Source of the DNA: Pseudomonas mendocina
GTDB lineage: Bacteria; Pseudomonadota; Gammaproteobacteria; Pseudomonadales; Pseudomonadaceae
DNA: 64,000 nt
Assembly: GCA_037482215.1 (NCBI GenBank)
Contig: CP148074.1
Coordinates: forward strand, 434,001 to 498,000
Reading direction: 5' to 3'
This document shows, piece by piece, positions 1-64,000 of this stretch (positions are counted from its first letter, which is position 1; every line of letters starts with the position of its first letter). The notes beneath the pieces were generated by a model. The model saw nothing but the letters and a program-made list of their open reading frames with translations, was not told the origin of the DNA and searched no databases. Both the position numbers and the translations under genes were made by a program.

Positions 1-549
1 GCTATGTGGTATGAAAGCGATTTAAGTTCGAAGTTAATTGCTGAAAAAATGAAAAAGGCCAACAGAGGCTTGGGAACATCGGTTAGTGCCGAGCTGGGTA
101 AGCCAATACCGCTTGGGGACAACTGGTCTATATCACCGCAGGCTCAATTGACCTATTCGAACATCAGTTATGATGATTTCAGTGATGCTTTTGGTGCAGT
201 TGTAGAATTAAAAGATGGCGACAGCCTTCAGGCTCGTGTTGGTGTTTCTTTAGATTTTACTTCTACAAAGGCTCTGGATCACGGCTCTGAAAATGGCGAT
301 GTAACCACGGCTTACGGAATCGTTAATCTTTACCAAGAAATGCTTAGTGGGACCGAGGCCGAGGTCAGTGGCGTTTCGGTGCGTAATGAGCTGGATAAAA
401 CATGGGCTGGGATCGGTGTGGGTGTGAATCACAGTTGGGCCGGTGGGCGTTACACCGTTTTTGGTGAGCTGGAGGCACGCTCCAGCCTTGAAAATGTTGG
501 TGAAAGTTACGGTGCTGTAGGCTCGATCGGGGTTAACTTTAGGTGGTAG
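1..549 (+). CDS. Autotransporter C-terminal beta-barrel (5' truncated by window edge)
   Basis: The frame is open from the first base, so this is the 3' end of a longer gene. The visible 182 residues consist of alternating polar/hydrophobic strands (for example SPQAQLTYSNISY and YTVFGELEARSS) and end in GVNFRW, a terminal aromatic residue as expected for an outer-membrane barrel recognised by the BAM complex. This fits the translocator domain of a type Va autotransporter, which anchors in the outer membrane and carries a passenger to the cell surface. The passenger lies outside the window, so its function is unknown. The DNA is AT-richer than the genes that follow. The ATG at base 4 is an internal methionine, not a start. 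Confidence 0.75.
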   Translation, partial: AMWYESDLSSKLIAEKMKKANRGLGTSVSAELGKPIPLGDNWSISPQAQLTYSNISYDDFSDAFGAVVELKDGDSLQARVGVSLDFTSTKALDHGSENGDVTTAYGIVNLYQEMLSGTEAEVSGVSVRNELDKTWAGIGVGVNHSWAGGRYTVFGELEARSSLENVGESYGAVGSIGVNFRW

Positions 550-585
550 GCGGCAGTCAATCTCTGTTATTGACCGCGGGTATGA

Positions 586-984
586 TCAGCGCTGCTTAGG
601 AATATACGCGCAGTAGCCAGGGCGCGGACCGATGCGTGGGTGGTTGCGGCAGGTATCGGGGCGTTTGTCGTAGATGGTGCACAGGCGCGTTTTGCGATCT
701 AGGTAATAACAGTCGTTGTTGCTCATGCGCACCAACGTGAAGATGCCTGATTTCTGGCTGAAACGCTCAACGATGCCTTCTTTTTGCAGGCGCTTGGCAA
801 TGTTTTTCGGCGGCTCACTGCGCTCGAACTCGTCCACCACACCGATACGAATCAGGTCGTTCAGGCGTACTTCAACCGGCAATGTGCAGCAGGTGGAATT
901 GCAGCTATGGCACATGTCGCTGGTGTATTTGGCCCAAGTTTCCAGGCGGTCAATTTCGGCGGCGGCAATCAGGTTGTTTTTCAT
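586..984 (-). CDS. YkgJ-family cysteine cluster protein
   Basis: A 132-residue cytoplasmic protein of the YkgJ/CxxCxxCC family, likely binding zinc or an iron-sulfur cluster; no reaction is established for the family. Eight or so cysteines are visible: CHSCNSTCC near residue 25, CTIYDKRPDTC with the following NHP, and GYC near the end. The start is placed at the methionine of MKNNLIAAAEIDRL, which matches the usual family beginning; an upstream ATG at 1065 would add 27 residues of low-complexity sequence rich in His and Pro and is less likely. No strong ribosome binding site is visible. It is divergent from estA. Confidence 0.82.
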   Translation of the reverse strand: MKNNLIAAAEIDRLETWAKYTSDMCHSCNSTCCTLPVEVRLNDLIRIGVVDEFERSEPPKNIAKRLQKEGIVERFSQKSGIFTLVRMSNNDCYYLDRKTRLCTIYDKRPDTCRNHPRIGPRPGYCAYIPKQR

Positions 985-1244
985 CAGGCGGGCTATGTGG
1001 TTGGGCGGCGGGCGATGATACCGGCAGTGGTGAGTTTGTGAATGGCTATCTGCTGGTCGGCCCATAGTTTAGCGCTGATGGCGCTTCAGCAGTGTTCATT
1101 CATACTACAGGGTTGAACTCATTCAGGATATTTTTTGGGCGCTGAGCGGTTATTGCAAAAGTGCTGAACTGGATGCGAAAAGCTTTAATTGTGTCTACAT
1201 TCATAGGCGGTGAAGTTAATAACAATAAATCCAGAGGTCCTCCT

Positions 1245-3146
1245 ATGAAGCGCAAACTCACGCCTCTCGCGGTCTCGTGTCTGTTGATCTTTGCCCCATC
1301 CCAGAGTTTTTCTTCCCCTTATTCATCACTGGTGGTCTTCGGCGATAGCCTGAGCGATGCCGGGCAACTGCCCGATGCGGGTGGGCCGGATGGCGCGACT
1401 CGGCGCTGGACCAACCGCGTCGGGCCGACTTTTCAAGCAAACAGTGGTGAGATCATCGGTGCCACCTCGCCCATGATGCTGAGTGAGCAGCTCGGTTTAG
1501 GGGCGCTGACACCTTCCACTTCATCGGTCTATCAGGAAAAAGGGTTGCCGGACGGTAATGACTGGGCGGTAGGGGGCTATCGCACCGATCAGATTTACGA
1601 CTCCATTACCGCGCCGGGTGGATCGGTGGCAGGGAGCCGAACCCGTGATGGTTACTTGGCTGATCTGGCTAACCGTGGCCTGCGCCTAGACCCCAATACG
1701 TTGTTCTATGTGAACGGTGGCGGTAACGATTTTTTGCAGGAGACTATTTTTTCTATCGGAGCCAAAGCCTCGGCCGATCAACTGGCTGATGGTGTGTTGG
1801 CCCTTCAAAATGCAGGTGCCCGCTACATCATGGTGTCGCTGCTGCCCAACGTCGGTACAACACCTGCAATCAGCGGTTCGCCGCTGGCTGGAGTGGTCAG
1901 TGCAGTAGGCGAGCAGTTCAACACTGAGTTGGTAACGCGCCTTGAGGGCATGAGTGCGCAGATCATCCCGCTCAACGTGCCGCAAATGTTCAACGAGGTG
2001 TTGGTCAGAGCTGATGCTTTTGGCCTGGATTCGACGCAGAACCTGATCGGCACCTGCTTCGACGGCTGTGACAACATCAACCCGAAATGGGGCATCAACA
2101 GCCCGACGCCAGACCCGAGCAAACTGGTCTATAACGACAGCGTGCACCCGACCACGGCTGTGCAGCAGATCCTCGCCGACTATATGTACTCTCTGCTTTC
2201 TGCGCCGTGGGAGTTGAGCCTGTTGCCGGAAATGGCTCAGGGCACATTGCGCTCCCATCAGGACCAACTCCGTTCCGAGTTGCTGGCTGACTGGTCCGCC
2301 TGGCAGTCAGTGGGGCAATGGCGCACCTTCGTCTCGGCATCCGGTCAGCGAATGGATTTTGACCGCCAGGCGTCCGGTGCCAGTGGTGATTGCAATGGAT
2401 ACAGCCTCAACCTCGGCGCCAGCTACCGCCTTAACGAAGACTGGCGCGTCGGCCTGGCTGCTGGGTTGTACGAGCAGGAGCTGGAAGTGGGCCGCGCCGA
2501 CTCTAACTACGACATGCGCAGCTACATGGCTACGGCTTTTGCCGAGTTCCAACGCAACCGTTGGTGGGCAGACATGTCTGCCAGTGTTGGCTACTTGGAT
2601 TACGACGACCTCAAACGCAAGGTCATATTGGGACGCGTGACTGACGGCGAGAAAGGCGATACAGAAGGCCAGCTCTGGGCGTTCAGCGGGCGCTTTGGTT
2701 ACGACATCGCCCAACCGGGGGAGAACTGGCACCTGAGTCCGTTCATCAGCGCCGACTACGCCAAAGTGGAGGTGGACGGTTACAGCGAGAAAGGTGGTAG
2801 CGCCACAGCCCTGCGTATTGATGATCAGGACCGTACCTCTAAGCGACTGGGGCTGGGTTTCCAAGGGCGCTGGCAAGTAGCACGTGCGACTGAGCTGTTC
2901 GGTGAGATCGCCCGGGAAAAGGAATTCGAGGATGACCCCAGTAAGGTGCGCATGGCGCTTACCAGCTTGCCAACCCTCGATTACCAGCTGCAGGGTTACG
3001 AGCCGGATGATCGCATTGACCGCCTCAGTGTTGGCTTCAGGCAGCAGCTCGCCGCTGACCTTTCGTTGCAAGGTGCCTACAGCTTGCGCAAGGCGGATGA
3101 CGACAAGCAGCAGGGCATCAGTCTGGCTGTCACGCTGGACTGGTAG
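1245..3146 (+). CDS. estA: GDSL esterase autotransporter EstA
   Basis: Outer-membrane esterase of the SGNH/GDSL family, in Pseudomonas linked to rhamnolipid production and motility. The 633-residue protein has a signal peptide (MKRKLTPLAVSCLLIFAP), a passenger with block I VVFGDSLSDAG (nucleophile Ser35), block III NGGGNDF and the block V Asp-His pair in NDSVHPTT. From about residue 330 it continues into a 12-strand-type autotransporter barrel ending VTLDW. The start was set at 1245 because AGAGG at 1233-1237 sits in front of it and the signal peptide begins there; the open frame upstream has no signal sequence. The next gene is fbp, as in P. aeruginosa. Length is close to known EstA (about 646 residues). 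Confidence 0.93.
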   Translation: MKRKLTPLAVSCLLIFAPSQSFSSPYSSLVVFGDSLSDAGQLPDAGGPDGATRRWTNRVGPTFQANSGEIIGATSPMMLSEQLGLGALTPSTSSVYQEKGLPDGNDWAVGGYRTDQIYDSITAPGGSVAGSRTRDGYLADLANRGLRLDPNTLFYVNGGGNDFLQETIFSIGAKASADQLADGVLALQNAGARYIMVSLLPNVGTTPAISGSPLAGVVSAVGEQFNTELVTRLEGMSAQIIPLNVPQMFNEVLVRADAFGLDSTQNLIGTCFDGCDNINPKWGINSPTPDPSKLVYNDSVHPTTAVQQILADYMYSLLSAPWELSLLPEMAQGTLRSHQDQLRSELLADWSAWQSVGQWRTFVSASGQRMDFDRQASGASGDCNGYSLNLGASYRLNEDWRVGLAAGLYEQELEVGRADSNYDMRSYMATAFAEFQRNRWWADMSASVGYLDYDDLKRKVILGRVTDGEKGDTEGQLWAFSGRFGYDIAQPGENWHLSPFISADYAKVEVDGYSEKGGSATALRIDDQDRTSKRLGLGFQGRWQVARATELFGEIAREKEFEDDPSKVRMALTSLPTLDYQLQGYEPDDRIDRLSVGFRQQLAADLSLQGAYSLRKADDDKQQGISLAVTLDW

Positions 3147-3226
3147 TCACCAACGGGCGGCAGTATGAGGCACTGACGCCCTTAAAAGAGTAAACTGCGC
3201 AGGATTATCTTACTCTGGAGACCTTC

Positions 3227-4234
3227 ATGTCCCGCGTTACCCTCAGCCGCTACCTGATCGAGGCAACTCGTAGTCACAACACTCCTGCGGACCTGCGCTT
3301 CCTGATCGAAGTGGTTGCCCGTGCTTGTAAAGCCATCAGCCATCAGGTTTCCAAAGGCGCACTGGGCGGCGTACTGGGTAGCCTGGACACTGAAAACGTG
3401 CAGGGTGAAGTGCAGAAAAAGCTGGACGTGATCTCCAACGAAATCCTTCTCGAAGCCAACGAATGGGCCGGTAACCTGGCTGGTATGGCGTCCGAGGAAA
3501 TGGATCATCCTTACCAAATTCCGGGGCAATACCCTAAAGGCGCCTACCTGCTGGTATTCGATCCGCTGGACGGTTCCAGCAACATTGATGTGAACGTATC
3601 CGTCGGCACCATTTTCTCCGTGCTGCGTTGCCCGGATCGCAATGGCGAAGAGGGTGACCTGGGCGCCGAAGCTTTCCTGCAAAAGGGCACTCAGCAAGTC
3701 GCAGCCGGTTATGCCATCTATGGTCCGCAAACCATGTTGGTATTGACCATGGGTGATGGCGTTAAAGGCTTCACCCTGGACCGCGAACTGGGCAGCTTTG
3801 TGCTGACCCACGACAACATCAAGGTGCCAGAGGCGACTAAAGAGTTCGCCATCAATATGTCCAACCAGCGTCACTGGGAAGCCCCGGTACAGCGTTATGT
3901 GAGCGAGCTGCTGGCGGGCGAAGAAGGCCCACTGGGCAAGAACTACAACATGCGCTGGATCGCCTCTATGGTGGCTGACGTGCACCGCATCCTCACCCGT
4001 GGCGGCGTGTTCATGTACCCGCGTGATGCCCGTGAGCCGGACAAGGCAGGCAAACTGCGCCTGATGTACGAAGCCAACCCGATGTCCCTGATCATTGAGC
4101 AGGCTGGCGGTGCGGCTACCAACGGTACTCAGCGCATCCTGGATATCCAGCCGGACAACCTGCACCAACGCGTGCCGGTGTTCCTTGGCTCTAAAGAAGA
4201 AGTGCTGCGCATCACTGCGTACCACAAGGGCTAA
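3227..4234 (+). CDS. fbp: Fructose-1,6-bisphosphatase class 1
   Basis: Hydrolyses fructose-1,6-bisphosphate to fructose-6-phosphate and phosphate, the committed step of gluconeogenesis in the cytosol. The 335-residue length is normal for the class I enzyme. The metal-binding signature [12 protein letters not shown] is present near residue 118, with the upstream acidic residues of the GMASEE segment. A purine-rich CTGGAGACC lies just ahead of the ATG. The DUF924 gene follows after four bases, so the two are probably co-transcribed. Confidence 0.96.
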
Positions 4235-4238
4235 TAGC

Positions 4239-4841
4239 ATGACGCAACCTTGGCAGCCGTTATTGGACTGGTGGTTCGGCCCCGGTAAGACGGCTGCCGA
4301 GGTGTCCGCCAGCCAACTCCCTTTATGGTTTGGTAAGCGTGATAGTCAGGATGCCGAAGCGCGGGAGCGCTTTGGCCATCTGGTCGAGCAAGCCCTGGCT
4401 GGACAGCTACACGAGTGGGACAACACCCCGAGCGGGTGGCTCGCCCACATTATTCTTCTCGATCAACTCCCCCGCATGATTTACCGCGATACGCCGCGCG
4501 CGTTTGCCGGTGATCCGCTGTCCCAACCGTTGCTGCGTAAGGGGCTTGAGAGTGGATGGGATCAGCAGCTCAAACCTATCCAGCGCCTGTTCGCCTATTT
4601 AGTTTATGAACACGCAGAAAATCTGGTACTTCAGGACCAGGTCGTGGAACTGTTTGAAAAGCTGCTTGCCCAAGTACAACCTGACGAGCACGAGCTGTTT
4701 GCCGGGTATTTGGATTTTGCCGAACGGCATCAGCGTATCGTTGCTCGTTTCGGTCGATTTCCACATCGTAATCAGATACTTGGCCGCGCCTCTAGTGCCG
4801 AGGAGATCGCCTTCCTGCAAGAGCCAGGCTCAAGTTTTTAG
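4239..4841 (+). CDS. DUF924 family protein
   Basis: A 200-residue predicted cytoplasmic, mostly alpha-helical protein of the DUF924 family (TPR-like fold by family assignment), without a known biochemical role. The family signature is the segment LAHIILLDQLPRMIYRDTP near residue 68, with FPHRNQILGR near residue 175. The ATG chosen lies four bases after the fbp stop, which suggests translational coupling; the open frame also extends upstream inside fbp but that part is fbp read in another frame. In P. aeruginosa the neighbour of fbp is, to my knowledge, the same gene. Confidence 0.88.
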   Translation: MTQPWQPLLDWWFGPGKTAAEVSASQLPLWFGKRDSQDAEARERFGHLVEQALAGQLHEWDNTPSGWLAHIILLDQLPRMIYRDTPRAFAGDPLSQPLLRKGLESGWDQQLKPIQRLFAYLVYEHAENLVLQDQVVELFEKLLAQVQPDEHELFAGYLDFAERHQRIVARFGRFPHRNQILGRASSAEEIAFLQEPGSSF

Positions 4842-4909
4842 CATTCTTGCAGGCAATATCGACACTCCTATGCCAAGCTGAAACCGTCATCTGCTAATGG
4901 AGTTGTCCC

Positions 4910-5164
4910 ATGTCTATGCGTGTTCCTGTGCTGCTTGCCACCTGCTTGTTATTGGCTGCCTGTAATAAGGTCAATCAGGAAAACTATGCACAACTGAAGT
5001 CGGGCATGACCAAAGCTGAAGTTGAGCAACTCCTTGGTGACGCCACTGAATGTTCCAGCGCTCTTGGTATTTCCAGCTGCACGTGGGGAACTCAGGAAAG
5101 CTTTATTAGCATTCAGTACGCAGGTGACAAGGTCATGATGTTCTCTGGAAAAGGATTGAAATGA
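4910..5164 (+). CDS. Small BamE/SmpA-like lipoprotein
   Basis: An 84-residue lipoprotein precursor. The signal peptide ends in the lipobox LLAAC, putting the lipidated cysteine near residue 18. The mature part holds the pattern YAQLKSGMTKAEVEQLLG, typical of small SmpA/OmlA (BamE-like) folds and of DUF3862-type proteins, followed by an unusual pair of cysteines (TECSSALGISSCTW) that could form a disulfide in the periplasm. Function is unknown; it is too divergent to call BamE itself. Its stop overlaps the start of the lipocalin gene in an ATGA, so the two form an operon. Confidence 0.82.
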   Translation: MSMRVPVLLATCLLLAACNKVNQENYAQLKSGMTKAEVEQLLGDATECSSALGISSCTWGTQESFISIQYAGDKVMMFSGKGLK

Positions 5165-5712
5165 TGCGTCGACTGATTTTATTGGGCGCTGCAGCTCTAC
5201 TGGCTGCATGTGCTAACTCGGGTACCGGTGATGTACCTCCGAAAACCGTGGATAAGGTAGACCTGAAGCGTTATCAGGGTGTCTGGTACGAGCAGGCACG
5301 TCTGCCGATGTTCTTCCAACGCAATTGCGCACAATCCGAAGCCCTTTATGAATTACAGAGCGACGGCAGCGTGGGCGTTACCAATACCTGCATTACTTAC
5401 AAGGGCGAGCAGCAACAGGCTAAAGGCCGTGCCGTACTGCAAAGTCCGGATGACAGCAGCAAACTGTGGGTGAGTTTTGGCGACGGCATCCTGTCCAGCC
5501 TGAGCAAGGGCCATTACTGGGTGTTGTATTTGGATCACGACTACAAAACTGTGCTGGTCGGTACTCCGGACCGTGACAACCTTTGGCTACTGACCCGCGA
5601 CAAGACCATGACCGCCGAGCAACGCAGCAAGCTGCTTGATGAGGCGACCCGACGAGACTACGACACCAGCAAGCTGATTTGGCGCAGCAGTGATGCATCG
5701 CTTGGGCTGTAA
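5161..5712 (+). CDS. blc: Bacterial lipocalin (Blc type)
   Basis: A 183-residue outer-membrane lipocalin precursor. The lipobox LLAACA gives a lipidated cysteine near residue 17. The lipocalin signature is present as YQGVWYEQARLP at residues 39-50, and the second conserved block as YWVLYLDHDYKTVLVGTP. Blc proteins bind fatty acids or lysophospholipids and are thought to help in envelope maintenance. Start codon overlaps the stop of the upstream small lipoprotein gene by four bases, which argues for translational coupling. The stop lies one base from the stop of the converging DUF2141 gene. Confidence 0.9.
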   Translation: MMRRLILLGAAALLAACANSGTGDVPPKTVDKVDLKRYQGVWYEQARLPMFFQRNCAQSEALYELQSDGSVGVTNTCITYKGEQQQAKGRAVLQSPDDSSKLWVSFGDGILSSLSKGHYWVLYLDHDYKTVLVGTPDRDNLWLLTRDKTMTAEQRSKLLDEATRRDYDTSKLIWRSSDASLGL

Positions 5713-5713
5713 G

Positions 5714-6160
5714 TCAGCTGCGTTTTTTTGACTGACGCAGGCGGATGCTCACTGGAGTATCCGCGCTGCCATGTTCGAAGCGCGCTTTATCGGGTGAAGG
5801 TTTGCCATTGAACAGCGCAGGGTTTCCGGAAAACCCCACGGGCTCTAGTGGCAGGCCGCGTGGACTCTGATCAAGCTTGGCGTTGCCGTTAAGGTCTTGA
5901 TACACCTGAACGGCATATACACCCGCCGGTATATCGGCAAAACGCAGGGTGCTGTCTTGCCCCGTGGCGGTCTGCAATGGGGTTGTTGGCCACGCTGTTT
6001 CATCTGCTGCCACCAACGCTCCGTACAGTGGGGCTTTGGCATTAATCCCCTCTATCGTGACCAGTACGTCACCTGCAACGCTTTGGCTACAGAAAAAATA
6101 TAGTAAAAGCGTACCTGTAGAGCAGGCCTTGTTTACGGTCTTAAGAATTCTCTGTGGCAT
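5714..6160 (-). CDS. DUF2141 domain secreted protein
   Basis: A 148-residue exported protein. After a hydrophobic N-terminal segment (about residues 12-30) it contains a single DUF2141-like beta-sandwich: VLVTIEGINAKAPLYGALVAA, FADIPAGVYAVQVYQDLN, and the family segment DLNGNAKLDQSPRGLP with Gly-Phe further on. No enzymatic role is known for the family. The start is placed at MPQRILK because the open frame upstream merely mirrors the divergent gene; no strong ribosome binding site is seen. It is divergent from the DarA-like gene with only about 30 bases between them, so the two promoters must overlap. Confidence 0.75.
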   Translation of the reverse strand: MPQRILKTVNKACSTGTLLLYFFCSQSVAGDVLVTIEGINAKAPLYGALVAADETAWPTTPLQTATGQDSTLRFADIPAGVYAVQVYQDLNGNAKLDQSPRGLPLEPVGFSGNPALFNGKPSPDKARFEHGSADTPVSIRLRQSKKRS

Positions 6161-6192
6161 AATCCGGGCATTTCGCGTTGAAGTGGCTGGTG

Positions 6193-7110
6193 ATGCGGCA
6201 CGTTCTAATCGTTCATTTTTCTCAAACGGGACAGCTCGACCGGCTGGCTCAATCGGTCTGCGCGCCATTGCTAAACAGCACTGACATACAGGTCGATTTT
6301 TTGCCGTTGCAACCGCAGCAACCTTACCCGTTTCCTTGGCCGTTTCTAGACTTTTTCCGCATTTTCCCGGAAACGGTGTTGATGCGCCCACAGCCATTAC
6401 TGCCATTGCAGGTGGAACCCAGTAAGCGTTACGACCTGATTATTCTGGCGTATCAGGTTTGGTTTCTCTCGCCTTCGCAGCCGATGACGGCGTTTCTCGC
6501 CTCGCCTGAGGCGGCACAACTGCTTAAAGATAGGCCAGTCGTAACCCTGATCGGCTGCCGCAATATGTGGCTGATGGCGCAAGAGAAGGTGAAGGCTCGG
6601 CTGACTCAGTTGGGTGCCCGTCTGGTGGATAACATCGCGCTAACAGACGCCTGCGGCACCGCTGCCAGCTTTCTTGCGACGCCGCTGTGGCTCTTTACGG
6701 GTCGACAAAAGCCCTACAGCTGGGTACCTCGCGCCGGTATTGATGAGGCGGAAATCGCGGCTGCTGGCCGTTTTGGTGAGGCCATCAAACAGCGGCTGGC
6801 GGCTGATGAACTCCCCATTACTGAGCCCATGCTTAGGGGGCTGGGTGCGGTAAAGATTGATGAAAAACTGATCGCCAGCGAGAAGGTGGGCAATCGCAGC
6901 TTCCAAGCATGGAGTCGTTTGCTGTCCGCACTGGGGCCGCAGCAGAGTCGTCGTCGAACCGTGGGCTTGGTGATTTACATCGTATTTTTGTTGTGCCTGA
7001 TCGTCACCGTGGTGCCGGTCACTGCACTGTTAAAGAAATTGCTGGCACCCCTGACCAAAGCGCGGGTGCAGCGCGAGAAAGCCTACTACGCTGGCCCGTC
7101 CGGCGAGTGA
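6193..7110 (+). CDS. Dialkylresorcinol condensing enzyme-like protein (DarA family)
   Basis: A 305-residue protein resembling the flavodoxin-fold DarA family, which is annotated as the enzyme condensing two beta-ketoacyl-derived chains into a dialkylresorcinol ring. The N terminus MRHVLIVHFSQTGQLDRLAQ is the flavodoxin phosphate-binding loop, followed by PFPWPFLDFFRIFPETVL and YDLIILAYQVWFLSPSQP. One strong transmembrane helix lies near residues 255-280, so the protein is probably attached to the inner membrane. The ATG at 6193 is chosen over a TTG at 6178 because it begins directly at the fold. The next gene, a KAS III homologue, matches the DarA-DarB pairing. Product chemistry is inferred from family only. 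Confidence 0.75.
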   Translation: MRHVLIVHFSQTGQLDRLAQSVCAPLLNSTDIQVDFLPLQPQQPYPFPWPFLDFFRIFPETVLMRPQPLLPLQVEPSKRYDLIILAYQVWFLSPSQPMTAFLASPEAAQLLKDRPVVTLIGCRNMWLMAQEKVKARLTQLGARLVDNIALTDACGTAASFLATPLWLFTGRQKPYSWVPRAGIDEAEIAAAGRFGEAIKQRLAADELPITEPMLRGLGAVKIDEKLIASEKVGNRSFQAWSRLLSALGPQQSRRRTVGLVIYIVFLLCLIVTVVPVTALLKKLLAPLTKARVQREKAYYAGPSGE

Positions 7111-7129
7111 AGTGGCCTGAGGAATACCT

Positions 7130-8287
7130 GTGGTACAGCCTGTTTTTATCAACCGAGTCAATGCTTTTCTGCCCCACGATGCGGTCGACAACGATCACAT
7201 GGAAGAGCGTCTGGGGCGCGTCGGTGACAAGCCCTCACGAGCACGTAAGCTGATCCTGCGCAGTAACGGCATTCGCCAGCGTCATTACGCTATCGACCCT
7301 CTGACGGGCGAGCCGAGCATGACCAACGCTCAGCTCAGTGCCGAAGCCATTCGCGGTCTGTTCGATCACGACGGCCAGCTACGCGAACTCGATTGTTTGG
7401 TGGCGGGCACCGCGTCGCCGGATCAGGTGATGCCTGGCCACGCCGTGATGGTTCAAGGTGAGTTGGGCAATCCGCCCTGTGAGGTGGTGTCCACCGCCGG
7501 TATCTGTCTGTGCGGCATGACTGCACTGAAATACGCCTGGATGAGCGTTGCCAGCGGTGAAAGCCACAACGCCGTGGCGTGTGGTTCAGAGCTGGCCTCT
7601 GCGCTGATGCATGCCCGCAACTTCAATGCTGAATACGAAAGCCGTCTGGAAGAGCTGGAAGAGCGCCCCGAAATTGCCTTCGAAAAAGACTTCCTGCGTT
7701 GGATGCTTTCAGACGGCGCTGGTGCTGTCCTGCTGCAAAACCAACCTAACGCTAAAGGCTTGAGTCTGCGTGTGGATTGGATCGACATCCTCTCCTTTGC
7801 CGATCAAATGCCAGCCTGCATGTATGCGGGGGGCGAGATGGTCGACGGCCGCCTGCAAGGTTGGAGCCGTTACGACGGCGCCGAGCGCAATCGCCTCTCC
7901 GTGATGGCGATCAAGCAGGACGTCAAACTGCTTAACGACAACATTGTGAAGTACACCGTCGAAGAGACGCTCAAACGCATCATGCAGCGCCGCGAGCTGA
8001 GTGTTGAGGCAATTGACTACCTGCTGCCGCATTATTCCTCGGAGTTCTTCCGTGACCGTTTGGCTGCGGGGCTGGCCAACGTCGGCTTGCCGATTCCGCA
8101 GGAGCGCTGGTTCACCAACCTCACCAGCAAGGGCAATACCGGTGCTGCCTCGATATTCATCATGCTGGACGAGCTGTTCAACTCCGGCAAACTGCGTAGT
8201 GACCAGCGTCTGCTGTGCTATGTACCAGAAAGCGGGCGCTTCTCCAGCGCCTTTATGCACCTGACCGTGGTCGGGCAAGACGAGTAA
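7130..8287 (+). CDS. Beta-ketoacyl-ACP synthase III homologue (DarB-like)
   Basis: A 385-residue thiolase-fold condensing enzyme. The likely nucleophile is Cys126 in VSTAGICLCGMTAL, the histidine is in LLPHYSSEFF, and the asparagine in TSKGNTGAAS, so the Cys-His-Asn triad of KAS III is complete. In dialkylresorcinol pathways the DarB partner works with DarA to join two acyl chains. The gene starts with GTG, supported by TGAGGAA at 7118-7124 placed six bases upstream; no in-frame ATG occurs before residue 24. It follows the DarA-like gene by 19 bases and precedes a short conserved gene by five, indicating one operon. Confidence 0.85.
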   Translation: MVQPVFINRVNAFLPHDAVDNDHMEERLGRVGDKPSRARKLILRSNGIRQRHYAIDPLTGEPSMTNAQLSAEAIRGLFDHDGQLRELDCLVAGTASPDQVMPGHAVMVQGELGNPPCEVVSTAGICLCGMTALKYAWMSVASGESHNAVACGSELASALMHARNFNAEYESRLEELEERPEIAFEKDFLRWMLSDGAGAVLLQNQPNAKGLSLRVDWIDILSFADQMPACMYAGGEMVDGRLQGWSRYDGAERNRLSVMAIKQDVKLLNDNIVKYTVEETLKRIMQRRELSVEAIDYLLPHYSSEFFRDRLAAGLANVGLPIPQERWFTNLTSKGNTGAASIFIMLDELFNSGKLRSDQRLLCYVPESGRFSSAFMHLTVVGQDE

Positions 8288-8292
8288 CCGCT

Positions 8293-8700
8293 ATGAAGCT
8301 CGATGAGGTTCCACAGGACTCCACCACCGTTTATGGCGGCCACAGCAAACTGCTCTATGCCGTTGATGAAAGCGGCCACTACCAAGGTGCGCAGAGTGCT
8401 GGCTGGGAGCCTGAGGCCTACTCGACACAATTGGCTGTGGCCGAACTGCAAGAGCAGGAGGCTGATGCCCATGCCGCCTGGCTGCGTGGTGAGCTATCGC
8501 CACTGAAATTCCTGATGTACCGCTACCGGCTGGATGAACCGGCGTTGGCGATGGTCACCGGCTTGTGGCAATGGCGCATTCGCCGGCATTTTCGCCCGAG
8601 CATTTACCGAAAACTCTCGCCAGCGCTGCTGGCACGCTACGCGGAGGCTTTTGGTCTGCCCGTTGAGCAATTGATTTCTTATCAGAAGGGGCAGGCATGA
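8293..8700 (+). CDS. Conserved hypothetical protein in DarAB-like operon
   Basis: A 135-residue soluble protein that I do not recognise as any named family. It is Tyr/Glu-rich at the N terminus, has an acidic helical middle (VAELQEQEADAHAAWLRGE) and a basic segment (WQWRIRRHFRPSIY), and ends with a helix-turn-helix-like helical pair (LLARYAEAFGLPVEQL). The gene sits five bases after the KAS III gene and overlaps the next gene by four bases (ATGA), so it is almost certainly translated and part of the pathway, perhaps as a scaffold or regulator. No signal peptide or membrane segment is visible. Confidence 0.72.
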   Translation: MKLDEVPQDSTTVYGGHSKLLYAVDESGHYQGAQSAGWEPEAYSTQLAVAELQEQEADAHAAWLRGELSPLKFLMYRYRLDEPALAMVTGLWQWRIRRHFRPSIYRKLSPALLARYAEAFGLPVEQLISYQKGQA

Positions 8701-9695
8701 GCAGTTTCCAACACCGGCAGAGTGCCCACTGCGAAAGCGGGGTAATGGCCAGCTTGTTGAGCCACGCGGGCCTGCCCATGAGCGAGCCGATGGCGTTTGG
8801 TCTGGCCTCAGGGTTGGCATTCGCATATCTACCCATCGTCAAGCTCAGTGGCATGCCGTTGATTGCCTACCGCATGCCGCCGAAACACCTAATCAAAACC
8901 CTGAGCAAACGCCTCGGTGTTCGCCTGCAAACCCGCACCTTCAGTAACCCGGAGCAGGGCAAGCGTGCACTGGATGAGGCACTGGACAGCGGCAAGTTGG
9001 TCGGTCTGCAAAGTTCGGTGTTCTGGCTTCCATACTTTCCGCCAGAAATGCGCTTCCATTTTAATGCGCACAACTTGCTGGCCTACGGCCGTGATGGAGA
9101 CGACTACCTGATCAGCGATCCGGTATTGGAAGAGCCCGTGCGTTGCCCCGGTAAAGACCTGCAAAAAGCGCGCTTTGCCAAAGGCGCACTCGCTGCAAAA
9201 GGCCTCATGTACAGCCTTGAGCAGGTGCCGCTGGAGCACGACTGGAACAGGCTGATCCGCAAAAGCGTGCTCTCCACCACCCGTATCCTTGATGGCATGC
9301 CGCTGCCGTGGATCGGTATCCGCGGCATTCAGCACCTGGCTGGGCAAGTGGCCAAGCTTGACCCTGCCAATACCAAATACAACCGCCTGTACCTCACCCA
9401 TATCGTTCGCATGCAGGAAGAGATCGGCACCGGCGGCGCAGGCTTCCGCTTTATGTACGCCAGCTTCTTGCAAGAGGCCGGGGAACTGTTGGGTGAGCCA
9501 ACACTGAACGAAGCCTCAGCCAAACTCACCGCCATCGGTGATAACTGGCGTCAATTCGCCTCTGCTTGTGTGCGTGCCAGCCGCAGTAAAGGCGAAGCCC
9601 CGGACTTTGCTCCCATTGCTGGCAGCCTGCGCAGTATTGCCTTGCAAGAGCGTGAGTTGATGAATGAGTTAGCCGCTTGGAGCAAGCGTAAATAA
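8697..9695 (+). CDS. BtrH N-terminal domain protein (DUF4872-type C terminus)
   Basis: A 332-residue protein whose first half resembles the BtrH N-terminal domain, a papain/C39-like fold known from the acyl transfer step of butirosin synthesis. Candidate active residues are Cys12 in QSAHCESGVMASLL and the His in RFHFNAHNLLAYGRDGDD, with an Asp in YLISDPV. The second half is helical and fits a DUF4872-type domain. By analogy it may transfer an acyl group from an acyl carrier protein onto an acceptor or cleave it. It ends the four-gene operon; no terminator with a U-run is obvious after it, only a weak inverted repeat GGCACT/AGTGCC at 9714-9737. Confidence 0.78.
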   Translation: MSSFQHRQSAHCESGVMASLLSHAGLPMSEPMAFGLASGLAFAYLPIVKLSGMPLIAYRMPPKHLIKTLSKRLGVRLQTRTFSNPEQGKRALDEALDSGKLVGLQSSVFWLPYFPPEMRFHFNAHNLLAYGRDGDDYLISDPVLEEPVRCPGKDLQKARFAKGALAAKGLMYSLEQVPLEHDWNRLIRKSVLSTTRILDGMPLPWIGIRGIQHLAGQVAKLDPANTKYNRLYLTHIVRMQEEIGTGGAGFRFMYASFLQEAGELLGEPTLNEASAKLTAIGDNWRQFASACVRASRSKGEAPDFAPIAGSLRSIALQERELMNELAAWSKRK

Positions 9696-10369
9696 TTTGA
9701 TTTAAGGAGAGCGGGCACTCATATATTCGTCAGTGCCTCATTATCCGACAATCTTCAATTATTGCCTCTTGTATTCAGTTGTTTAAGTTCAGCTATTCAG
9801 TTTGCGCATATAAGTTGCAGCTGCTTTTTAAAATAAATTAGCCGCGCTGGATATTTGTTGAGGCTTAATTGTCAAGCGAATAATGGCTGTACTCCGCTGT
9901 AGCGCCGGGCTATAGCGATTTCGTAAGAATGATTTCAAATAGCTATTACGACTAAAGTTTTATGGCGATAACGCTATGGCAAAACTATAAAAAATTCCTG
10001 TTGATATTTAGTAATTGCCAATTGGCTGGCGAATTTAAATCTAGTACTAAATATCTGTTTTTATAAAGGTGTGGTGTGATCATGTAAGGATTTATTGCCA
10101 GATGCTTTATTGATTTAGTTATTTTCTTGGGGCGAACGTGTTCGTGCCAAATTAGTTCCTATAGAGATTGATGGATAGTGTGGCTTCTGGTTGAAGCTAT
10201 GCAGGGATTACTTTGCACTTTTATTAACTATTAATTGTTTAATAAATAGGTAGGTGCGGCTTAAAAATATTCATATTTACGGGTATTTGACTGGTATCAG
10301 GGATTCGTCTGTCGTCACCCGTCTTGCGGAATGCTACACCCCATTATGCCTAACAGATGGAGACTGGAT
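9696..10369 (+). other. AT-rich gene-free stretch before the protease island
   Basis: No supported gene in about 670 bases. Composition changes abruptly to AT-rich DNA compared with the preceding operon and stays so through the two protease pairs. The last 22 bases before the protease start (10348-10369) hold the ribosome binding site and are nearly identical to the bases before the second protease gene. Confidence 0.6.
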
Positions 10370-12222
10370 ATGAGGCTAAATACACTTGCACTGGCTATTA
10401 CAGCCGCACTGACGACTGGGGTTGGTGCACTGGCCCAGGCCGACGAAAGCTGTAAGCTCCTTTCCGTAGCTGACCAGGTGGATATATCTCGCGGGTCACC
10501 TGAGCGATGCCTGCCAGGGGTTAATCCCTTGCAGAACCAACAATGGCATCTTTTGAATAATGGACAAGATGCATTTAGTGCCAGTGTCGGCGTATCCGGA
10601 ATTGATTTGAACCTTTGGTGGGCTCATCGCTTAGGTGTCTTGGGACAAGGTATTAATGTTGCTGTAGTTGATGATGGCATAGAAATTCTCCATCCGGATT
10701 TGGCTGAAAATATAAGGCCGGGATCCAAAAATTTTTTGAATGATTCGAATGACCCAACTCCAGCGCTGAGTGCAAAAGGTGACAGTCATGGTACGTCTAT
10801 AGCTGGAATTATTGCGGCAGTTGATAACGAAATTGGGGTGAAAGGAATAGCGCCAAAGGTGAAGCTACAGGGATTTAATTATTTAAAATCCCAAAACGCA
10901 AAGAACTTTCTTTATTCCATGGGGGGGAGTGATGCGTCGAAAGACAATCGTGTGTTTAATCAGAGCTTCGCTTTAACTCCGATCAATAACACTAATGGAA
11001 TTGATCTTGCTAATGATCTGTCAGAGATCTTGTTTGAGAGAAAAACATTAAGTGCCGACAGTAGCGCTGTCTACGTTAAGTCAGCTGGTAATGGTTTTTT
11101 AAGATTTCCTTATGAAGACTATACCTATAGTCGAAGTAGTCAGTACGCTCAGCCTCAGCTGCCATTTGCGAATAGTATTGCGGAGCACAGTAGAAATAAC
11201 TTCTGGAATATGATCATCAGTGCGGTTAATGCTAATGGAACGCGATCATCATACTCTAGTGTCGGTAGTAATATTTTTTTATCAGCCCCGGGTGGTGAGA
11301 ATGGCACTGAGAAACCGGCTATCGTAACCACGGATCTGACTGGCTGTGATATGGGTTCCAACCGTGCTGAATTTGCCAGCAGTAATCGTTTACATCACGG
11401 TGCAGCGCAGGATCCCAATTGCAATTACAGAGGGACTATGAACGGCACGTCCGCGGCTGCACCGAACGCCTCTGCTTCCGCCGCTTTGTTGCTATCAGCC
11501 TTTCCAGAACTTAAAGCTGGTGATGTGCGTGATGTGCTAGCGCGATCGGCTACACGCATAGACCCTGATCACCCGAGCGCTGTAATCAATGTGGGGCAGC
11601 GACAGGTCGTCATTTTCGAGGGATGGGAGAAGAATGCCGCCGGGCTCTGGTTTAGCCCGACTTATGGGTTTGGCCTGATCGACGTTAACGCTGCGCTCAA
11701 ACTCGCTGCCAATCACAAACCTTTACCGCCTTTGGTCAAGCTGCCTTGGCAAAAGGTGACGTTAAATGACACGGCTCAAGCTGCAATTCCTGACGTTGGC
11801 AACCAACCTCATCAAGTGCTGTTGTCAAAGAATCGCTCAAGGTTGAAGGTGTACAGGTGTTGTTGAACCTGGACCATGAGCGGGTTACTGATTTACTTAT
11901 CGAGTTGGTTTCTCCTTCAGGCACACGCAGTGTGCTGCTTAATCCATTCAATGGTTTTGTCGGTCAGTCCATCGCTAGGGAGTTGGGTGGCACACCGCAA
12001 AGTGGCATGCGTAATCTCAGAGTGTTGTCCAATAAGTTTTATGGTGAAGAAAGCGCCGGTCAGTGGAAACTACTGATTACGGATGTTACCAGTGCTACCC
12101 GCCAATTTATTAGGGAGGAAATTAAGGACGGGAAATTGCTTTCTACTCGCGTTTTTACTGAAGTCAACAATACCAAAGACGGTAAGTTGATCGACTGGTC
12201 TTTGCGAGTTTTTGGGCACTAA
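10370..12222 (+). pseudogene. Kexin-like S8 serine protease with P domain, copy 1 (one-base frameshift)
   Basis: Secreted subtilase. The signal peptide (MRLNTLALAITAALTTGVGA) is followed by a peptidase domain with Asp101 in VAVVDDGIEILHPDL, His140 in DSHGTSIAGII, the oxyanion Asn in KSAGNGF and Ser in MNGTSAAAP. The first frame stops at 11866; the P domain (LDHERVTDLLIELVSPSGTR to WSLRVFGH, ending 12222) continues in the next frame. Comparison with copy 2 shows that a single base is missing at about 11800-11812. Only the P domain is lost, so a truncated catalytic domain could still be made, but in kexin-like enzymes the P domain is needed for folding. A small ORF2-like gene follows. GGAGA at 10359-10363 supports the start. 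Confidence 0.82.
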
Positions 12223-12251
12223 ATTCTGAATCGCATAGGGGAGTTATATTC

Positions 12252-12713
12252 ATGAAACGCTATTTTATGATTTGTGGCTTTATGGCGCTAATGACCGCTT
12301 TTTCCGTAACAGCTGTTGGCGAAGAAATCATCAAGTTAAATGGCTCAACATATCGAGGTGTAGAAGTTAACGGCGAGCGCTATTACTTGAAAGAATCAGG
12401 CTCGCGTGCTCGCGCCAAACGCAGTACTACAGACTCTCCTGCCTCACCGAGCCTATTTATAGGTGACACGCTGCGTCGTGATATAGCGGAGCCAGACCTT
12501 AAGATAAATGGCGGTGTTTTTGTAAGGGTTAATGAACAGGAAGCTCAGGCTCTTGCACAGCAGCATGGGCTTATAGTTATAAACAGTATTGGTGGTATTA
12601 CACTGTTCGAAGTTGGGAAAACAACTGATATAGGTCAGTTAGCGGGGGTATTACAGCGTGAAGGCTATGAGGTGCAGATTGAGATGCAAGCTCCCTTATT
12701 GGTTCCTCAATGA
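12252..12713 (+). CDS. ORF2-like external chaperone of S8 protease, copy 1
   Basis: A 153-residue secreted protein with a signal peptide (MKRYFMICGFMALMTAFSVTA). The mature part has a short N-terminal beta segment (KLNGSTYRGVEVNGERYYLKE), a basic linker (RARAKRS) and a C-terminal I9-propeptide-like fold ending QREGYEVQIEMQAPLLVPQ. Size, secretion and position directly after a kexin-like protease fit ORF2, the dedicated external chaperone that lets Aeromonas sobria protease ASP mature and whose C-terminal tail occupies the active site. The assignment rests on gene order and overall shape. It lies 29 bases after the protease and shares about half of its residues with the second copy at 14991. 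Confidence 0.72.
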   Translation: MKRYFMICGFMALMTAFSVTAVGEEIIKLNGSTYRGVEVNGERYYLKESGSRARAKRSTTDSPASPSLFIGDTLRRDIAEPDLKINGGVFVRVNEQEAQALAQQHGLIVINSIGGITLFEVGKTTDIGQLAGVLQREGYEVQIEMQAPLLVPQ

Positions 12714-13100
12714 AGTCAGAAGACTCAAATGGCAAAATGAAATTTGCATGAGGATTAATTAGTAATAGTGCCATTAAGTGCTTTTGGTGCGATGTTGTCT
12801 TGCTGTGGTAATACCTTGTTGTAATGAGGTAATGAGTGGCCTAATGGCGTATGTACTGGATTGATTTGAATCGCATAATCTGTAGTGTCTCAAAGTTAAG
12901 CTATTCCAGTATTTTACTTGGCGCAGTAATGGGTTTTTGTGTTGAGTTGCGGTCACTTTGATGTTTTTCCTAGTTTAAATGGTAGTAGGAGGTTTTATCT
13001 AATCATTGGTGGGAACTCAATTGGCGGTAAGGATTTCGCTTGGACTTCCCACGTGTTTCTTAGCAGATGGCGACTAACGCCTAACAGATGGAGACTGGAC
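12714..13100 (+). other. AT-rich intergenic stretch between the two protease pairs
   Basis: No gene supported in about 390 bases. It holds the leader of the second protease gene. Bases 13079-13099 repeat the bases 10348-10368 ahead of the first copy, and a partial direct repeat of the same AGATGG core occurs at 13065-13070, suggesting that the duplication included the translation start region. Confidence 0.55.
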
Positions 13101-14962
13101 ATGAGGCTGAAAACACTCTCATTGGCAATTGCAGCTGCATTATCAACTGTCGATCTATCGCTTGCATACGCTGATGAAAATTGTGCGAATCTTGAGGTAA
13201 GTGCTAAGGTTGATATTTCTAGTACCTCACCAGACCGTTGTTTACCTGGTAAGAATAGTTTCCAGGATCAACAATGGAATCTTTTGAATAACGGTCAGGA
13301 TGCTTTTTCGTTACGAGGAGGTACACCTGGTGCTGATCTGAATCTATGGTGGGCTCATAGAATTGGGGTATCGGGGCTTGGCGTCAATGTCGCCGTTGTT
13401 GATGATGGTATCGACATTGCACATCCGGACTTATCTGCGAATATTCGGCCAGGGTCTAAAAATTTCTTAAATGACTCTAATGATCCGAGTCCTCTCTATC
13501 CTGAACATGCACATGGTACCTCTGTTGCTGGCATTATCGGCGCTGTAGACAATGAGATTGGTATAAAGGGTGTTGCGCCGAAGGTTAAGTTGCAGGGTTT
13601 TAATGTACTTGCGAAAGGTTTGAATCAAACATTAGATGATTATATATATTCATTGGGCGGTAGCCCTGCGTCTCAAGACAATAGGCTATTCAACCAGAGT
13701 TATGGGGTAAGTGCAGCAGCGGCTGAGAATAGCGAGGGTCTCGACCTCAAAAGGCTTGAGGCAATATATGAAAGCAAAACGTTACAAAATAAAAATGGGG
13801 CTACCTACGTAAAAGCGGCCGGAAACGGGTTCGGATTTTTACCTTTAGGGGAGCAGGCTTTAATTCCTATAAATTCACAACCACAGATTCCTTTTCTGAA
13901 TAGCAATATTGAGCCTAATAATACTAACTTCTGGAACCTGGTGGTAAGTGCAATTAATGCCGATGGCGTACGCGCCTCATACTCTAGTGTAGGTAGCAAT
14001 ATATTCGTAGCAGCGCCAGGTGGGGAGGATGGTGTGAACTCTCCTGCGCACGTCACCACGGACCTCAGAGGGTGTAATATGGGTTACAGTATGGATGGTC
14101 CTAACATTGCAAGAGTAGGTAATCGTTTACATCATAATCCTACGCTTGACCCTAACTGTGACTACAACGGTGTTATGAATGGTACATCTTCGGCCACACC
14201 TAACACTACTGGGTCGCTAGCTCTACTGATTTCTGCATATTCTGATCTTTCGCCTCGAGATTTGCGCGACATTCTTGCTCGCACATCCACGCGTATAGAT
14301 CCCGACCACGCACCGGCGGTGTTAAATTACCCAAGTACTGCGGGAACAAAGCAGGTGACTGTGCTTGAGGGGTGGGAAAAAATGCTGCAGGTTTTTGGTT
14401 TAGTCCAACGTACGGTTTCGGCTTGGTAGACGTAAATAAGGCATTACAACTAGCGGCTACTCACAAACCTATGCCTCCATTGATCCAAACTCCTTGGTTG
14501 ACTGTGAAGCCTAACGATGCTGCTCAGGCTGCTATTCCTGATGTTGGTAGTCAAGCTACTTCTTCAAGTGCTAACGTCAATGAGTCTATAACTGTTGAAG
14601 CTGTGCAAGTACGGCTTAATCTGGATCACGAGCGCCTACCTGATTTACTAATCGAGTTGGTGTCACCCTCTGGTACCCGCAGCGTTCTACTCAATCCATA
14701 TAACAGCATTGTTGAGCAATCAACCTATGTAAATCCTATCACGGCTAAGGGATTTAGAAACTTTAGGCTATTGTCCAATAAATTCTATGGTGAGAAAAGT
14801 AATGGCGAATGGAAGCTTTTGATTACAGATGTGAGTAATCAAAAACAAGAGATACGTCATGTAAATAGGGTCTTTAATTTTGATATTGCCAGATTTGAAC
14901 TTAAGAATAACACCAAGGATGGTCAGCTGATCGACTGGTCGATAAAAGTTTTTGGTCACTAG
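13101..14962 (+). pseudogene. Kexin-like S8 serine protease with P domain, copy 2 (one-base frameshift)
   Basis: Paralogue of the upstream protease with the same layout: signal peptide (MRLKTLSLAIAAALSTVDLS), catalytic Asp in VAVVDDGIDIAHPDL, His in HAHGTSVAGIIGAV, Asn in KAAGNGF and Ser in MNGTSSATP. The first frame breaks at 14377-14382, where a run of six A residues should be seven to keep the reading frame that copy 1 shows; the true frame then continues (FWFSPTYGFGLVDVNKAL) through the P domain to WSIKVFGH at 14962. The shift therefore truncates the protein before the last part of the catalytic domain. A homopolymer error in the assembly is possible. The start has the same GGAGACTGG leader as copy 1. 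Confidence 0.82.
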
Positions 14963-14990
14963 CCTATAGGCGTTTAAAGGAGATAGATTT

Positions 14991-15461
14991 ATGAAACGTT
15001 ACTTGATGACCTGCGGCTTGATGACTTTATTGGCCTCCGTCTCTTTCTCAGTAATGGGAGAGGAGCCTCCCGCAAATGTTACAATTAACGGTGTAACATA
15101 TAAAACTGTTGAGGTTAATGGTCAGCGCTATTACATGAAAGACTCTGGTAATTCAACGCGGAATAAACGCAGTGCGGATAATTCTTCTGTCGAACCTGGG
15201 CTTTTTAAAGGTGATGTTTTACTTCGAAACTCAATTGAGCCTGAGCATAAGATAAGTGGAGGGATTCTGATTGAAGTGAGTGAGCCTGAGGCTCAGGAAT
15301 TAGCGCAACGATATGGTCTTGAGTTAGGCCGACAAGTAGGGGGCATTGCTTTGCTTAAGGCATCTGCCTCCACCGACTTAAATCAGTTGGCAGCTCGATT
15401 GCGGCAGGAAGGATATCAGGTCCAAATTGAAGTTTCTGCACCTCTAAATCGCCCCAATTAA
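14991..15461 (+). CDS. ORF2-like external chaperone of S8 protease, copy 2
   Basis: A 156-residue secreted protein, paralogous to the one at 12252: signal peptide MKRYLMTCGLMTLLASVSFS, the shared VNGQRYYMKDSGNSTRNKRS linker, and the C-terminal ARLRQEGYQVQIEVSAPL. It is intact although the protease in front of it is frameshifted. A purine-rich AAAGGAG at 14977-14983 gives a good ribosome binding site. By comparison with Aeromonas ASP and its ORF2 it probably assists folding and keeps the protease inactive until secretion. A strong stem-loop terminator follows. Confidence 0.72.
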   Translation: MKRYLMTCGLMTLLASVSFSVMGEEPPANVTINGVTYKTVEVNGQRYYMKDSGNSTRNKRSADNSSVEPGLFKGDVLLRNSIEPEHKISGGILIEVSEPEAQELAQRYGLELGRQVGGIALLKASASTDLNQLAARLRQEGYQVQIEVSAPLNRPN

Positions 15462-15496
15462 AGCACTAGCTTTAGAGGTGGCTGTGTCTTTGTCGA

Positions 15497-15532
15497 ATTG
15501 CTTAAAGCCGCTTCATGGCGGCTTTAAGCAAT
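15497..15532. terminator. Perfect 15-bp stem-loop between converging genes
   Basis: Bases 15497-15511 (ATTGCTTAAAGCCGC) are the exact reverse complement of 15518-15532, with a six-base loop. It lies between the stop of the second chaperone gene and the stop of the converging monooxygenase gene. The A/T-rich outer stem supplies a partial U-run in both directions, so it could serve both. Confidence 0.75.
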
Positions 15533-15549
15533 AGGAGTTGACCAGAGTT

Positions 15550-15852
15550 TTATAACGGGGCTTGGTCAATCCGTGACAGCCCCTCATTGATCTCAAAAAT
15601 GATGCTCCGGGCCTCATGCACACCAAAGCTGCTTAGGCGCTTGCTGTGCATATGCAGATAGGCTTCAGCGCTGGCTTGGTCACTGAACAAATAGATCCCA
15701 CCAGCAACTCCTTCCTTTTGATTCTCCGTCCACAGCTTCCAGATCAAGCCCGGCTCAGCTGCGATGGACTCTGCCAGCTCTTTAAAGGCCGTGCTCATAT
15801 CGGCCCCCCATGGGCCTTGGTGGGGAAAGTCGATTTGTAATAAATAAGCCAT
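15550..15852 (-). CDS. YdhR-family putative monooxygenase
   Basis: A 100-residue single-domain protein of the dimeric ferredoxin-like (ABM/YdhR) fold. The start MAYLLQIDFPHQGPWG and the central IAAEPGLIWKLWTENQKEG followed by GGIYLFSDQASAEAYLHMH match YdhR proteins, which are proposed small monooxygenases without cofactor or heme-handling relatives. The substrate is unknown. It is the last gene of a minus-strand set with ridA-like, cyclase and decarboxylase genes, from which an aromatic catabolic role can be guessed. Separated from the RidA gene by 13 bases. Confidence 0.85.
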   Translation of the reverse strand: MAYLLQIDFPHQGPWGADMSTAFKELAESIAAEPGLIWKLWTENQKEGVAGGIYLFSDQASAEAYLHMHSKRLSSFGVHEARSIIFEINEGLSRIDQAPL

Positions 15853-15865
15853 TGTGGATCTCCTG

Positions 15866-16264
15866 TTAGACGCAAGCAGTAGCTTCTATTTCGATAAGAA
15901 AATCACTTGCGGCGAGGGATGTAATGCCGATCAGGGTGTTCGGGGCGGGCTCGTTTTGGCCGTAAAACGCGTTAAGTTCGGTGAACAGATGCTCAAGGTT
16001 CTCCGGGCTGGTATCGACCATAAAGGTGCGCAGCCTGACGATGTTGGCGGCTGTAGCATTTTGCGTGGCCAGCAGCTCATTGATGTTCTTCAGCACCTGG
16101 CCGATCTGGGCCTTCATATCACCCTTGCCGACCAGGTTCTGGTCTTTGTCCCAGGCGACCTGACCCGCTATGTGCAGGAGATTGCCCGAGCTGCTCAGGG
16201 CTGCATGGGAAAACCCGAATTCGTGTGTTGAGTGCATGGATGCTGGGTTGATGATGGTTCTCAT
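15866..16264 (-). CDS. RidA/YjgF family protein
   Basis: A 132-residue RidA-superfamily protein; the family includes enamine/imine deaminases and hydrolases acting as trimers. Family features are LLHIAGQVAWDKDQNLVGKG, the central NINELLATQNATAANIVRLR and the trailing SLAASDFLIEIEATA. The Arg that binds the carboxylate in true RidA proteins is seen in VRLRTF, but the usual C-terminal PxARxxxx motif is replaced by NTLIGIT, so this belongs to a divergent subgroup (Rid4-7 like), often found in catabolic operons. It lies between the monooxygenase and the cyclase genes on the same strand. Confidence 0.85.
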   Translation of the reverse strand: MRTIINPASMHSTHEFGFSHAALSSSGNLLHIAGQVAWDKDQNLVGKGDMKAQIGQVLKNINELLATQNATAANIVRLRTFMVDTSPENLEHLFTELNAFYGQNEPAPNTLIGITSLAASDFLIEIEATACV

Positions 16265-16337
16265 GGTGACGTCCTCTTGTCATCGTTCAATCACTGCTTG
16301 AGCGGGTAGATAAACCGCCTTGCGTGGTGATCTAGGC

Positions 16338-17117
16338 TCAGAAAACAGCTAACACCCGCAACGGGCTGCCTGAGCCTTCTTCGATTTTCAACGGTGCGGC
16401 GATGATCAACACATCTCGTGGCGGTAGCCTGTCCAGATTGTTAAGGCACTGCAGGCCAAAGCGCCCTGAGCCCATCATCAGGTTGTGACAGGGGAAGGGC
16501 AGCGGCCAGTCGATGGACAGGCCCGCGTCGATGTTGATCGTCTCAACGCCAAAACCGCGCACGTTGCGTTGCTCAATCATCCACTGTACGCAGTCTTGAT
16601 CTGGCCCCGGTGTATTGGGTTTGCCATCGACCAGGTTGGTGAAGCGTTCAGGGTTGTTGATGTGCTGCGACCAGCCGCTGCGAAACAGCACCCAGGCGTG
16701 CTCCGGGATACGTCCGTGGGCTTTCTCCCACATCAAAAGAAAGTCGATGGTCAGCAGCCAGTTGTCGTTCTGGCTGACTTCTTCGCTGGCGTCTATCACC
16801 ACGGCTTCGCTGATGAAGTTGCGCACATCAATGGTATCGACCGTGCCATTTGGCCTGTCTTTACCGCTGACCCAGTGGGCGGGAGCGTCGAAGTGCGTGC
16901 CGGTGTGTTCACCGCAGGAGAAGTTGTTCCAGTACCAGGCCGGTCCCTTCTCGTCGTAATGGGAGATGGTTTCCTTTTTGAAGGCCCATGTCTGGCCAAA
17001 CTGCGGCGGCAGGTTGAGGATCGGAAACTGACTGTTGAGCTGATGGCTTAAATCGACTATCTGAAGCTGGGTTGATTTGAAGCTGTTGATGATGGACTGA
17101 ATTGTGGAATTGGACAT
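16338..17117 (-). CDS. Cyclase-family metal hydrolase (isatin hydrolase / kynurenine formamidase-like)
   Basis: A 259-residue metal-dependent amidohydrolase of the cyclase family. The metal motif HxGTHxD is seen as HTGTHFDAPAHW near residue 75, and a second-half His is in PCHNLMMGSG. The length is nearer isatin hydrolase (about 260) than bacterial kynurenine formamidase KynB (about 210). Isatin hydrolase opens isatin to isatinate. The next gene upstream in the operon is a thiamine-dependent decarboxylase of 2-oxo-2-arylacetates, a good match for isatinate, so an isatin or indole route is my preferred guess. The start at 17117 has CAGGGAG in front of it. Substrate is inferred, not shown. Confidence 0.82.
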   Translation of the reverse strand: MSNSTIQSIINSFKSTQLQIVDLSHQLNSQFPILNLPPQFGQTWAFKKETISHYDEKGPAWYWNNFSCGEHTGTHFDAPAHWVSGKDRPNGTVDTIDVRNFISEAVVIDASEEVSQNDNWLLTIDFLLMWEKAHGRIPEHAWVLFRSGWSQHINNPERFTNLVDGKPNTPGPDQDCVQWMIEQRNVRGFGVETINIDAGLSIDWPLPFPCHNLMMGSGRFGLQCLNNLDRLPPRDVLIIAAPLKIEEGSGSPLRVLAVF

Positions 17118-17178
17118 ATTCACTCCCTGAACGGCGCCAGGGTTTACACCCGGCGCCTCACGGTTTGGCTGCTGCCGT

Positions 17179-18835
<1,657 letters not shown>

Positions 18836-18876
18836 TCAAATAGATAGATTACGAATTAAATATAAACAGGTTTTAT

Positions 18877-19767
18877 ATGGATCTGAATCTGATCAAAGTG
18901 TTCGTGGCAATCTACGAACAAGGCAGTGTTTCCGGCGCAGCTGACGTGCTGTTCGTTACCCAGCCTTCGGTGAGCTATGCCTTGAAGAAGATGCGCGAAG
19001 AGCTGAACGATGATCTGTTCATCCGCCATAACAACCGCATGGCCCCCACACGCCAGGCCACTGAGATTTATCGCACCTTCAGCCAAGTGGTGAACGACGT
19101 AGAAGCGCTGGTGGCCTCGCGAAAATCCTTCGACTACCGCACCTCGCAGCACAAGTTTGTCGTCGCGATGTCCGACCTTGGCGAACGCTACTACCTGCCG
19201 CGCATCTTTCGCGAGTTGAGCAAGCACGCGCCGGGTGTAGAGATTGAAGTGATGCCGCTGAAAATCGCCGAGCTACAGGAGTGGCTGGATAAAGGCGTGA
19301 TTGATGCCGCCATCTGCAACCGCACCTACGCCGTGCAGGATGTGCACTGCGACCTGCTGCTGAAGGACCGCTATGTTTGCCTGGTTGCGGAGTCGCACCC
19401 ACGTGTTGGCGAGGCAATCACTCTGGAGCAGTTTCGCCGCGAGAAACACGTCGTCGCCTCATCCCAAGCAGGCCATGTGTTTTACCAAGACTGGATTAAA
19501 CGCACCGGGCAGAAACTACCCACCGCGCTGACCGTCTCCGACCTCGCTATCGTCGCCTCGCTGGTTGAATCATCTGAATGCATCAGCGTCGTGCCGCAGA
19601 CCTACAGCACCCTCGGCAGCCAACTTTACGCCATTAAAGACGTGCCGTTACCGGTAGATTTTTCCCCAATTGAAGTTTGCCTCTACAGCCAGAAAACCCT
19701 CAGGAACGCCCGCGAGAAATTATGGTTTTTGCAGATGCTCAGGGAGATTTGTATGGGGGACAGGTGA
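18877..19767 (+). CDS. LysR-family transcriptional regulator
   Basis: A 296-residue LysR regulator: winged helix-turn-helix at residues 1-60 (MDLNLIKVFVAIYEQGSVSG, then VTQPSVSYALKKMRE) and a periplasmic-binding-protein-like effector domain afterwards (VIDAAICNRTYAVQDVHC). It is transcribed away from the decarboxylase-cyclase-RidA-monooxygenase operon, the usual arrangement for a LysR protein controlling its divergent neighbour, and a palindrome lies between them. The inducer is probably a substrate or intermediate of that operon. The N terminus resembles the NodD/SyrM-like group in its short MDLNLIKVF start. Confidence 0.93.
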   Translation: MDLNLIKVFVAIYEQGSVSGAADVLFVTQPSVSYALKKMREELNDDLFIRHNNRMAPTRQATEIYRTFSQVVNDVEALVASRKSFDYRTSQHKFVVAMSDLGERYYLPRIFRELSKHAPGVEIEVMPLKIAELQEWLDKGVIDAAICNRTYAVQDVHCDLLLKDRYVCLVAESHPRVGEAITLEQFRREKHVVASSQAGHVFYQDWIKRTGQKLPTALTVSDLAIVASLVESSECISVVPQTYSTLGSQLYAIKDVPLPVDFSPIEVCLYSQKTLRNAREKLWFLQMLREICMGDR

Positions 19768-19903
19768 GCCCCTCAGATGAGTGATGAGGGGCAGCGCTAA
19801 CTCACTTACAGAGTGGATATCAAATACCGACTAGCTGGATAGTCAGCGCTGAACATGTCGGGGTAAAGATGGGTAACGACCCTTCTGTATTTGCCCCACG
19901 AGC

Positions 19904-20746
19904 ATGCGTATGAAAATAGATGACTGGGATGTTGCCTATAACAATAGTCTCGCCGTTAAGAATGCTGCCGCCCTGCTCGCAGGGTGGTCGGTGCAGGGAG
20001 CTGCTTATCAGGCTGATAGGAGGACACACGCCGAGCAGGATTTGAGCTACGGGCCCGGTCCGCGAGAGCTATTGGATATCTACCTGCCGGAGGGGGATGC
20101 TCATGGGACACTTGTTTTCGTTCATGGCGGCTACTGGCAAAGCAGCGACAAAAACGAACATGCGCAGTTTGCGGAGGGGGCACGGGCTCGCGGCTGGCGT
20201 GTAGTGGTTGTGGATTACCCGTTATGTCCGCAGGTCAGCATCAGGCAGATCACTGAGTCGGTTTGTCGGGCCATTGAGTATGTCGGCCAGCGTTACGCCG
20301 ATGGCCCCTTGGTGCTGGCAGGCCACTCAGCCGGCGGGCACTTGGTGACATACGCTGTTAGCCAGAATAGCGGCCTGTCTAAACAATCCCGGTCACGTAT
20401 TCAGCGGGTTATCTCGATAAGCGGTCTGCATGATCTGCGGCCTATTGTCCGTGCGGGAAAACTCAATGCGGCATTGGGCTTAGATAACGCCGAAGCCAGT
20501 CAGTTAAGCCCTGCTTTAAGCACTCCAGGCCATGCGTTTGAACTCATTTGTGTATGCGGAACTGATGAACTTTCCGAGCTGAGACGGCAAAACGCGCTCC
20601 TTGCCAGCATCTGGCTCGGATTGGGCATCAGTACCGACTGCCTTGAGGTTGCAGGTCGAAATCACTTCTCTGTGATGGAAGCGCTTAAAACACCCTTCAG
20701 TCACCTTTCACGGTTGGCGACGCTATCTGAAGAAATGATTGATTAA
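19904..20746 (+). CDS. Alpha/beta hydrolase (arylformamidase-like)
   Basis: A 280-residue alpha/beta hydrolase. The oxyanion motif HGGYW appears in LVFVHGGYWQSSDKNEHA, the nucleophile elbow is GHSAGG near residue 141, an Asp lies in CVCGTDELSELRRQN and the catalytic His in VAGRNHFSVMEAL. HGGYW and the GHSAGGH elbow are typical of the arylformamidase (kynurenine formamidase, AFMID) branch, which cleaves N-formyl arylamines. Its place beside the isatin-hydrolase-like and decarboxylase genes suggests a shared aromatic amine substrate. An in-frame ATG at 19910 is an alternative start; neither has a strong ribosome binding site. Confidence 0.82.
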   Translation: MRMKIDDWDVAYNNSLAVKNAAALLAGWSVQGAAYQADRRTHAEQDLSYGPGPRELLDIYLPEGDAHGTLVFVHGGYWQSSDKNEHAQFAEGARARGWRVVVVDYPLCPQVSIRQITESVCRAIEYVGQRYADGPLVLAGHSAGGHLVTYAVSQNSGLSKQSRSRIQRVISISGLHDLRPIVRAGKLNAALGLDNAEASQLSPALSTPGHAFELICVCGTDELSELRRQNALLASIWLGLGISTDCLEVAGRNHFSVMEALKTPFSHLSRLATLSEEMID

Positions 20747-20880
20747 CTGGGTAAAGTGTCCGGGATCGTTGTATTACGAGTCTGACTACGGGCTTGAATA
20801 TGATTCTGGCTGGTTGGGTAAGAGCGGATCTTACCCACATCAGTTGCTCACATTTACAGGCCTGGTAAGTCCTTGTTGCT

Positions 20881-21876
20881 CTATTTCTGCATGTCTTTTA
20901 AAAGATCAGGCAGCTTTAATTCCTTGCCGGACTGTTCCGCGTAGAAAACGCTGATCTGATAGGGAATGAACACGCTATTGTCCCAGTCTGGATGCAGAGC
21001 CTTCAGTTTGGGGGTGAGCTCTTTCAGAGCTTGATCCTGAGTTTTTCCCTCGTGTACAGCGGCAGCAACCAGATCACGGGCATCAATAAGATAATCACGC
21101 ACTTCTTTGATTAGGCTGGCATCGCTGAGGTCGCCGTGGCCTGGTACGGAAATGCTCGGTTTGTGCGCCAAGACATCATTCAGCACCTTGATCCATTTTT
21201 CTCCGTGCGCATCCGCGTCAGGCATGATCGGGTAAAAGCGGTTTTCAACCAGATCCCCCAGGAACACCGCCCCGTCTACGAAAATGACCTGATCACCTTG
21301 TGTGTGCGCTGGCATCTCAATCAACTCTGCCTGCTTGCCACCTAAATCAATGGTCATGGTGTTGTCATAGATGACAGTGGGGCGTGCGATAACAGTATCT
21401 TTCAGCGCCTCCTTCTCCACTGAACCAAAGTTCCGGAACATGGCCAGATAGGCTTCGGACTTTTCATCGATTTCTTTGGCTTGTTTGCGGTTGGCGACGT
21501 ATACCGCGTTTTTGAAGGCCGATACACCGAAGGCATGCTCAGGATGGAAATGTGTCGTGGTCACATAGATTTTGCGGCCATTGGCAACTTTTTGGGCGTA
21601 GGTGTAGACCTTGCCCCCATTTGCGCTACCCATGCCCGTGTCGATGACCAGAATGGCATCCGAGCCTTCAATGATCCCTATGTTAGGAACGTAATTGGTG
21701 CGCTTACTGTCAGGGATGATGGTGATTCCTTCGGAGACTTTCTTTGCTCCGGACACATCAACAACAGGCGGGTTATGGGGCAGGTTGAATGCACTGGCTT
21801 CGGTTTGAGCCGACGCGCTTGCTGAAACTAAAAATAAGTTTGCTATTAGTATTGCGGCTGAAGTTTTAATTTTCAT
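20881..21876 (-). CDS. Periplasmic metallo-beta-lactamase-fold hydrolase
   Basis: A 331-residue MBL-fold protein with a signal peptide (MKIKTSAAILIANLFLVSASASA). Zinc-site motifs are THFHPEHAFG near residue 105, where the usual Asp of HxHxDH is Glu, PAHTQGD near 190, GDLVENRFYP and VPGHGD near 246. The fold and motifs indicate a periplasmic metal hydrolase; sequence alone does not show whether it acts on lactones, esters or beta-lactams. A C-terminal helical extension follows. It is divergent from a marR gene and is probably under its control, since a palindrome lies in the shared 210-base gap. Confidence 0.87.
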   Translation of the reverse strand: MKIKTSAAILIANLFLVSASASAQTEASAFNLPHNPPVVDVSGAKKVSEGITIIPDSKRTNYVPNIGIIEGSDAILVIDTGMGSANGGKVYTYAQKVANGRKIYVTTTHFHPEHAFGVSAFKNAVYVANRKQAKEIDEKSEAYLAMFRNFGSVEKEALKDTVIARPTVIYDNTMTIDLGGKQAELIEMPAHTQGDQVIFVDGAVFLGDLVENRFYPIMPDADAHGEKWIKVLNDVLAHKPSISVPGHGDLSDASLIKEVRDYLIDARDLVAAAVHEGKTQDQALKELTPKLKALHPDWDNSVFIPYQISVFYAEQSGKELKLPDLLKDMQK

Positions 21877-22057
21877 CGTGAGCCTCCGTTGCTTGATGAA
21901 TACGCGACCTGCGTAAGTTGATCCTAGATGTGTTTAGGCAAGGGGCAATCGGACGTGGGACATATGTTTATAAACAATGAGATGCATCACATTGCGATTG
22001 TTGATGGCCTCTTGCTAATAACAGGGCCTAGACACACAGCAGATGCTTGCGAAATAT

Positions 22058-22075
22058 TATCTTGAAGTCAAGATA
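22058..22075. promoter_or_regulatory. MarR-type operator candidate
   Basis: Perfect 8-bp inverted repeat TATCTTGA-AG-TCAAGATA ending 11 bases before the marR start codon. Its size and symmetry match MarR-family operators, and it would let the regulator repress itself. A second palindrome, TGTTTATAAACA at 21965-21976, sits closer to the divergent metallo-hydrolase gene. Confidence 0.65.
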
Positions 22076-22086
22076 TCGGGGCGAAT

Positions 22087-22659
22087 TTGGAACGCAATAA
22101 AGACTCAGTGGACAGGATTCTCGACCAATGGAAGCGTGAGCGCCCCGATCTGGACGCCGATCTCATGGGGCCGATCGGTCGTTTGCAGCGCTGTGCGGCA
22201 CTTCTGCATAACAAGCTCGAAAACACCTTCCAGAATTTCGGCATCACCATGTCTGAGTTCGATGTACTGGCGGCACTCAGACGGGGCGGCGCACCTTATT
22301 GCCTCAGCCCGACCGCGATTTTCTCAACCCTGATGATCACCTCAGGCACCATGACCTACCGCCTGCAACGCTTGGAAAAAGCCGGGCTGGTGACTCGCCA
22401 GCCCGACCCGCAAGACGCGCGCAGCATGCTCGCCCAACTCACAGAGGCAGGCCTTGAACTCATAGATCGGGCAATAGAAGCCCATGTGGAAAATGAACGG
22501 GAAATCCTGAAGCTGCTCAAGCCCCAAGACGTGGAGTTGCTGAACAACCAGCTAGCAGAACTGCTGGGCGCGTTGGAACGGGAAGAACCTGCCGAGCAAC
22601 CGGGAGCTGAATCCGGTAAGCGCAAAGGTGGAGCTGGGGCGAAGCCAATAAAGAAATGA
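22087..22659 (+). CDS. MarR-family transcriptional regulator
   Basis: A 190-residue MarR protein. Dimer helices flank a winged helix-turn-helix at about residues 55-120 (MSEFDVLAALRRGGAPYCLS, then TMTYRLQRLEKAGLVTRQPD with the wing DPQDARSM). The C terminus carries a charged tail (GKRKGGAGAKPIKK) not usual in the family. Translation appears to begin with TTG, preceded by GGGG at 22078-22081; no in-frame ATG precedes the first helix. The gene is divergent from the MBL-fold hydrolase and a near-perfect operator overlaps its promoter. Confidence 0.9.
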   Translation: MERNKDSVDRILDQWKRERPDLDADLMGPIGRLQRCAALLHNKLENTFQNFGITMSEFDVLAALRRGGAPYCLSPTAIFSTLMITSGTMTYRLQRLEKAGLVTRQPDPQDARSMLAQLTEAGLELIDRAIEAHVENEREILKLLKPQDVELLNNQLAELLGALEREEPAEQPGAESGKRKGGAGAKPIKK

Positions 22660-22682
22660 CTGCTGCTGGCCCAACAACGTAG

Positions 22683-22708
22683 GGCGGATTAGCGGAGCGT
22701 AATCCGCC
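22683..22708. repeat. REP-like inverted repeat
   Basis: GGCGGATTA (22683-22691) and TAATCCGCC (22700-22708) form a perfect 9-bp stem around GCGGAGCG. This short palindrome, usually preceded by GTAG, is a common extragenic repeat in Pseudomonas. It lies between the converging marR and ketosynthase-like genes. Confidence 0.7.
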
Positions 22709-22776
22709 GCTTACCGAGAATGGCCCGGGTTGCCCGCGCCCTGTTCACTAGCGCATAGCAAGCCCGCTAAAATGAG

Positions 22777-23271
22777 TCAGGAAAGTTTATGTCCGATCAA
22801 GTCCGCCCGAACCCCAAGCTCTCCCCCATCCTCACACACCACCAATAACGCCTGCTCAATCACGCCATCATCCAAATCCAGCTTGGCTAGTGCCTTCAGC
22901 TGTTCCCACACATTCTCCCCAGCACCAATAAACAGGTTCGGGCCTTCAAGGCCGAGTTGTTGGGCGATGTGGAAGCCTGCGGCGTTGCTCACGCTGTTGA
23001 CGAACTCAAACGGCTTGGGCTGTTTGTGTTGCACGCAGACGCTGTTGAGCAGGGCGCCCATGGTGCTGCGGTCGGGGTGGGCGGCGGCGAGATAGAGCCC
23101 GCAGCGGCCGGTGATGTGGCTTTTCAGCGGGGCAGCGGCGAGCAGGCATTGCAGGATCAGGCGGTCGATGCGCCGTGGCGGTTGTTCCAGCCATTGTGAA
23201 AGCTGGGCTTTGAGTTGCTTGTCGGTGTCGGCGGCGTTGCCGCGTACTTCGTTACGGGCAATCACGCGCAT
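22777..23271 (-). CDS. Ketosynthase-like subunit lacking active cysteine (chain-length-factor type)
   Basis: A 164-residue protein resembling the N-terminal half of a beta-ketoacyl synthase of the Ketoacyl-synt_2 type seen in aryl polyene and related clusters. The segment FEFVNSVSNAAGFHIAQQLG followed by LFIGAGENVWEQ matches the part of a ketosynthase around the nucleophile, but the position of the cysteine is taken by Ala-Gly-Glu, so it cannot condense by itself. It probably pairs with the complete ketosynthase that precedes it in the operon, in the manner of a chain-length factor. Its start overlaps the end of that gene by 10 bases. Confidence 0.75.
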   Translation of the reverse strand: MRVIARNEVRGNAADTDKQLKAQLSQWLEQPPRRIDRLILQCLLAAAPLKSHITGRCGLYLAAAHPDRSTMGALLNSVCVQHKQPKPFEFVNSVSNAAGFHIAQQLGLEGPNLFIGAGENVWEQLKALAKLDLDDGVIEQALLVVCEDGGELGVRADLIGHKLS

Positions 23272-24386
23272 GGTGGTTCACCTTGTTCACAGCCTTGCAG
23301 CACCAAGCTGGCGTTGTTGCCGCCAAAACCGAAGAAGTTGGCCAGCAGCAGGCTGTTGGCGGGCAGCCTCAGGGCTTGGGGGGGCAGTGGCAGCATGGCG
23401 TCGGCTGCGTAATCCACCGCGGGTAGCGAGCCGGTTTGCAGGGTGCGCAGCAGCAGTAAGGTTTCGCTCAGGCCGCAGGCGCCGAGGGTGTGGCCGAGCC
23501 AGGGTTTGAGCAGACTCAGGTGCGGCATCTGTTGTGGGTACATCAGGCGCATGCCGTTGCTTTCGGCTTCGTCGTTGGCGCTGGTGGCGGTGCCGTGGAG
23601 TTTCACCAGGTTGATCTGTTCGGCGCTGCATCCGGCACGAGTCAGGGCTTGTTGCATGACCCAGTGAATATGGCTGCCGTCTTCGCGGGTGGTGGTCAGG
23701 CTGCTGGTGTCGCAGGCGCTGAAGCCGCCGAGCAGGCGTGCCAGCGGTTGATCACCTGGCTCGTGGCTGAGCAGGGTGCAGGCGTAGGCTTCGCCGAGAA
23801 TCAGGCCGTCGCGCTCCGGGTGAAACGGTCGGTACTGGCCGCTGGCGCTGCTCAGCATCAGGGCGCCGAAGCCTTGTTGGGCGATGGCGCTGGGAGTTTC
23901 AAAACTTAGCACCACAGCGCGCTGATACAGCCCTGCGGCGAGCATGCGGGCGCCGTAGAGCAGGCCGTTGGCGCCGCTGGTGCAGGCGGTGTTGAGGGTG
24001 AAGGCGTCGGCAAAGCCCCAACGCTTGCGCAGCTGGGCGGAGAGCAAATCCAGCGGCGTGGAGTCTTCCGGCTTAAAGCCACCGTTACTGCGAGTCAGTT
24101 CTTCCAGATCGCTGATGTCGAGGCTGGTGCTGGCGACGATCAGCAGGCAGTCGTTCAGCTCGCCCGCTTCGGCACCGAGCGTCTGTTCGAGCACGCGGTT
24201 AAGCCGCGTCATCAGCGAATCCCGCTGGCCTTGCGCAGGCAGGTAGCGACGCGGCTCGTTCAGCTCATGCAGCAGAAAGCTTTCGCCCGCAGGCATTTGC
24301 CCGGTGTGCAGGGCGTTGGCGGCGCTGTCCAGATCGGCACCCAGGGCGCAGTCCAGCGTGGCCCGTTGCAGGTAGATCGGGATCAC
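23262..24386 (-). CDS. Beta-ketoacyl-ACP synthase (KAS I/II type)
   Basis: A 374-residue condensing enzyme. Catalytic residues of the Cys-His-His class are present: Cys in LNTACTSGANGLLYGARM, His in KLHGTATSANDEAE, His in PWLGHTLGACGLSE, and the C-terminal glycine-rich loop is FFGFGGNNASLVL. It would extend an acyl chain bound to the acyl carrier protein encoded just upstream. The gene overlaps the ACP gene by four bases and the cysteine-less partner by 10, so the three are translated together. Shorter than FabF (about 412), as are the ketosynthases of aryl polyene-type clusters. Confidence 0.87.
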   Translation of the reverse strand: MIPIYLQRATLDCALGADLDSAANALHTGQMPAGESFLLHELNEPRRYLPAQGQRDSLMTRLNRVLEQTLGAEAGELNDCLLIVASTSLDISDLEELTRSNGGFKPEDSTPLDLLSAQLRKRWGFADAFTLNTACTSGANGLLYGARMLAAGLYQRAVVLSFETPSAIAQQGFGALMLSSASGQYRPFHPERDGLILGEAYACTLLSHEPGDQPLARLLGGFSACDTSSLTTTREDGSHIHWVMQQALTRAGCSAEQINLVKLHGTATSANDEAESNGMRLMYPQQMPHLSLLKPWLGHTLGACGLSETLLLLRTLQTGSLPAVDYAADAMLPLPPQALRLPANSLLLANFFGFGGNNASLVLQGCEQGEPPCA

Positions 24387-24649
24387 TGGTGCTGCCTGAT
24401 AAAGCTGGCGATGCTGCTGATGGTGCTGAGAATGCGGCGGCCTTCTTTCGCGCCTTCAATGCGTACGCCGTACTGCTGTTGCAAAGCCAGGGAGACTTGC
24501 AGGGCGTCGAGGCTGTCCATCTGCACGCGGCTTTTGCCACCGAACAGCACTTCATCGTTGGTGATGTCCTGCCAGTCGATGTCATCTTCTTTGTCGCACT
24601 CGCGAATGATGAGTTGCTTGAGTTGTTCTTCTAGTAATGAGTGGTCCAT
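24383..24649 (-). CDS. Acyl carrier protein
   Basis: An 88-residue acyl carrier protein. The phosphopantetheine attachment Ser is in RVQMDSLDALQVSLALQQQY, where the usual DSL motif is kept at residues 45-47, followed by the recognition helix and a C-terminal helix. It would hold the growing chain for the neighbouring ketosynthase pair and for the dehydratase-like protein. The gene overlaps the permease gene upstream by 19 bases and the ketosynthase gene by four. It is distinct from housekeeping AcpP, being less acidic and more basic near its end (KEGRR). Confidence 0.85.
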   Translation of the reverse strand: MDHSLLEEQLKQLIIRECDKEDDIDWQDITNDEVLFGGKSRVQMDSLDALQVSLALQQQYGVRIEGAKEGRRILSTISSIASFIRQHQ

Positions 24650-25815
24650 TGCGTGTGCCGTATTCTTCTTGTGAACAAAAACAGCCCGCCTACGCCCAGC
24701 AGCACTGCAACGATCAGCAGGCGGGCGCAGTAAGGGGCGATGTCGGCCAGTGTGCCCTGGCCTACTAATAAGGTGAGAAAGGCGTCCAACGCCCAGCTCA
24801 TGGGTGACAGTTCGGCGATTTGCGCCATGGCGACGGGCATTACACTCTTCGGCACCATGATGCCGCCCAATGCCGCCAGCAGGATATTGATACCGCCGCC
24901 AAGCAACAAGGCCTGTTCGGCGCTGCGGGCCAGTGCCGCCAGCAGCAGGCCGAGGCTACAGGTGGCGAACGTCAGGCTGATGGCCAGAACGATATAGCCC
25001 GCTGCGCTGCCCGGCAGGCTCAGGGCGGGCAGGCCCAAAAGCGGCAGGCCATACACGCCGAGGGCCAGCAGGGCGCTGAATTGCACCAGGTTGATCAGCA
25101 CATAGGGCAACAGCTTGCTCAGCACCAGTGTGCCGAGGCTCAGGCCCATACAGCGCAGGCGCAGCAGGGCGCCGCTTTGTTGTTCGCGTTGGAAGCCACC
25201 GGCCATGGGTAGGACGATAAAAAACATGCCGAAGATCAACCATGCCGGGACGCTAAGTTGGGTGGCGTTGGCGCGGCCGCTTAAGTCGCCGCTGGCGAGC
25301 AGTTCGTGTTCGCTGATCTGGCTTTGCGTGCGCTGCTGGATCAGTTGAAGGCGCTCGGCTTGGCTGAGGTCTTCATCAATCTCGCCGCTGTCTTGCAGAT
25401 AGGCGAGCAGGCGCGTTTGCGCCAGGGCTATCGACACGGCGCTGTGCAGGCGCTGGCGGGAGAGTTTGTCGAACTGCGGCGGGAAGCTCAGGGCCGGGCC
25501 TTGGTGAGGCGAGTCGAGCAGGTGCTGATCAAAATCCGCAGGCAGGCTGACGCGGGCCAATCGTTCGTCGCTGCTGCTGAGCAGGTCGCTGTCCGGCAAT
25601 TGTGCTTGCAGGGCGGCACTGAAGAACTGGCTGCTGGTGTCGCTCGGTGCTTCGACAATTAGCCGCAGCGCCGGTGGTTTTTCCTGCATGTAGTTGGACA
25701 TGGCACCGGCCATCAGCAGCAGGAACAGTGCAGGCATGATAAACAGCACCGCCAGCGCGTGCGGATCGCGCAGGAGCAGGAGCAGTTCTTTGCGCATCAG
25801 CGCCCGGAGTCTCAC
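24631..25815 (-). CDS. ABC-2 type transporter permease
   Basis: A 394-residue inner-membrane protein of the ABC-2 (drug/lipid export) class. One N-terminal transmembrane helix (ALAVLFIMPALFLLLMAGAM) is followed by a large periplasmic domain of about 150 residues and five further helices, ending with a basic tail. Such half-transporters pair with one ATPase encoded next door to export a lipid-like product or place it in the outer envelope. Start overlaps the ATPase stop by four bases. The context, with ACP and ketosynthases, suggests that it exports the product of the pathway. Confidence 0.88.
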   Translation of the reverse strand: MRLRALMRKELLLLLRDPHALAVLFIMPALFLLLMAGAMSNYMQEKPPALRLIVEAPSDTSSQFFSAALQAQLPDSDLLSSSDERLARVSLPADFDQHLLDSPHQGPALSFPPQFDKLSRQRLHSAVSIALAQTRLLAYLQDSGEIDEDLSQAERLQLIQQRTQSQISEHELLASGDLSGRANATQLSVPAWLIFGMFFIVLPMAGGFQREQQSGALLRLRCMGLSLGTLVLSKLLPYVLINLVQFSALLALGVYGLPLLGLPALSLPGSAAGYIVLAISLTFATCSLGLLLAALARSAEQALLLGGGINILLAALGGIMVPKSVMPVAMAQIAELSPMSWALDAFLTLLVGQGTLADIAPYCARLLIVAVLLGVGGLFLFTRRIRHTQWTTHY

Positions 25816-26696
25816 AGTCGGCCTCCGTTCAGGCGCAGGTAAAGCTGTTCAAGGGACGGGCGACCGTAGCGCAGCAGGCTTGGTTGCTCACTTTGCGCGG
25901 CGATAAACTGGTTAATCTCCAGCAGCTGCTGCGGGCTGATGGCGTTAATGCGCAGGCCGTTGTGCAGGGTTTCTGCCTTGAGTTGCAGGCGATCCAGCAG
26001 GGAGGGCAGACCTTCGGGAACGCGATCAGGCCATTCCAGCAGCAGGCCATGGTCGTCGCCGAGCAGTTGGCGTTTATCCACATCCAGCCGCACCTGACCT
26101 TCGTGCAGCAGCAGGATGCGCTGGGCGACACGCTCAACTTCTTCCAGATAATGGCTGGTGTAAATCACCGCCTTTCCGTCTTGGGTGAGCTGTTCGACGG
26201 CATTGAGTAACTGCTGACGATTACTGGCATCCACACCGACGGTGGCCTCATCGAACAGGTACAGATCAGCCGGTTGTAGCAGGCCGATGGCGAAGTTGAG
26301 GCGACGTTGCTCGCCGCCGGAAAGCTGTTCGCTGCGGGCGTTGAGCTTGTCGCTCAGGGTGCAGATGTCGATGCAGCGCTCCAGCGCTTGCTGGCGCTGG
26401 GGGCCGCGCAGTTGATAAAGATCGGCAAACAGCGCGAGGTTTTCTTTTACCTTCAGCCCGGCATAGAAGGCCAATTGCTGCGGGATCAGGCCCAGGCGTG
26501 GCTGATCCTGCCAGTGCAGTTCGCCTTGTTGCACCGCCAGCACGCCGCTGATCAGCGACAGCAGGGTGGTTTTACCCGCACCGTTGCTGCCCAGCAGGCC
26601 AATGCATTCCCCTGCCTCTACGTGCAGGTCAATTCCGTGCAGTGCCGCGCGGCTGGCACCGGGGTAATGGTGAGTCAGTTGGCGTAGCTCAAGCAT
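25812..26696 (-). CDS. ABC transporter ATP-binding protein
   Basis: A 294-residue ATPase. Walker A is GSNGAGKTT near residue 40, the Q-loop lies in LIPQQLAFYAGLKVKE, the signature is LSGGEQRRLNFAIGL, Walker B is LYLFDEATVGVD, and the H-loop is TSHYLEEVER. The C-terminal 80 residues form a short extension like that of drug-resistance ABC-2 ATPases (CcmA family). It partners the permease encoded next. The start at 26696 was chosen because the open frame upstream is the other strand reading of the neighbouring hotdog gene; the two genes overlap by eight bases. Confidence 0.9.
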   Translation of the reverse strand: MLELRQLTHHYPGASRAALHGIDLHVEAGECIGLLGSNGAGKTTLLSLISGVLAVQQGELHWQDQPRLGLIPQQLAFYAGLKVKENLALFADLYQLRGPQRQQALERCIDICTLSDKLNARSEQLSGGEQRRLNFAIGLLQPADLYLFDEATVGVDASNRQQLLNAVEQLTQDGKAVIYTSHYLEEVERVAQRILLLHEGQVRLDVDKRQLLGDDHGLLLEWPDRVPEGLPSLLDRLQLKAETLHNGLRINAISPQQLLEINQFIAAQSEQPSLLRYGRPSLEQLYLRLNGGRL

Positions 26697-27096
26697 GGAC
26701 CAGCACCAGAAGCAGTTTGCCGTCCAGCAACAGTTGGCCGTGGTGGTGAACGCTAAAGGCGTAGAGCGCACCGGCTGGGCTCAGGGCCTCTTGCTCGGCA
26801 GCCAGTTCCAGCGCACCGTCACGCTGCTCGGGCTCGTGGTGTACCTGCAACTGAGAAAGCTTGCCGACCAGTGCCATTTCAATAGCACTGCTGTCACCGT
26901 ATAGGGCACCATGTGCGGCGCACAACTGGGCGGCAGCCTCAAACAGCAGGCAGGGCGAAGCATCTGCGCCTAAGGCATGCAGATAATGCCAAGCGCTGAG
27001 CCCCTGAATATGCGTGCTGTCGTGCGCCAATAGGCAATCCAGCCACAGAGCTGGGCCTTGGTGGGGCAGCAAGTTGTGCAGTTGTGAACGATCCAT
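26689..27096 (-). CDS. 3-hydroxyacyl-ACP dehydratase-like hotdog protein
   Basis: A 135-residue protein that resembles the FabZ/ApeP-type hotdog fold. The N-terminal MDRSQLHNLLPHQGPALWLD keeps the pattern LLPHxGPxLxLD in which the His is the FabZ catalytic residue; the acidic partner is probably the Glu in PCLLFEAAAQLCAAHGAL. It would dehydrate 3-hydroxyacyl chains made by the pathway. First gene of the minus-strand operon. The start was placed at the Met before DRSQ because the open frame upstream is a proline-rich translation of the promoter region. Confidence 0.8.
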   Translation of the reverse strand: MDRSQLHNLLPHQGPALWLDCLLAHDSTHIQGLSAWHYLHALGADASPCLLFEAAAQLCAAHGALYGDSSAIEMALVGKLSQLQVHHEPEQRDGALELAAEQEALSPAGALYAFSVHHHGQLLLDGKLLLVLVHA

Positions 27097-27182
27097 TGGC
27101 TGGGCCGAAATAAATGGTACGGCAGTGTAACAGAGGGGCTCTACAGCGCGCAGCGCCGGGGCTGGTTGGGGGAGAGTAGTTG

Positions 27183-27737
27183 ATGGTGTGGGTGCAGGCT
27201 GGGGCGTTTGTAATCGGGTCGTTGTTGTTGCTGGGATTATCTCGGCAGGCACTGCTGCGGCCGAAGTCCCACGGGTTCTATCGGTTCTTTGCCTGGGAGG
27301 CGATTCTGGCGCTGCTGGTGCTCAATGGCCCTGTGTGGTTTGAGGATCGCTACAGCGCGCATCAACTGGTGTCCTGGGCGCTGCTATTCAGCTCGCTGCT
27401 ACTGCTGTTTGTCGGTCTTTATCAACTGCGCAAGATGGGTAAGCCGGATACTCAGCGTCAGGATGCCGAGCTGTTTGCTTTTGAGCGCACGTCGCAGTTG
27501 GTGACATCCGGTGTTTACCGGGTAATCCGTCATCCGCTGTACGCCTCGCTGTTGCTGTTGGCCTGGGGCGTTGCCTGTAAGCAGCCGGGCTTCGTCAGTT
27601 GGCTGTTGGCGGCGTTGGCGAGCGTGGCGTTGTATTTGACGGCGCGCTGCGATGAAGCCGAATGCCGGGCGCAATTCGGTCAAGCCTATGCGGACTACAT
27701 GCAACGCAGCCGGATGTTTATTCCGTTTATCTTTTAA
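27183..27737 (+). CDS. Isoprenylcysteine carboxylmethyltransferase-family membrane methyltransferase
   Basis: A 184-residue integral membrane protein with four or five helices. The C-terminal half has the ICMT/PEMT signature: TSGVYRVIRHPLYASLLLLAWG, where the Arg-His-Pro binds S-adenosylmethionine, and the trailing DEAECRAQFGQAYADYMQRS. It methylates an unknown lipid or carboxyl substrate. A GGGGGAGAG sequence at 27168-27176 fits either the ATG at 27183 or the TTG at 27180. It is divergent from the DAR-like export operon, so it may serve that product, though no link is shown. Confidence 0.83.
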   Translation: MVWVQAGAFVIGSLLLLGLSRQALLRPKSHGFYRFFAWEAILALLVLNGPVWFEDRYSAHQLVSWALLFSSLLLLFVGLYQLRKMGKPDTQRQDAELFAFERTSQLVTSGVYRVIRHPLYASLLLLAWGVACKQPGFVSWLLAALASVALYLTARCDEAECRAQFGQAYADYMQRSRMFIPFIF

Positions 27738-28168
27738 TCCCAGTTCAGGCGAGCCAGTTTCCACTCGCCGTCTTCTAACCACCACTCCAGTTTCACTGTG
27801 TAGTGCCCTGCGCTGTTGGGAATCAACCCTTCGGCGCCGGTCAGGGCCACTTGCGCTTCGGTGTGGCCTCGGTCGCGGTAGGTGCTGTCCAACGCGCTTT
27901 GCTTGCTCAAGGCAAGTACCTTGACGTTCTTGTGGCGCATAAACAGCATCAGCATGGTGCGCTTGGCCCAGTCACGGTCGTAGTTCTGCTGGGCGGAAAA
28001 CTGCGGGTGCAATTGGTCCAGTACGTCACCGGTTTTCTTGGCCTCCAGATTGTCCTGCAGCTGCTGCACCGCCGCTTCAAGCGCGGTAAGCGGATCGTCT
28101 TTCGGGCCGCATCCGACGAGCAGAGTGATGAACATCAAGATTGCGCTGGCAAAGATTTTACGTGTCAT
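27734..28168 (-). CDS. Small lipoprotein of unknown function
   Basis: A 144-residue lipoprotein precursor. The signal MTRKIFASAILMFITLLVGC ends in the lipobox LLVGC. The mature part is a helix (EAAVQQLQDNLEAKKTGDVL) followed by an alpha+beta segment ending VKLEWWLEDGEWKLARLNWD, which looks like an NTF2-like fold; conserved ligand residues are not recognised. An ATG at 28186 would add six residues (MKRTFS) and is possible. The stop overlaps the end of the converging methyltransferase gene by four bases. Confidence 0.8.
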   Translation of the reverse strand: MTRKIFASAILMFITLLVGCGPKDDPLTALEAAVQQLQDNLEAKKTGDVLDQLHPQFSAQQNYDRDWAKRTMLMLFMRHKNVKVLALSKQSALDSTYRDRGHTEAQVALTGAEGLIPNSAGHYTVKLEWWLEDGEWKLARLNWD

Positions 28169-28260
28169 GCTGAATGTTCTTTTCATGGTTATGATGCCGC
28201 TAATGTGACGAGGCTGATACTGACGCAGGCAGTCTCGAATGCACCCTTTAGGAGCAAAAC

Positions 28261-29232
28261 ATGCAGACCCTGTACCCGGACATCAAACCTTACGCCCGTC
28301 ATGAGCTGGCGGTGGAGGCTCCGCATCAGTTGTACGTGGACGAGAGCGGCACGTCTAGCGGCTTGCCTGTGGTCTTTATTCACGGTGGTCCCGGTGCGGG
28401 GTGTGACGCCAGCAGTCGTCGTTATTTCGATCCGACGCTGTACCGCATCATCACCTTCGATCAGCGTGGTTGTGGCCGCTCCACGCCTCATGCCAGCCTG
28501 GAAAACAACACCACGCAGGCGCTGATTGCAGATATGGAGCGCATCCGCGAACACCTGGGTATTGAAAAATGGGTGCTGTTCGGCGGTTCCTGGGGTTCGA
28601 CCTTGGCTTTGGCCTACGCTCAGGCCCATCCGCAGCGGGTGTTGGGGCTGATTTTGCGTGGCATCTTCCTGGCGCGGCCTGAGGAGTTCCGCTGGTTCTA
28701 TCAGGAAGGGGCAAGCCGCCTGTTCCCGGATTACTGGGAGGACTACGTGGCGCCGATCCCGCCTGAAGAGCGTGGCGATTTAATGACCGCCTTCTACAAG
28801 CGCCTGACAGGCCCGGATCAGATCGCCCAGATGCATGCGGCAAAGGCCTGGTCGACTTGGGAAGGGCGCACCGCCACGTTGCGGCCAAACGCAGTGGTGG
28901 TGGATCGCTTCTGCGAAGCGGCGCGGGCGCTGTCGATTGCCCGTATTGAGTGCCATTACTTCGTCAATAACGCCTTCCTTGAGCCCAACCAGCTGCTGCG
29001 TGATATCGGCAAGATCGCCCACCTGCCCGGCGTTATTGTGCACGGCCGTTATGACGTGATCTGCCCGCTGGACAACGCTTGGGCGCTGCACAAAGCCTGG
29101 CCGAACAGTGAGCTGCAAATTATCCGCGATGCCGGTCATGCCGCAGCCGAAAGCGGTATAACTGACGCCTTAGTGAGGGCGGCTGATGACATGGCTCGCC
29201 GTTTGTTGAACTTGGCTCCGGAAGAAGCATGA
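28261..29232 (+). CDS. pip: Proline iminopeptidase
   Basis: A 323-residue alpha/beta hydrolase that removes N-terminal proline from peptides in the cytoplasm (family S33). The oxyanion HGGPGAG is near residue 42, the nucleophile elbow [11 protein letters not shown] near 107 (Ser110), the Asp is in [13 protein letters not shown] and the His in [10 protein letters not shown]. The conserved RTADDQRGCG-like segment is [13 protein letters not shown]. Preceded by TTTAGGAGC, a good ribosome binding site. Its stop overlaps the start of dtd by four bases, an arrangement common in Pseudomonas. Confidence 0.93.
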
Positions 29233-29666
29233 AAGCATTGATTCAGCGCGCCCGCAGTGCGCGTGTCGAAGTCGCGGGTGAGGTGGTGGGGGCGATTGAT
29301 CAGGGCCTGCTGGTGTTGGTCGGCGTCGAACCGCAAGACACCCCAGCCAGTGTCGAAAAACTATTGCACAAGTTGCTCAACTACCGTGTATTCAGCGATG
29401 CAGCGGGCAAGATGAACCTGTCCCTTAAGGACGTGAACGGCGGTCTGTTGCTGGTTTCCCAGTTCACCCTGGCAGCCGATACCAAAAGCGGCCTGCGCCC
29501 TGGTTTTTCCAGCGCCGCCTCACCGGCTTTGGGCGCTGAACTGTTTGACCTGCTGGTGGCGCAAGCGCGCAACCTGCACGCCGATGTGGCCACCGGCCAG
29601 TTCGGCGCCGATATGCAGGTGCACCTGATCAACGACGGCCCGGTCACCTTCCTGCTGGAAACTTGA
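29229..29666 (+). CDS. dtd: D-aminoacyl-tRNA deacylase
   Basis: A 145-residue enzyme of normal family length. It hydrolyses D-aminoacyl-tRNA and mischarged glycyl-tRNA-Ala, protecting translation. The active-site motifs are SQFTL in [20 protein letters not shown] and the cross-subunit GPVTFLLE loop near the C terminus (Gly-cisPro). Translational coupling with pip through a four-base overlap. The gene ends 12 bases before the stop of the converging DsbA-type isomerase gene. Confidence 0.96.
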
Positions 29667-29678
29667 CCGGGCAGTTCA

Positions 29679-30266
29679 TCAGCCTTGTAGCGCCTCGGCG
29701 ACAAAGTCGAGGCGGTCCTGTCCGAAGAACAGCTCATTACCGACAAAATAGGCCGGTACGCCGAACAGGCCGCGTTTGACTGCCTCATCGGTGTTGTTCT
29801 TCAGCGTCTCCTTGATGCCTTCATCGTTGATCAATTGTTCGAACGTGGCTGGATCGAGCCCGGCCTGAGTCAGTACGACTGCCACTTGCTGCACATCGCC
29901 GAGATTCAGGCGCTGGGTCCAGATGCCTTCATAGATGGCTTTGACGTAGCGCGGGAAGTCGTCTGTGCCGAGGTATCCGGTTGCGCCGCGCATCAGTTGC
30001 AATGTGTTGATCGGGAAGTGCGGATTGGGCACCAGTGGCACGCCGTAGCGTCGCGCAAATCGGGCCATATCGTTCAGCATGTAGCGGCCTTTAGCCGGAA
30101 TCGCTACCGGTGAACTGTTGCCGGTGGCCTTGAAGATTGCACCAAGCAACACCGGTCGCCAGATGATCTCGGCGCAGTGCTCCTGGGCGATACGGGGGAG
30201 TTGGGTCCAGGCCAGATAGCTGGTCGGGCTGCCGAAATCGAAAAAGAACTCCACTGCCTTGCTCAT
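29679..30266 (-). CDS. 2-hydroxychromene-2-carboxylate isomerase-like DsbA-family protein
   Basis: A 195-residue thioredoxin-fold protein of the DsbA/HCCA isomerase (kappa GST) group. The N-terminal KAVEFFFDFGSPTSYLAW holds the Ser that replaces the redox cysteine in this family and binds glutathione; GVPAYFVGNELFFGQDRLDF is the cis-Pro segment with the DRL end. It probably isomerises a naphthalene-type aromatic intermediate or acts as a glutathione transferase. The open frame extends 25 residues upstream, but the start at MSKAVEF has GGAG at 30275-30278 on the minus strand. It follows the SDR gene with 26 bases between. Confidence 0.88.
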   Translation of the reverse strand: MSKAVEFFFDFGSPTSYLAWTQLPRIAQEHCAEIIWRPVLLGAIFKATGNSSPVAIPAKGRYMLNDMARFARRYGVPLVPNPHFPINTLQLMRGATGYLGTDDFPRYVKAIYEGIWTQRLNLGDVQQVAVVLTQAGLDPATFEQLINDEGIKETLKNNTDEAVKRGLFGVPAYFVGNELFFGQDRLDFVAEALQG

Positions 30267-30292
30267 GCACGTGCTCCTTGTGGGTTGAGTGA

Positions 30293-31021
30293 TTAAAAGG
30301 TTTCGGACCAGGGCCGCAGATCCATCTCGTGGACCCAGCAATCACGGGGCTGGCAATGGATCTGCCAATAGGTTTCGGCAATGTGATCGGGATTGAGGAT
30401 GCCGTCCTGTTCCTTGAGCTTGTACAGCTGCGGGAAGGTATCGCGGATAAAGGCGGTGTCGATGGCGCCGTCGATGATCGGGTGGGCGACATGGATACCC
30501 TTTGGCCCCAGTTCCCGCGCCATGCTCTGGGCCAGTGCACGCAGGGCGAACTTGGCGCTGGCAAAGGCGCTGAAATTGGCGCGGCCGCGCAGCGAAGCGG
30601 TGGCTCCGGTGAAAATGATGGTGCCTTTGGCGCGTGGCAGCATCACCTTGGCGGCTTCGCGACCGGTGAGGAAGCCCGCCAGAGCGGCCATTTCCCAGAC
30701 CTTGCGATAGACCCGTTCGGTGGTTTCGGTAATGGAGAACTGCACGTTAGCGCCGATGTTGAAGACCACCGCATGCAGCGGGCCGACTTCCCGTTCGATG
30801 GTGGCGAACAGCTCGACCACCTGTTCCTCCACCCGCGCATCACAGCCGAACGCTCGCACACTGCCGCCTGCGGCTTCGATCTCATCGACCAGCGGCTGCA
30901 ATTTCTCAGCATTACGCCGAGCAACACAGGCAACGTAACCTTCTTTGGCGAAGCGCTTTGCAATGGCACCGCCTGTTGCATCACCGGCACCGACTACCAG
31001 AACTGCCTTGCGATCTGTCAT
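30293..31021 (-). CDS. SDR-family oxidoreductase
   Basis: A 242-residue short-chain dehydrogenase/reductase. The cofactor motif is VVGAGDATGGAIAKRFAKEG (residues 7-26), the NNAG-equivalent is FNIGAN, and the catalytic region lacks the usual Tyr-x-x-x-Lys: the segment after Ser is SLRGRANFSAFASAKFALRA, where a Phe replaces Tyr ahead of Ser-Ala-Lys. This group of SDR proteins is widespread in Pseudomonas next to an HxlR regulator. Reaction unknown; loss of the tyrosine raises doubt about classic dehydrogenase activity. It is divergent from hxlR with twin palindromes between them. Confidence 0.88.
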   Translation of the reverse strand: MTDRKAVLVVGAGDATGGAIAKRFAKEGYVACVARRNAEKLQPLVDEIEAAGGSVRAFGCDARVEEQVVELFATIEREVGPLHAVVFNIGANVQFSITETTERVYRKVWEMAALAGFLTGREAAKVMLPRAKGTIIFTGATASLRGRANFSAFASAKFALRALAQSMARELGPKGIHVAHPIIDGAIDTAFIRDTFPQLYKLKEQDGILNPDHIAETYWQIHCQPRDCWVHEMDLRPWSETF

Positions 31022-31034
31022 TGGATTCTCCGTT

Positions 31035-31080
31035 AGTTCCTTTTTAGAACCTACTTGATAGTCGGTTCCATTTCAGAACC
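31035..31080. promoter_or_regulatory. Twin HxlR operator candidates
   Basis: Two 17-base imperfect palindromes, AGTTC-N7-GAACC at 31035-31051 and GGTTC-N7-GAACC at 31064-31080, lie 29 bases apart (centre to centre) in the 99-base gap between the SDR and hxlR genes. The second is perfect in its 5-base arms; the first differs in one outer base. Confidence 0.68.
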
Positions 31081-31120
31081 TGTCAAGCTATTGTTCGCGG
31101 ACGTTTGTGGAGATTGGCTT

Positions 31121-31612
31121 ATGCGTTGGGAAGAACTGGATCAGCAGCCCTGTTCACTGGCCAGGACGCTCTCAGTGGTGGGTGACCGCTGGACGCTGCT
31201 GGTGCTGCGTGAATGCTTTATGGGCGTGCGCCGTTTTGACGGTTTTGAAAAGCGCTTGGGCGTGACCCGCCATGTGCTGGCTGATCGTTTGAAGAAGCTC
31301 ACTGAGGCCGGCGTGCTGGACAAGGTGGCTTATCAGGAGCGGCCGCTGCGTGAGGAATATCGCCTGACGGATAAGGGCCGGGATCTGTATCCGGTGATTG
31401 TCACTTTGGTGGACTGGGGGGATCGCTATATGAGCGGTCCGGAAGGTGCGCCGATCCAGCGCACGCACCGCACCTGCGGGCATCGCATGCGCGGCGTGTT
31501 GGTGTGCTCGGAGTGTGCCGAACCGTTACGCGCAGGGGAGGTGACGCTGGAAGAGGCGGAGGCGTTTAAAGGCCAATTGTTGCCAGAGAATTGGGCGAGT
31601 CGGTTTGCCTGA
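31121..31612 (+). CDS. HxlR-family transcriptional regulator
   Basis: A 163-residue winged-helix regulator. The HxlR signature is VVGDRWTLLVLRECFMGVRR near residue 20, with RKRLGVTRHVLADRLKKLTEAG-type recognition helices following and EYRLTDKGRDLYPV as the wing end. The C-terminal 40 residues hold four cysteines/histidines (RTHRTCGHRM and VCSECAEP) that resemble a zinc ribbon, an extension seen in some family members. The ATG at 31121 has GTGGAGA upstream. Divergent from the SDR gene, so it probably controls both through the operator pair. Confidence 0.92.
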   Translation: MRWEELDQQPCSLARTLSVVGDRWTLLVLRECFMGVRRFDGFEKRLGVTRHVLADRLKKLTEAGVLDKVAYQERPLREEYRLTDKGRDLYPVIVTLVDWGDRYMSGPEGAPIQRTHRTCGHRMRGVLVCSECAEPLRAGEVTLEEAEAFKGQLLPENWASRFA

Positions 31613-31628
31613 AAGGGGAGCAGAGTCT

Positions 31629-31695
31629 TATTCGCGGCTAAAGCCGCTCCCACAAGCAGCCCTCTATCTCGTGGGAGCGGCTTTAGCCGCGAATA
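31629..31695. repeat. REP doublet (REPIN-like) with perfect 25-bp arms
   Basis: Bases 31629-31653 and 31671-31695 are exact reverse complements of 25 bases (core CGGCTAAAGCCGCTCCCAC) separated by a 17-base loop. The core matches the Pseudomonas extragenic repeat type TTCGCGGCTAAAGCCGC. It sits between the converging hxlR and rsmE stops and may also terminate transcription. Confidence 0.85.
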
Positions 31696-31700
31696 GGGGG

Positions 31701-32408
31701 TTAATAAAGTCGTGCCAGCAGCGCTGTAACTGCTGTCTCAACCCGCAAAATTCGCTCGCCAAGCTGAACGGGCTTTAAGCCTGCGTTGCTCAGCAAATCC
31801 ACTTCATAGGGAATCCAGCCGCCTTCCGGGCCGATGGCCAAGGTCACGGGTTCGTTTACCGCGCGAGGGCAGGCGGGGTAATCGCCGGGGTGGCCGATCA
31901 GGCCGAGGGTGCCGCTGGCCAGTTCGGGCAGGCGGTCCTCTACGAAAGGCTTGAAGCGCTTCTCGATGATGACTTCCGGCAGAACGGTATCGCGGGATTG
32001 TTCCAGCCCGAGAACCAGTTGTTCGCGGATGGCATCCGGCTCTAGAAACGGTGTTTGCCAAAAACTCTTTTCGACCCGGTAGCTGTTCAGCAGAACCAAG
32101 CGGGGCACGCCCATGCTGCTGACGGTTTGCAGCACGCGGCGCAGCATCTTCGGGCGCGGCAGGGCCAGCAGCAGTGTGATCGGCAGTTTGGCCGGTGGCG
32201 GCTGATCCAAGGTGACCGACAGCTCGGCGTACTCGCTGCCCAGGTGCAGTAACTGGCCTTGGCCCATTAGGCCGCCGAGTTTGCCGACGCGTAAGCTGTC
32301 GCCACTTTCGGCTCGGTGCACCTCAAGCATGTGCTTGAGGCGACGGCCGCTCAGGCGGGCCCGGTCAGGCGCGACAAAGTCGGCCTCTTCCAGTAACAGC
32401 AGGTTCAC
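31701..32408 (-). CDS. rsmE: 16S rRNA (uracil-1498-N3)-methyltransferase
   Basis: A 235-residue SPOUT-class methyltransferase that methylates U1498 of 16S rRNA using S-adenosylmethionine. The trefoil-knot loop is seen as [10 protein letters not shown] near residue 190 and [20 protein letters not shown] at the C terminus, and the N-terminal RNA-binding domain contains [12 protein letters not shown]. The start overlaps the tatC stop by four bases, and gene order matches P. aeruginosa. Confidence 0.95.
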
Positions 32409-33199
32409 GGGCGGGTTGCAGGCGGTTGGTCGCCAGACGCTTCTTCGCTGGCTTCGGCTTCTTTTTCTTCTTCGCGTTTGATGATGCTGCCAAACAGCAG
32501 GCCAACCTCAAACAGCAGCCACATCGGCACAGCCAATAGCGTCTGCGAGAAAATGTCCGGCGGGGTCAGGATCATGCCGACCACGAAGCAGCCGATAATC
32601 ACGTACGGGCGGCTCTTGCGCAGGGTTTCCACGTTGACCACGCCTACCCACAGCAGCAGGAAGGTGGCGACGGGAATCTCAAAGGCCACACCAAAGGCGA
32701 AGAACAGGGTGAGGACGAAGTTCAGGTATTCGTTGATGTCCGTCATCATCGCCACGCCTTCCGGTGTCACGCTGGCGAAGAAGTGGAAGATGATCGGGAA
32801 TACTAGGAAGTAGGCGAAGGCCATACCTGCATAGAACAGCAGGATGCTGGAGGCCAGCAGTGGCATGGCGATGCGCTTCTCATGCTTGTACAGGCCCGGC
32901 GCAATGAACCCCCAGGCTTGGTGCAGCAGAATCGGTACGCTGAGGAACAGTGCCACCCACGCGGTCAGTTTGAACGGCGTAAGGAAGGGCGAGGCGACGC
33001 CGGTAGCGATCATGGTCGCGCCTTCAGGCAGGTAGGCACGCAAGGGGGCCGAGACCAAGGTGTAGATGTCCTGCGAGAAATAGAACAGCGCCATAAACAA
33101 CACAAATACCGCAATGACGCAGCGCAGCAGGCGCGAGCGCAGTTCAGCCAGGTGTGAAATCAGGGGCATTTCCTGATCGTTTTCTGGGGTAGAGCTCAT
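32405..33199 (-). CDS. tatC: Sec-independent translocase subunit TatC
   Basis: A 264-residue inner-membrane protein with six helices and the family motif [17 protein letters not shown] at its N terminus plus a central [12 protein letters not shown]. TatC binds twin-arginine signal peptides and, with TatB, forms the receptor for export of folded proteins. The cytoplasmic tail is acidic then proline-rich ([16 protein letters not shown]). The start overlaps tatB by four bases. Confidence 0.96.
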
Positions 33200-33648
33200 G
33201 GCTGCGGCTTATCCTGATTGGTCGCTTGGTTCGCTGTTGCCGGTGTCGCGGGTGTAGCAGGAGCAGGCGGCTCCAGTGGCAGAACGGTCTGAGCGCTGGT
33301 GACTGGCGCAGCAGGGGCCGGCGCTTCGCTGTTTGGCTGTGCCACTGGGGCGGGCTGTTCCGGGGCTGGTGCGTTGGGATCAGCCAGTTTGCCAGCGGAA
33401 ATCAGCTCCTGCTTCATGGCGTTCATTTCACGCTCAAGTTGCAGAATCTGTTCGTTGTGCAGCTGACGGCGGATTTCGTCCGCGCCGATTTCCTGCTCAA
33501 CCTGCTGTTTGATGGCATTGAAGCTGCGTTTGATTCGGCCAATCCACAGGCCAGCCGTACGCACGGCACCCGGTAGGCGCTCGGGGCCGAGGACGATCAG
33601 GGCCACCAGACCTACCAGCAGGAGTTCGGAAAAGCCGATATCAAACAT
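33196..33648 (-). CDS. tatB: Sec-independent translocase subunit TatB
   Basis: A 150-residue inner-membrane protein. The N-terminal helix [21 protein letters not shown] with the Glu at residue 8, followed by the hinge GPERLPG and an amphipathic helix ([19 protein letters not shown]), is diagnostic for TatB. The remaining 70 residues are a Pro/Ala-rich tail. TatB works with TatC in recognition of twin-arginine signal peptides. Confidence 0.96.
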
Positions 33649-33656
33649 GGACTGAC

Positions 33657-33917
33657 TCAGTCTTTACGTGCAGGTTCTTCAACTTTCTGAGCCTGGCCGT
33701 CAATGGTGTGCGGCTGGTTCAGCGGTGCGGCAGGCTGTTGTGGAGCAGCAGTCTGCGCTTGTTCGGTTTTTTCGCCTTCGTCAGTGTTCATCGCCTTGCG
33801 GAAACCTTTGATGGTTTCGCCGAGATCAGAGCCGAGGTTTTTCAGGCGCTTGGTGCCGAATACCAGAATCACAACGATCAGGATGACGACCCAGTGTTTC
33901 CAATCAAAAATGCCCAT
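33657..33917 (-). CDS. tatA: Sec-independent translocase subunit TatA
   Basis: An 86-residue pore-forming subunit. [20 protein letters not shown] is the membrane helix, followed by the Phe-Gly hinge [20 protein letters not shown] and a tail rich in Pro, Ala and Gln. The ATG at 33917 is chosen since GAGG lies nine bases in front of it; a TTG six bases earlier would leave too little space to the same site. It heads the tatABC genes and follows hisE by 18 bases. Confidence 0.95.
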
Positions 33918-33935
33918 ATTCAATGTCCTCGTTAG

Positions 33936-34271
33936 TTATTTAGTCAGTGCCCGGGCGGCTTTTTCATCGTGCCCGGAGAGGCCGAAGCGGCGGTCGAGTT
34001 CGTCCAGAACTGCCTGGGGGTGCTGGCCTAAAGAGGCGAGCATGACCAGGCTGTGGAACCACAGGTCGGCGGTTTCGTAGATGAGATCGCTGCAATCGCC
34101 CGACTGCTGCGCATCCTTGGCGGCCAGAATGGTTTCTACCGATTCTTCGCCGACTTTTTCGAGAATTTTGTTCAGGCCCTTGTGGTACAGGCTGGCAACG
34201 TAGGAGCTGTCCGGCGCTGCGCCCTTACGTTCTTCCAGCACCTGAGCCAGGCGCGTAAGGGTGTCACTCAT
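33936..34271 (-). CDS. hisE: Phosphoribosyl-ATP pyrophosphatase
   Basis: A 111-residue enzyme that removes pyrophosphate from phosphoribosyl-ATP, second step of histidine synthesis. The MazG-like fold carries the metal-binding EExxE pattern in [19 protein letters not shown] and a second Asp in [17 protein letters not shown]. In Pseudomonas HisE and HisI are separate proteins, as here. The start overlaps hisI by eight bases. Confidence 0.95.
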
Positions 34272-34665
34272 GGTTGTGTCCTTTGTGATAGATGCTGTCA
34301 GCGGATTTGATCACCGCATCTACGGTTTTCCAGGCGCCATCTTCGTAGACCCGGTAAAAGCAGCTCTGCCGTCCGGTATGACAGGCAATTCCGCCAATTT
34401 GCTCAACGTGCAGCGTGATCACGTCGGCATCACAGTCCAGACGCAGCTCATGCAGTTTCTGCACGTGGCCAGACTCTTCGCCTTTGCGCCATAGCTTGCC
34501 CCGTGAACGTGACCAGTAGATGGCACGCCCTTCGGCGACACTGAGCGCCAGTGACTCTCGGTTCATCCAGGCCATCATGAGGATGCGCCCGGTCTGGTAA
34601 TCCTGGGCAATGGCAGGCACCAGCCCGTCTTTGTCCCAGCGAATTTCATCAAGCCAATCAGTCAT
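34264..34665 (-). CDS. hisI: Phosphoribosyl-AMP cyclohydrolase
   Basis: A 133-residue enzyme for the third step of histidine synthesis, opening the purine ring of phosphoribosyl-AMP. Conserved elements are [29 protein letters not shown], the metal-binding [11 protein letters not shown], and the cysteines in [12 protein letters not shown]. Length agrees with free-standing HisI. It precedes hisE in an eight-base overlap and lies 76 bases after the ubiB stop. Confidence 0.95.
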
Positions 34666-34741
34666 ATCTCGTTCCGCCCTGGCGGGTCGTACTGCACGTG
34701 GGTGTCAAAGCGCTAAGTTTGACAGCCTGTGCGGCTGCTGG

Positions 34742-36349
34742 CTATCTGCGCACGACCAAGTACAAGCCTGCTGCACCCATCAACCAAGCAGGCCAAGTCG
34801 ACGGATCAGTGACTGCAGTTGCGCCGCTGAGCATCACCGCTGCCCCGGCGAGCAAGGCCCCGCCCAAGATGCGCAGCGCCCGGCTGTCGCGGCCTGCGAA
34901 GTCAGGCGCAGGTTCGTTGTGGGCATGTGGCTGGGACAAGCGCTCCAGCAAATCGCGGGTCATGTTGGCCAAATGGGGGATCTGCTCTGCCTGCGACTGC
35001 ACATTCTGCAACAGAGTTTTAGGGCTGTGCCGCTCGCGCATCCAACGCTCCAGGAATGGCAGAGCGGTGGTCCACAGGTCCAGATCCGGGTAAAGCTGAC
35101 GGCCCAAACCTTCGATGTTAAGCAGGGTTTTTTGCAGCAAAACCAGCTGCGGCTGCACTTCCATATTGAAGCGTTGCGCGGTCTGGAACAGGCGCATCAG
35201 CACCTGGCCGAAGGAAATATCCTTGAGCGGCTTGTCGAAAATAGGCTCGCAAACGGTGCGGATAGCGGCCTCAAATTCGTTGACCTTGGTCTCTTTCGGC
35301 ACCCAGCCAGAGTCGATGTGCAGCTGCGCAACCTTGCGATAGTCACGCTTGAAGAAGGCCATGACGTTGCGCGCCAGGTAGTCCTGATCTTCCGGTGTGA
35401 GGCTGCCGACGATGCCGCAGTCGATGGCGATGTATTGCGGGTCCCATGGCGTGCGGGTGCTGACAAAGATGTTGCCGGGGTGCATATCAGCATGGAAGAA
35501 ACTGTCGCGGAATACCTGGGTGAAGAAGATTTCCACACCGCGTTCAGCCAGCAGTTTCATGTTGGTACCCTGATCCGCCAGGGTGGCCAGATCGGTGACG
35601 CCGATGCCGTAGATGCGTTCAGTTACTAGCACTTTCGGGCGGCAATAATCCCAGTAAACCTGCGGTACGTAGAGTAAGGGGGAACCTTCGAAGTTGCGGC
35701 GCAGCTGGCTGGCGTTGGCGGCCTCTCGGAGGAGGTCGAGTTCGTCGTAGATGGTTTTTTCGTAGTCGCAAACCACTTCGACCGGGCGCAGACGGCGGGC
35801 GTCGGCGGAGGCTTTTTCAGCAATCGTGGCGATCAGGAACAGCCATGCAATATCCTGTTCGATTATCGGCCGTAATCCGGGGCGAATGACTTTTACCACC
35901 ACTTCTTCGCCGGTTTTCAGCTTGGCCGCATGCACTTGGGCCACGGATGCGGAAGCCAACGGCTGTGGATCGAAGCGGGCAAAAAGCTGCTCAACCTTGG
36001 CGCCGAGCTGGGATTCGATCAACGCCAGGGCTTTGTCCTGAGCAAAAGGCGGCACGCGGTCTTGCAGTTTGGCCAGTTCATCAGCGATGTCCGGTGGCAG
36101 CAGATCGCGGCGGGTAGAAAGCAGTTGACCGAACTTGATGAAGATCGGCCCCAGTTCCTCCAGCCCTAAGCGCAGCCGGGCACCCCGTGACAGAGACGAC
36201 TGGCGACGCGGTAGCCAGCGCCATGGCAGCAGGTAGCGGCTCAGGTTGGCCCAGAAGGGCAGTGGCAGGCTGAACAACAGATCATCCAGCTGGTAGCGGA
36301 TCATCACGCGCAAAATGCGCAGCAGGCGACGCAGGGCGAGCAGCTTCAT
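34742..36349 (-). CDS. ubiB: Ubiquinone biosynthesis atypical kinase UbiB
   Basis: A 535-residue ADCK-like atypical kinase/ATPase needed for coenzyme Q synthesis. It includes the KxGQ motif in [20 protein letters not shown], the Ala-rich nucleotide loop [12 protein letters not shown], the metal site [18 protein letters not shown], and two C-terminal transmembrane helices ([13 protein letters not shown] and [12 protein letters not shown]). It starts inside the last bases of ubiJ, an overlap of four. Confidence 0.96.
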
Positions 36350-36963
36350 GCAGTAGGCTTATGGCGTTGGGCGAGGCGCTCAATGCGCGCTTCGAGTCGG
36401 TCGAGGGACAATTTCAGGTCGTCCAGTTCGGCAAATCGGGCGTCGGCCTCACGCTGGCCCACGAGGGTGCGTGACTCTTCACTGACGTAGTCGGCCAGGT
36501 TCTGACGCAGGCTCTCCAGCGAGTCTCCGAGCCAATTAGCGCGGCTGCGCAGGTGGGCACCGATCAGTGGGCTGGCCACCGGCCCCAGCCAGCGGGATAG
36601 CTCGTATTCCCAGTCCAGCTCAAGGTCCTGCAGGATGTTGGCGAGTTCGAGCAGGGCGGCACTGTCGCCATCCAAGTCGACCTCAGGACTGTGCAAGATG
36701 CTGGTTTTGTCCTGGCTGATGGCCAGGCGCATCAGGTCGGTGGCAGAGGCACGCAGGTGGCAATCCACATCCCCGTGCCATTGTCCGGCCAGCTGCAGGC
36801 CCTCGGCATTGGGCAGGATATACACCTGCAGGCTCGGCGCCGTGCATTGCACAGCAATAACATGACCGGATAGCTTGGCCAGACGTGGCAGCGCAGTGCT
36901 ATCCATGCTCAGTACGCGATTGAGGCCAAGCTCAACGCCGGCCAGTAGCCCGGTCAACAGCAT
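36346..36963 (-). CDS. ubiJ: Ubiquinone biosynthesis accessory factor UbiJ
   Basis: A 205-residue accessory protein with an SCP2 lipid-binding domain (about residues 15-115) followed by a coiled coil ([37 protein letters not shown]). UbiJ with UbiK binds ubiquinone intermediates in the soluble Ubi complex. The gene lies between ubiE and ubiB, overlapping or abutting both, as in other gammaproteobacteria. Confidence 0.92.
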
Positions 36964-37733
36964 CAGGGTTTTACACCTCGGTGCAAGGCGACAATGCCGC
37001 CTGTCATGTTGTGGAAGGTGACGCGCTCAAAACCGGCGTCTGCCATCATGCCTTTCAGGGTTTCCTGATCCGGGTGCATGCGGATCGACTCAGCCAAGTA
37101 GCGATAGCTGTCGGCATCATTGGTGATCAGCTTGCCGGCCAGCGGCATGAAGTGGAACGAGTAAGTGTCGTAGAACTTCGACAGCAGATTGTTCGATGGT
37201 TTAGAGAACTCAAGTACCAACAGCCGCCCGCCCGGCTTCAGCACACGCAGCATGGAACGCAGTGCGTCTTCTTTATGGGTGACGTTACGCAGGCCGAAGG
37301 CGATGGTCACGACGTCGAAGTAGTTGTCCGGGAACGGCAGCTTTTCAGCATCGGCCTGAACGAAGCGGATGTTGCCTGCCACGCCTTTATCCAGCAGGCG
37401 GTCGCGACCGACTTTAAGCATGGAGTCGTTAATATCAGCCAGTACTACTTCGCCGCTCGGACCGACCAGACTGGAGAATTTGCGGGTCAGGTCGCCGGTG
37501 CCACCGGCAATATCCAGTACGCGGTTGCCACTGCGTACGCCGGACAGCTCGATGGTGAAGCGCTTCCACAGGCGGTGTAGCCCACCGGAAAGCACGTCGT
37601 TCATCAGGTCATATTTGGCGGCCACAGAGTGAAAGACTTCGGCGACTTTCTCTGCCTTCTGGCTTTCCGGGACATTCTGGAAACCAAAATGCGTTGTGGC
37701 TTCGGTGTCGCTGCTCTTGCGCGGGTCGTTCAT
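36963..37733 (-). CDS. ubiE: Ubiquinone/menaquinone C-methyltransferase UbiE
   Basis: A 256-residue class I SAM methyltransferase catalysing the C-methylation of demethoxyubiquinol/demethylmenaquinol. Motif I is [16 protein letters not shown] near residue 77; the family signature [18 protein letters not shown] and the later [21 protein letters not shown] are both intact. The start at 37733 is preceded by GGAAAGGGCAAG. The open frame reaches 37766 but without a better initiation site. Confidence 0.95.
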
Positions 37734-37863
37734 CTTGCCCTTTCCTAAACACAGATGCTGACTCAAAAGTAATACTCATTCTAAACCCAAAACGGCCAAG
37801 TGGGTTTGGCTGTGTCAGGTAAAGCCAGAATATGCTGCCCGTTGGTCGACTGCGTTCTAGGTT

Positions 37864-37893
37864 GATGCGACCGTTGCCGGACACGGTCGCATC
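37864..37893. terminator. Stem-loop after COG4705 gene
   Basis: GATGCGACCGT (37864-37874) and ACGGTCGCATC (37883-37893) form a perfect 11-bp stem with an eight-base loop, six bases beyond the stop of the COG4705 membrane protein gene on the minus strand. A U-run is missing, so this may be an RNA-stabilising hairpin instead of an intrinsic terminator. Confidence 0.5.
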
Positions 37894-37898
37894 ATGAC

Positions 37899-38651
37899 TC
37901 AGTGTGCCTGTGCAGCGGCACGCTGCCTGAAAAACAGCAGGCAAATTACGATAATCGCAATCAGGGTAGCTGATGCGCTGAAATGACTCAGCTCCAATCC
38001 GCCACTGCTGACGGGCTTGTCGAGGAAGTCGCCAACTACAGCGCCAAGGGGCCGGGTCAGTACAAAGGCGGCCCAAAACAGCAGCGTGCGCGACAGTCGG
38101 GTGAAGAAATAAGCCAGCGCAATCACACCCAGCAAACTGGCAAAGATTACTGCACTGCCGCTGTAGCCCAACCCAGCACTGTCTGCCGTCCAGTCGCCGA
38201 GCGCAGTACCCAGGGTTTGCGAGAACATGATGGTCACCCAGTAAAAGCCTTGGGCCTTGAGTGAATCGAGGCTGTTAACCGACACCGAGCCCAGCGTGCG
38301 ATGCCAAATGAACAAGCTCAGGAGCACCAAGCTGAGTAGCAGGCTCACCCCTTCGGCATAACCGATGCCTAGCGAGCGGTCGGCGAAGTCGGCCAGGGTG
38401 GTGCCCAGCGTGGTGGTAGCAATCATGCACGACCAGTACAGCGTGGCGCTGAAGCGTCGCGCACGCAGTTGCAGCCATAAGGTTATGCCGAACAGGCCGA
38501 GGAATACCCCAGTGCTGGCAAGGTAGCCCAGCCCCATGGACATCGACAGGGCGTCTCCGGCGGTTTCGCCAAGTGTGGTGGCTAAGATCTTCACCACCCA
38601 GAAAATCATGGTCAGCTCCGGAACTTTGCTGAGTATTTTTGTAGTGTCCAT
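37899..38651 (-). CDS. COG4705-type membrane protein with fourfold internal repeat
   Basis: A 250-residue inner-membrane protein with eight predicted helices. The same motif opens each quarter: KILATTLGETAGD, MIATTTLGTTLADF, IMFSQTLGTALGDW, VLTRPLGAVVGDF. Each combines T-L-G-x-x-x-(G/A)-D, so the protein appears to be built from four two-helix units with conserved acidic residues inside the membrane, as in a transporter for cations or metal. The family is uncharacterised (COG4705). It is inserted between ubiE and the PHA-linked gene, a position where I recall no gene in P. aeruginosa. Confidence 0.8.
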   Translation of the reverse strand: MDTTKILSKVPELTMIFWVVKILATTLGETAGDALSMSMGLGYLASTGVFLGLFGITLWLQLRARRFSATLYWSCMIATTTLGTTLADFADRSLGIGYAEGVSLLLSLVLLSLFIWHRTLGSVSVNSLDSLKAQGFYWVTIMFSQTLGTALGDWTADSAGLGYSGSAVIFASLLGVIALAYFFTRLSRTLLFWAAFVLTRPLGAVVGDFLDKPVSSGGLELSHFSASATLIAIIVICLLFFRQRAAAQAH

Positions 38652-38871
38652 CGATGGTTCACCTTCAGGGTAAGGAGGGGTGAAGGCTACTCACGCGGGT
38701 TTCAATAAAGAGTCAAAAGCGGGTGAAAAAAGTGTTGGTTGCAGCGTCCGGTTATCCCTATCCCGATGTGTGCCACGTGTCTTGATTAGGCAGCAAGTAT
38801 GCAGCGGGCACTCAGCGGCCTTGGTATAGTCGCGGCGACTTATGGTTGTAGTAGCCAGTAGGAGAAATGAC

Positions 38872-39150
38872 ATGGCCAAGATCACGATTGAACGCCCGCA
38901 TAACCTTGGCCGTGAAGCCGCCCGGGAGAAGGCCGAGCAACTGGCCGAGCGCCTGGCCAGCCGGTTTGATGTGCGGTTCCGCTGGAGTGGCGATACCTTG
39001 GAATTTAATCGCAGCGGTGCGGATGGCCGGATCGACGTGCATGAGGACTCCGTACGCGTTCAACTGAGCCTGGGGTTGTTGCTGTCACCCATGAGCAGCA
39101 CCATCAAGCACGAAATTGAAAAGGCCCTGGATAAGTATTTGCAGGCCTAA
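38872..39150 (+). CDS. Polyhydroxyalkanoic acid system family protein
   Basis: A 92-residue protein of the PHA granule-region family (PHA_gran_rgn). It begins MAKITIERPHNLGREAAREK and ends with a helix (SSTIKHEIEKALDKYLQA); the middle is a small beta-sheet. The family is encoded beside phasin genes and its function is unknown. The start has AGGAGAAATGAC immediately in front. The phasin genes phaI and phaF follow on the same strand, 130 bases on. Confidence 0.88.
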   Translation: MAKITIERPHNLGREAAREKAEQLAERLASRFDVRFRWSGDTLEFNRSGADGRIDVHEDSVRVQLSLGLLLSPMSSTIKHEIEKALDKYLQA

Positions 39151-39282
39151 GCTGCATGGCTGTGCTGTAGCTGCTCACGGGGATGTCCTGCAGTGAGCGA
39201 CGCTTAGTATGTGAATTCTAATTTTCCTCGCTATCGTGCACCCAAGCCTGCAAAAGAAGGCATCCATACAATGGAGGTGCAC

Positions 39283-39711
39283 ATGTCGAAAGTTGCCGTA
39301 ACGAACGTCGCTGCCCGTGAAAACAACCTGGCGGATATGTCTGAAGCCAAGGTCTGTGCCCGCAAGATCTGGCTGGCTGGTTTAGGGGTTTACGCAAAGG
39401 CCGGTCATGAAGGTGTTAGCTACTTCAATGCGCTTGTAAAAAGCGGTGAAGGTGTTGAACAGCGCGGCAAAAAACTGGTCAACAAACAAGTTGAAGCTGC
39501 CAATGGACAAATCGGCAGCTTCAAGCACACTGTAAGCAGCGTTAAGGACAAGGTTGAAGTACGGCTCGACAAGATTGAAAGAGCATTCGACAGCCGTGTC
39601 GCTAGCGCTTTGAATCGCCTCGGCATCGCCTCTCAGCAGGATGTAGAAGGTCTCTCTGCTAAGCTGGATGAGCTGGGTGCATTGCTTGAGCACGTCGCGC
39701 GTACCAATTAA
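39283..39711 (+). CDS. phaI: Phasin PhaI
   Basis: A 142-residue phasin of the PhaI type, the small granule-associated protein that coats medium-chain-length polyhydroxyalkanoate granules. The phasin pattern is KVCARKIWLAGLGVYAKAGHEG near residue 25, then SYFNALVKSGEGVEQRGKKL and a helix with the leucine-zipper-like end SALNRLGIASQQDVEGLSAK. The ATG at 39283 has GGAGGTGCAC before it. It shares its fold with the N-terminal half of PhaF encoded 10 bases downstream. Confidence 0.93.
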   Translation: MSKVAVTNVAARENNLADMSEAKVCARKIWLAGLGVYAKAGHEGVSYFNALVKSGEGVEQRGKKLVNKQVEAANGQIGSFKHTVSSVKDKVEVRLDKIERAFDSRVASALNRLGIASQQDVEGLSAKLDELGALLEHVARTN

Positions 39712-39721
39712 GGAGAGCAGG

Positions 39722-40753
39722 ATGGCCGTCAAAAAGAAAACCGATAAGCAAACCCCTTCCTGGATCGGCGAAGTAGAAAAATACTCGCGTCAAATCTGGC
39801 TGGCTGGTTTGGGTGCCTATTCCAAGATCAGTAAGGACGGCAACAAGCTGTTCGATGCACTGGTTAAGGATGGCGAAAAAGCTGAGAAGCAAGCCAAGGT
39901 CGAAGTTGATGGCGTGAAGTCCGCCGTCGGCGCGAAGGTAGGCTCGGCGAAATCCAAGGTTGATGAAGTTAAAGATAAGGCAATCGGCAAGTGGGGTGAG
40001 CTGGAGGAAGCCTTCGACAAGCGTCTGACTAAAGCCATTTCGCGTCTCGGTGTACCGAGCCGTAACGAAGTGAAAGACCTCAACGCTAAAGTTGAAAGCC
40101 TGACCAAGCAACTGGAAAAGCTGACCGGTGTATCTGCCAGTTCAGTTAAACCAGCTGCCAAGAAAGTCGCGGCTAAACCCGCAGCGAAAGCGGCTGCTAA
40201 ACCTGCCGCTAAACCGGCTGCCAAGCCTGCAGCAAAAGCTGCAGCCAAACCAGCCGCTAAGCCTGTAGCAAAAGCTGCGGCTAAACCAGCCGCTAAGCCC
40301 GCTGCGAAAGCCGCTGCTAAGCCTGCCGCCAAACCGGCAGTGAAAGCTGCGGCCAAACCAGCCGCTAAGCCCGCTGCGAAAGCTGCTGCTAAACCGGCTG
40401 CCAAACCGGCTGCAAAAACTGCGGCTAAACCAGCCGCTAAGCCCGCTGCGAAAGCCGCGGCCAAGCCTGCTGCCAAACCGGCAGTAAAAGCTGAGGCCAA
40501 ACCAGCCGCTAAGCCCGCTGCGAAAGCTGCCGCTAAGCCGGCCGCCAAACCGGCTGCAAAAACTGCGGCTAAACCAGCCGCTAAGCCCGCTGCGAAAGCC
40601 GCGGCCAAGCCTGCCGTTAAGCCTGCTGCCAAACCAGTGGCAGCGCCTACAGCGACTCCCACTGCGGCATCTGCACCGGCGGCAGCAACACCCGCTCCGG
40701 TAGCTGCACCGGCAACCCCTGCACCAGCCACACCGGCACCTGCTCAGTCGTAA
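39722..40753 (+). CDS. phaF: Phasin/histone-like regulator PhaF
   Basis: A 343-residue protein with an N-terminal phasin domain (residues 1-140; RQIWLAGLGAYSKISKDGNK) and a highly basic C-terminal domain of about 170 residues made of AAKP-type repeats similar to histone H1. In mcl-PHA producers PhaF binds granules and DNA, spreading granules between daughter cells. The start has AGGAGAGCAGG before it. Repeats span 40150-40640 and end in an Ala/Pro tail. No PHA synthase genes remain nearby, so its job here is unclear. Confidence 0.94.
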   Translation: MAVKKKTDKQTPSWIGEVEKYSRQIWLAGLGAYSKISKDGNKLFDALVKDGEKAEKQAKVEVDGVKSAVGAKVGSAKSKVDEVKDKAIGKWGELEEAFDKRLTKAISRLGVPSRNEVKDLNAKVESLTKQLEKLTGVSASSVKPAAKKVAAKPAAKAAAKPAAKPAAKPAAKAAAKPAAKPVAKAAAKPAAKPAAKAAAKPAAKPAVKAAAKPAAKPAAKAAAKPAAKPAAKTAAKPAAKPAAKAAAKPAAKPAVKAEAKPAAKPAAKAAAKPAAKPAAKTAAKPAAKPAAKAAAKPAVKPAAKPVAAPTATPTAASAPAAATPAPVAAPATPAPATPAPAQS

Positions 40754-40772
40754 CTCGGCAGGAGTGCAAAGC

Positions 40773-40797
40773 AACGCCCGGCTTAATGCCGGGCGTT
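40773..40797 (+). terminator. Intrinsic terminator of the phaIF operon
   Basis: AACGCCCGGC (40773-40782), loop TTAAT, GCCGGGCGTT (40788-40797) and a run of T residues make a canonical terminator, 19 bases after the phaF stop and before the converging phaD stop; it would work weakly in the reverse direction too. Confidence 0.92.
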
Positions 40798-40841
40798 TTT
40801 GTTTGTGCCCATGGCTAGAGTGGTATGGCGGGTGGCGATGT

Positions 40842-41456
40842 TCAGTCGCGCAGATACCGTTGTGCGAGCAGGATGGCTGCGCTGTGAGCATTGTCCTGAA
40901 GATGTGGGGCGAGCAGCATCATGACTTGATAGACCACCAAGCGTGGTTCGCCCTGCTGACCCAGTACGCGCTGATAGTCGAGGGAGAACAGTAAGGTTAG
41001 GGTGATCTGTTCCACCAGTTGGCCCAGGGGCTGGGTATCGCTTCGCAGCTGTTGCTGGAAGTGCAGTTGCGCCAGCAACTGAGCCAGTGTTTGTTTCAAA
41101 GTGTTCAGCCACAGACGGATGCCCCGCTCAAGTTTTGGCAGGCGTCCGGTGAGGTTGGACAGGTCTTGAAAGAGAAAGCGGTAATGCGCCATACGTTCGG
41201 CAATCAGGTGCAGGAACAGCCAGCAGTCTTCGATATCCAGTTCGACGTTGTCCGGCGGTGAGAGCAGTGGTGCGAGTTCATGCTGGAAGCGTTCGAATAA
41301 CCCGAGAACGAGCGGTTCCTTGCCGTGAAAGTGGTAGTAGAGATTGCCGGGGCTAATCTCCAGTTCGTTGGCAATCTCAAGAGTGGAAACGTTGGGTTCT
41401 CCCTTGTGGTTGAACAGCAGGAGTGAGCACTCAAGAATGCGATCGCGGGTTTTCAT
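40842..41456 (-). CDS. phaD: TetR-family regulator PhaD
   Basis: A 204-residue TetR regulator. The helix-turn-helix is at about residues 5-45 (MKTRDRILECSLLLFNHKGE, then LEISPGNLYYHFHGKEPL) and the rest is a ligand domain. In P. putida PhaD activates the pha genes and lies directly downstream of phaC2. The start ATG at 41456 has CAGGGA before it; a GTG at 41471 is less likely. Here the gene follows an 11-base gap after the remnant of phaZ, and phaC2 is missing. Confidence 0.93.
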   Translation of the reverse strand: MKTRDRILECSLLLFNHKGEPNVSTLEIANELEISPGNLYYHFHGKEPLVLGLFERFQHELAPLLSPPDNVELDIEDCWLFLHLIAERMAHYRFLFQDLSNLTGRLPKLERGIRLWLNTLKQTLAQLLAQLHFQQQLRSDTQPLGQLVEQITLTLLFSLDYQRVLGQQGEPRLVVYQVMMLLAPHLQDNAHSAAILLAQRYLRD

Positions 41457-41467
41457 GGGTGTCCCTG

Positions 41468-41677
41468 TCACGGCTGACGTACCTGTCTTATTTGAGGCTT
41501 TGACTCAGTCCTGGCGCTGTTCGCCTGCGGATGCATGACGGCGCGCTGACGTTCTTCGTTTAGAAAAGTCATCATGATTGGCACCAAAGCGTCAGCGCAG
41601 GTCACCAGAAACAGGTTGCCGTCGTCGATGATAGGCAGGTCGGAGTGGGGAATCCTCCAGTCCGGCCCGGCGAACCA
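41468..41677 (-). pseudogene. phaZ: 3' remnant of PHA depolymerase phaZ
   Basis: Read on the minus strand from 41677, the frame gives WFAGPDWRIPHSDLPIIDDG, NLFLVTCADALVPIMMTFLN, EERQRAVMHPQA and a tail up to a TGA at 41468-41470. As I recall it, the C terminus of P. putida PhaZ reads WRIPNAQLHIIDDGHLFLIT followed by RAEAVAPIIMKFLQQERQRA and VMHP, so about 45 codons of phaZ survive. Two stop codons (TAA 41678-41680, TAG 41681-41683) precede it in frame and no start exists. phaC1, the first 230 or so codons of phaZ, and phaC2 are absent from this site. The tail after VMHP is longer than in known PhaZ and probably runs into former spacer DNA. Confidence 0.85.
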
Positions 41678-41802
41678 TTACTAGTCGTAATCCACCCTGT
41701 CGCCGGAGCGAGTTTTACTCACGTGAGACAGGGCCAATCTAGGGTTGCGGAGGACGGCACCGCCATGAATAAACGTGCGGCCAGTATGCCGTCAAGAATT
41801 AG

Positions 41803-41822
41803 AAAATGCGCTCTAACAGCGC
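41803..41822 (-). terminator. Terminator-like hairpin after the DUF971 gene
   Basis: On the minus strand GCGCT-GTTAG-AGCGC (41822-41808) is followed by ATTTTCTAATTCTT, a T-rich end, about 40 bases past the DUF971 stop. Confidence 0.6.
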
Positions 41823-41860
41823 GAAGCCTGAGATAAGGGGCTTGGAGGGGCGGTGAATCG

Positions 41861-42235
41861 TTAAAGCATGAGTTTGATGACGCTCTCATTGGGGTCGCGG
41901 GATTTACCGGCGGTGGCCAGGGCATCGAGGTACTCTTGCCAGAGTTCTTCTTGGCGTAGGCATAGCTGTTCAAGGTAGTCCCACGTAAACAGTCCGCTGT
42001 CGTGGCCATCATCAAAGGTCAGCTTGACCGCATAATTGCCTGCAGGCTCGATATTCTCCAGGCCGACATTGAGCTTGCCGGTTTGCAGAATGGGGTTGCC
42101 GTGGCCTTGCACTTCCGCAGATGGCGAATGCACCCGCAGGAACTCCGCAGGCAGGCTGTAGTGCTCGTTGGGGCCGTATTGCAGCTCCAGCGTTTTCGAG
42201 GCTTTACGCAGTTTGATGGCGGTAGGCGTACGCAT
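41861..42235 (-). CDS. DUF971 (gamma-butyrobetaine hydroxylase N-domain-like) protein
   Basis: A 124-residue protein equal to the DUF971 domain, related to the N-terminal domain of gamma-butyrobetaine hydroxylase. MRTPTAIKLRKASKTLELQYG and TFDDGHDSGLFTWDYLEQLC are typical. The family is linked to iron-sulfur or carnitine biology in other organisms, but for this gene no role is known. It follows hslU, 54 bases on, as in other Pseudomonas, where it is normally followed by phaC1. Confidence 0.9.
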   Translation of the reverse strand: MRTPTAIKLRKASKTLELQYGPNEHYSLPAEFLRVHSPSAEVQGHGNPILQTGKLNVGLENIEPAGNYAVKLTFDDGHDSGLFTWDYLEQLCLRQEELWQEYLDALATAGKSRDPNESVIKLML

Positions 42236-42289
42236 GGCGTTTTCCGCTGAGCCCGTGCCTGGCGCGGGTGCACCAGGCAGGCGGGAGAG

Positions 42290-43627
42290 TTACAGGATGT
42301 AGCGGGACAGGTCTTCGTCCTGCGCCAGTTCGCCGAGGTGGCTGTTGACGTAGGCCGCGTCGATCTTGATGGCTTCGCCATTCTGCTGCCCAGCCAGATC
42401 GCCGGCGCTGAAGGAGACTTCTTCCAGCAGGCGTTCCAGCAGGGTGTGCAGGCGGCGGGCACCGATGTTTTCGGTCTTCTCGTTGACCTGCCAGGCGATC
42501 TCGGCAATGCGCTTGATGCCATCAGCTGCAAACTCAATGCCCAGACCTTCAGTCTTCAGCAAGGCAGCATATTGCTCGGTGAGCGAGGCATGCGGCTCGC
42601 TGAGAATGCGCTCGAAATCTTCCGGCGACAGGGCTTTGAGTTCAACACGGATCGGCAGACGGCCTTGCAGTTCCGGCACCAGATCGCTCGGCTTGCTCAG
42701 GTGGAACGCACCGGAAGCGATAAACAGGATGTGGTCAGTTTTGACCATGCCGAGCTTGGTGTTGACGGTGCAGCCTTCAATCAGCGGCAGCAGGTCGCGC
42801 TGTACACCTTCGCGGGACACGTCAGCACCACCGGCGTTGGCGCGCTTGGCGACTTTGTCGATTTCGTCGATGAAGACGATACCGTTCTGCTCGACCGCTT
42901 CCAGGGCACGGGCCTTCAGCTCTTCCTCGTTGACCAGGCGCGCAGCTTCTTCGTCGCGGATCATCTTGAAGGCGTCTTTGACTTTCAGCTTGCGGGTTTT
43001 GGTCTTGCCTTTGCCCATGTTGGCAAACAGGTTCTGCAGCTGGCTGGTCATCTCTTCCATGCCCGGTGGGGTCATGATTTCAACGCCAATCGGTGCATCA
43101 GCTACTTCGATGTCGATTTCCTTGTCGTCCAGCTGGCCTTCACGCAGGCGCTTACGGAACAGCTGACGGGTATTGGAATCGGTCGGGGTGCTGGACTCTT
43201 CGCCGAAGGTGCGTGCCGGTGGCAGCAGCGCGTCGAGAATGCGCTCTTCGGCGGCATCTTCAGCGCGGTGGCCGACTTTGACGATTTCTTGCTCGCGCAG
43301 CATTTTGACGGCGGCATCTGCCAGGTCGCGGATGATGGACTCAACATCACGGCCGACGTAGCCGACTTCGGTGAACTTGGTGGCTTCTACTTTGATAAAC
43401 GGCGCATTGGCCAGTTTGGCCAGACGGCGGGCAATTTCAGTCTTGCCGACACCAGTCGGGCCGATCATCAGGATGTTTTTCGGGGTGACTTCAGCGCGCA
43501 GCTCAGCGGGCAGCTGCATACGCCGCCAGCGGTTGCGCAGCGCGATGGCAACGGCGCGCTTGGCGTCGTCCTGGCCGATGATATGGCGGTTGAGTTCGTG
43601 GACGATCTCGCGGGGCGTCATGGACAT
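42290..43627 (-). CDS. hslU: HslU ATPase subunit of the HslVU protease
   Basis: A 445-residue AAA+ unfoldase that feeds substrates to HslV. Walker A is GPTGVGKTE at about residue 56, Walker B is [13 protein letters not shown] near 250, and the I-domain lies between (residues about 110-240). The C-terminal tail ends EDLSRYIL, the motif that docks into Hsl[19 protein letters not shown] is the normal start; a nearby ATG six bases inside (MTPREI) could also be used. It is separated from hslV by 25 bases. Confidence 0.97.
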
Positions 43628-43652
43628 GCGGGGTACTCCGAAGCGACTGCGC

Positions 43653-44183
43653 TTATTCAGCGCAGTCTTCTTCCTCAATAGTCAGGTTCTGATTGGTAAA
43701 GACACAGATGGAACCGGCAATGTTCAATGCCGTTTCAGTAATCTCGCGGGCGCTCAAATCGGATTTTTGCAGCAGTGCCATGGCCGCAGCTTGGGCGAAG
43801 CCGCCACCGGAACCCATCGCGATCAGGCCATGCTCAGGCTCGACCACATCACCGTTGCCGGTAATGATCAGCGAGGCGTCCTTGTTGGCGACTGCCAGCA
43901 TGGCCTCAAGGCGGCTTAGGGAGCGGTCGGTGCGCCAGTCTTTGGCCAGCTCTACCGCTGCACGAACCAGATGGCCCTGGTGCTTTTCCAGTTGCGCCTC
44001 AAAGCGTTCAAAGAGGGTGAAGGCGTCGGCGGTGGCACCGGCAAAACCTGCCAGAACCTTGCCGTGGTACAGGCGGCGAACCTTTTTCGCATTACCTTTC
44101 ATCACGGTGTTGCCGAGGGAAACCTGGCCGTCGCCGCCCATGACGACTTTGCCGTTACGGCGGACTGAAACGATGGTGGTCAA
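43653..44183 (-). CDS. hslV: HslV protease subunit
   Basis: A 176-residue threonine peptidase. The mature N terminus [20 protein letters not shown] begins with the nucleophilic Thr directly after the initiator; the start codon here is TTG at 44181-44183, with GGAG nine bases upstream. An ATG at 44210 would put nine residues before the Thr and is unlikely. Residues GDGQVSLGN and [15 protein letters not shown] are also conserved. The pair is cotranscribed with hslU. Confidence 0.95.
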
Positions 44184-44313
44184 GGGGGAAATCTCCACGC
44201 AGCGGGGCAAAAGTGCCTGATGGCTTAGAGATTGGGGCGGGATGGGGCGGGTTCAAGCCCTGAGCGCAGATACTCCGACAAAATGTCGTGCAAATGCGCT
44301 CAAGGGCCTGTGT

Positions 44314-45000
44314 TTACTGGACTTGGCGTTGCTGTAACAGCAAGTTGCTGTAACCGCTGGCGGCCAGTGACTTCTGCGCTTGACCCAGTTGCTCGCGGGT
44401 AGCGAAGGGGCCGACCAGTACGCGGTACCACGTCTCTTCACGTACCGTGCCGGACTCCACTTGCACGTTCTGGCCCAGCAGGATCAGGTGAGCGCGCAGG
44501 TTGTTGGCATCTTCTTTACGGCGGAACGAGCCCGCTTGGAGGAAGAACTGCGAAGTCACCGGCCCCTTGGCCACAACCGGCGGTGGTGGCGGTGTCTGAC
44601 CGCTGAGTGCTGCCAGCGCGCGGGCTTCGTCGATCTTCTTGGCTTCTTCCGGAGTTACCGGCTTCTGCTCTGGCTTCGCGGGTGGCGGAGCCGGGGGCTC
44701 GACTGCTTGCGGTGGCAGAATCACTTCTGACTCAGGTAGCAGGGTGTAGAAGTCGTACTTAGGCTTGGCCGGTTCCTTCGGCTCGGGTTTGGCAGGCTTG
44801 GACGCTTGCGTGTTGCGGGCCTGATCTGGCCGCTCGCGCTTGATGTCGTCCTTGCCCGGTTCCAGGCTGAACAGAAAGACCATGAAGCCACCAATAACCA
44901 GGCCGCAGACCAGCCAGAACCAACCCGGAACCGGTTTTTTGGCCGGCGGTTGGTAACGACTGGCACCACGCTTGGGTGCAGGTTTCTTCTTGGCTGCCAC
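44314..45000 (-). CDS. SPOR domain cell-envelope protein
   Basis: A 228-residue inner-membrane protein: short basic N terminus (KKKPAPKRGASRYQPPAKKP), one transmembrane helix (WFWLVCGLVIGGFMVFLFSL), a Lys/Pro-rich linker across the periplasm and a C-terminal SPOR domain (QFFLQAGSFRRKEDANNLRA to SGYSNLLLQQRQ). SPOR domains bind denuded peptidoglycan at division sites. Analogous to FtsN-like proteins next to argS in Pseudomonas. It starts directly after the argS stop with no gap. Confidence 0.93.
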   Translation of the reverse strand: MAAKKKPAPKRGASRYQPPAKKPVPGWFWLVCGLVIGGFMVFLFSLEPGKDDIKRERPDQARNTQASKPAKPEPKEPAKPKYDFYTLLPESEVILPPQAVEPPAPPPAKPEQKPVTPEEAKKIDEARALAALSGQTPPPPPVVAKGPVTSQFFLQAGSFRRKEDANNLRAHLILLGQNVQVESGTVREETWYRVLVGPFATREQLGQAQKSLAASGYSNLLLQQRQVQ

Positions 45001-46740
45001 TTACATACGCTCCAGTGTTTCCAGGCCCAGCAGTTGCAGGCCCTGTTTGAGGGTGCGGCCAGTCAGTGCGGCCAAACGCAGGCGGCTTTGCTGAGTGGCT
45101 GGATCTTCAGCGGTGAGGATCGGGCAGTGCTCGTAGAAGCTGGAGAACAGCCCGGCCAGATCGTACAGGTAGGCACAGAGCAAGTGTGGGACGCCTTTCT
45201 CAGCGACACCGTTGAGCACTTCAGAGAACTGCGCCAGTTTGGCCCCCAGTTCGATCTCTTGTGGCGCCTGTAGGTTCAATTGGCCTTCGATCTCATCGAA
45301 GCTCTTACCCAGCTTGCGGAACACGCTGGCCACGCGGGTGTAAGCGTAAAGCAGGTACGGCGCGGTGTTGCCTTCGAAGCTGAGCATCATTTCGAAGTTG
45401 AAGCTGTAGTCACTGGTGCGGTGTTTGGACAGGTCAGCGTATTTGACTGCGGAAATACCCACCGCATGGCCAATCTGGCGCAGCTCTTCTTCGCTCAGAT
45501 CAGGGTTTTTACCCTTAACCAGGTTGTAAGCGCGCTCTTCTGCTTCGATCAGCAGGTCGATCAGTTTAACGGTGCCGCCGTCGCGGGTTTTGAACGGGCG
45601 ACCGTCCGGGCCGTTCATGGTGCCGAAGCCCATGTGCTCCAGTTGCATTTCCGGATGGACGAAGCCAGCGCGGCGCGCCACTTCAAAGGCCATTTGGAAG
45701 TGCAGTGCCTGGCGCTGGTCAACGAAGTACAGGGCGCGGTCTGCATGCAGTTGCTGGCTGCGGTAGCGCATGGCAGCGAGGTCGGTGGTGGCATACAGAT
45801 AGCCGCCGCCTGCTTTTTGCACGATCACCGGCAGCGGATTGCCTTCGGCGTTCTTGAACTCGTCCATAAAGACGCATTGGGCGCCGTTGTCTTCGGTCAG
45901 CAGGCCTTTTTCGCGCAGGGCGTCCACAATGCCCGGCAGATCAGCGTTGTAGGCGCTTTCGCCTTTAACGTCGGCCATGGACAGCTTCACCCCAAGCATG
46001 TCGTAGACCTGCTGGCAGTGGGACAGGGAGATGTCGTTGAAGCGGTTCCACAGGGCCAGGCACTTCTCGTCACCGGCTTGCAGCTCAACCACCAGCTCGC
46101 GGGCGCGGTCAGCAAACTCAGGGGATTCGTCAAAGCGCTTCTTGGCGGCACGGTAGAACCCTTCCAAGTCAGACAGCTCGCTTTCTGCGGCCTCCGGGTT
46201 GGATTCCATAAAGGCCAGCAGCATGCCGAACTGAGTACCCCAGTCGCCTACGTGGTTTTGGCGGATGACGTCGTCACCGAGGAATTCCAGTACGCGGGCA
46301 ACGCCGTCACCAATGATGGTGGAGCGCAGGTGGCCGACGTGCATTTCCTTGGCCAGGTTTGGCGAGGACAGGTCGATGACCACTTTTTGTTTAGCGCCGG
46401 CTTTGCGCACGCCAAGGTTGGCGTCAGCCAGATAACTATCCAGGCGTGCGGCCAAGGCTTGGGTGTTCTGATAGAAGTTGAGGAAGCCAGGTCCAGCGAT
46501 TTCGACTTTGCTGATTTGCTCGTCGGCGGGCAGAGCCGCAATCAGTTTTTCGGCCAGATCGCGAGGCTTCATGCTGGCCTGCTTGGACAGCATCATGGCG
46601 ATATTGCTGGCGAAGTCGCCGTGGGTTTTGTCCTTGGTGTTCTCCACCTGAATGGCCGGGCTCAGGCCTTCAGGCAGTACGCCTTCGGCAGTTAGGCGAG
46701 TCAGGGCTTGCTGGATCAGGTGGCGAATAGTGTCTTTCAT
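45001..46740 (-). CDS. argS: Arginyl-tRNA synthetase
   Basis: A 579-residue class I synthetase attaching arginine to its tRNA. The HIGH-equivalent is [14 protein letters not shown] near residue 130, in the Rossmann fold with [12 protein letters not shown]; an N-terminal Add1 domain (about residues 1-100) and a C-terminal DALR anticodon-binding domain ending [20 protein letters not shown] complete it. The KMSKS-equivalent lies in [14 protein letters not shown]. Length is typical. Confidence 0.97.
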
Positions 46741-46889
46741 GGTCTGCTCAGTCGGCCGTTAGGCGGCGGCGCCGCAATGGCGCTGGTTGAAAACTGCGCA
46801 TTATCGACGGCCTTGGGCAGTGGCTTCAAGCTGCATGTCATGGGTTCCGGCCAGCGGACGTCTGGCGGCGGTGATCTGGGGCATGACAT

Positions 46890-46950
46890 TCGCGACTGAA
46901 GTCGCGCCTACAGGGCGTGTGCGCCACCGTGGGAGCTGCTTCAGCCGCGA
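46890..46950. repeat. Degenerate REP-like palindromes between argS and betA
   Basis: CGCGAC-TGAA-GTCGCG (46891-46906) is a perfect six-base-pair hairpin, followed by CTACAGGG and GTGGGAGCTGCTTCAGCCGC (46929-46948), a copy of the right arm of the REP at 31671. Together they form a mixed repeat doublet. Confidence 0.65.
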
Positions 46951-46966
46951 TGCGTGAGGGCCATCT

Positions 46967-48655
46967 TCAGAGTTGGCGCTGCGGTGTGCCGCGTACCGGT
47001 GCGCCATTGGCCTTGTAATAGGGGGCGTTGCTGCGCGGTAGGGGGGCGCGGCCCCGAATTTTATCGGCGATCTTTTCGGCCATCATGATGGTGGGCGCGT
47101 TCAGGTTGCCCGTGACGATGATCGGCATGATAGACGCATCCACTACGCGCAAACCCTGCATACCGTGCACGCGCCCCTGGCCATCGACCACCGCCATTTC
47201 GTCTTCACCCATCTTGCAGGAGCAGGACGGGTGATAGGCCGTTTCGGCGTGCTCGCGAATAAAGGTATCCAGTTCGGCATCGCTCTGCATATGCAGGCCA
47301 GGGCTGAGCTCGCGGCCGCGGTAACGGTCCAAGGCGGGCTGAGCCATGATCTCGCGGGTAATGCGGATGCCGTCGCGGAACTCTTGCCAGTCCTGCTCGG
47401 TGGACATGTAGTTAAAGAGGATGCTCGGATGCTGACGCGGGTCTTTGGATTTGACCTGAATCCGCCCCCGGCTCGGTGAGCGCATGGAACCCATGTGCGC
47501 CTGAAAACCGTGTTCTTGCACCCCTTTGCTGCCGTTGTAGTTAATGGCTACCGGCAGGAAGTGGTACTGAATGTTGGGCCACTCAAACTCCGGGCGAGTG
47601 CGGATAAAACCACCAGCCTCAAACTGATTGCTGGCGCCCAGGCCTGTGCCGAGGAATAGCCATTGCGCACCAATGGCGGGCTGATTCCACCACTTGGTCG
47701 CCGGATAAATAGAGACGGGCTCCTTGCACGCGTATTGCTGGTACAGCTCCAGGTGGTCTTGCAGGTTCTGGCCGACGCCGGGCAGGTCATGTACCACGGG
47801 AATATCCAGCGAGCGCAGCAGGTCGGCTGGGCCGACGCCGGAGCGTTGCAGAATCTGTGGTGAGGCAATGGCGCCACCACAAACAATCACTTCACGGCGG
47901 GCATTGGCGCTGTGCGTTGCGTTGCTATCACCCAGCAGATAGGCCACACCAGTTGCGCGTTTACCGCTGAACAGAATGCGATCGGTCAGGGCGTGGGTGA
48001 CGATGGTCAGATTGGGACGCTGGCGGGCCTGATCCAGATATCCACGGCCGGTGGCTGCGCGGCGGCCTTGCGGGGTGACGGTGCGGTCCATCGGCCCGAA
48101 GCCTTCCTGCTGGTACCCGTTGAGGTCTTCAGTGCGTGGGAAACCTGCCTGCACACCGGCTTCAACCATGGCGTGAAACAGCGGGTTGTTGCCGTTTTTC
48201 GGCGTGGTCACGCTCACTGGGCCATCGCCGCCGTGGTAGTCGTTGGGGCCGATATCACGGGTTTCTGCCTTGCGGAAGTACGGCAGGCAGTCCAGATAAC
48301 TCCAGTCTTCTAAGCCTTTGATCTGCGCCCATCCGTCGTAATCCATGGCATTACCACGGATGTAACACATGCCGTTGATCAGCGATGAGCCGCCCAGACC
48401 CTTGCCGCGCCCGCATTCCATGCGGCGGTTGTTCATGTAGGGTTCCGGGTCGGTCAGGTAGGCCCAGTTGTAACGGCGGCCTTGCAGCGGATAAGCAAGG
48501 GCTGCGGGCATTTGGGTGCGGAAGTCGAATCGGTAGTCTGGGCCACCAGCCTCCAGCAGCAGTACGCTGACATCGGCGTCTTCAGTCAGACGTGTGGCTA
48601 GCACGTTCCCGGCCGAGCCCGCGCCGATGATGATGTAGTCGTATTCATTGCTCAT
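46967..48655 (-). CDS. betA: Choline dehydrogenase
   Basis: A 562-residue GMC oxidoreductase that oxidises choline to betaine aldehyde. The FAD motif is [17 protein letters not shown], the GMC signatures [20 protein letters not shown] (about residue 80) and [15 protein letters not shown] (about 257), and catalytic His residues in [11 protein letters not shown] and [14 protein letters not shown]. The start at 48655 has GAGG upstream. betB comes first in the operon. Confidence 0.97.
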
Positions 48656-48742
48656 AAGCAAACCTCTGCACGCAAGCTGGCACTGGCCAGTCAATGCTGA
48701 ATAGGTGGGGCGCATAAATGCGCCCGAGAAAACCAGGTGGTT

Positions 48743-50215
48743 TTAGAACACCGAGTTGTAATCACCCAGCTCGACCTGTACAGACTTGATACGGGTGTAG
48801 TGGGCCAGAGTAGTCAGACCGTTTTCACGGCCTACGCCGGATTGCTTGTAGCCACCCACGGGCATTTCGGCAGGCGACTCGCCCCAGGTGTTGATCCAGC
48901 AGATACCGGCCTCAAGCTGATGAATGACTCGGTGTGCGCGTGTGAGGTCGCGGGTGACGACGCCCGCCGCGAGGCCATACTCGGTGTCATTGGCGCGGCG
49001 GATGACTTCTTCTTCGCTGTCGTAGACCAAGATGCTCATCACAGGGCCGAAGATTTCTTCACGGACGATGGTCATGTCGTCACGGCAATCGGTGAATACA
49101 GTCGGTGCCACATAGGCGCCTTTGCCGTACTCGCCATCGGTCACGCGCTGGCCACCAACCAGCAGGCGGGCGCCTTCAGCGCGGCCTTTTTCGATGTATC
49201 CGAGCACGCTCTCCATGTGGGCAAAACTCACCAGCGGGCCGAAGTTGGTGGCGTCGTCCTGCGGATTGCCCAGGCGTATACGTTTAACCCGCTCCAGCAC
49301 CTTGGCTTCAAAGCGCGCTTGCAACATGCGCGGTACAAATACGCGGGTGCCGTTGGTGCAGACCTGACCGGAGCTGTAGAAGTTGGCCATGACGGCGATA
49401 TCGGCGGCGCGGTCCAGGTCGGCATCTTCAAAGATGATCAGCGGCGACTTACCGCCCAGCTCCATGGTCACCTCTTTCAGGCTTGAGCTGCTGGCGCTGG
49501 CCATGACTTTTTTGCCGGTCACGGTGCCGCCGGTGAAGGAGATCTTTTCGATGCTTGGGTGCTCGGTGAGCCACTGGCCGACTTCACGGCCGCTACCGGT
49601 GAGCACGTTAAACACGCCGTCTGGTACACCTGCTTCGGTGTAAATTTCTGCCAGTTTGAGGGCAGTCAGTGAGGTGACTTCGCTGGGTTTGAAGATCATC
49701 GCGTTACCGGCTGCCAGGGCTGGCGCGGACTTCCACAGAGCAATCTGGATCGGGTAATTCCAAGCACCGATGCCGGCCACCACTCCCAGTGGTTCGCGGC
49801 GGGTATAGACGAAGCTGGTGTCGCGTAGCGGGATTTGCTCACCTTCGATGGCAGGGATCAGGCCTGCGTAGTACTCCAGCACATCGGCGCCGGTGACGAT
49901 ATCGACATAGCGGGTTTCCGACAGCGGCTTACCTGTGTCGAGGGTTTCCAGTTCAGCCAGCTCATCGTTACGTTCACGCAGGATGTCCACGGCTTTACGC
50001 AGGATGCGCGAGCGCTGCATGGCAGTCATCGCCGCCCAGACTTTTTGACCCGCTGTTGCACTGGCAACGGCCTTTTCCACATCGGCTTGGCTGGCGCGTT
50101 GCACCTTGGCCAGCACTTCACCGTTGGCTGGGTTGATGCTGTCGAAAGTTTGCCCACTGCTGGCGGCAACGTAACGGCCGCCAATATAGAGCTGCTGTTC
50201 GGCGAATCGAGTCAT
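48743..50215 (-). CDS. betB: Betaine aldehyde dehydrogenase
   Basis: A 490-residue NAD(P)-dependent aldehyde dehydrogenase oxidising betaine aldehyde to glycine betaine. The Glu of [19 protein letters not shown] and the catalytic Cys of [14 protein letters not shown] are present. It precedes betA by 87 bases. A palindrome in the upstream region (50336-50347) probably binds BetI, since betI itself is further away than in P. aeruginosa. Confidence 0.97.
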
Positions 50216-50335
50216 GGTGGCCTCTCTTAAGGCTGTGGGAATCCTTAAAGGAATTCTCCGTTTGTGGGCAAATCACCGGGCGAGTAAGGCGGGCGCCGGT
50301 AATGGCAAGGTGAAAATCAGCCTACTTTATTTTTA

Positions 50336-50347
50336 TTGAACGTTCAA
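50336..50347. promoter_or_regulatory. BetI operator candidate
   Basis: TTGAACGTTCAA, a perfect 12-bp palindrome inside an A/T-rich stretch, lies about 120 bases upstream of betB and 162 bases upstream of the divergent betT. It resembles BetI sites with an ACGT centre known from Pseudomonas and E. coli. Confidence 0.65.
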
Positions 50348-50509
50348 ACAATTAAGAATAAGCTCGGTTGATCGACCCAGGTGCGGCACAACGCCACACC
50401 TGTTGGAGGTGCAGGACGCGCCAGAGAAACGCGCCGCACGCCTGCGGTCATCAAAATGCAGGCGCTCAGAGCTTGCGTGCGTTTCCACTGACTTGGAGCT
50501 CAGCGGTCT

Positions 50510-52123
50510 ATGAGTAGTCCTGCCTCTGCGATAGCTACGCCTACTGCGCTTTCCACACCTGGAAAAGTCCGTCTTAACCCGTTGGTGTTCTATGGGTCGA
50601 CCAGCCTGATAGTGCTGCTTAGCCTGATTCTGATCATCTTTCCCGAAGCTGCCGGTGTTTGGCTGGGCAAGGCTCAGCTGTGGCTGTCGCGTAGCTTCGG
50701 CTGGTATTACATGCTGGTGATTGGCGCGTACTTGGTGTTTGTTTTGTTTGTGGCGCTGTCGCGCTATGGCACCTTGCGCTTAGGGGCCGAACATGAGCGG
50801 CCCGAGTTCAGCTACGGCGCCTGGGCGGGGATGCTGTTCTCGTCAGGTATCGGCATTTCACTGCTGTATTTCGCCGCCTCTGAGCCGCTTGATCACTTGT
50901 TCAGACCGCCTCAAGGCGTGGCCGGGAGCCCAGAGGCGGCAAGCCAAGCATTGCAGTTGACCTTTCTGCATTGGGGCGTGCATGGCTGGGCGATTTACGC
51001 CTTGGTCGGCTTGGCAGTGGGCTACTTCGCTTATCGCCACAAGCAGCCGCTGGCGCTGCGTTCGGCCTTGTATCCGCTCTTCGGAGAACGCTTGACCCGT
51101 GGTTGGGCGGGCAATGCGGTGGACTGCTTCGGCATCTTCGTCACCCTGCTGGGGCTGGTTACCAACCTTGGAATCGGCTCGCTGCAGGTTTCATCGGGCC
51201 TGGAATACCTGTTCGGCCTGCCGCACAGCTCCAGCGCGTTGCTCGCGGTAATTTTGCTGATGAGCTTGGTGGCCACCTTGGCGGCCGTGTCGGGGGTTGA
51301 GAAGGGTATTCGCCGCTTGTCCAACCTGAACATCATTCTGTTTAGCGGCTTGCTGGTGTTTGTCTTGCTGGCTGGCGACACTCTGCATCTGATGAACGGT
51401 TTGGTGCAGAACCTTGGTGATTACCTCAACGGTTTAGTGCTGAAGACCTTCGACCTCTATGTGTACACCGGTCAGGCCGGCAAAAGTGAAGAGTGGCTGG
51501 GCTTGTGGACTCTGTTCTACTGGGCCTGGTGGATTTCTTGGGCGCCTTTTGTGGGCATGTTTATCGCGCGGATTTCCCGTGGCCGCACGGTGCGTGAGTT
51601 AGTGTTCGGCGTGCTACTGATCCCACTGGCGTTCACCCTGGCCTGGCTATCGGTCTTTGGTAATAGCGCTCTGGATCTGGTGCTTAACCATGGCGCTGAG
51701 GATTTAGCCAAGTCCGCCGTGGAGCAGCCGGCCATGTCGATCTACCTGCTGCTGGCCTATTACCCCTGGGCCAAGGTGGTGATTGGCTTGTCGATCTGCG
51801 TCGGTTTTGTGCTGTTCCTGACCCCGGCCGATTCAGGCTCGATCATGCTGGCTAACCTGTCGCGCCAAGGCACAGAGCTGGACCAAGACGCTCCGCATTG
51901 GCTACGGATCTTCTGGAGTGTGCTGATCACCATGGTGACCATCGGCTTGCTGTTCGCTGGCAACTTCACCGCCATGCAGACTGTGGTGGTGCTAGCTGGT
52001 TTGCCGTTCTCGGTGGTGCTGCTGATGTATATGGTGGCGTTACAAAAGACCATGAAGGCCGATTTAGCAGCAGCGGACAGCGCGCACGTCGCGCTGCACA
52101 GCCAAGTACCGGCTCAGGAGTAA
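50510..52123 (+). CDS. BCCT-family choline/betaine transporter
   Basis: A 537-residue 12-helix transporter of the betaine-choline-carnitine family. The signature is seen in FYWAWWISWAPFVGMFIARISRGRT, and the earlier YGAWAGMLFSSGIGISLLYFA has the G-x-G-x-G-like segment of the Na/H site. It has a short C terminus (about 30 residues after the last helix) compared with BetT1 of P. aeruginosa (about 660 residues), whose tail senses osmolarity; it is therefore closer to unregulated catabolic carriers. Divergent from betB with the BetI site between, and converging with betI. Confidence 0.9.
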   Translation: MSSPASAIATPTALSTPGKVRLNPLVFYGSTSLIVLLSLILIIFPEAAGVWLGKAQLWLSRSFGWYYMLVIGAYLVFVLFVALSRYGTLRLGAEHERPEFSYGAWAGMLFSSGIGISLLYFAASEPLDHLFRPPQGVAGSPEAASQALQLTFLHWGVHGWAIYALVGLAVGYFAYRHKQPLALRSALYPLFGERLTRGWAGNAVDCFGIFVTLLGLVTNLGIGSLQVSSGLEYLFGLPHSSSALLAVILLMSLVATLAAVSGVEKGIRRLSNLNIILFSGLLVFVLLAGDTLHLMNGLVQNLGDYLNGLVLKTFDLYVYTGQAGKSEEWLGLWTLFYWAWWISWAPFVGMFIARISRGRTVRELVFGVLLIPLAFTLAWLSVFGNSALDLVLNHGAEDLAKSAVEQPAMSIYLLLAYYPWAKVVIGLSICVGFVLFLTPADSGSIMLANLSRQGTELDQDAPHWLRIFWSVLITMVTIGLLFAGNFTAMQTVVVLAGLPFSVVLLMYMVALQKTMKADLAAADSAHVALHSQVPAQE

Positions 52124-52144
52124 ACCTGGAGGCAACTGGGCGGT

Positions 52145-52744
52145 TTAGACTTTGCCCGGTTGCTTGGCCAACTGCATATCCAAATAGTCATAGGCGATTT
52201 GCATGGCTTGCTCGGTATTAAAGGTTTCCCCCGACAGCGCGCCCCGCAGCCACAGACCGTCGATCAGTGCGGCTAGGCCACGGGCGGCGCTGCGTGCTTG
52301 CTCCAGTGGCAGCACTAAGCGGAATTGACCGCACAGGTTGGAGTACAAGCGGTGATCGTTGACCCGCTGCAACCGGCGCAAGGCGGGTTGGTGCATGCTG
52401 GTGGCCCAAAAGGCCAACCAGGTTTTCATTGCCGGACCGCTGACTTGGCTGGCATCGAAGTTACCTTCAATAATCGCCCGCAAATGCTCCCTTGGCGTGC
52501 TCGTGCCGAGGGTATGTCGGCGCATGCGTACAGCGTCCCTCAAGGCCTGCATCAGATGACGCATGGTGGCTTCAAGCAGGCCGTTCTTGTCGCGGAAGTA
52601 GTGGCTGATGATGCCGTTCGACACCCCGGCGATGCGGGCGATATAGGCGATGCTGGCGTCGCTCATGCCGACTTGGTCGACGGCTTCCAGGGTCGCGGCA
52701 ATCAATTGCGAGCGGCGGATCGGCTGCATTCCAACCTTGGGCAT
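52145..52744 (-). CDS. betI: TetR-family repressor BetI
   Basis: A 199-residue TetR regulator. The BetI start [20 protein letters not shown] is intact, with the recognition helix [20 protein letters not shown] near residue 45. BetI represses the bet genes until choline is bound. In P. aeruginosa betI precedes betB in the same operon; here it lies behind the BCCT gene, 3 kb from betB, and has its own promoter. A repetitive TTGATCAATCAATCAA near 52800-52815 in front of it may be an operator. Start at 52744 has GAGATTCCC before it. Confidence 0.94.
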
Positions 52745-52962
52745 GGGAATCTCCATCACGGGCCATAGGCGCAAAGAAGGAAGTCTAGGCCGGTTGTTAT
52801 TGATCAATCAATCAACCTTGAACCTGTATGGGTTTTACTCGGCCTGCTGAGCATGGACACGCGTGCAGTCAGGTATGGACTAATGCCCTGACAGGATTTT
52901 TTAAGGATTTGCACTTGTATTGACGAGCGGGTTGGGCAGCGCGGTGGTTAATAGCAGGGATA

Positions 52963-52988
52963 AAAAAACGGGCCGAAGCCCGTTTTTT
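52963..52988 (-). terminator. Intrinsic terminator after the betaine-binding protein gene
   Basis: AAAAAACGGGC (52963-52973), loop CGAA, GCCCGTTTTTT (52978-52988) is a symmetric GC-core hairpin with an A-run and a T-run; it ends the minus-strand transcript, 17 bases past the stop at 53005, and could stop the plus strand as well. Confidence 0.92.
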
Positions 52989-53004
52989 GTCTTTTTGGTA
53001 GTGC

Positions 53005-53856
53005 TTATTTCAACCAAGCGGCTACGCGCTCTGGGTTTTTCTCAACCCAGGCTTTGGCGGCTTCTTCTGGTTTTTTGCCGTCGCGGATTTCCAGCATCAC
53101 GCTGCCGACTTCGTCAGCACCCCAGGAGAACTTCTTCAGGAAGGCAGTGGCTTCAGGGGCTTTGCTGTTGATGCCAGGGTTGGCCACGGTGTCGATGCGC
53201 TCGGCGTCACCGAAGACGTTTTTCGGGTCTTCGAGGAAGCGCAGTTTCCATTTGGCGAACATCCAGTGCGGGATCCAGCCGGTTACCACGATTGGTTTCT
53301 GAGCCTTTTCTGCACGGGCCAGGGCGGTGGACATGGCAGGGCCGGAGCTTGGCATCAGTTTGATTTTGGTCAGGCCGTATTCTTTAACAGCATCTTCAGC
53401 GCGGCGCATAACACCGGCACCGGCGTCGATACCGATGATTTTGCCGTCGAAATCGGCAGCGTAGGTGTCCAGGTCAGCGATGGATTTGGCTTGCACATAT
53501 TCCGGCACGATCAGACCAATCTTGGCGCCAGCGTAGTTGGTGCCGAGCACTTCGACTTTGTCTTTCAGGCGCTCGTAGTACTCACCATGGGTGGCGGGCA
53601 TCCACGCAGAAAGGGTGGCGTCGAGGTCACCACGGGCTACGCCTTGCCACATGATGGCAGGCTCAACCGGCTTAAGCTCGACAGTGTGGCCGAGTTTGCT
53701 TTGCAGGATTTCAGCGGCGACAAATGTGGCGGCGACGCTGTCGTCCCAGCCGTTGACGTAGCCGATTTTCAGCGGTGCTTTTTCAGCAGCAAAGGTGCTG
53801 CTGGCACTGAATACCAAGGCCGCAAGGCCAAGGCAGAGTTTACTCAGGGATTGCAT
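53005..53856 (-). CDS. Glycine betaine/choline ABC substrate-binding protein (OpuAC family)
   Basis: A 283-residue periplasmic protein with a signal peptide (MQSLSKLCLGLAALVFSASS ending in TFA). The OpuAC-type fold contains a betaine-cage aromatic set: YVNGWDDSV, AWMPATHGEYYERL, and GWIPHWMFAKWKLRFLEDP. It follows cbcX on the same strand but with 156 bases and a nested hairpin in between. In P. aeruginosa I recall no such second binding protein at this place; it may serve the CbcVW transporter with a different ligand, such as carnitine (CaiX) or betaine (BetX). Confidence 0.85.
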   Translation of the reverse strand: MQSLSKLCLGLAALVFSASSTFAAEKAPLKIGYVNGWDDSVAATFVAAEILQSKLGHTVELKPVEPAIMWQGVARGDLDATLSAWMPATHGEYYERLKDKVEVLGTNYAGAKIGLIVPEYVQAKSIADLDTYAADFDGKIIGIDAGAGVMRRAEDAVKEYGLTKIKLMPSSGPAMSTALARAEKAQKPIVVTGWIPHWMFAKWKLRFLEDPKNVFGDAERIDTVANPGINSKAPEATAFLKKFSWGADEVGSVMLEIRDGKKPEEAAKAWVEKNPERVAAWLK

Positions 53857-53945
53857 GTTACTTCTCCGTCAGGTGGATGGCAGTTGTTGTTAGTTGTAGT
53901 TGTGCATCCATGCGGACTTCTTGTCGGTCCGTTGAGGCGGAAAAT

Positions 53946-53990
53946 GCCTCCCTGCAAGGCCATTAAATGCCTTGGGTTAAAGAGGGAGGC
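53946..53990 (-). promoter_or_regulatory. Nested stem-loop between cbcX and the OpuAC gene
   Basis: Outer arms GCCTCCCT (53946-53953) and AGGGAGGC (53983-53990) enclose inner arms CAAGGC (53955-53960) and GCCTTG (53969-53974); on the minus strand it is followed by ATTTT. It could end part of the cbcXWV transcript or protect it from decay. Confidence 0.6.
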
Positions 53991-54012
53991 CGTCCCGTGT
54001 ACGCGGGCTTAG

Positions 54013-54957
54013 TTACAAGCCCAGGTGTTTCTTCACGGCGCTGAGGCCGTCTTTCCCGTCGTAGGTGGTGACGCCTGCCAGCCATTGTTCAAGCATGGCC
54101 GGGTTGGCTTTGAGCCATTCGGCAGCTACGGTGGTTGGGGTTTGCTTTTCCAGTACCTTTTCCATCAGTTGGCTTTCAATCGCCACGGTGAATTGCAGGT
54201 TGTTGAGTAGTTTGCCGACGTTGGCGCAACGGGCTTCGTAATCGGTAGGAATCACAGTGAACACCTTGGCGGCGCCGAAGTTCGGGCCGAACACGTCATC
54301 GCCACCATCCAGGTAGGTGATGTCGAATTGAGTGTTCATAGGGTGTGGCGCCCAGCCGAGGAAGACGGCAGGTTCTTTCTTCTTGATGGCTCGTTGCAGC
54401 TGAACCAGCATCCCGGCTTCGCTGGATTCGACCATTTTGAAGTCGCCCAGGTTGAATTTGTTCTCTTTGATCATGCCGTCGATCAGCAGGTTGCCGTCAT
54501 TGCCGGGTTCGATGGCAAAGATTTTTCCCCCCAACTGATCTTTGAATTTAGCGATATCGGCAAAGGTCTTAAGGCCTGCCTCAGCGGCATAGGTGGGTAC
54601 AGCAAGTGTGTACTTGGCACCTTCGAGGTTGGCTTTAGGCAGTACCTTGAGGCCGCCTTTTTTCAGGAAGGGTTCGATGATGGAGTCCATCGACGGTGCC
54701 CAGTAGCCGAGGAAGGCGTCAATCTGGCCCGTTTGTACACCGGTGAATGCAATAGGTACCGAGGCCATGGTCTTGCGGGGCTGGTAACCCAGCCCCTCCG
54801 CCAATGTCATGGCGACCCCGGTGGTGGCCGCAATATCCGCCCAACCAATCTCAGCAAAACGCACTACCTTGCAACTTTCTGGCTCTTGCGCCCATGCGTT
54901 TTGCAGCAGTGTTACTGAAAGCAGGCTTACACTGGCGAGCTGTTTGAGCTTCTTCAT
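54013..54957 (-). CDS. cbcX: Choline ABC transporter substrate-binding protein
   Basis: A 314-residue periplasmic protein (signal MKKLKQLASVSLLSVTLLQN then AWA). Matches the ChoX/CbcX type, with a cage built from Trp in EIGWADIAATTGVA, FLGYWAPSMDS and AVFLGWAPHPMNTQFD. Delivers choline to the CbcWV permease-ATPase. The stop at 54013 precedes a spacer with a nested hairpin before the OpuAC gene. It follows cbcW by 30 bases. Confidence 0.93.
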   Translation of the reverse strand: MKKLKQLASVSLLSVTLLQNAWAQEPESCKVVRFAEIGWADIAATTGVAMTLAEGLGYQPRKTMASVPIAFTGVQTGQIDAFLGYWAPSMDSIIEPFLKKGGLKVLPKANLEGAKYTLAVPTYAAEAGLKTFADIAKFKDQLGGKIFAIEPGNDGNLLIDGMIKENKFNLGDFKMVESSEAGMLVQLQRAIKKKEPAVFLGWAPHPMNTQFDITYLDGGDDVFGPNFGAAKVFTVIPTDYEARCANVGKLLNNLQFTVAIESQLMEKVLEKQTPTTVAAEWLKANPAMLEQWLAGVTTYDGKDGLSAVKKHLGL

Positions 54958-54987
54958 ATGCGACCTCTTTTGCGGGGAATTTTTAGT

Positions 54988-55869
54988 TCATTGGCGTTGT
55001 AGTTTTGCGCTTACCCAACTAAAGAACGTGCTGCGTTTTGCGGCTTTGGCGGTGCCGAAGCTTTCTGTGATGCGGTCAAGAATGATCGCCAGCAGTACTA
55101 CAGCCATGCCACTTTCAAAGCCCAGACCGATATCCAAACGTTGGATACTGGCCAGTACATCGTTACCCAGGCCGCCTGCGCCGACCATGGAGGCAATAAT
55201 CACCATCGACAGTGCCATCATGATGGTCTGGTTGACCCCAGCCATGATCGACGGCATGGCGTTGGGCAGCTGCACTTTGAACAGCAACTGAGTAGGGGGG
55301 CAGCCGAAGGATTGGCCCGCTTCGATCAACTCTTTGTTGACCTGACGAATGCCCAGTGCGGTGAGGCGTACCGCTGGCGGCATGGCGAAAATCACCGTGG
55401 CAATGATGCCGGGCACGCGCCCCAGACCGAACAGCATGGCGGCCGGGATCAGGTAGACGAACGCGGGCATGGTCTGCATGAAGTCGAGAACAGGCCGCAG
55501 GATGGTGGCAACCCGCTCGCTACGTGCGGCCCAGATACCCAGCGGAACACCTAGCAGCAGGCTGATGAAGGTGGCTGAGAAGGTCAGGCCGAGGGTGACG
55601 ACGGTCTGTTCCCAGAAGCCGGTCATGACGATCAGGCTGAACGCGGCGGCGGTGAAAATCGTAAAGCTTGCCCCGATACGCCACAGCCCCAAGGCTACGA
55701 AGATGCTGATCAGCAACCATGACGGTGGCGCCATCAGCAGTTTTTCGACGCCTTCAGAAAAACCATCAACCACGCTGCCGATGCTATTGAAGGCTTCGCT
55801 GTAGTTGTCCAGCAGGTGTTGGACGATATCGTTGACCCAACTGCCCAGGTCGAGTTTTTTGTCACTCAT
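54988..55869 (-). CDS. cbcW: Choline ABC transporter permease
   Basis: A 293-residue inner-membrane permease with about six helices in the binding-protein-dependent transport fold. The EAA loop lies in VNKELIEAGQSFGCPPTQLLFKVQ, which contacts the ATPase. The start overlaps the cbcV stop by eight bases, so the two are translated together. Confidence 0.94.
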   Translation of the reverse strand: MSDKKLDLGSWVNDIVQHLLDNYSEAFNSIGSVVDGFSEGVEKLLMAPPSWLLISIFVALGLWRIGASFTIFTAAAFSLIVMTGFWEQTVVTLGLTFSATFISLLLGVPLGIWAARSERVATILRPVLDFMQTMPAFVYLIPAAMLFGLGRVPGIIATVIFAMPPAVRLTALGIRQVNKELIEAGQSFGCPPTQLLFKVQLPNAMPSIMAGVNQTIMMALSMVIIASMVGAGGLGNDVLASIQRLDIGLGFESGMAVVLLAIILDRITESFGTAKAAKRSTFFSWVSAKLQRQ

Positions 55870-57067
55870 AGCTTTCTCCCTGCAGGCGGCTTAACAAGCG
55901 GCCTTTGCTGATGGCGCCGCAGTAGCAGCCGTTTTGATCAATCACCGGCACCGGACCTTCGTTGTCGACCAAGCGTTCGATGACTTCATTCAGCGTGAGG
56001 TTTTCAGGGATCGGTGCCACTTGCTTCAGCACTGAGCTGTCCAGGGCAACGCTGTTGCCGCCTTCGACGAGCAGCGCGATTTTTTCCAGGCTGATGGAGC
56101 CTTTAAAGGCGTTTTGTTCATCCACCACAAAGGCGTAATGCTTGTCTTTGGCCAGCAGCTCTTTGCACACCGTCTGTGCATCCGGCGCTTTGCCGTTGTG
56201 CACGTAGACCGGGACGCTATCGGCTTTGAGCTGGCCTGCGGTGAGGTAACGGTTAGTGTCGACGGTATTGAAGAAATTGCGCACGTAATCGTTGGCGGGC
56301 TTGTCGATCAGCTCCTGCGGGGTGCCGACTTGAATCAGGCGGCCGCCTTCCATGATGCCGATGCGGGTGCCAATGCGGATGGCTTCTTCAATGTCGTGGG
56401 ATACGAAGATGATGGTGCGGCGGTCGGTTTTTTGCAGCTCCAGAAGGATGTCCTGCATTTCCCGGCGCTTGAGTGGGTCAAGGGCGGAGAAGGCTTCGTC
56501 CATGATGATCATGGATGGGTTTACCGCCAGGGCGCGGGCCAAACCGACCCGTTGTTGCATACCGCCGGACAGTTCACCAGGCAGTTTATGGGCGAACGTA
56601 TCCAGGCCCACTTGCTTAAGAACGTGCATGGCGCGCTCTTCGCGTTCTTTCTTGCTCTTGCCTGCGACTTCCAGACCGAATGCTGCGTTTTCCAGTACGG
56701 TGCGCGAGGGCATCAGGGCAAAGGATTGAAAGACCATGCTCATGTCGCGGCGGCGCAGGTCAATCAGGTGTTTTTTCGGGAGTTTTGCGACGTTCTGTCC
56801 GTCGATATAGACGTTGCCTGAGCTGGGTTCAACCAGGCGGTTAATCAGGCGAATGAGCGTTGATTTACCTGAGCCGGAAAGGCCCATGAGAACAAAAATT
56901 TCGCCTTCTTCAACGCTAAATGAAACATCGCTGACGCCGATAATCGCGCCTTTTTCTGCAAGAATCCGTTCTTTGCTCCAACCTTGCTGTAGCAGGTCGA
57001 TGGCTTCCTGTGGATCTGCGCCGAAGACCTTGTAGAGGTTCTCGACGACGATTTTTCCAGACTGCAT
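55862..57067 (-). CDS. cbcV: Choline ABC transporter ATP-binding protein
   Basis: A 401-residue ATPase of the quaternary-amine (OpuA/ProV) type: Walker A GLSGSGKST near residue 58, signature LSGGMQQRVGLARALA, Walker B SMIIMDEAFSALDP. The C-terminal 120 residues form tandem CBS domains (VYVHNGKAPDAQTVCKEL; LNEVIERLVDNEGPVPVI), which in ProV-like proteins sense ionic strength. First gene of the cbcVWX operon. Long upstream gap to sdaB. Confidence 0.95.
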   Translation of the reverse strand: MQSGKIVVENLYKVFGADPQEAIDLLQQGWSKERILAEKGAIIGVSDVSFSVEEGEIFVLMGLSGSGKSTLIRLINRLVEPSSGNVYIDGQNVAKLPKKHLIDLRRRDMSMVFQSFALMPSRTVLENAAFGLEVAGKSKKEREERAMHVLKQVGLDTFAHKLPGELSGGMQQRVGLARALAVNPSMIIMDEAFSALDPLKRREMQDILLELQKTDRRTIIFVSHDIEEAIRIGTRIGIMEGGRLIQVGTPQELIDKPANDYVRNFFNTVDTNRYLTAGQLKADSVPVYVHNGKAPDAQTVCKELLAKDKHYAFVVDEQNAFKGSISLEKIALLVEGGNSVALDSSVLKQVAPIPENLTLNEVIERLVDNEGPVPVIDQNGCYCGAISKGRLLSRLQGESYE

Positions 57068-57914
57068 GGGATGAGTCCCCTTCAGTAGACATCCAGATCA
57101 GTACTGCGGACCGGACCATAGCCGGGTGGCGTTTGGGCGGTGATGCCGACTGCTCTTGCCTGTGTGGTTTACTGGGTTGCTGGGCCGGCGCGCGGTTTGC
57201 GCGGTGGCCTGAGAACGGGGTGCGACCACATTTATTTCAGGCAGCCGAGGCTGTCTGGTGGTGTGCGGGTGTTCTAAAGCCATCAAGCAAACCGTGTTCC
57301 AAACCTACTGGCAGTGTTACGAAGACCTTCCTTGGCGTTTCACAGCGAATCCTGCGCTGCACGTACTTCCGAAATTTTCTTGTTTGACCTCCCTGCTCTG
57401 AAGCAGTCAGGTACTTATTGGTGTTTCGGTCCGGGCTCTGGTTTCCCGGTCTGCCGAGCACACTCCTGCGCGGCAGTGACGAAATCGAGTGACTCAACGA
57501 TATAGCCTTCAGTCCTTGGCAATTGTCGGTTTGCGACTCTGACGTGTTGTCTCACGACATGGTCTTCATCTGCCTGGCCAGCCGGGGCGCTGCCCAGAGC
57601 ATGTCGTAAAAACTCAAGTGAAGCAGGGTTCAATCAGAGGTTGCAGTGGGCGAGGTGTTTACATTAGTGCACTGAAACGGAGCGTTTCATTTGGGCTAAT
57701 TAGCCCGGCAAGTCAGTGGGGGGATGTGCTGCGGGTTGTTTATCAGCCCGTGTAGCCAGTTGTTTCAATACGGCTTGCGCAAAGTAACGACATTTTTCGT
57801 GATGATGAAAGCGACCTGTGCTGACGTATTTAGATAAGCCTGAGTCGGTGTTGGACGACGCTGTAAGGACGAAATCCTGATCATGGCCGCGAGCTAATTG
57901 TGCGGGAGAGTGTT
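57068..57914 (+). other. Gene-free 847-base stretch between cbcV and sdaB
   Basis: No gene is supported. Open frames on either strand here lack codon use like that of their neighbours and resemble no family. The two divergent genes flanking it are expected to be controlled by GbdR, so binding sites probably lie here; I could not single out one. The stretch is slightly less GC-rich than the genes. Confidence 0.5.
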
Positions 57915-59294
57915 GTGGCTATCAGCGTTTTCGACTTGTTCAAAATCGGCATTGGTCCGTCCAGTTCCCATACCGTGGGCCCCATGCGGGCAGCGGCCCA
58001 ATTCAGTGCAGTACTGGTCGAGTATGGCTTGCTGGACGAGTGCCAGCGAGTTGAGGTGCGTTTGTATGGCTCGCTCTCTGCCACTGGTATCGGCCACGCG
58101 ACCGACCGTGCAGTGATTATGGGTTTGATGGGGGAGTGGCCTGATCAAATTGATCCGGCCAGCATCGCCCCCCGGATTGATGCATTGCTGGCAGACAAGC
58201 AGCTACTGCTGGCGGCAAAGACGGCTGTTCCTTTTGAGTGGGAGCGGGACATGCTCCTGCTTGAGGAGAGCCTGCCGTACCACCCAAATGCCATGCGCCT
58301 GAGCGCCTTCGCAGCAGATGGTAGCCTGCTTTACAGCAACACTTATTATTCGATCGGTGGCGGCTTTGTAGTCGATGAAGCACAAGCCAGCAGTGGTCAG
58401 TTGGATCAGGACCAGACGCAGCTGCCCTACGACTTCAATAGCGCCGAAGAGCTGTTGCAGCTGTGCCAGGAGCACGGTCTGCGGGTCTCCGAACTGATGA
58501 TGGCCAACGAAAAGGCTTGGCGCAGTGAAGAGGAAATACGCAGTGGCCTGATGAAGCTGTGGCAAGCCATGCGTGATTGCGTGGATAGCGGCTTGCGCCA
58601 AGAAGGAACGTTACCGGGCGGTTTGTTTGTACAGCGTCGGGCTGCGCGTTTGCACCGTAGTTTGCAGCAGATGAGTCGACCCAATGTAATTGGCTCCACA
58701 CTCAGCGGTATGGAGTGGGTCAACCTCTTTGCTTTGGCCGTGAACGAAGAAAACGCTGGGGGCGGGCGCATGGTGACGGCGCCGACCAATGGCGCGGCAG
58801 GCATTATTCCGGCAGTACTCCATTATTACGTGCGCTTCAGTCCTGCAGTGACTGAGGACAATGTGGTGGATTATCTATTAGCGGCTGCTGCAATCGGTAT
58901 TTTGTGCAAAAAGAATGCATCCATATCCGGTGCGGAAGTGGGCTGCCAGGGTGAGGTGGGGTCTGCTTGCGCCATGGCGGCTGCAGGTCTGGCCGAGATA
59001 TTGGGTGGCACGCCTGGGCAGGTCGAAAACGCTGCTGAAATTGGTCTTGAGCACAACTTAGGGCTGACGTGTGACCCAGTCGGTGGTTTGGTGCAGGTGC
59101 CTTGTATTGAGCGTAATGCTATCGCGGCAGTGAAGGCAATCAACGCTGCGCAAATGGCGTTGCGCGGTGATGGCCAGCACTTTATTTCCCTCGACCGGGT
59201 GATCCGCACCATGCGTGATACCGGCGCGGATATGCATGATAAGTACAAGGAAACCTCGCGCGGTGGGTTGGCCGTCAGCGCAGTAGAGTGCTGA
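57915..59294 (+). CDS. sdaB: L-serine ammonia-lyase
   Basis: A 459-residue single-chain iron-sulfur L-serine deaminase producing pyruvate and ammonia; in Pseudomonas it completes betaine catabolism after sarcosine-glycine-serine. Markers are [19 protein letters not shown] at the N terminus and the cluster cysteines in [20 protein letters not shown] and [19 protein letters not shown]. The start is GTG at 57915, preceded by GGGAGAGTG; the open frame reaches 15 bases further upstream. It is the next gene in the same order as in P. aeruginosa. Confidence 0.95.
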
Positions 59295-59697
59295 TGCCCT
59301 GGTTGGTCGCGCTACCTGGGATTGCCCGCATTAATGTGCATTTATGGTGCGCGATTGCCAGGCGATGGCGGGGTCAGCCAAGTGTGGATTGCGGTTACGA
59401 GGGTGGATGTAGGTGCGCTAAAGAGTGACAACGTTCCCCACTGCGTGTGCTACCGAAATGCCCAGTCGGTGCTAGGGCTACGCGGCATTGTCGTGTCGCG
59501 CACAGACATGACCTGCGGTCGCGATCAGAGAATCCGACTGGTTGGTCGAGGGTACAAATTTTTATTGAACAGGTAATCAATTTAGGCACGCCCTTTGCCT
59601 AATGCTAGTCACCCTAATCGGGCAGTTAATAAAAACAATAGAAGAGCCTCCTCGTAGGGCTCTAAACAGTGTGTTGCTTTGCGTGAGGATTCCCCTG
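59295..59697 (+). other. 403-base leader region of gbdR
   Basis: No gene supported. It ends in a good ribosome binding site, GTGAGGA at 59681-59687, for gbdR. Bases 59550-59600 are A/T-rich (AATTTTTATTGAACAGGTAA) and are a likely promoter area. Confidence 0.5.
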
Positions 59698-60801
59698 ATG
59701 TCATACCTCAACTCTGGCGCCCAGCCGCCCAAAGGTAATACCGCTCCACAAACCATTGGTTTTCTCCTTCTGGACAACTTCACCCTGATCTCGCTGGCCT
59801 CGGCAGTAGAGCCTCTGCGCATGGCCAATCAGCTGTCTGGTAAGGAGTTGTATCGCTGGCACACGCTTTCTCTCACCGGGCAGCCGGTCAGCGCCAGTGA
59901 CGGTTTGCAAATCACCCCGGACACCAGTTTCGCCAGCGCTCCACGGCTGGATGCGGTCATTGTCTGTGGTGGTGTGGATATTCAGCACAGTGTTACCCGT
60001 GAGCATGTGCAGTGGCTGCAGAGTGTGTCGCGTCAGGGGGCTCAGCTGGGTGCTGTGTGCACGGGCAGTTGGGCTTTGGCTAAAGCTGGCTTGTTGGATG
60101 GCTTTGAATGCAGTGTGCATTGGGAGTGTTTGGCGGCGATGCAGGAGGCCTTCCCCCGTGCAGGCGTGAGCACGCGCTTGTTCTCCATCGACCGCAACCG
60201 TCACACCAGCTCAGGCGGTACTGCGCCAATGGACATGATGCTGCACCTGATCGGTCGCGAGCATGGTCGTGAGTTGGCCGCCGCGATTTCTGAGATGTTC
60301 ATCTACGAACGTATCCGCAACGAGCAAGATCACCAGCGTGTGCCGCTCAAGCACATGCTGGGCACCAATCAGCCGAAGCTGCAGGAAATTGTCGCGCTGA
60401 TGGAGGCTAATCTGGAGGAGCCAATCGACCTTGATCAGTTGGCTATGTACGTGGATGTGTCGCGCCGTCAGCTGGAGAGGTTGTTCCAGAAATACCTACA
60501 CTGCTCGCCGTCGCGCTATTACCTGAAGCTGCGTCTGATCCGTGCCCGTCAGTTGCTTAAGCAAACCAGCATGTCGATCATCGAGGTGGCGTCGGTATGC
60601 GGTTTTGTATCCACGCCGCACTTCTCCAAGTGCTACCGCGAGTATTTTGGCATCCCTCCGCGTGATGAGCGCGCAGGTCAGCAAAACAGCAATGTGGTGC
60701 TGATGCCAATGCCTGAAGAGCTGGCCCGCACGCCTTCGGCAGCCGTTGCTGCGCTTAATCGAGCACAGGGTGAGTCTACTTTTGCCAGTGTGCGCCTCTA
60801 A
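59698..60801 (+). CDS. gbdR: Glycine-betaine-responsive AraC-family regulator GbdR
   Basis: A 367-residue regulator with an N-terminal DJ-1/PfpI-like sensor domain (residues 15-190; GFLLLDNFTLISLASAVEPL, VCTGSWALAKAGLL, SVHWECLAAMQ) and a C-terminal AraC DNA-binding domain (EANLEEPIDLDQLAMYVDVS, then the second helix-turn-helix VCGFVSTPHFSKCYREYFG). GbdR binds glycine betaine and dimethylglycine and activates gbcAB, cbcXWV, sdaB and others. The ATG at 59698 (MSYLNSGAQPP) gives the length known for the P. aeruginosa protein. Confidence 0.95.
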   Translation: MSYLNSGAQPPKGNTAPQTIGFLLLDNFTLISLASAVEPLRMANQLSGKELYRWHTLSLTGQPVSASDGLQITPDTSFASAPRLDAVIVCGGVDIQHSVTREHVQWLQSVSRQGAQLGAVCTGSWALAKAGLLDGFECSVHWECLAAMQEAFPRAGVSTRLFSIDRNRHTSSGGTAPMDMMLHLIGREHGRELAAAISEMFIYERIRNEQDHQRVPLKHMLGTNQPKLQEIVALMEANLEEPIDLDQLAMYVDVSRRQLERLFQKYLHCSPSRYYLKLRLIRARQLLKQTSMSIIEVASVCGFVSTPHFSKCYREYFGIPPRDERAGQQNSNVVLMPMPEELARTPSAAVAALNRAQGESTFASVRL

Positions 60802-60811
60802 ACGTTGATCC

Positions 60812-60836
60812 ACAGGCCCCTCAAGCGGGGGCCTGT
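60812..60836 (+). terminator. Stem-loop after gbdR
   Basis: ACAGGCCCC (60812-60820), loop TCAAGCG, GGGGCCTGT (60828-60836) form a nine-base-pair hairpin 10 bases past the gbdR stop. A weak T-run (TTTTCC) follows eight bases later. Confidence 0.65.
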
Positions 60837-60974
60837 CCTGATGTTTTCCACCCCTGGCAGGCATAGGCTACTGCCATAGTTGTGTGTCCTTGCGTCTGCA
60901 AGCCGCGTAGAATTCTCGCGCTATCGTTCTGTTTCCCGCTTTCAGTTCTGCTGTTCTCATCAACGGGTTCAACA

Positions 60975-62180
60975 ATGAAATTGCCAGGATCGCCTTTCTT
61001 CTGGGTGAGTTTTGCCATGATTGTCGGAGGGATGAGCACGGCGCTGATCAGCCCGCTTTATCCCTTGTACCAGATCGAATGGGACCTGCTTGTCAGCCAA
61101 GTGTCGCTGATTTATGTGGTGTACATGTTTGGGGCATTGGGCTGCTTGCTGTTTCTGGGGCGGTTGGCGGATCGGATCGGTTTTCGTAAGGTCTTGGTCG
61201 CAGGTTTGGTGCTGATGCTGCTCGGCACCGGCCTTACCGTAGCGGCGTGGGATATATACAGTCTGTTGTGCAGCCGCTTTATCGTCGGGGTGGCCGCCAG
61301 CTTGCTGACAACATCGGGCACGGGCTACTTGTTGGGTTCGTCAGAACCTGATTCTTTGCCGCGGGTATCGACGATTACCAGTGTGCTGGTGACCATCGGC
61401 TTCGGCCTTGGGCCATTGCTGGGGGGGATCATCGGCCAGTGGCTGGCGTACCCGTTGATCACCGCCTATATCCCTGTGCTGGTGCTGGGCACCTTGGCGC
61501 TTTACGCGCTGCTCACCCAAGTGCCATCACTCAAGATTACCCAAGCAGGCCCGGTTGCTCACTGGTTGAAAAGTTGCTTGCCGAGGCTGACATGGCCTGC
61601 CCATAGCAGTTCGGGTGTGTTTCTACTGATCTGCTGGTTTCCGTTTGTGGCCTTCAGTGTGTTCGGTCTTTATGCCTCCATTGCCCCTCTTTTTCTGGAA
61701 AAAATGGTGAGTTGGCATGGCCCGTTTGTGGGCGGCGCTGCCATCGCCTTGATCCTGTTTATTTCGGCCAGCATGCAGGTGGCCTGTCGGCAATTGCACA
61801 TCCACATCAATGGCATGTGGGGGATGCTGGCTATGGCGATGAGTAATGCGCTGATGATCATTAACCTGCACCTGGGATCATCACTGGTGTTTGTATCTGG
61901 GGTGCTGCTGGCCGCCATTGGTCATGGCATGGTGATGTTGGCGGGGGCGAGCATGGTCAACCGTCTGGCGTTGCCCCATAACCGCGCCGGGATGTTTGCG
62001 ACCTTTTGGGTGGCCGGTTATATCGGCGCGATAGGGCCGATGATGGGCATGGGCTGGATCGCTGACCACTGGGGCATCAGCACATCGGTGACGGTGTTCT
62101 GCTCGTCAATCATTCTGATTGCGGTGGTGCATGCGCTATTTACCCGGCGCCATCCTGGCTTACGGGCAGTGCAGGGCTAA
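60975..62180 (+). CDS. MFS transporter
   Basis: A 401-residue major-facilitator protein with about 12 helices. The loop after the second helix shows the MFS signature LGRLADRIGFRKVLVAG, and the first half contains SRFIVGVAASLLTTSGTGYL. The start at 60975 (MKLPGSPFF) is chosen because residues upstream in the frame form no membrane topology. It lies between gbdR and gbcB. Substrate unknown; a methylated amine or related compound is likely from context only. Confidence 0.88.
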   Translation: MKLPGSPFFWVSFAMIVGGMSTALISPLYPLYQIEWDLLVSQVSLIYVVYMFGALGCLLFLGRLADRIGFRKVLVAGLVLMLLGTGLTVAAWDIYSLLCSRFIVGVAASLLTTSGTGYLLGSSEPDSLPRVSTITSVLVTIGFGLGPLLGGIIGQWLAYPLITAYIPVLVLGTLALYALLTQVPSLKITQAGPVAHWLKSCLPRLTWPAHSSSGVFLLICWFPFVAFSVFGLYASIAPLFLEKMVSWHGPFVGGAAIALILFISASMQVACRQLHIHINGMWGMLAMAMSNALMIINLHLGSSLVFVSGVLLAAIGHGMVMLAGASMVNRLALPHNRAGMFATFWVAGYIGAIGPMMGMGWIADHWGISTSVTVFCSSIILIAVVHALFTRRHPGLRAVQG

Positions 62181-62270
62181 CCGCGTAGCCTGGATTGGCC
62201 GCAGGGGTAATCCGGAGGATGCTAGTGCTGACTGCGTGGGGCGGGCTCTAGTGTTGAGTGAGACCGCTAC

Positions 62271-62295
62271 GGCGGAAACGCTGTGCGGTTCCGCC
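62271..62295. repeat. REP-like inverted repeat
   Basis: GGCGGAA (62271-62277) and TTCCGCC (62289-62295) form a seven-base-pair stem, flanked by CTACG; it is a degenerate copy of the GGCGGATTA/TAATCCGCC type at 22683. It lies between the converging MFS and gbcB stops. Confidence 0.5.
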
Positions 62296-62311
62296 CTACG
62301 ATTCTGGGTGT

Positions 62312-63412
62312 TCAGAAATCAATCGACACGTCGCTGGTCGGCACGCTGCAGCAGGCGAGGATGTAGCCTTCAGCTACGTCTTCATCGGTGATGGCGCCGT
62401 TGTGCTCCATGTTCACCTCGCCGCTGTTTTTCATCACCTTGCAGGTGCCACAAATGCCCATGCCACAGGCTTTGGGGATGTGCAGGCCGATCTTGGCCGC
62501 CGCTGCATGGACGGTTTCACCAGGGGCAATGCGGATGCTTTTACCGGTGCTGCTAAAGCTCACCTCAAACATATCGGCTTCTGCAGGGGCGGGCTCTTCG
62601 GCGGCTTCGGCAGCCAATTCGCAAACCTCTTCGCGGACCTCTTCAGGTGTCGGGCCAAAGGCTTCTTCGTGGTAGTGGCTCATGTCGAAGCCGCTGGCTT
62701 CGAGCATGCGCTTCACTGCATTCATGTAAGGCGTAGGGCCGCAGCAGAAAATCTCCCGTTGCATAAAGTCCGGGGCTATCAGTTCCAGCATCGGTTTGTT
62801 CAGGTAGCCGCGGTAGCCTGACCAGGGCTCACCAAAACCGTGTTTTTCGCAGATCAAATGCAGGTTGAAGTTACTCACCCTGGCCGCCATGTGTTCCAGC
62901 TCACGGTGGTAAATGATGTCTTTCGGCGAGCGGGCGCTGTGTACAAAGACCATGTCCACGTTGGCGTTGGTGTCGTAGAACCAGCGGGCCATGGACATCA
63001 CCGGGGTGATGCCGACGCCGCCGCTGAGGTACAGCACCTTATCTGCAGGAAAGTCGATGGCGTTAAACATCCCCACAGGGCCGTGTACGGCGATTTCCTG
63101 ACCCGCCTCCAGGTTGTCGTGCAGCCAGTTTGAAACCTTGCCGCCAGGTACGCGCTTAATGGTGATCGAGAAGCTGTACGGCACTGAAGGCGAGCTGGAG
63201 ATGGTGTACGAGCGCATCACCGGCTCACCGTCGATCTTCAGTTCCAGAGTGACAAATTGCCCTGGCTTGAAGAAGTACATCAGCGGCTGATCAGCCATAA
63301 AGCAGAAGGTGCGTACATCCCAGGTCTCCTGAATGATTTTCACGCAGCGTACCGGGTGACGGCCGTTGCTCCAGGTCTGGGTGGTGACAGGGTTCAGGAA
63401 ACTGTTCGACAT
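62312..63412 (-). CDS. gbcB: Glycine betaine demethylase reductase subunit
   Basis: A 366-residue reductase supplying electrons to GbcA. The N-terminal FNR-like FAD domain contains RSYTISSSPSVPYSFSITIK, the NAD domain VLYLSGGVGITPVMSMAR and IFCCGPTPYMNAVKRMLE, and the C-terminal 2Fe-2S ferredoxin has CGMGICGTCKVM and the fourth cysteine in ILACCSVP. The start at 63412 gives MSNSFLNPVTTQTW, the usual length. Divergent from gbcA. Confidence 0.95.
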   Translation of the reverse strand: MSNSFLNPVTTQTWSNGRHPVRCVKIIQETWDVRTFCFMADQPLMYFFKPGQFVTLELKIDGEPVMRSYTISSSPSVPYSFSITIKRVPGGKVSNWLHDNLEAGQEIAVHGPVGMFNAIDFPADKVLYLSGGVGITPVMSMARWFYDTNANVDMVFVHSARSPKDIIYHRELEHMAARVSNFNLHLICEKHGFGEPWSGYRGYLNKPMLELIAPDFMQREIFCCGPTPYMNAVKRMLEASGFDMSHYHEEAFGPTPEEVREEVCELAAEAAEEPAPAEADMFEVSFSSTGKSIRIAPGETVHAAAAKIGLHIPKACGMGICGTCKVMKNSGEVNMEHNGAITDEDVAEGYILACCSVPTSDVSIDF

Positions 63413-63786
63413 GGTCGTGATCTCGCGCACGGCGGCCTGTTGTCGGCCGGATGGCACTGATTGTGCGCATCGCTCCTGGTGCTCATTTACCTGTCTGCGA
63501 CATTTGCATGCTTATCACGACCTGCCCCGTGGGACGGGCCTTGCCGCGTCGGAAACGGATGTGGGTGTGTCGTGCATAGGTAAGGATTGCTGGGTCTTCA
63601 GGGCCAAACTCCAGCCAGCCGAATAACAAGGTCATTAGCAGGTTCGCCTTTCTGACAGACGCCTTCGGCGGGCATGAGAGGGCTGACACTGCCGCCATGC
63701 GTGAGTCGTTGCCGAGGCTGGCAGCGCATTTGATTAGCCATTTGATTACGGCCATTTGCAGCGCGAGTGGCCCCGAGGACAGACCG
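63413..63786. promoter_or_regulatory. Divergent gbcB/gbcA control region
   Basis: A 374-base gap without a supported gene separates the two subunits of glycine-betaine demethylase. CATTTGATTA occurs at 63727-63736 and 63739-63748, with a third CATTTG at 63753-63758, and GCAGCGC flanks the group at 63721-63727 and 63759-63765. GbdR is the expected regulator; this repeat group is only a candidate for its binding. Confidence 0.45.
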
Positions 63787-64000
63787 ATGGATACGACCGT
63801 TACGTTGGGCCTGGGTGATGTACTTGAACCTGCACGCAAGGCCACCGCAGAAATGCTGCAAAGCCGCGAGCGCACCTTTTCCCTGCCGCAGCCGTTCTAT
63901 AACGACGAGCGCCTGTTTAAGATCGACATGCAGGAGATCTTTCATAAGGAGTGGCTGATTGCGGGCATGACCTGCGAGATTCCGGCTAAAGGCAACTTCC
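63787..64000 (+). CDS. gbcA: Glycine betaine demethylase oxygenase subunit (3' end outside window)
   Basis: The first 71 residues of GbcA, the Rieske-type oxygenase that removes a methyl group from glycine betaine as formaldehyde. MDTTVTLGLGDVLEPARKAT, then ERTFSLPQPFYNDERLF and IFHKEWLIAGMTCEIPAKGN are typical of the N terminus of the family just before the Rieske domain; the Cys/His cluster ligands are beyond the window. GAGGACAGACCG precedes the ATG. Cut by the window edge. Confidence 0.93.
   Translation, partial: MDTTVTLGLGDVLEPARKATAEMLQSRERTFSLPQPFYNDERLFKIDMQEIFHKEWLIAGMTCEIPAKGNF

Follow-up and report, generated by a model that had tools for sequence, protein, structure and literature searches.

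In the Pseudomonas mendocina genome studied here, the class II cluster for medium-chain-length PHA has lost both synthase genes, phaC1 and phaC2, and retains the depolymerase gene phaZ only as a decayed scar. Intact genes remain for the PhaD regulator and for two phasins, PhaI and PhaF, and sequence comparisons suggest that they are under constraint. The arrangement is best explained, with good confidence, by the loss of medium-chain-length PHA metabolism in steps, during which the helper genes were kept. PHA is commonly regarded as a typical trait of Pseudomonas, and gene losses within pha clusters are in themselves nothing unusual. The retention of regulator and granule-coat genes after loss of the synthase and depolymerase hints at another job for these helpers. 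The window, by which we mean the whole stretch of 64,000 nucleotides that was analysed, covers positions 434,001 to 498,000 of CP148074.1.

Absence of synthase and depolymerase genes

The genome consists of one 4.76 Mb contig, rated 100% complete. An earlier note on this DNA had reported phaC1 and phaC2 as missing and had raised the question of phaC genes elsewhere in the genome. Neither gene has a match within the window, and the PhaC_N domain (PF07167), which the domain search finds in 272 of 298 genus genomes, has no match anywhere in the genome; the absence of both genes therefore holds. The PhaC1 of the related locus L005, described below, also gave no match in the genome when used as query, in a search without a positive control of its own. 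Together the PF07167 and PhaC1 searches, the latter with the restriction just given, thus found no synthase elsewhere in the genome. The synthase gene expected of an mcl-PHA producer with a class II pha locus is thus lacking. An intact PhaZ was not found either: none of the 13 genome matches to the depolymerase profile TIGR02240 lies above the cut-off, and two of the 13 are the scar itself.

Layout of the locus and comparison with relatives

The last codon of the DUF971 gene and the first position of the longer phaD reading frame are 392 bp apart, in agreement with the roughly 400 bases given before. For comparison, 80 named loci were gathered by PhaD similarity, a set from which records very near the own genome may be missing, and 78 of them hold both flanks. 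In 75 of these 78 the same interval is 4.7-5.7 kb, the exceptions being L005 (3026 bp), L059 (2037 bp) and L060 (7597 bp). The genes around the scar are intact; they are hslU, the DUF971 (GBBH-like_N) gene (41861..42235, minus strand), phaD, phaF, phaI and the PHA_gran_rgn (PF09650) gene (38842-39150, plus strand). The window thus has the flanks, the phaD, phaF and phaI genes and the gene order of the class II cluster phaC1-phaZ-phaC2-phaD / phaI-phaF, and it shares the upstream element of phaC1 with the clusters of near relatives, but it lacks phaC1, phaC2 and a working phaZ, of which only a stub is left.

The closest named relative found among the 80 loci is L005 from Pseudomonas sp. TTU2014-080ASC (PhaD 88%). 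Its locus reads phaC1-phaZ-phaD, without phaC2, and its whole assembly contains one PhaC_N. In a 97-taxon tree based on hslU, the DUF971 gene and ubiE, from which L012, L053 and L060 (low coverage) and the second G094 stretch (L155) were left out, L005 is the sister of the window with support 1.0. The two loci are alike in lacking phaC2 and in having phaZ, a scar in the window, directly before phaD; they differ in that phaC1 and phaZ are intact in L005.

Alignment to L005 locates two deletions, both on the minus strand. The junction of a deletion of about 2.5 kb, comprising phaC1 and the 5' part of phaZ, lies at 41770..41772, where the L005 alignment ends at 5086 and restarts at 7605. The junction of a 102 bp in-frame (34-codon) deletion within phaZ lies at 41656..41659, where the alignment ends at L005 position 7719 and restarts at 7818; the size of 102 bp was calculated from these end points, the two alignments overlapping by 4 bp in the window. 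The motif ACATT is found near both L005 break points of the larger deletion, and the smaller deletion has TGG close to its ends; the presence of these motifs would fit illegitimate recombination. No coding remnant of phaC1 was detected in the window by alignment to L005.

Some part of the scar query is matched by 274 of 398 genus genomes, and among the matches listed only the own genome matches the full query; the next ones cover parts of phaZ only, for example 215-359 of 421. The same scar in another species was not seen among the best matches listed from these 398 genomes.

Since the sister locus L005 has phaC1-phaZ-phaD and lacks phaC2, it is most simply assumed that phaC2 was lost first. 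We suggest that the ancestor common to the window and TTU2014-080ASC would have lost phaC2, which would have left phaC1-phaZ-phaD, and that the deletion of about 2.5 kb would then have joined the phaC1 upstream region to the middle of phaZ. The 102 bp deletion and point mutations would have ruined what remained of phaZ, where either order is possible. In the absence of a synthase gene PHA polymerisation should stop, with the PhaD, PhaI and PhaF genes staying intact and apparently constrained. The earlier note had argued for at least two deletions and had proposed a comparison with relatives. A relative that lacks only phaC2 and keeps phaC1-phaZ-phaD, together with the separate deletions of about 2.5 kb and 102 bp, fits a loss in several steps.

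The phaZ scar

The phaZ remnant spans 41770-41525 on the minus strand and consists of two decayed pieces. The 3' piece (41525..41659) holds the C-terminal ~45 codons, with the original stop gone. It matches positions 231-275 of TIGR02240 (PHA depolymerase, 276 positions) with E=1.2e-16 in an NCBIfam profile search and is recovered at E=3.8e-15 by a whole-genome scan with the same profile. The proposal that the scar encodes a PhaZ C terminus on the minus strand is thereby borne out, and translation of 41468-41677 on that strand yields the peptide that had been quoted. The middle piece (41657..41770, minus strand) is an addition, since only the 3' piece had been noticed before; it corresponds to TIGR02240 positions 160-197 (E=2.6e-4, whole-genome scan) and is interrupted by one in-frame TAG and one TAA. 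At the DNA level the middle piece is 67% identical to L005 7605-7719, and the 3' piece lies within a 359-column alignment of 80% identity that runs from L005 7818 into phaD. The two profile matches mark the scar as a PhaZ homolog in the form of a pseudogene, and its TIGR02240 score of 60.9 bits, against a curated cut-off of 250.6, sets it apart from a working PhaZ. The 69-residue stub gave no Pfam match at E<=0.01.

At sites that are invariant among near relatives, the window is altered at 26 of 135 positions in the scar (18/67 and 8/68), compared with 2 of 137 in the intact phaZ of L005. With all 80 loci as reference, 17 of 93 invariant sites are altered. The scar is confirmed as a genuine decayed phaZ remnant. 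Its features also bear on whether an assembly or sequencing artefact could have collapsed an intact phaC1-phaZ(-phaC2) cluster. The remnant contains stops, the internal 102 bp deletion and the 26 changes at invariant sites, and there is no clean join; moreover, the contig is single and complete, and the cluster of the sister L005 is likewise reduced. Nothing was found in favour of such an artefact, which is exceedingly improbable, and because of the stops, the point mutations and the separate deletion in the stub we reject assembly collapse.

The retained upstream region of phaC1

A refinement beyond the earlier note is that DNA upstream of the lost phaC1 is kept at 41841-41772 (minus strand), as found by alignment to L005 and ten intact loci; a GCATACT box in this region may be a promoter. 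Within these 70 bases the block TTAGAGCGCATTTTCTAA is identical in L005 and ten near relatives, the 11 intact loci aligned here being chosen close relatives, and contains the palindrome TTAG-N10-CTAA. The palindromic element of the lost gene, TTAGAGCGCATTTTCTAAT, is located at 41798..41816 (minus strand), is identical in the 11 aligned intact loci and was also found by pattern matching in the genome. Its counterpart upstream of phaI-phaF, TTAGTATGTGAATTCTAAT (39204..39222, plus strand), was found by pattern in the window and genome, and the same element is present in L005. In P. putida, PhaD is reported to bind the phaC1 and phaI promoters (review PMC9049629), and published accounts describe it as an activator of both (PMC5658603, PMC9049629, PMC13052382). 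Since the palindromes lie upstream of these two genes, whose promoters are reported to be PhaD-bound, we read them as putative PhaD operators, the one of phaC1 now being an orphan. PhaD may still act at the phaI promoter and perhaps also at the orphan phaC1 element, which is now positioned upstream of phaD.

The distribution of the element in the genus is uneven. Of 78 loci, 24 have the exact 18-mer of the scar in front of phaC1 and 40 have TTAGA-N8-TCTAA, and 17, mainly from the P. aeruginosa, nitroreducens and alcaligenes groups, lack even the loosely defined TTAG-N7 to N13-CTAA. For phaI, a coarse scan restricted to a fixed region found TTAG-N10-CTAA in 30 of 74 loci. The same pattern was found in none of 20 stretches (with the DUF971 gene, a phasin or both) from 19 other PHA-less genomes. 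Of the 24 sites of the palindrome block that are invariant in 29 loci, one is altered in the window, as compared to 26/135 in the scar, with p=0.08 by Fisher's test and 0.04 by a binomial one. That the orphan palindrome is retained above chance is thus suggestive only, and a strong claim of selection on it was dropped in view of these values. A genome-wide PhaD regulon defined by the palindrome was also dropped, since the motif shows no enrichment: with a T added at its end it has 8 matches in the own genome, two of them at the pha locus, and the reversed control has 8 as well. The GTG at 39211, assigned mechanically as start of the phaI ORF, falls inside the phaI-side palindrome (39204-39222), and translation probably begins at the ATG at 39271 or 39283.

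Intact phaD, phaI and phaF genes

The TetR-family regulator gene phaD (40842..41456, minus strand) is intact when read from the chosen ATG at 41456; a longer ORF starts at GTG 41471. The protein contains the PF13972/PF00440 domains and is 73-88% identical to the PhaD of intact loci, as expected for an ortholog. The phasin genes phaI (39271..39711, plus strand, with the start at 39271 or 39283 by choice) and phaF (39722..40753, plus strand, chosen ATG 39722, listed ORF from 39668) also have intact frames. Both match TIGR01837 above its cut-off of 94.7 bits, PhaI with E=4.5e-36 (123.5 bits) and PhaF with E=4.7e-39 (133.1 bits), which identifies them as phasins; PhaF has in addition a PF05597 match and a long AKP-repeat tail. 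The listed phaF ORF counts 361 codons, or 343 from ATG 39722, and the open frames in the other genomes listed are at most 335 aa.

As a measure of constraint, sites without variation in the near relatives L005-L034 (26-30 loci for each gene) were examined for changes in the window. The changes amount to 5/298 for phaD, 4/223 for the first 160 residues of phaF and 3/114 for phaI, with 3/787 for hslU, 1/147 for the DUF971 gene and 5/470 for ubiE as controls and 4/131 for the PHA_gran_rgn gene. When the reference is widened to all 80 loci (71-80 for each gene), the values become 0/218, 1/137 and 1/65 for phaD, phaF and phaI, and 0/631, 0/128 and 1/389 for hslU, DUF971 and ubiE. In the near set each of phaD, phaI and phaF is distinct from the scar, with p between 4e-10 and 4e-5; at comparable sites the scar is altered about tenfold more. 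That the three genes are intact and look constrained goes beyond what had been noted before. Taken together they exceed hslU, DUF971 and ubiE in changes in the window (12/635 vs 9/1404, p=0.016), and the same excess is seen in the phaC1-bearing L005 (27/662 vs 22/1426, p=0.0009).

How much this constraint says depends on the order of events. The decay of phaZ may have preceded the loss of phaC1, which could then be recent. If so, the scar as a clock overstates the time spent without PHA, and the constraint on phaD, phaI and phaF says little. A state with phaC and without phaZ is possible, as L059 shows.

Genomes of the genus without PHA synthase

PhaC_N is absent in 26 of the 298 genus genomes, one of which (G080) is only 86% complete. 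All 26 of these PHA-less genomes keep the DUF971 gene, and 16 keep a TIGR01837 phasin above the cut-off (11/20 and 5/6 in the two sets). The other ten are without phasin, which suggests that PhaF is dispensable in some backgrounds. Two phasins above the cut-off are found only in the own genome, and no other of the 26 combines two full phasins with PhaD. Each of the 15 other phasin-keepers has a single phasin in an open frame of 249-320 aa, a PhaF-like length, and the frames of G164, G001 and G116 (269, 278 and 249 aa) are free of stops; the PhaI-type second phasins of phaC-positive genomes are mostly shorter than this. Among phaC-positive genomes, 38 of 40 have phasins, each with at least two matches, the two without being G091 and G142. 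PhaD at ortholog level (73-100% identity) was detected in one of the 26, the own genome, and in 4/4 phaC-positive controls; the other matches to the PhaD query at E<=1e-20 in PHA-less genomes are 34-45% identical.

In nine of the ten other phasin-keepers of the first set the phasin gene adjoins the DUF971 gene, leaving no space for a synthase operon, and in G094 it lies elsewhere; the coordinates show the same adjacency in the five phasin-keepers of the second set. Genomes of this type, for example G132, G106 and G164, resemble the window in having a PhaF-type phasin beside the DUF971 gene and no PhaC_N, but differ from it in lacking an ortholog-level phaD and a second full phasin. The remaining nine of 19 PHA-less genomes have none of phaC1, phaZ, phaC2, phaD, phaF and phaI at the locus and no phasin genome-wide.

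Placed on the tree, 20 PHA-less genomes form nine all-negative clades, a rough number as the phaC-positive taxa were picked by PhaD similarity; six PHA-less genomes were left off. Five of the nine clades, the window included, keep PhaF, and two of these each include a member that has lost it (G026, G080). In comparisons of PHA-less species with one another, the pN/pS of PhaF is 0.08-0.42 in all eight pairs, which overlap and are not independent, the values being uncorrected with pS up to 0.80. In 13 phaC-positive pairs it is 0.00-0.38, and the PHA-less pairs are looser than most of these. The ratios in PHA-less species indicate purifying selection on PhaF at the sequence level. A tail with lysine, alanine and proline is present in all seven readable sequences of ten extracted, and is weakest in G161.

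Possible roles of the retained proteins

PhaF is described chiefly as an organiser of PHA granules (PMC5658603, PMC13052382). According to passages in these papers and in PMC9049629, its tail is the part that binds DNA, and its N domain attaches to the granules. In the literature titles, abstract openings and some passages covered, recurrent loss of the PHA synthase with PhaF kept was not seen. Since PhaF is often kept in PHA-less clades, it probably has a PHA-independent role. The combination of a phasin domain with a histone-H1-like DNA-binding tail suggests that this could be a job in the nucleoid. PhaD and PhaI would have been retained either by virtue of a younger loss or with PhaD still driving phaI-phaF. 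The own genome may represent an intermediate stage, because other PHA-less lineages lack PhaD and have PhaF alone or no phasin. In its full form, the proposal is that PhaF belongs to the nucleoid in the first place and is recruited to PHA without depending on it. Pseudomonas lineages would repeatedly lose the synthase; the regulator and the small phasin would disappear too, and selection would often preserve PhaF. The genome studied here would be caught part-way with PhaD-PhaI-PhaF and an orphan phaC1 operator. We regard this proposal as evenly balanced between right and wrong.

Two other explanations of the retained genes can be considered. The locus could simply be in the course of decay, with phaC1 lost recently, phaZ decayed earlier, and phaD, phaI and phaF without function and next in line. 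phaC1 left no coding remnant by which its loss could be dated, L059 has a phaC without phaZ at the locus, and among the 26 PHA-less genomes an ortholog-level PhaD at E<=1e-20 is lacking in 25, meaning that PhaD is normally lost. However, several clades have kept PhaF, which is constrained between PHA-less species, and at least this protein is not awaiting loss; we consider ongoing decay of all three genes rather unlikely. The retained phasins might also coat another inclusion, such as polyphosphate or neutral lipid, instead of acting at the nucleoid. This is favoured by AlgP of P. aeruginosa, a histone-H1-like protein of which passages in PMC9239181 state that its C-terminal KPAA-repeat domain is homologous to that of PhaF and that it positions polyphosphate granules. 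The same passages describe PhaF as abundant but not enriched in the polyphosphate pellet, and a role on another inclusion seems unlikely to us. A natural PHA-less species with PhaF offers a clean background for studying the function of the phasin and its histone-like tail without the granule. As a stepwise intermediate, the locus also shows how a storage pathway may be dismantled, with the synthase and depolymerase going first and the regulator and coat proteins later.

Other observations on reduced clusters

Pseudomonas sp. ML96 (L059, 6279-8642) has a single phaC directly before phaD, with no phaZ match at the locus and one PhaC_N in the assembly, and represents a second, different form of cluster reduction. 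The phaZ match of Pseudomonas morbosilactucae (L065, 5290-5910) covers residues 1-201 only, at lower identity, which suggests a frameshift or truncation. G091 and G142, the phaC-positive genomes without TIGR01837, have one PhaC_N each with weaker E-values than most, and their synthase may be of another class. The PHA_gran_rgn (PF09650) gene is kept in eight of nine phasin-less PHA-less genomes, and its PHA-system name may mislead. A partial second phasin match (profile positions 70-115) occurs beside the intact phaF in G094 (L134, G094:C2:2056883-2057020) and G192 (L135, G192:C1:5421047-5421184), possibly a decaying phaI.
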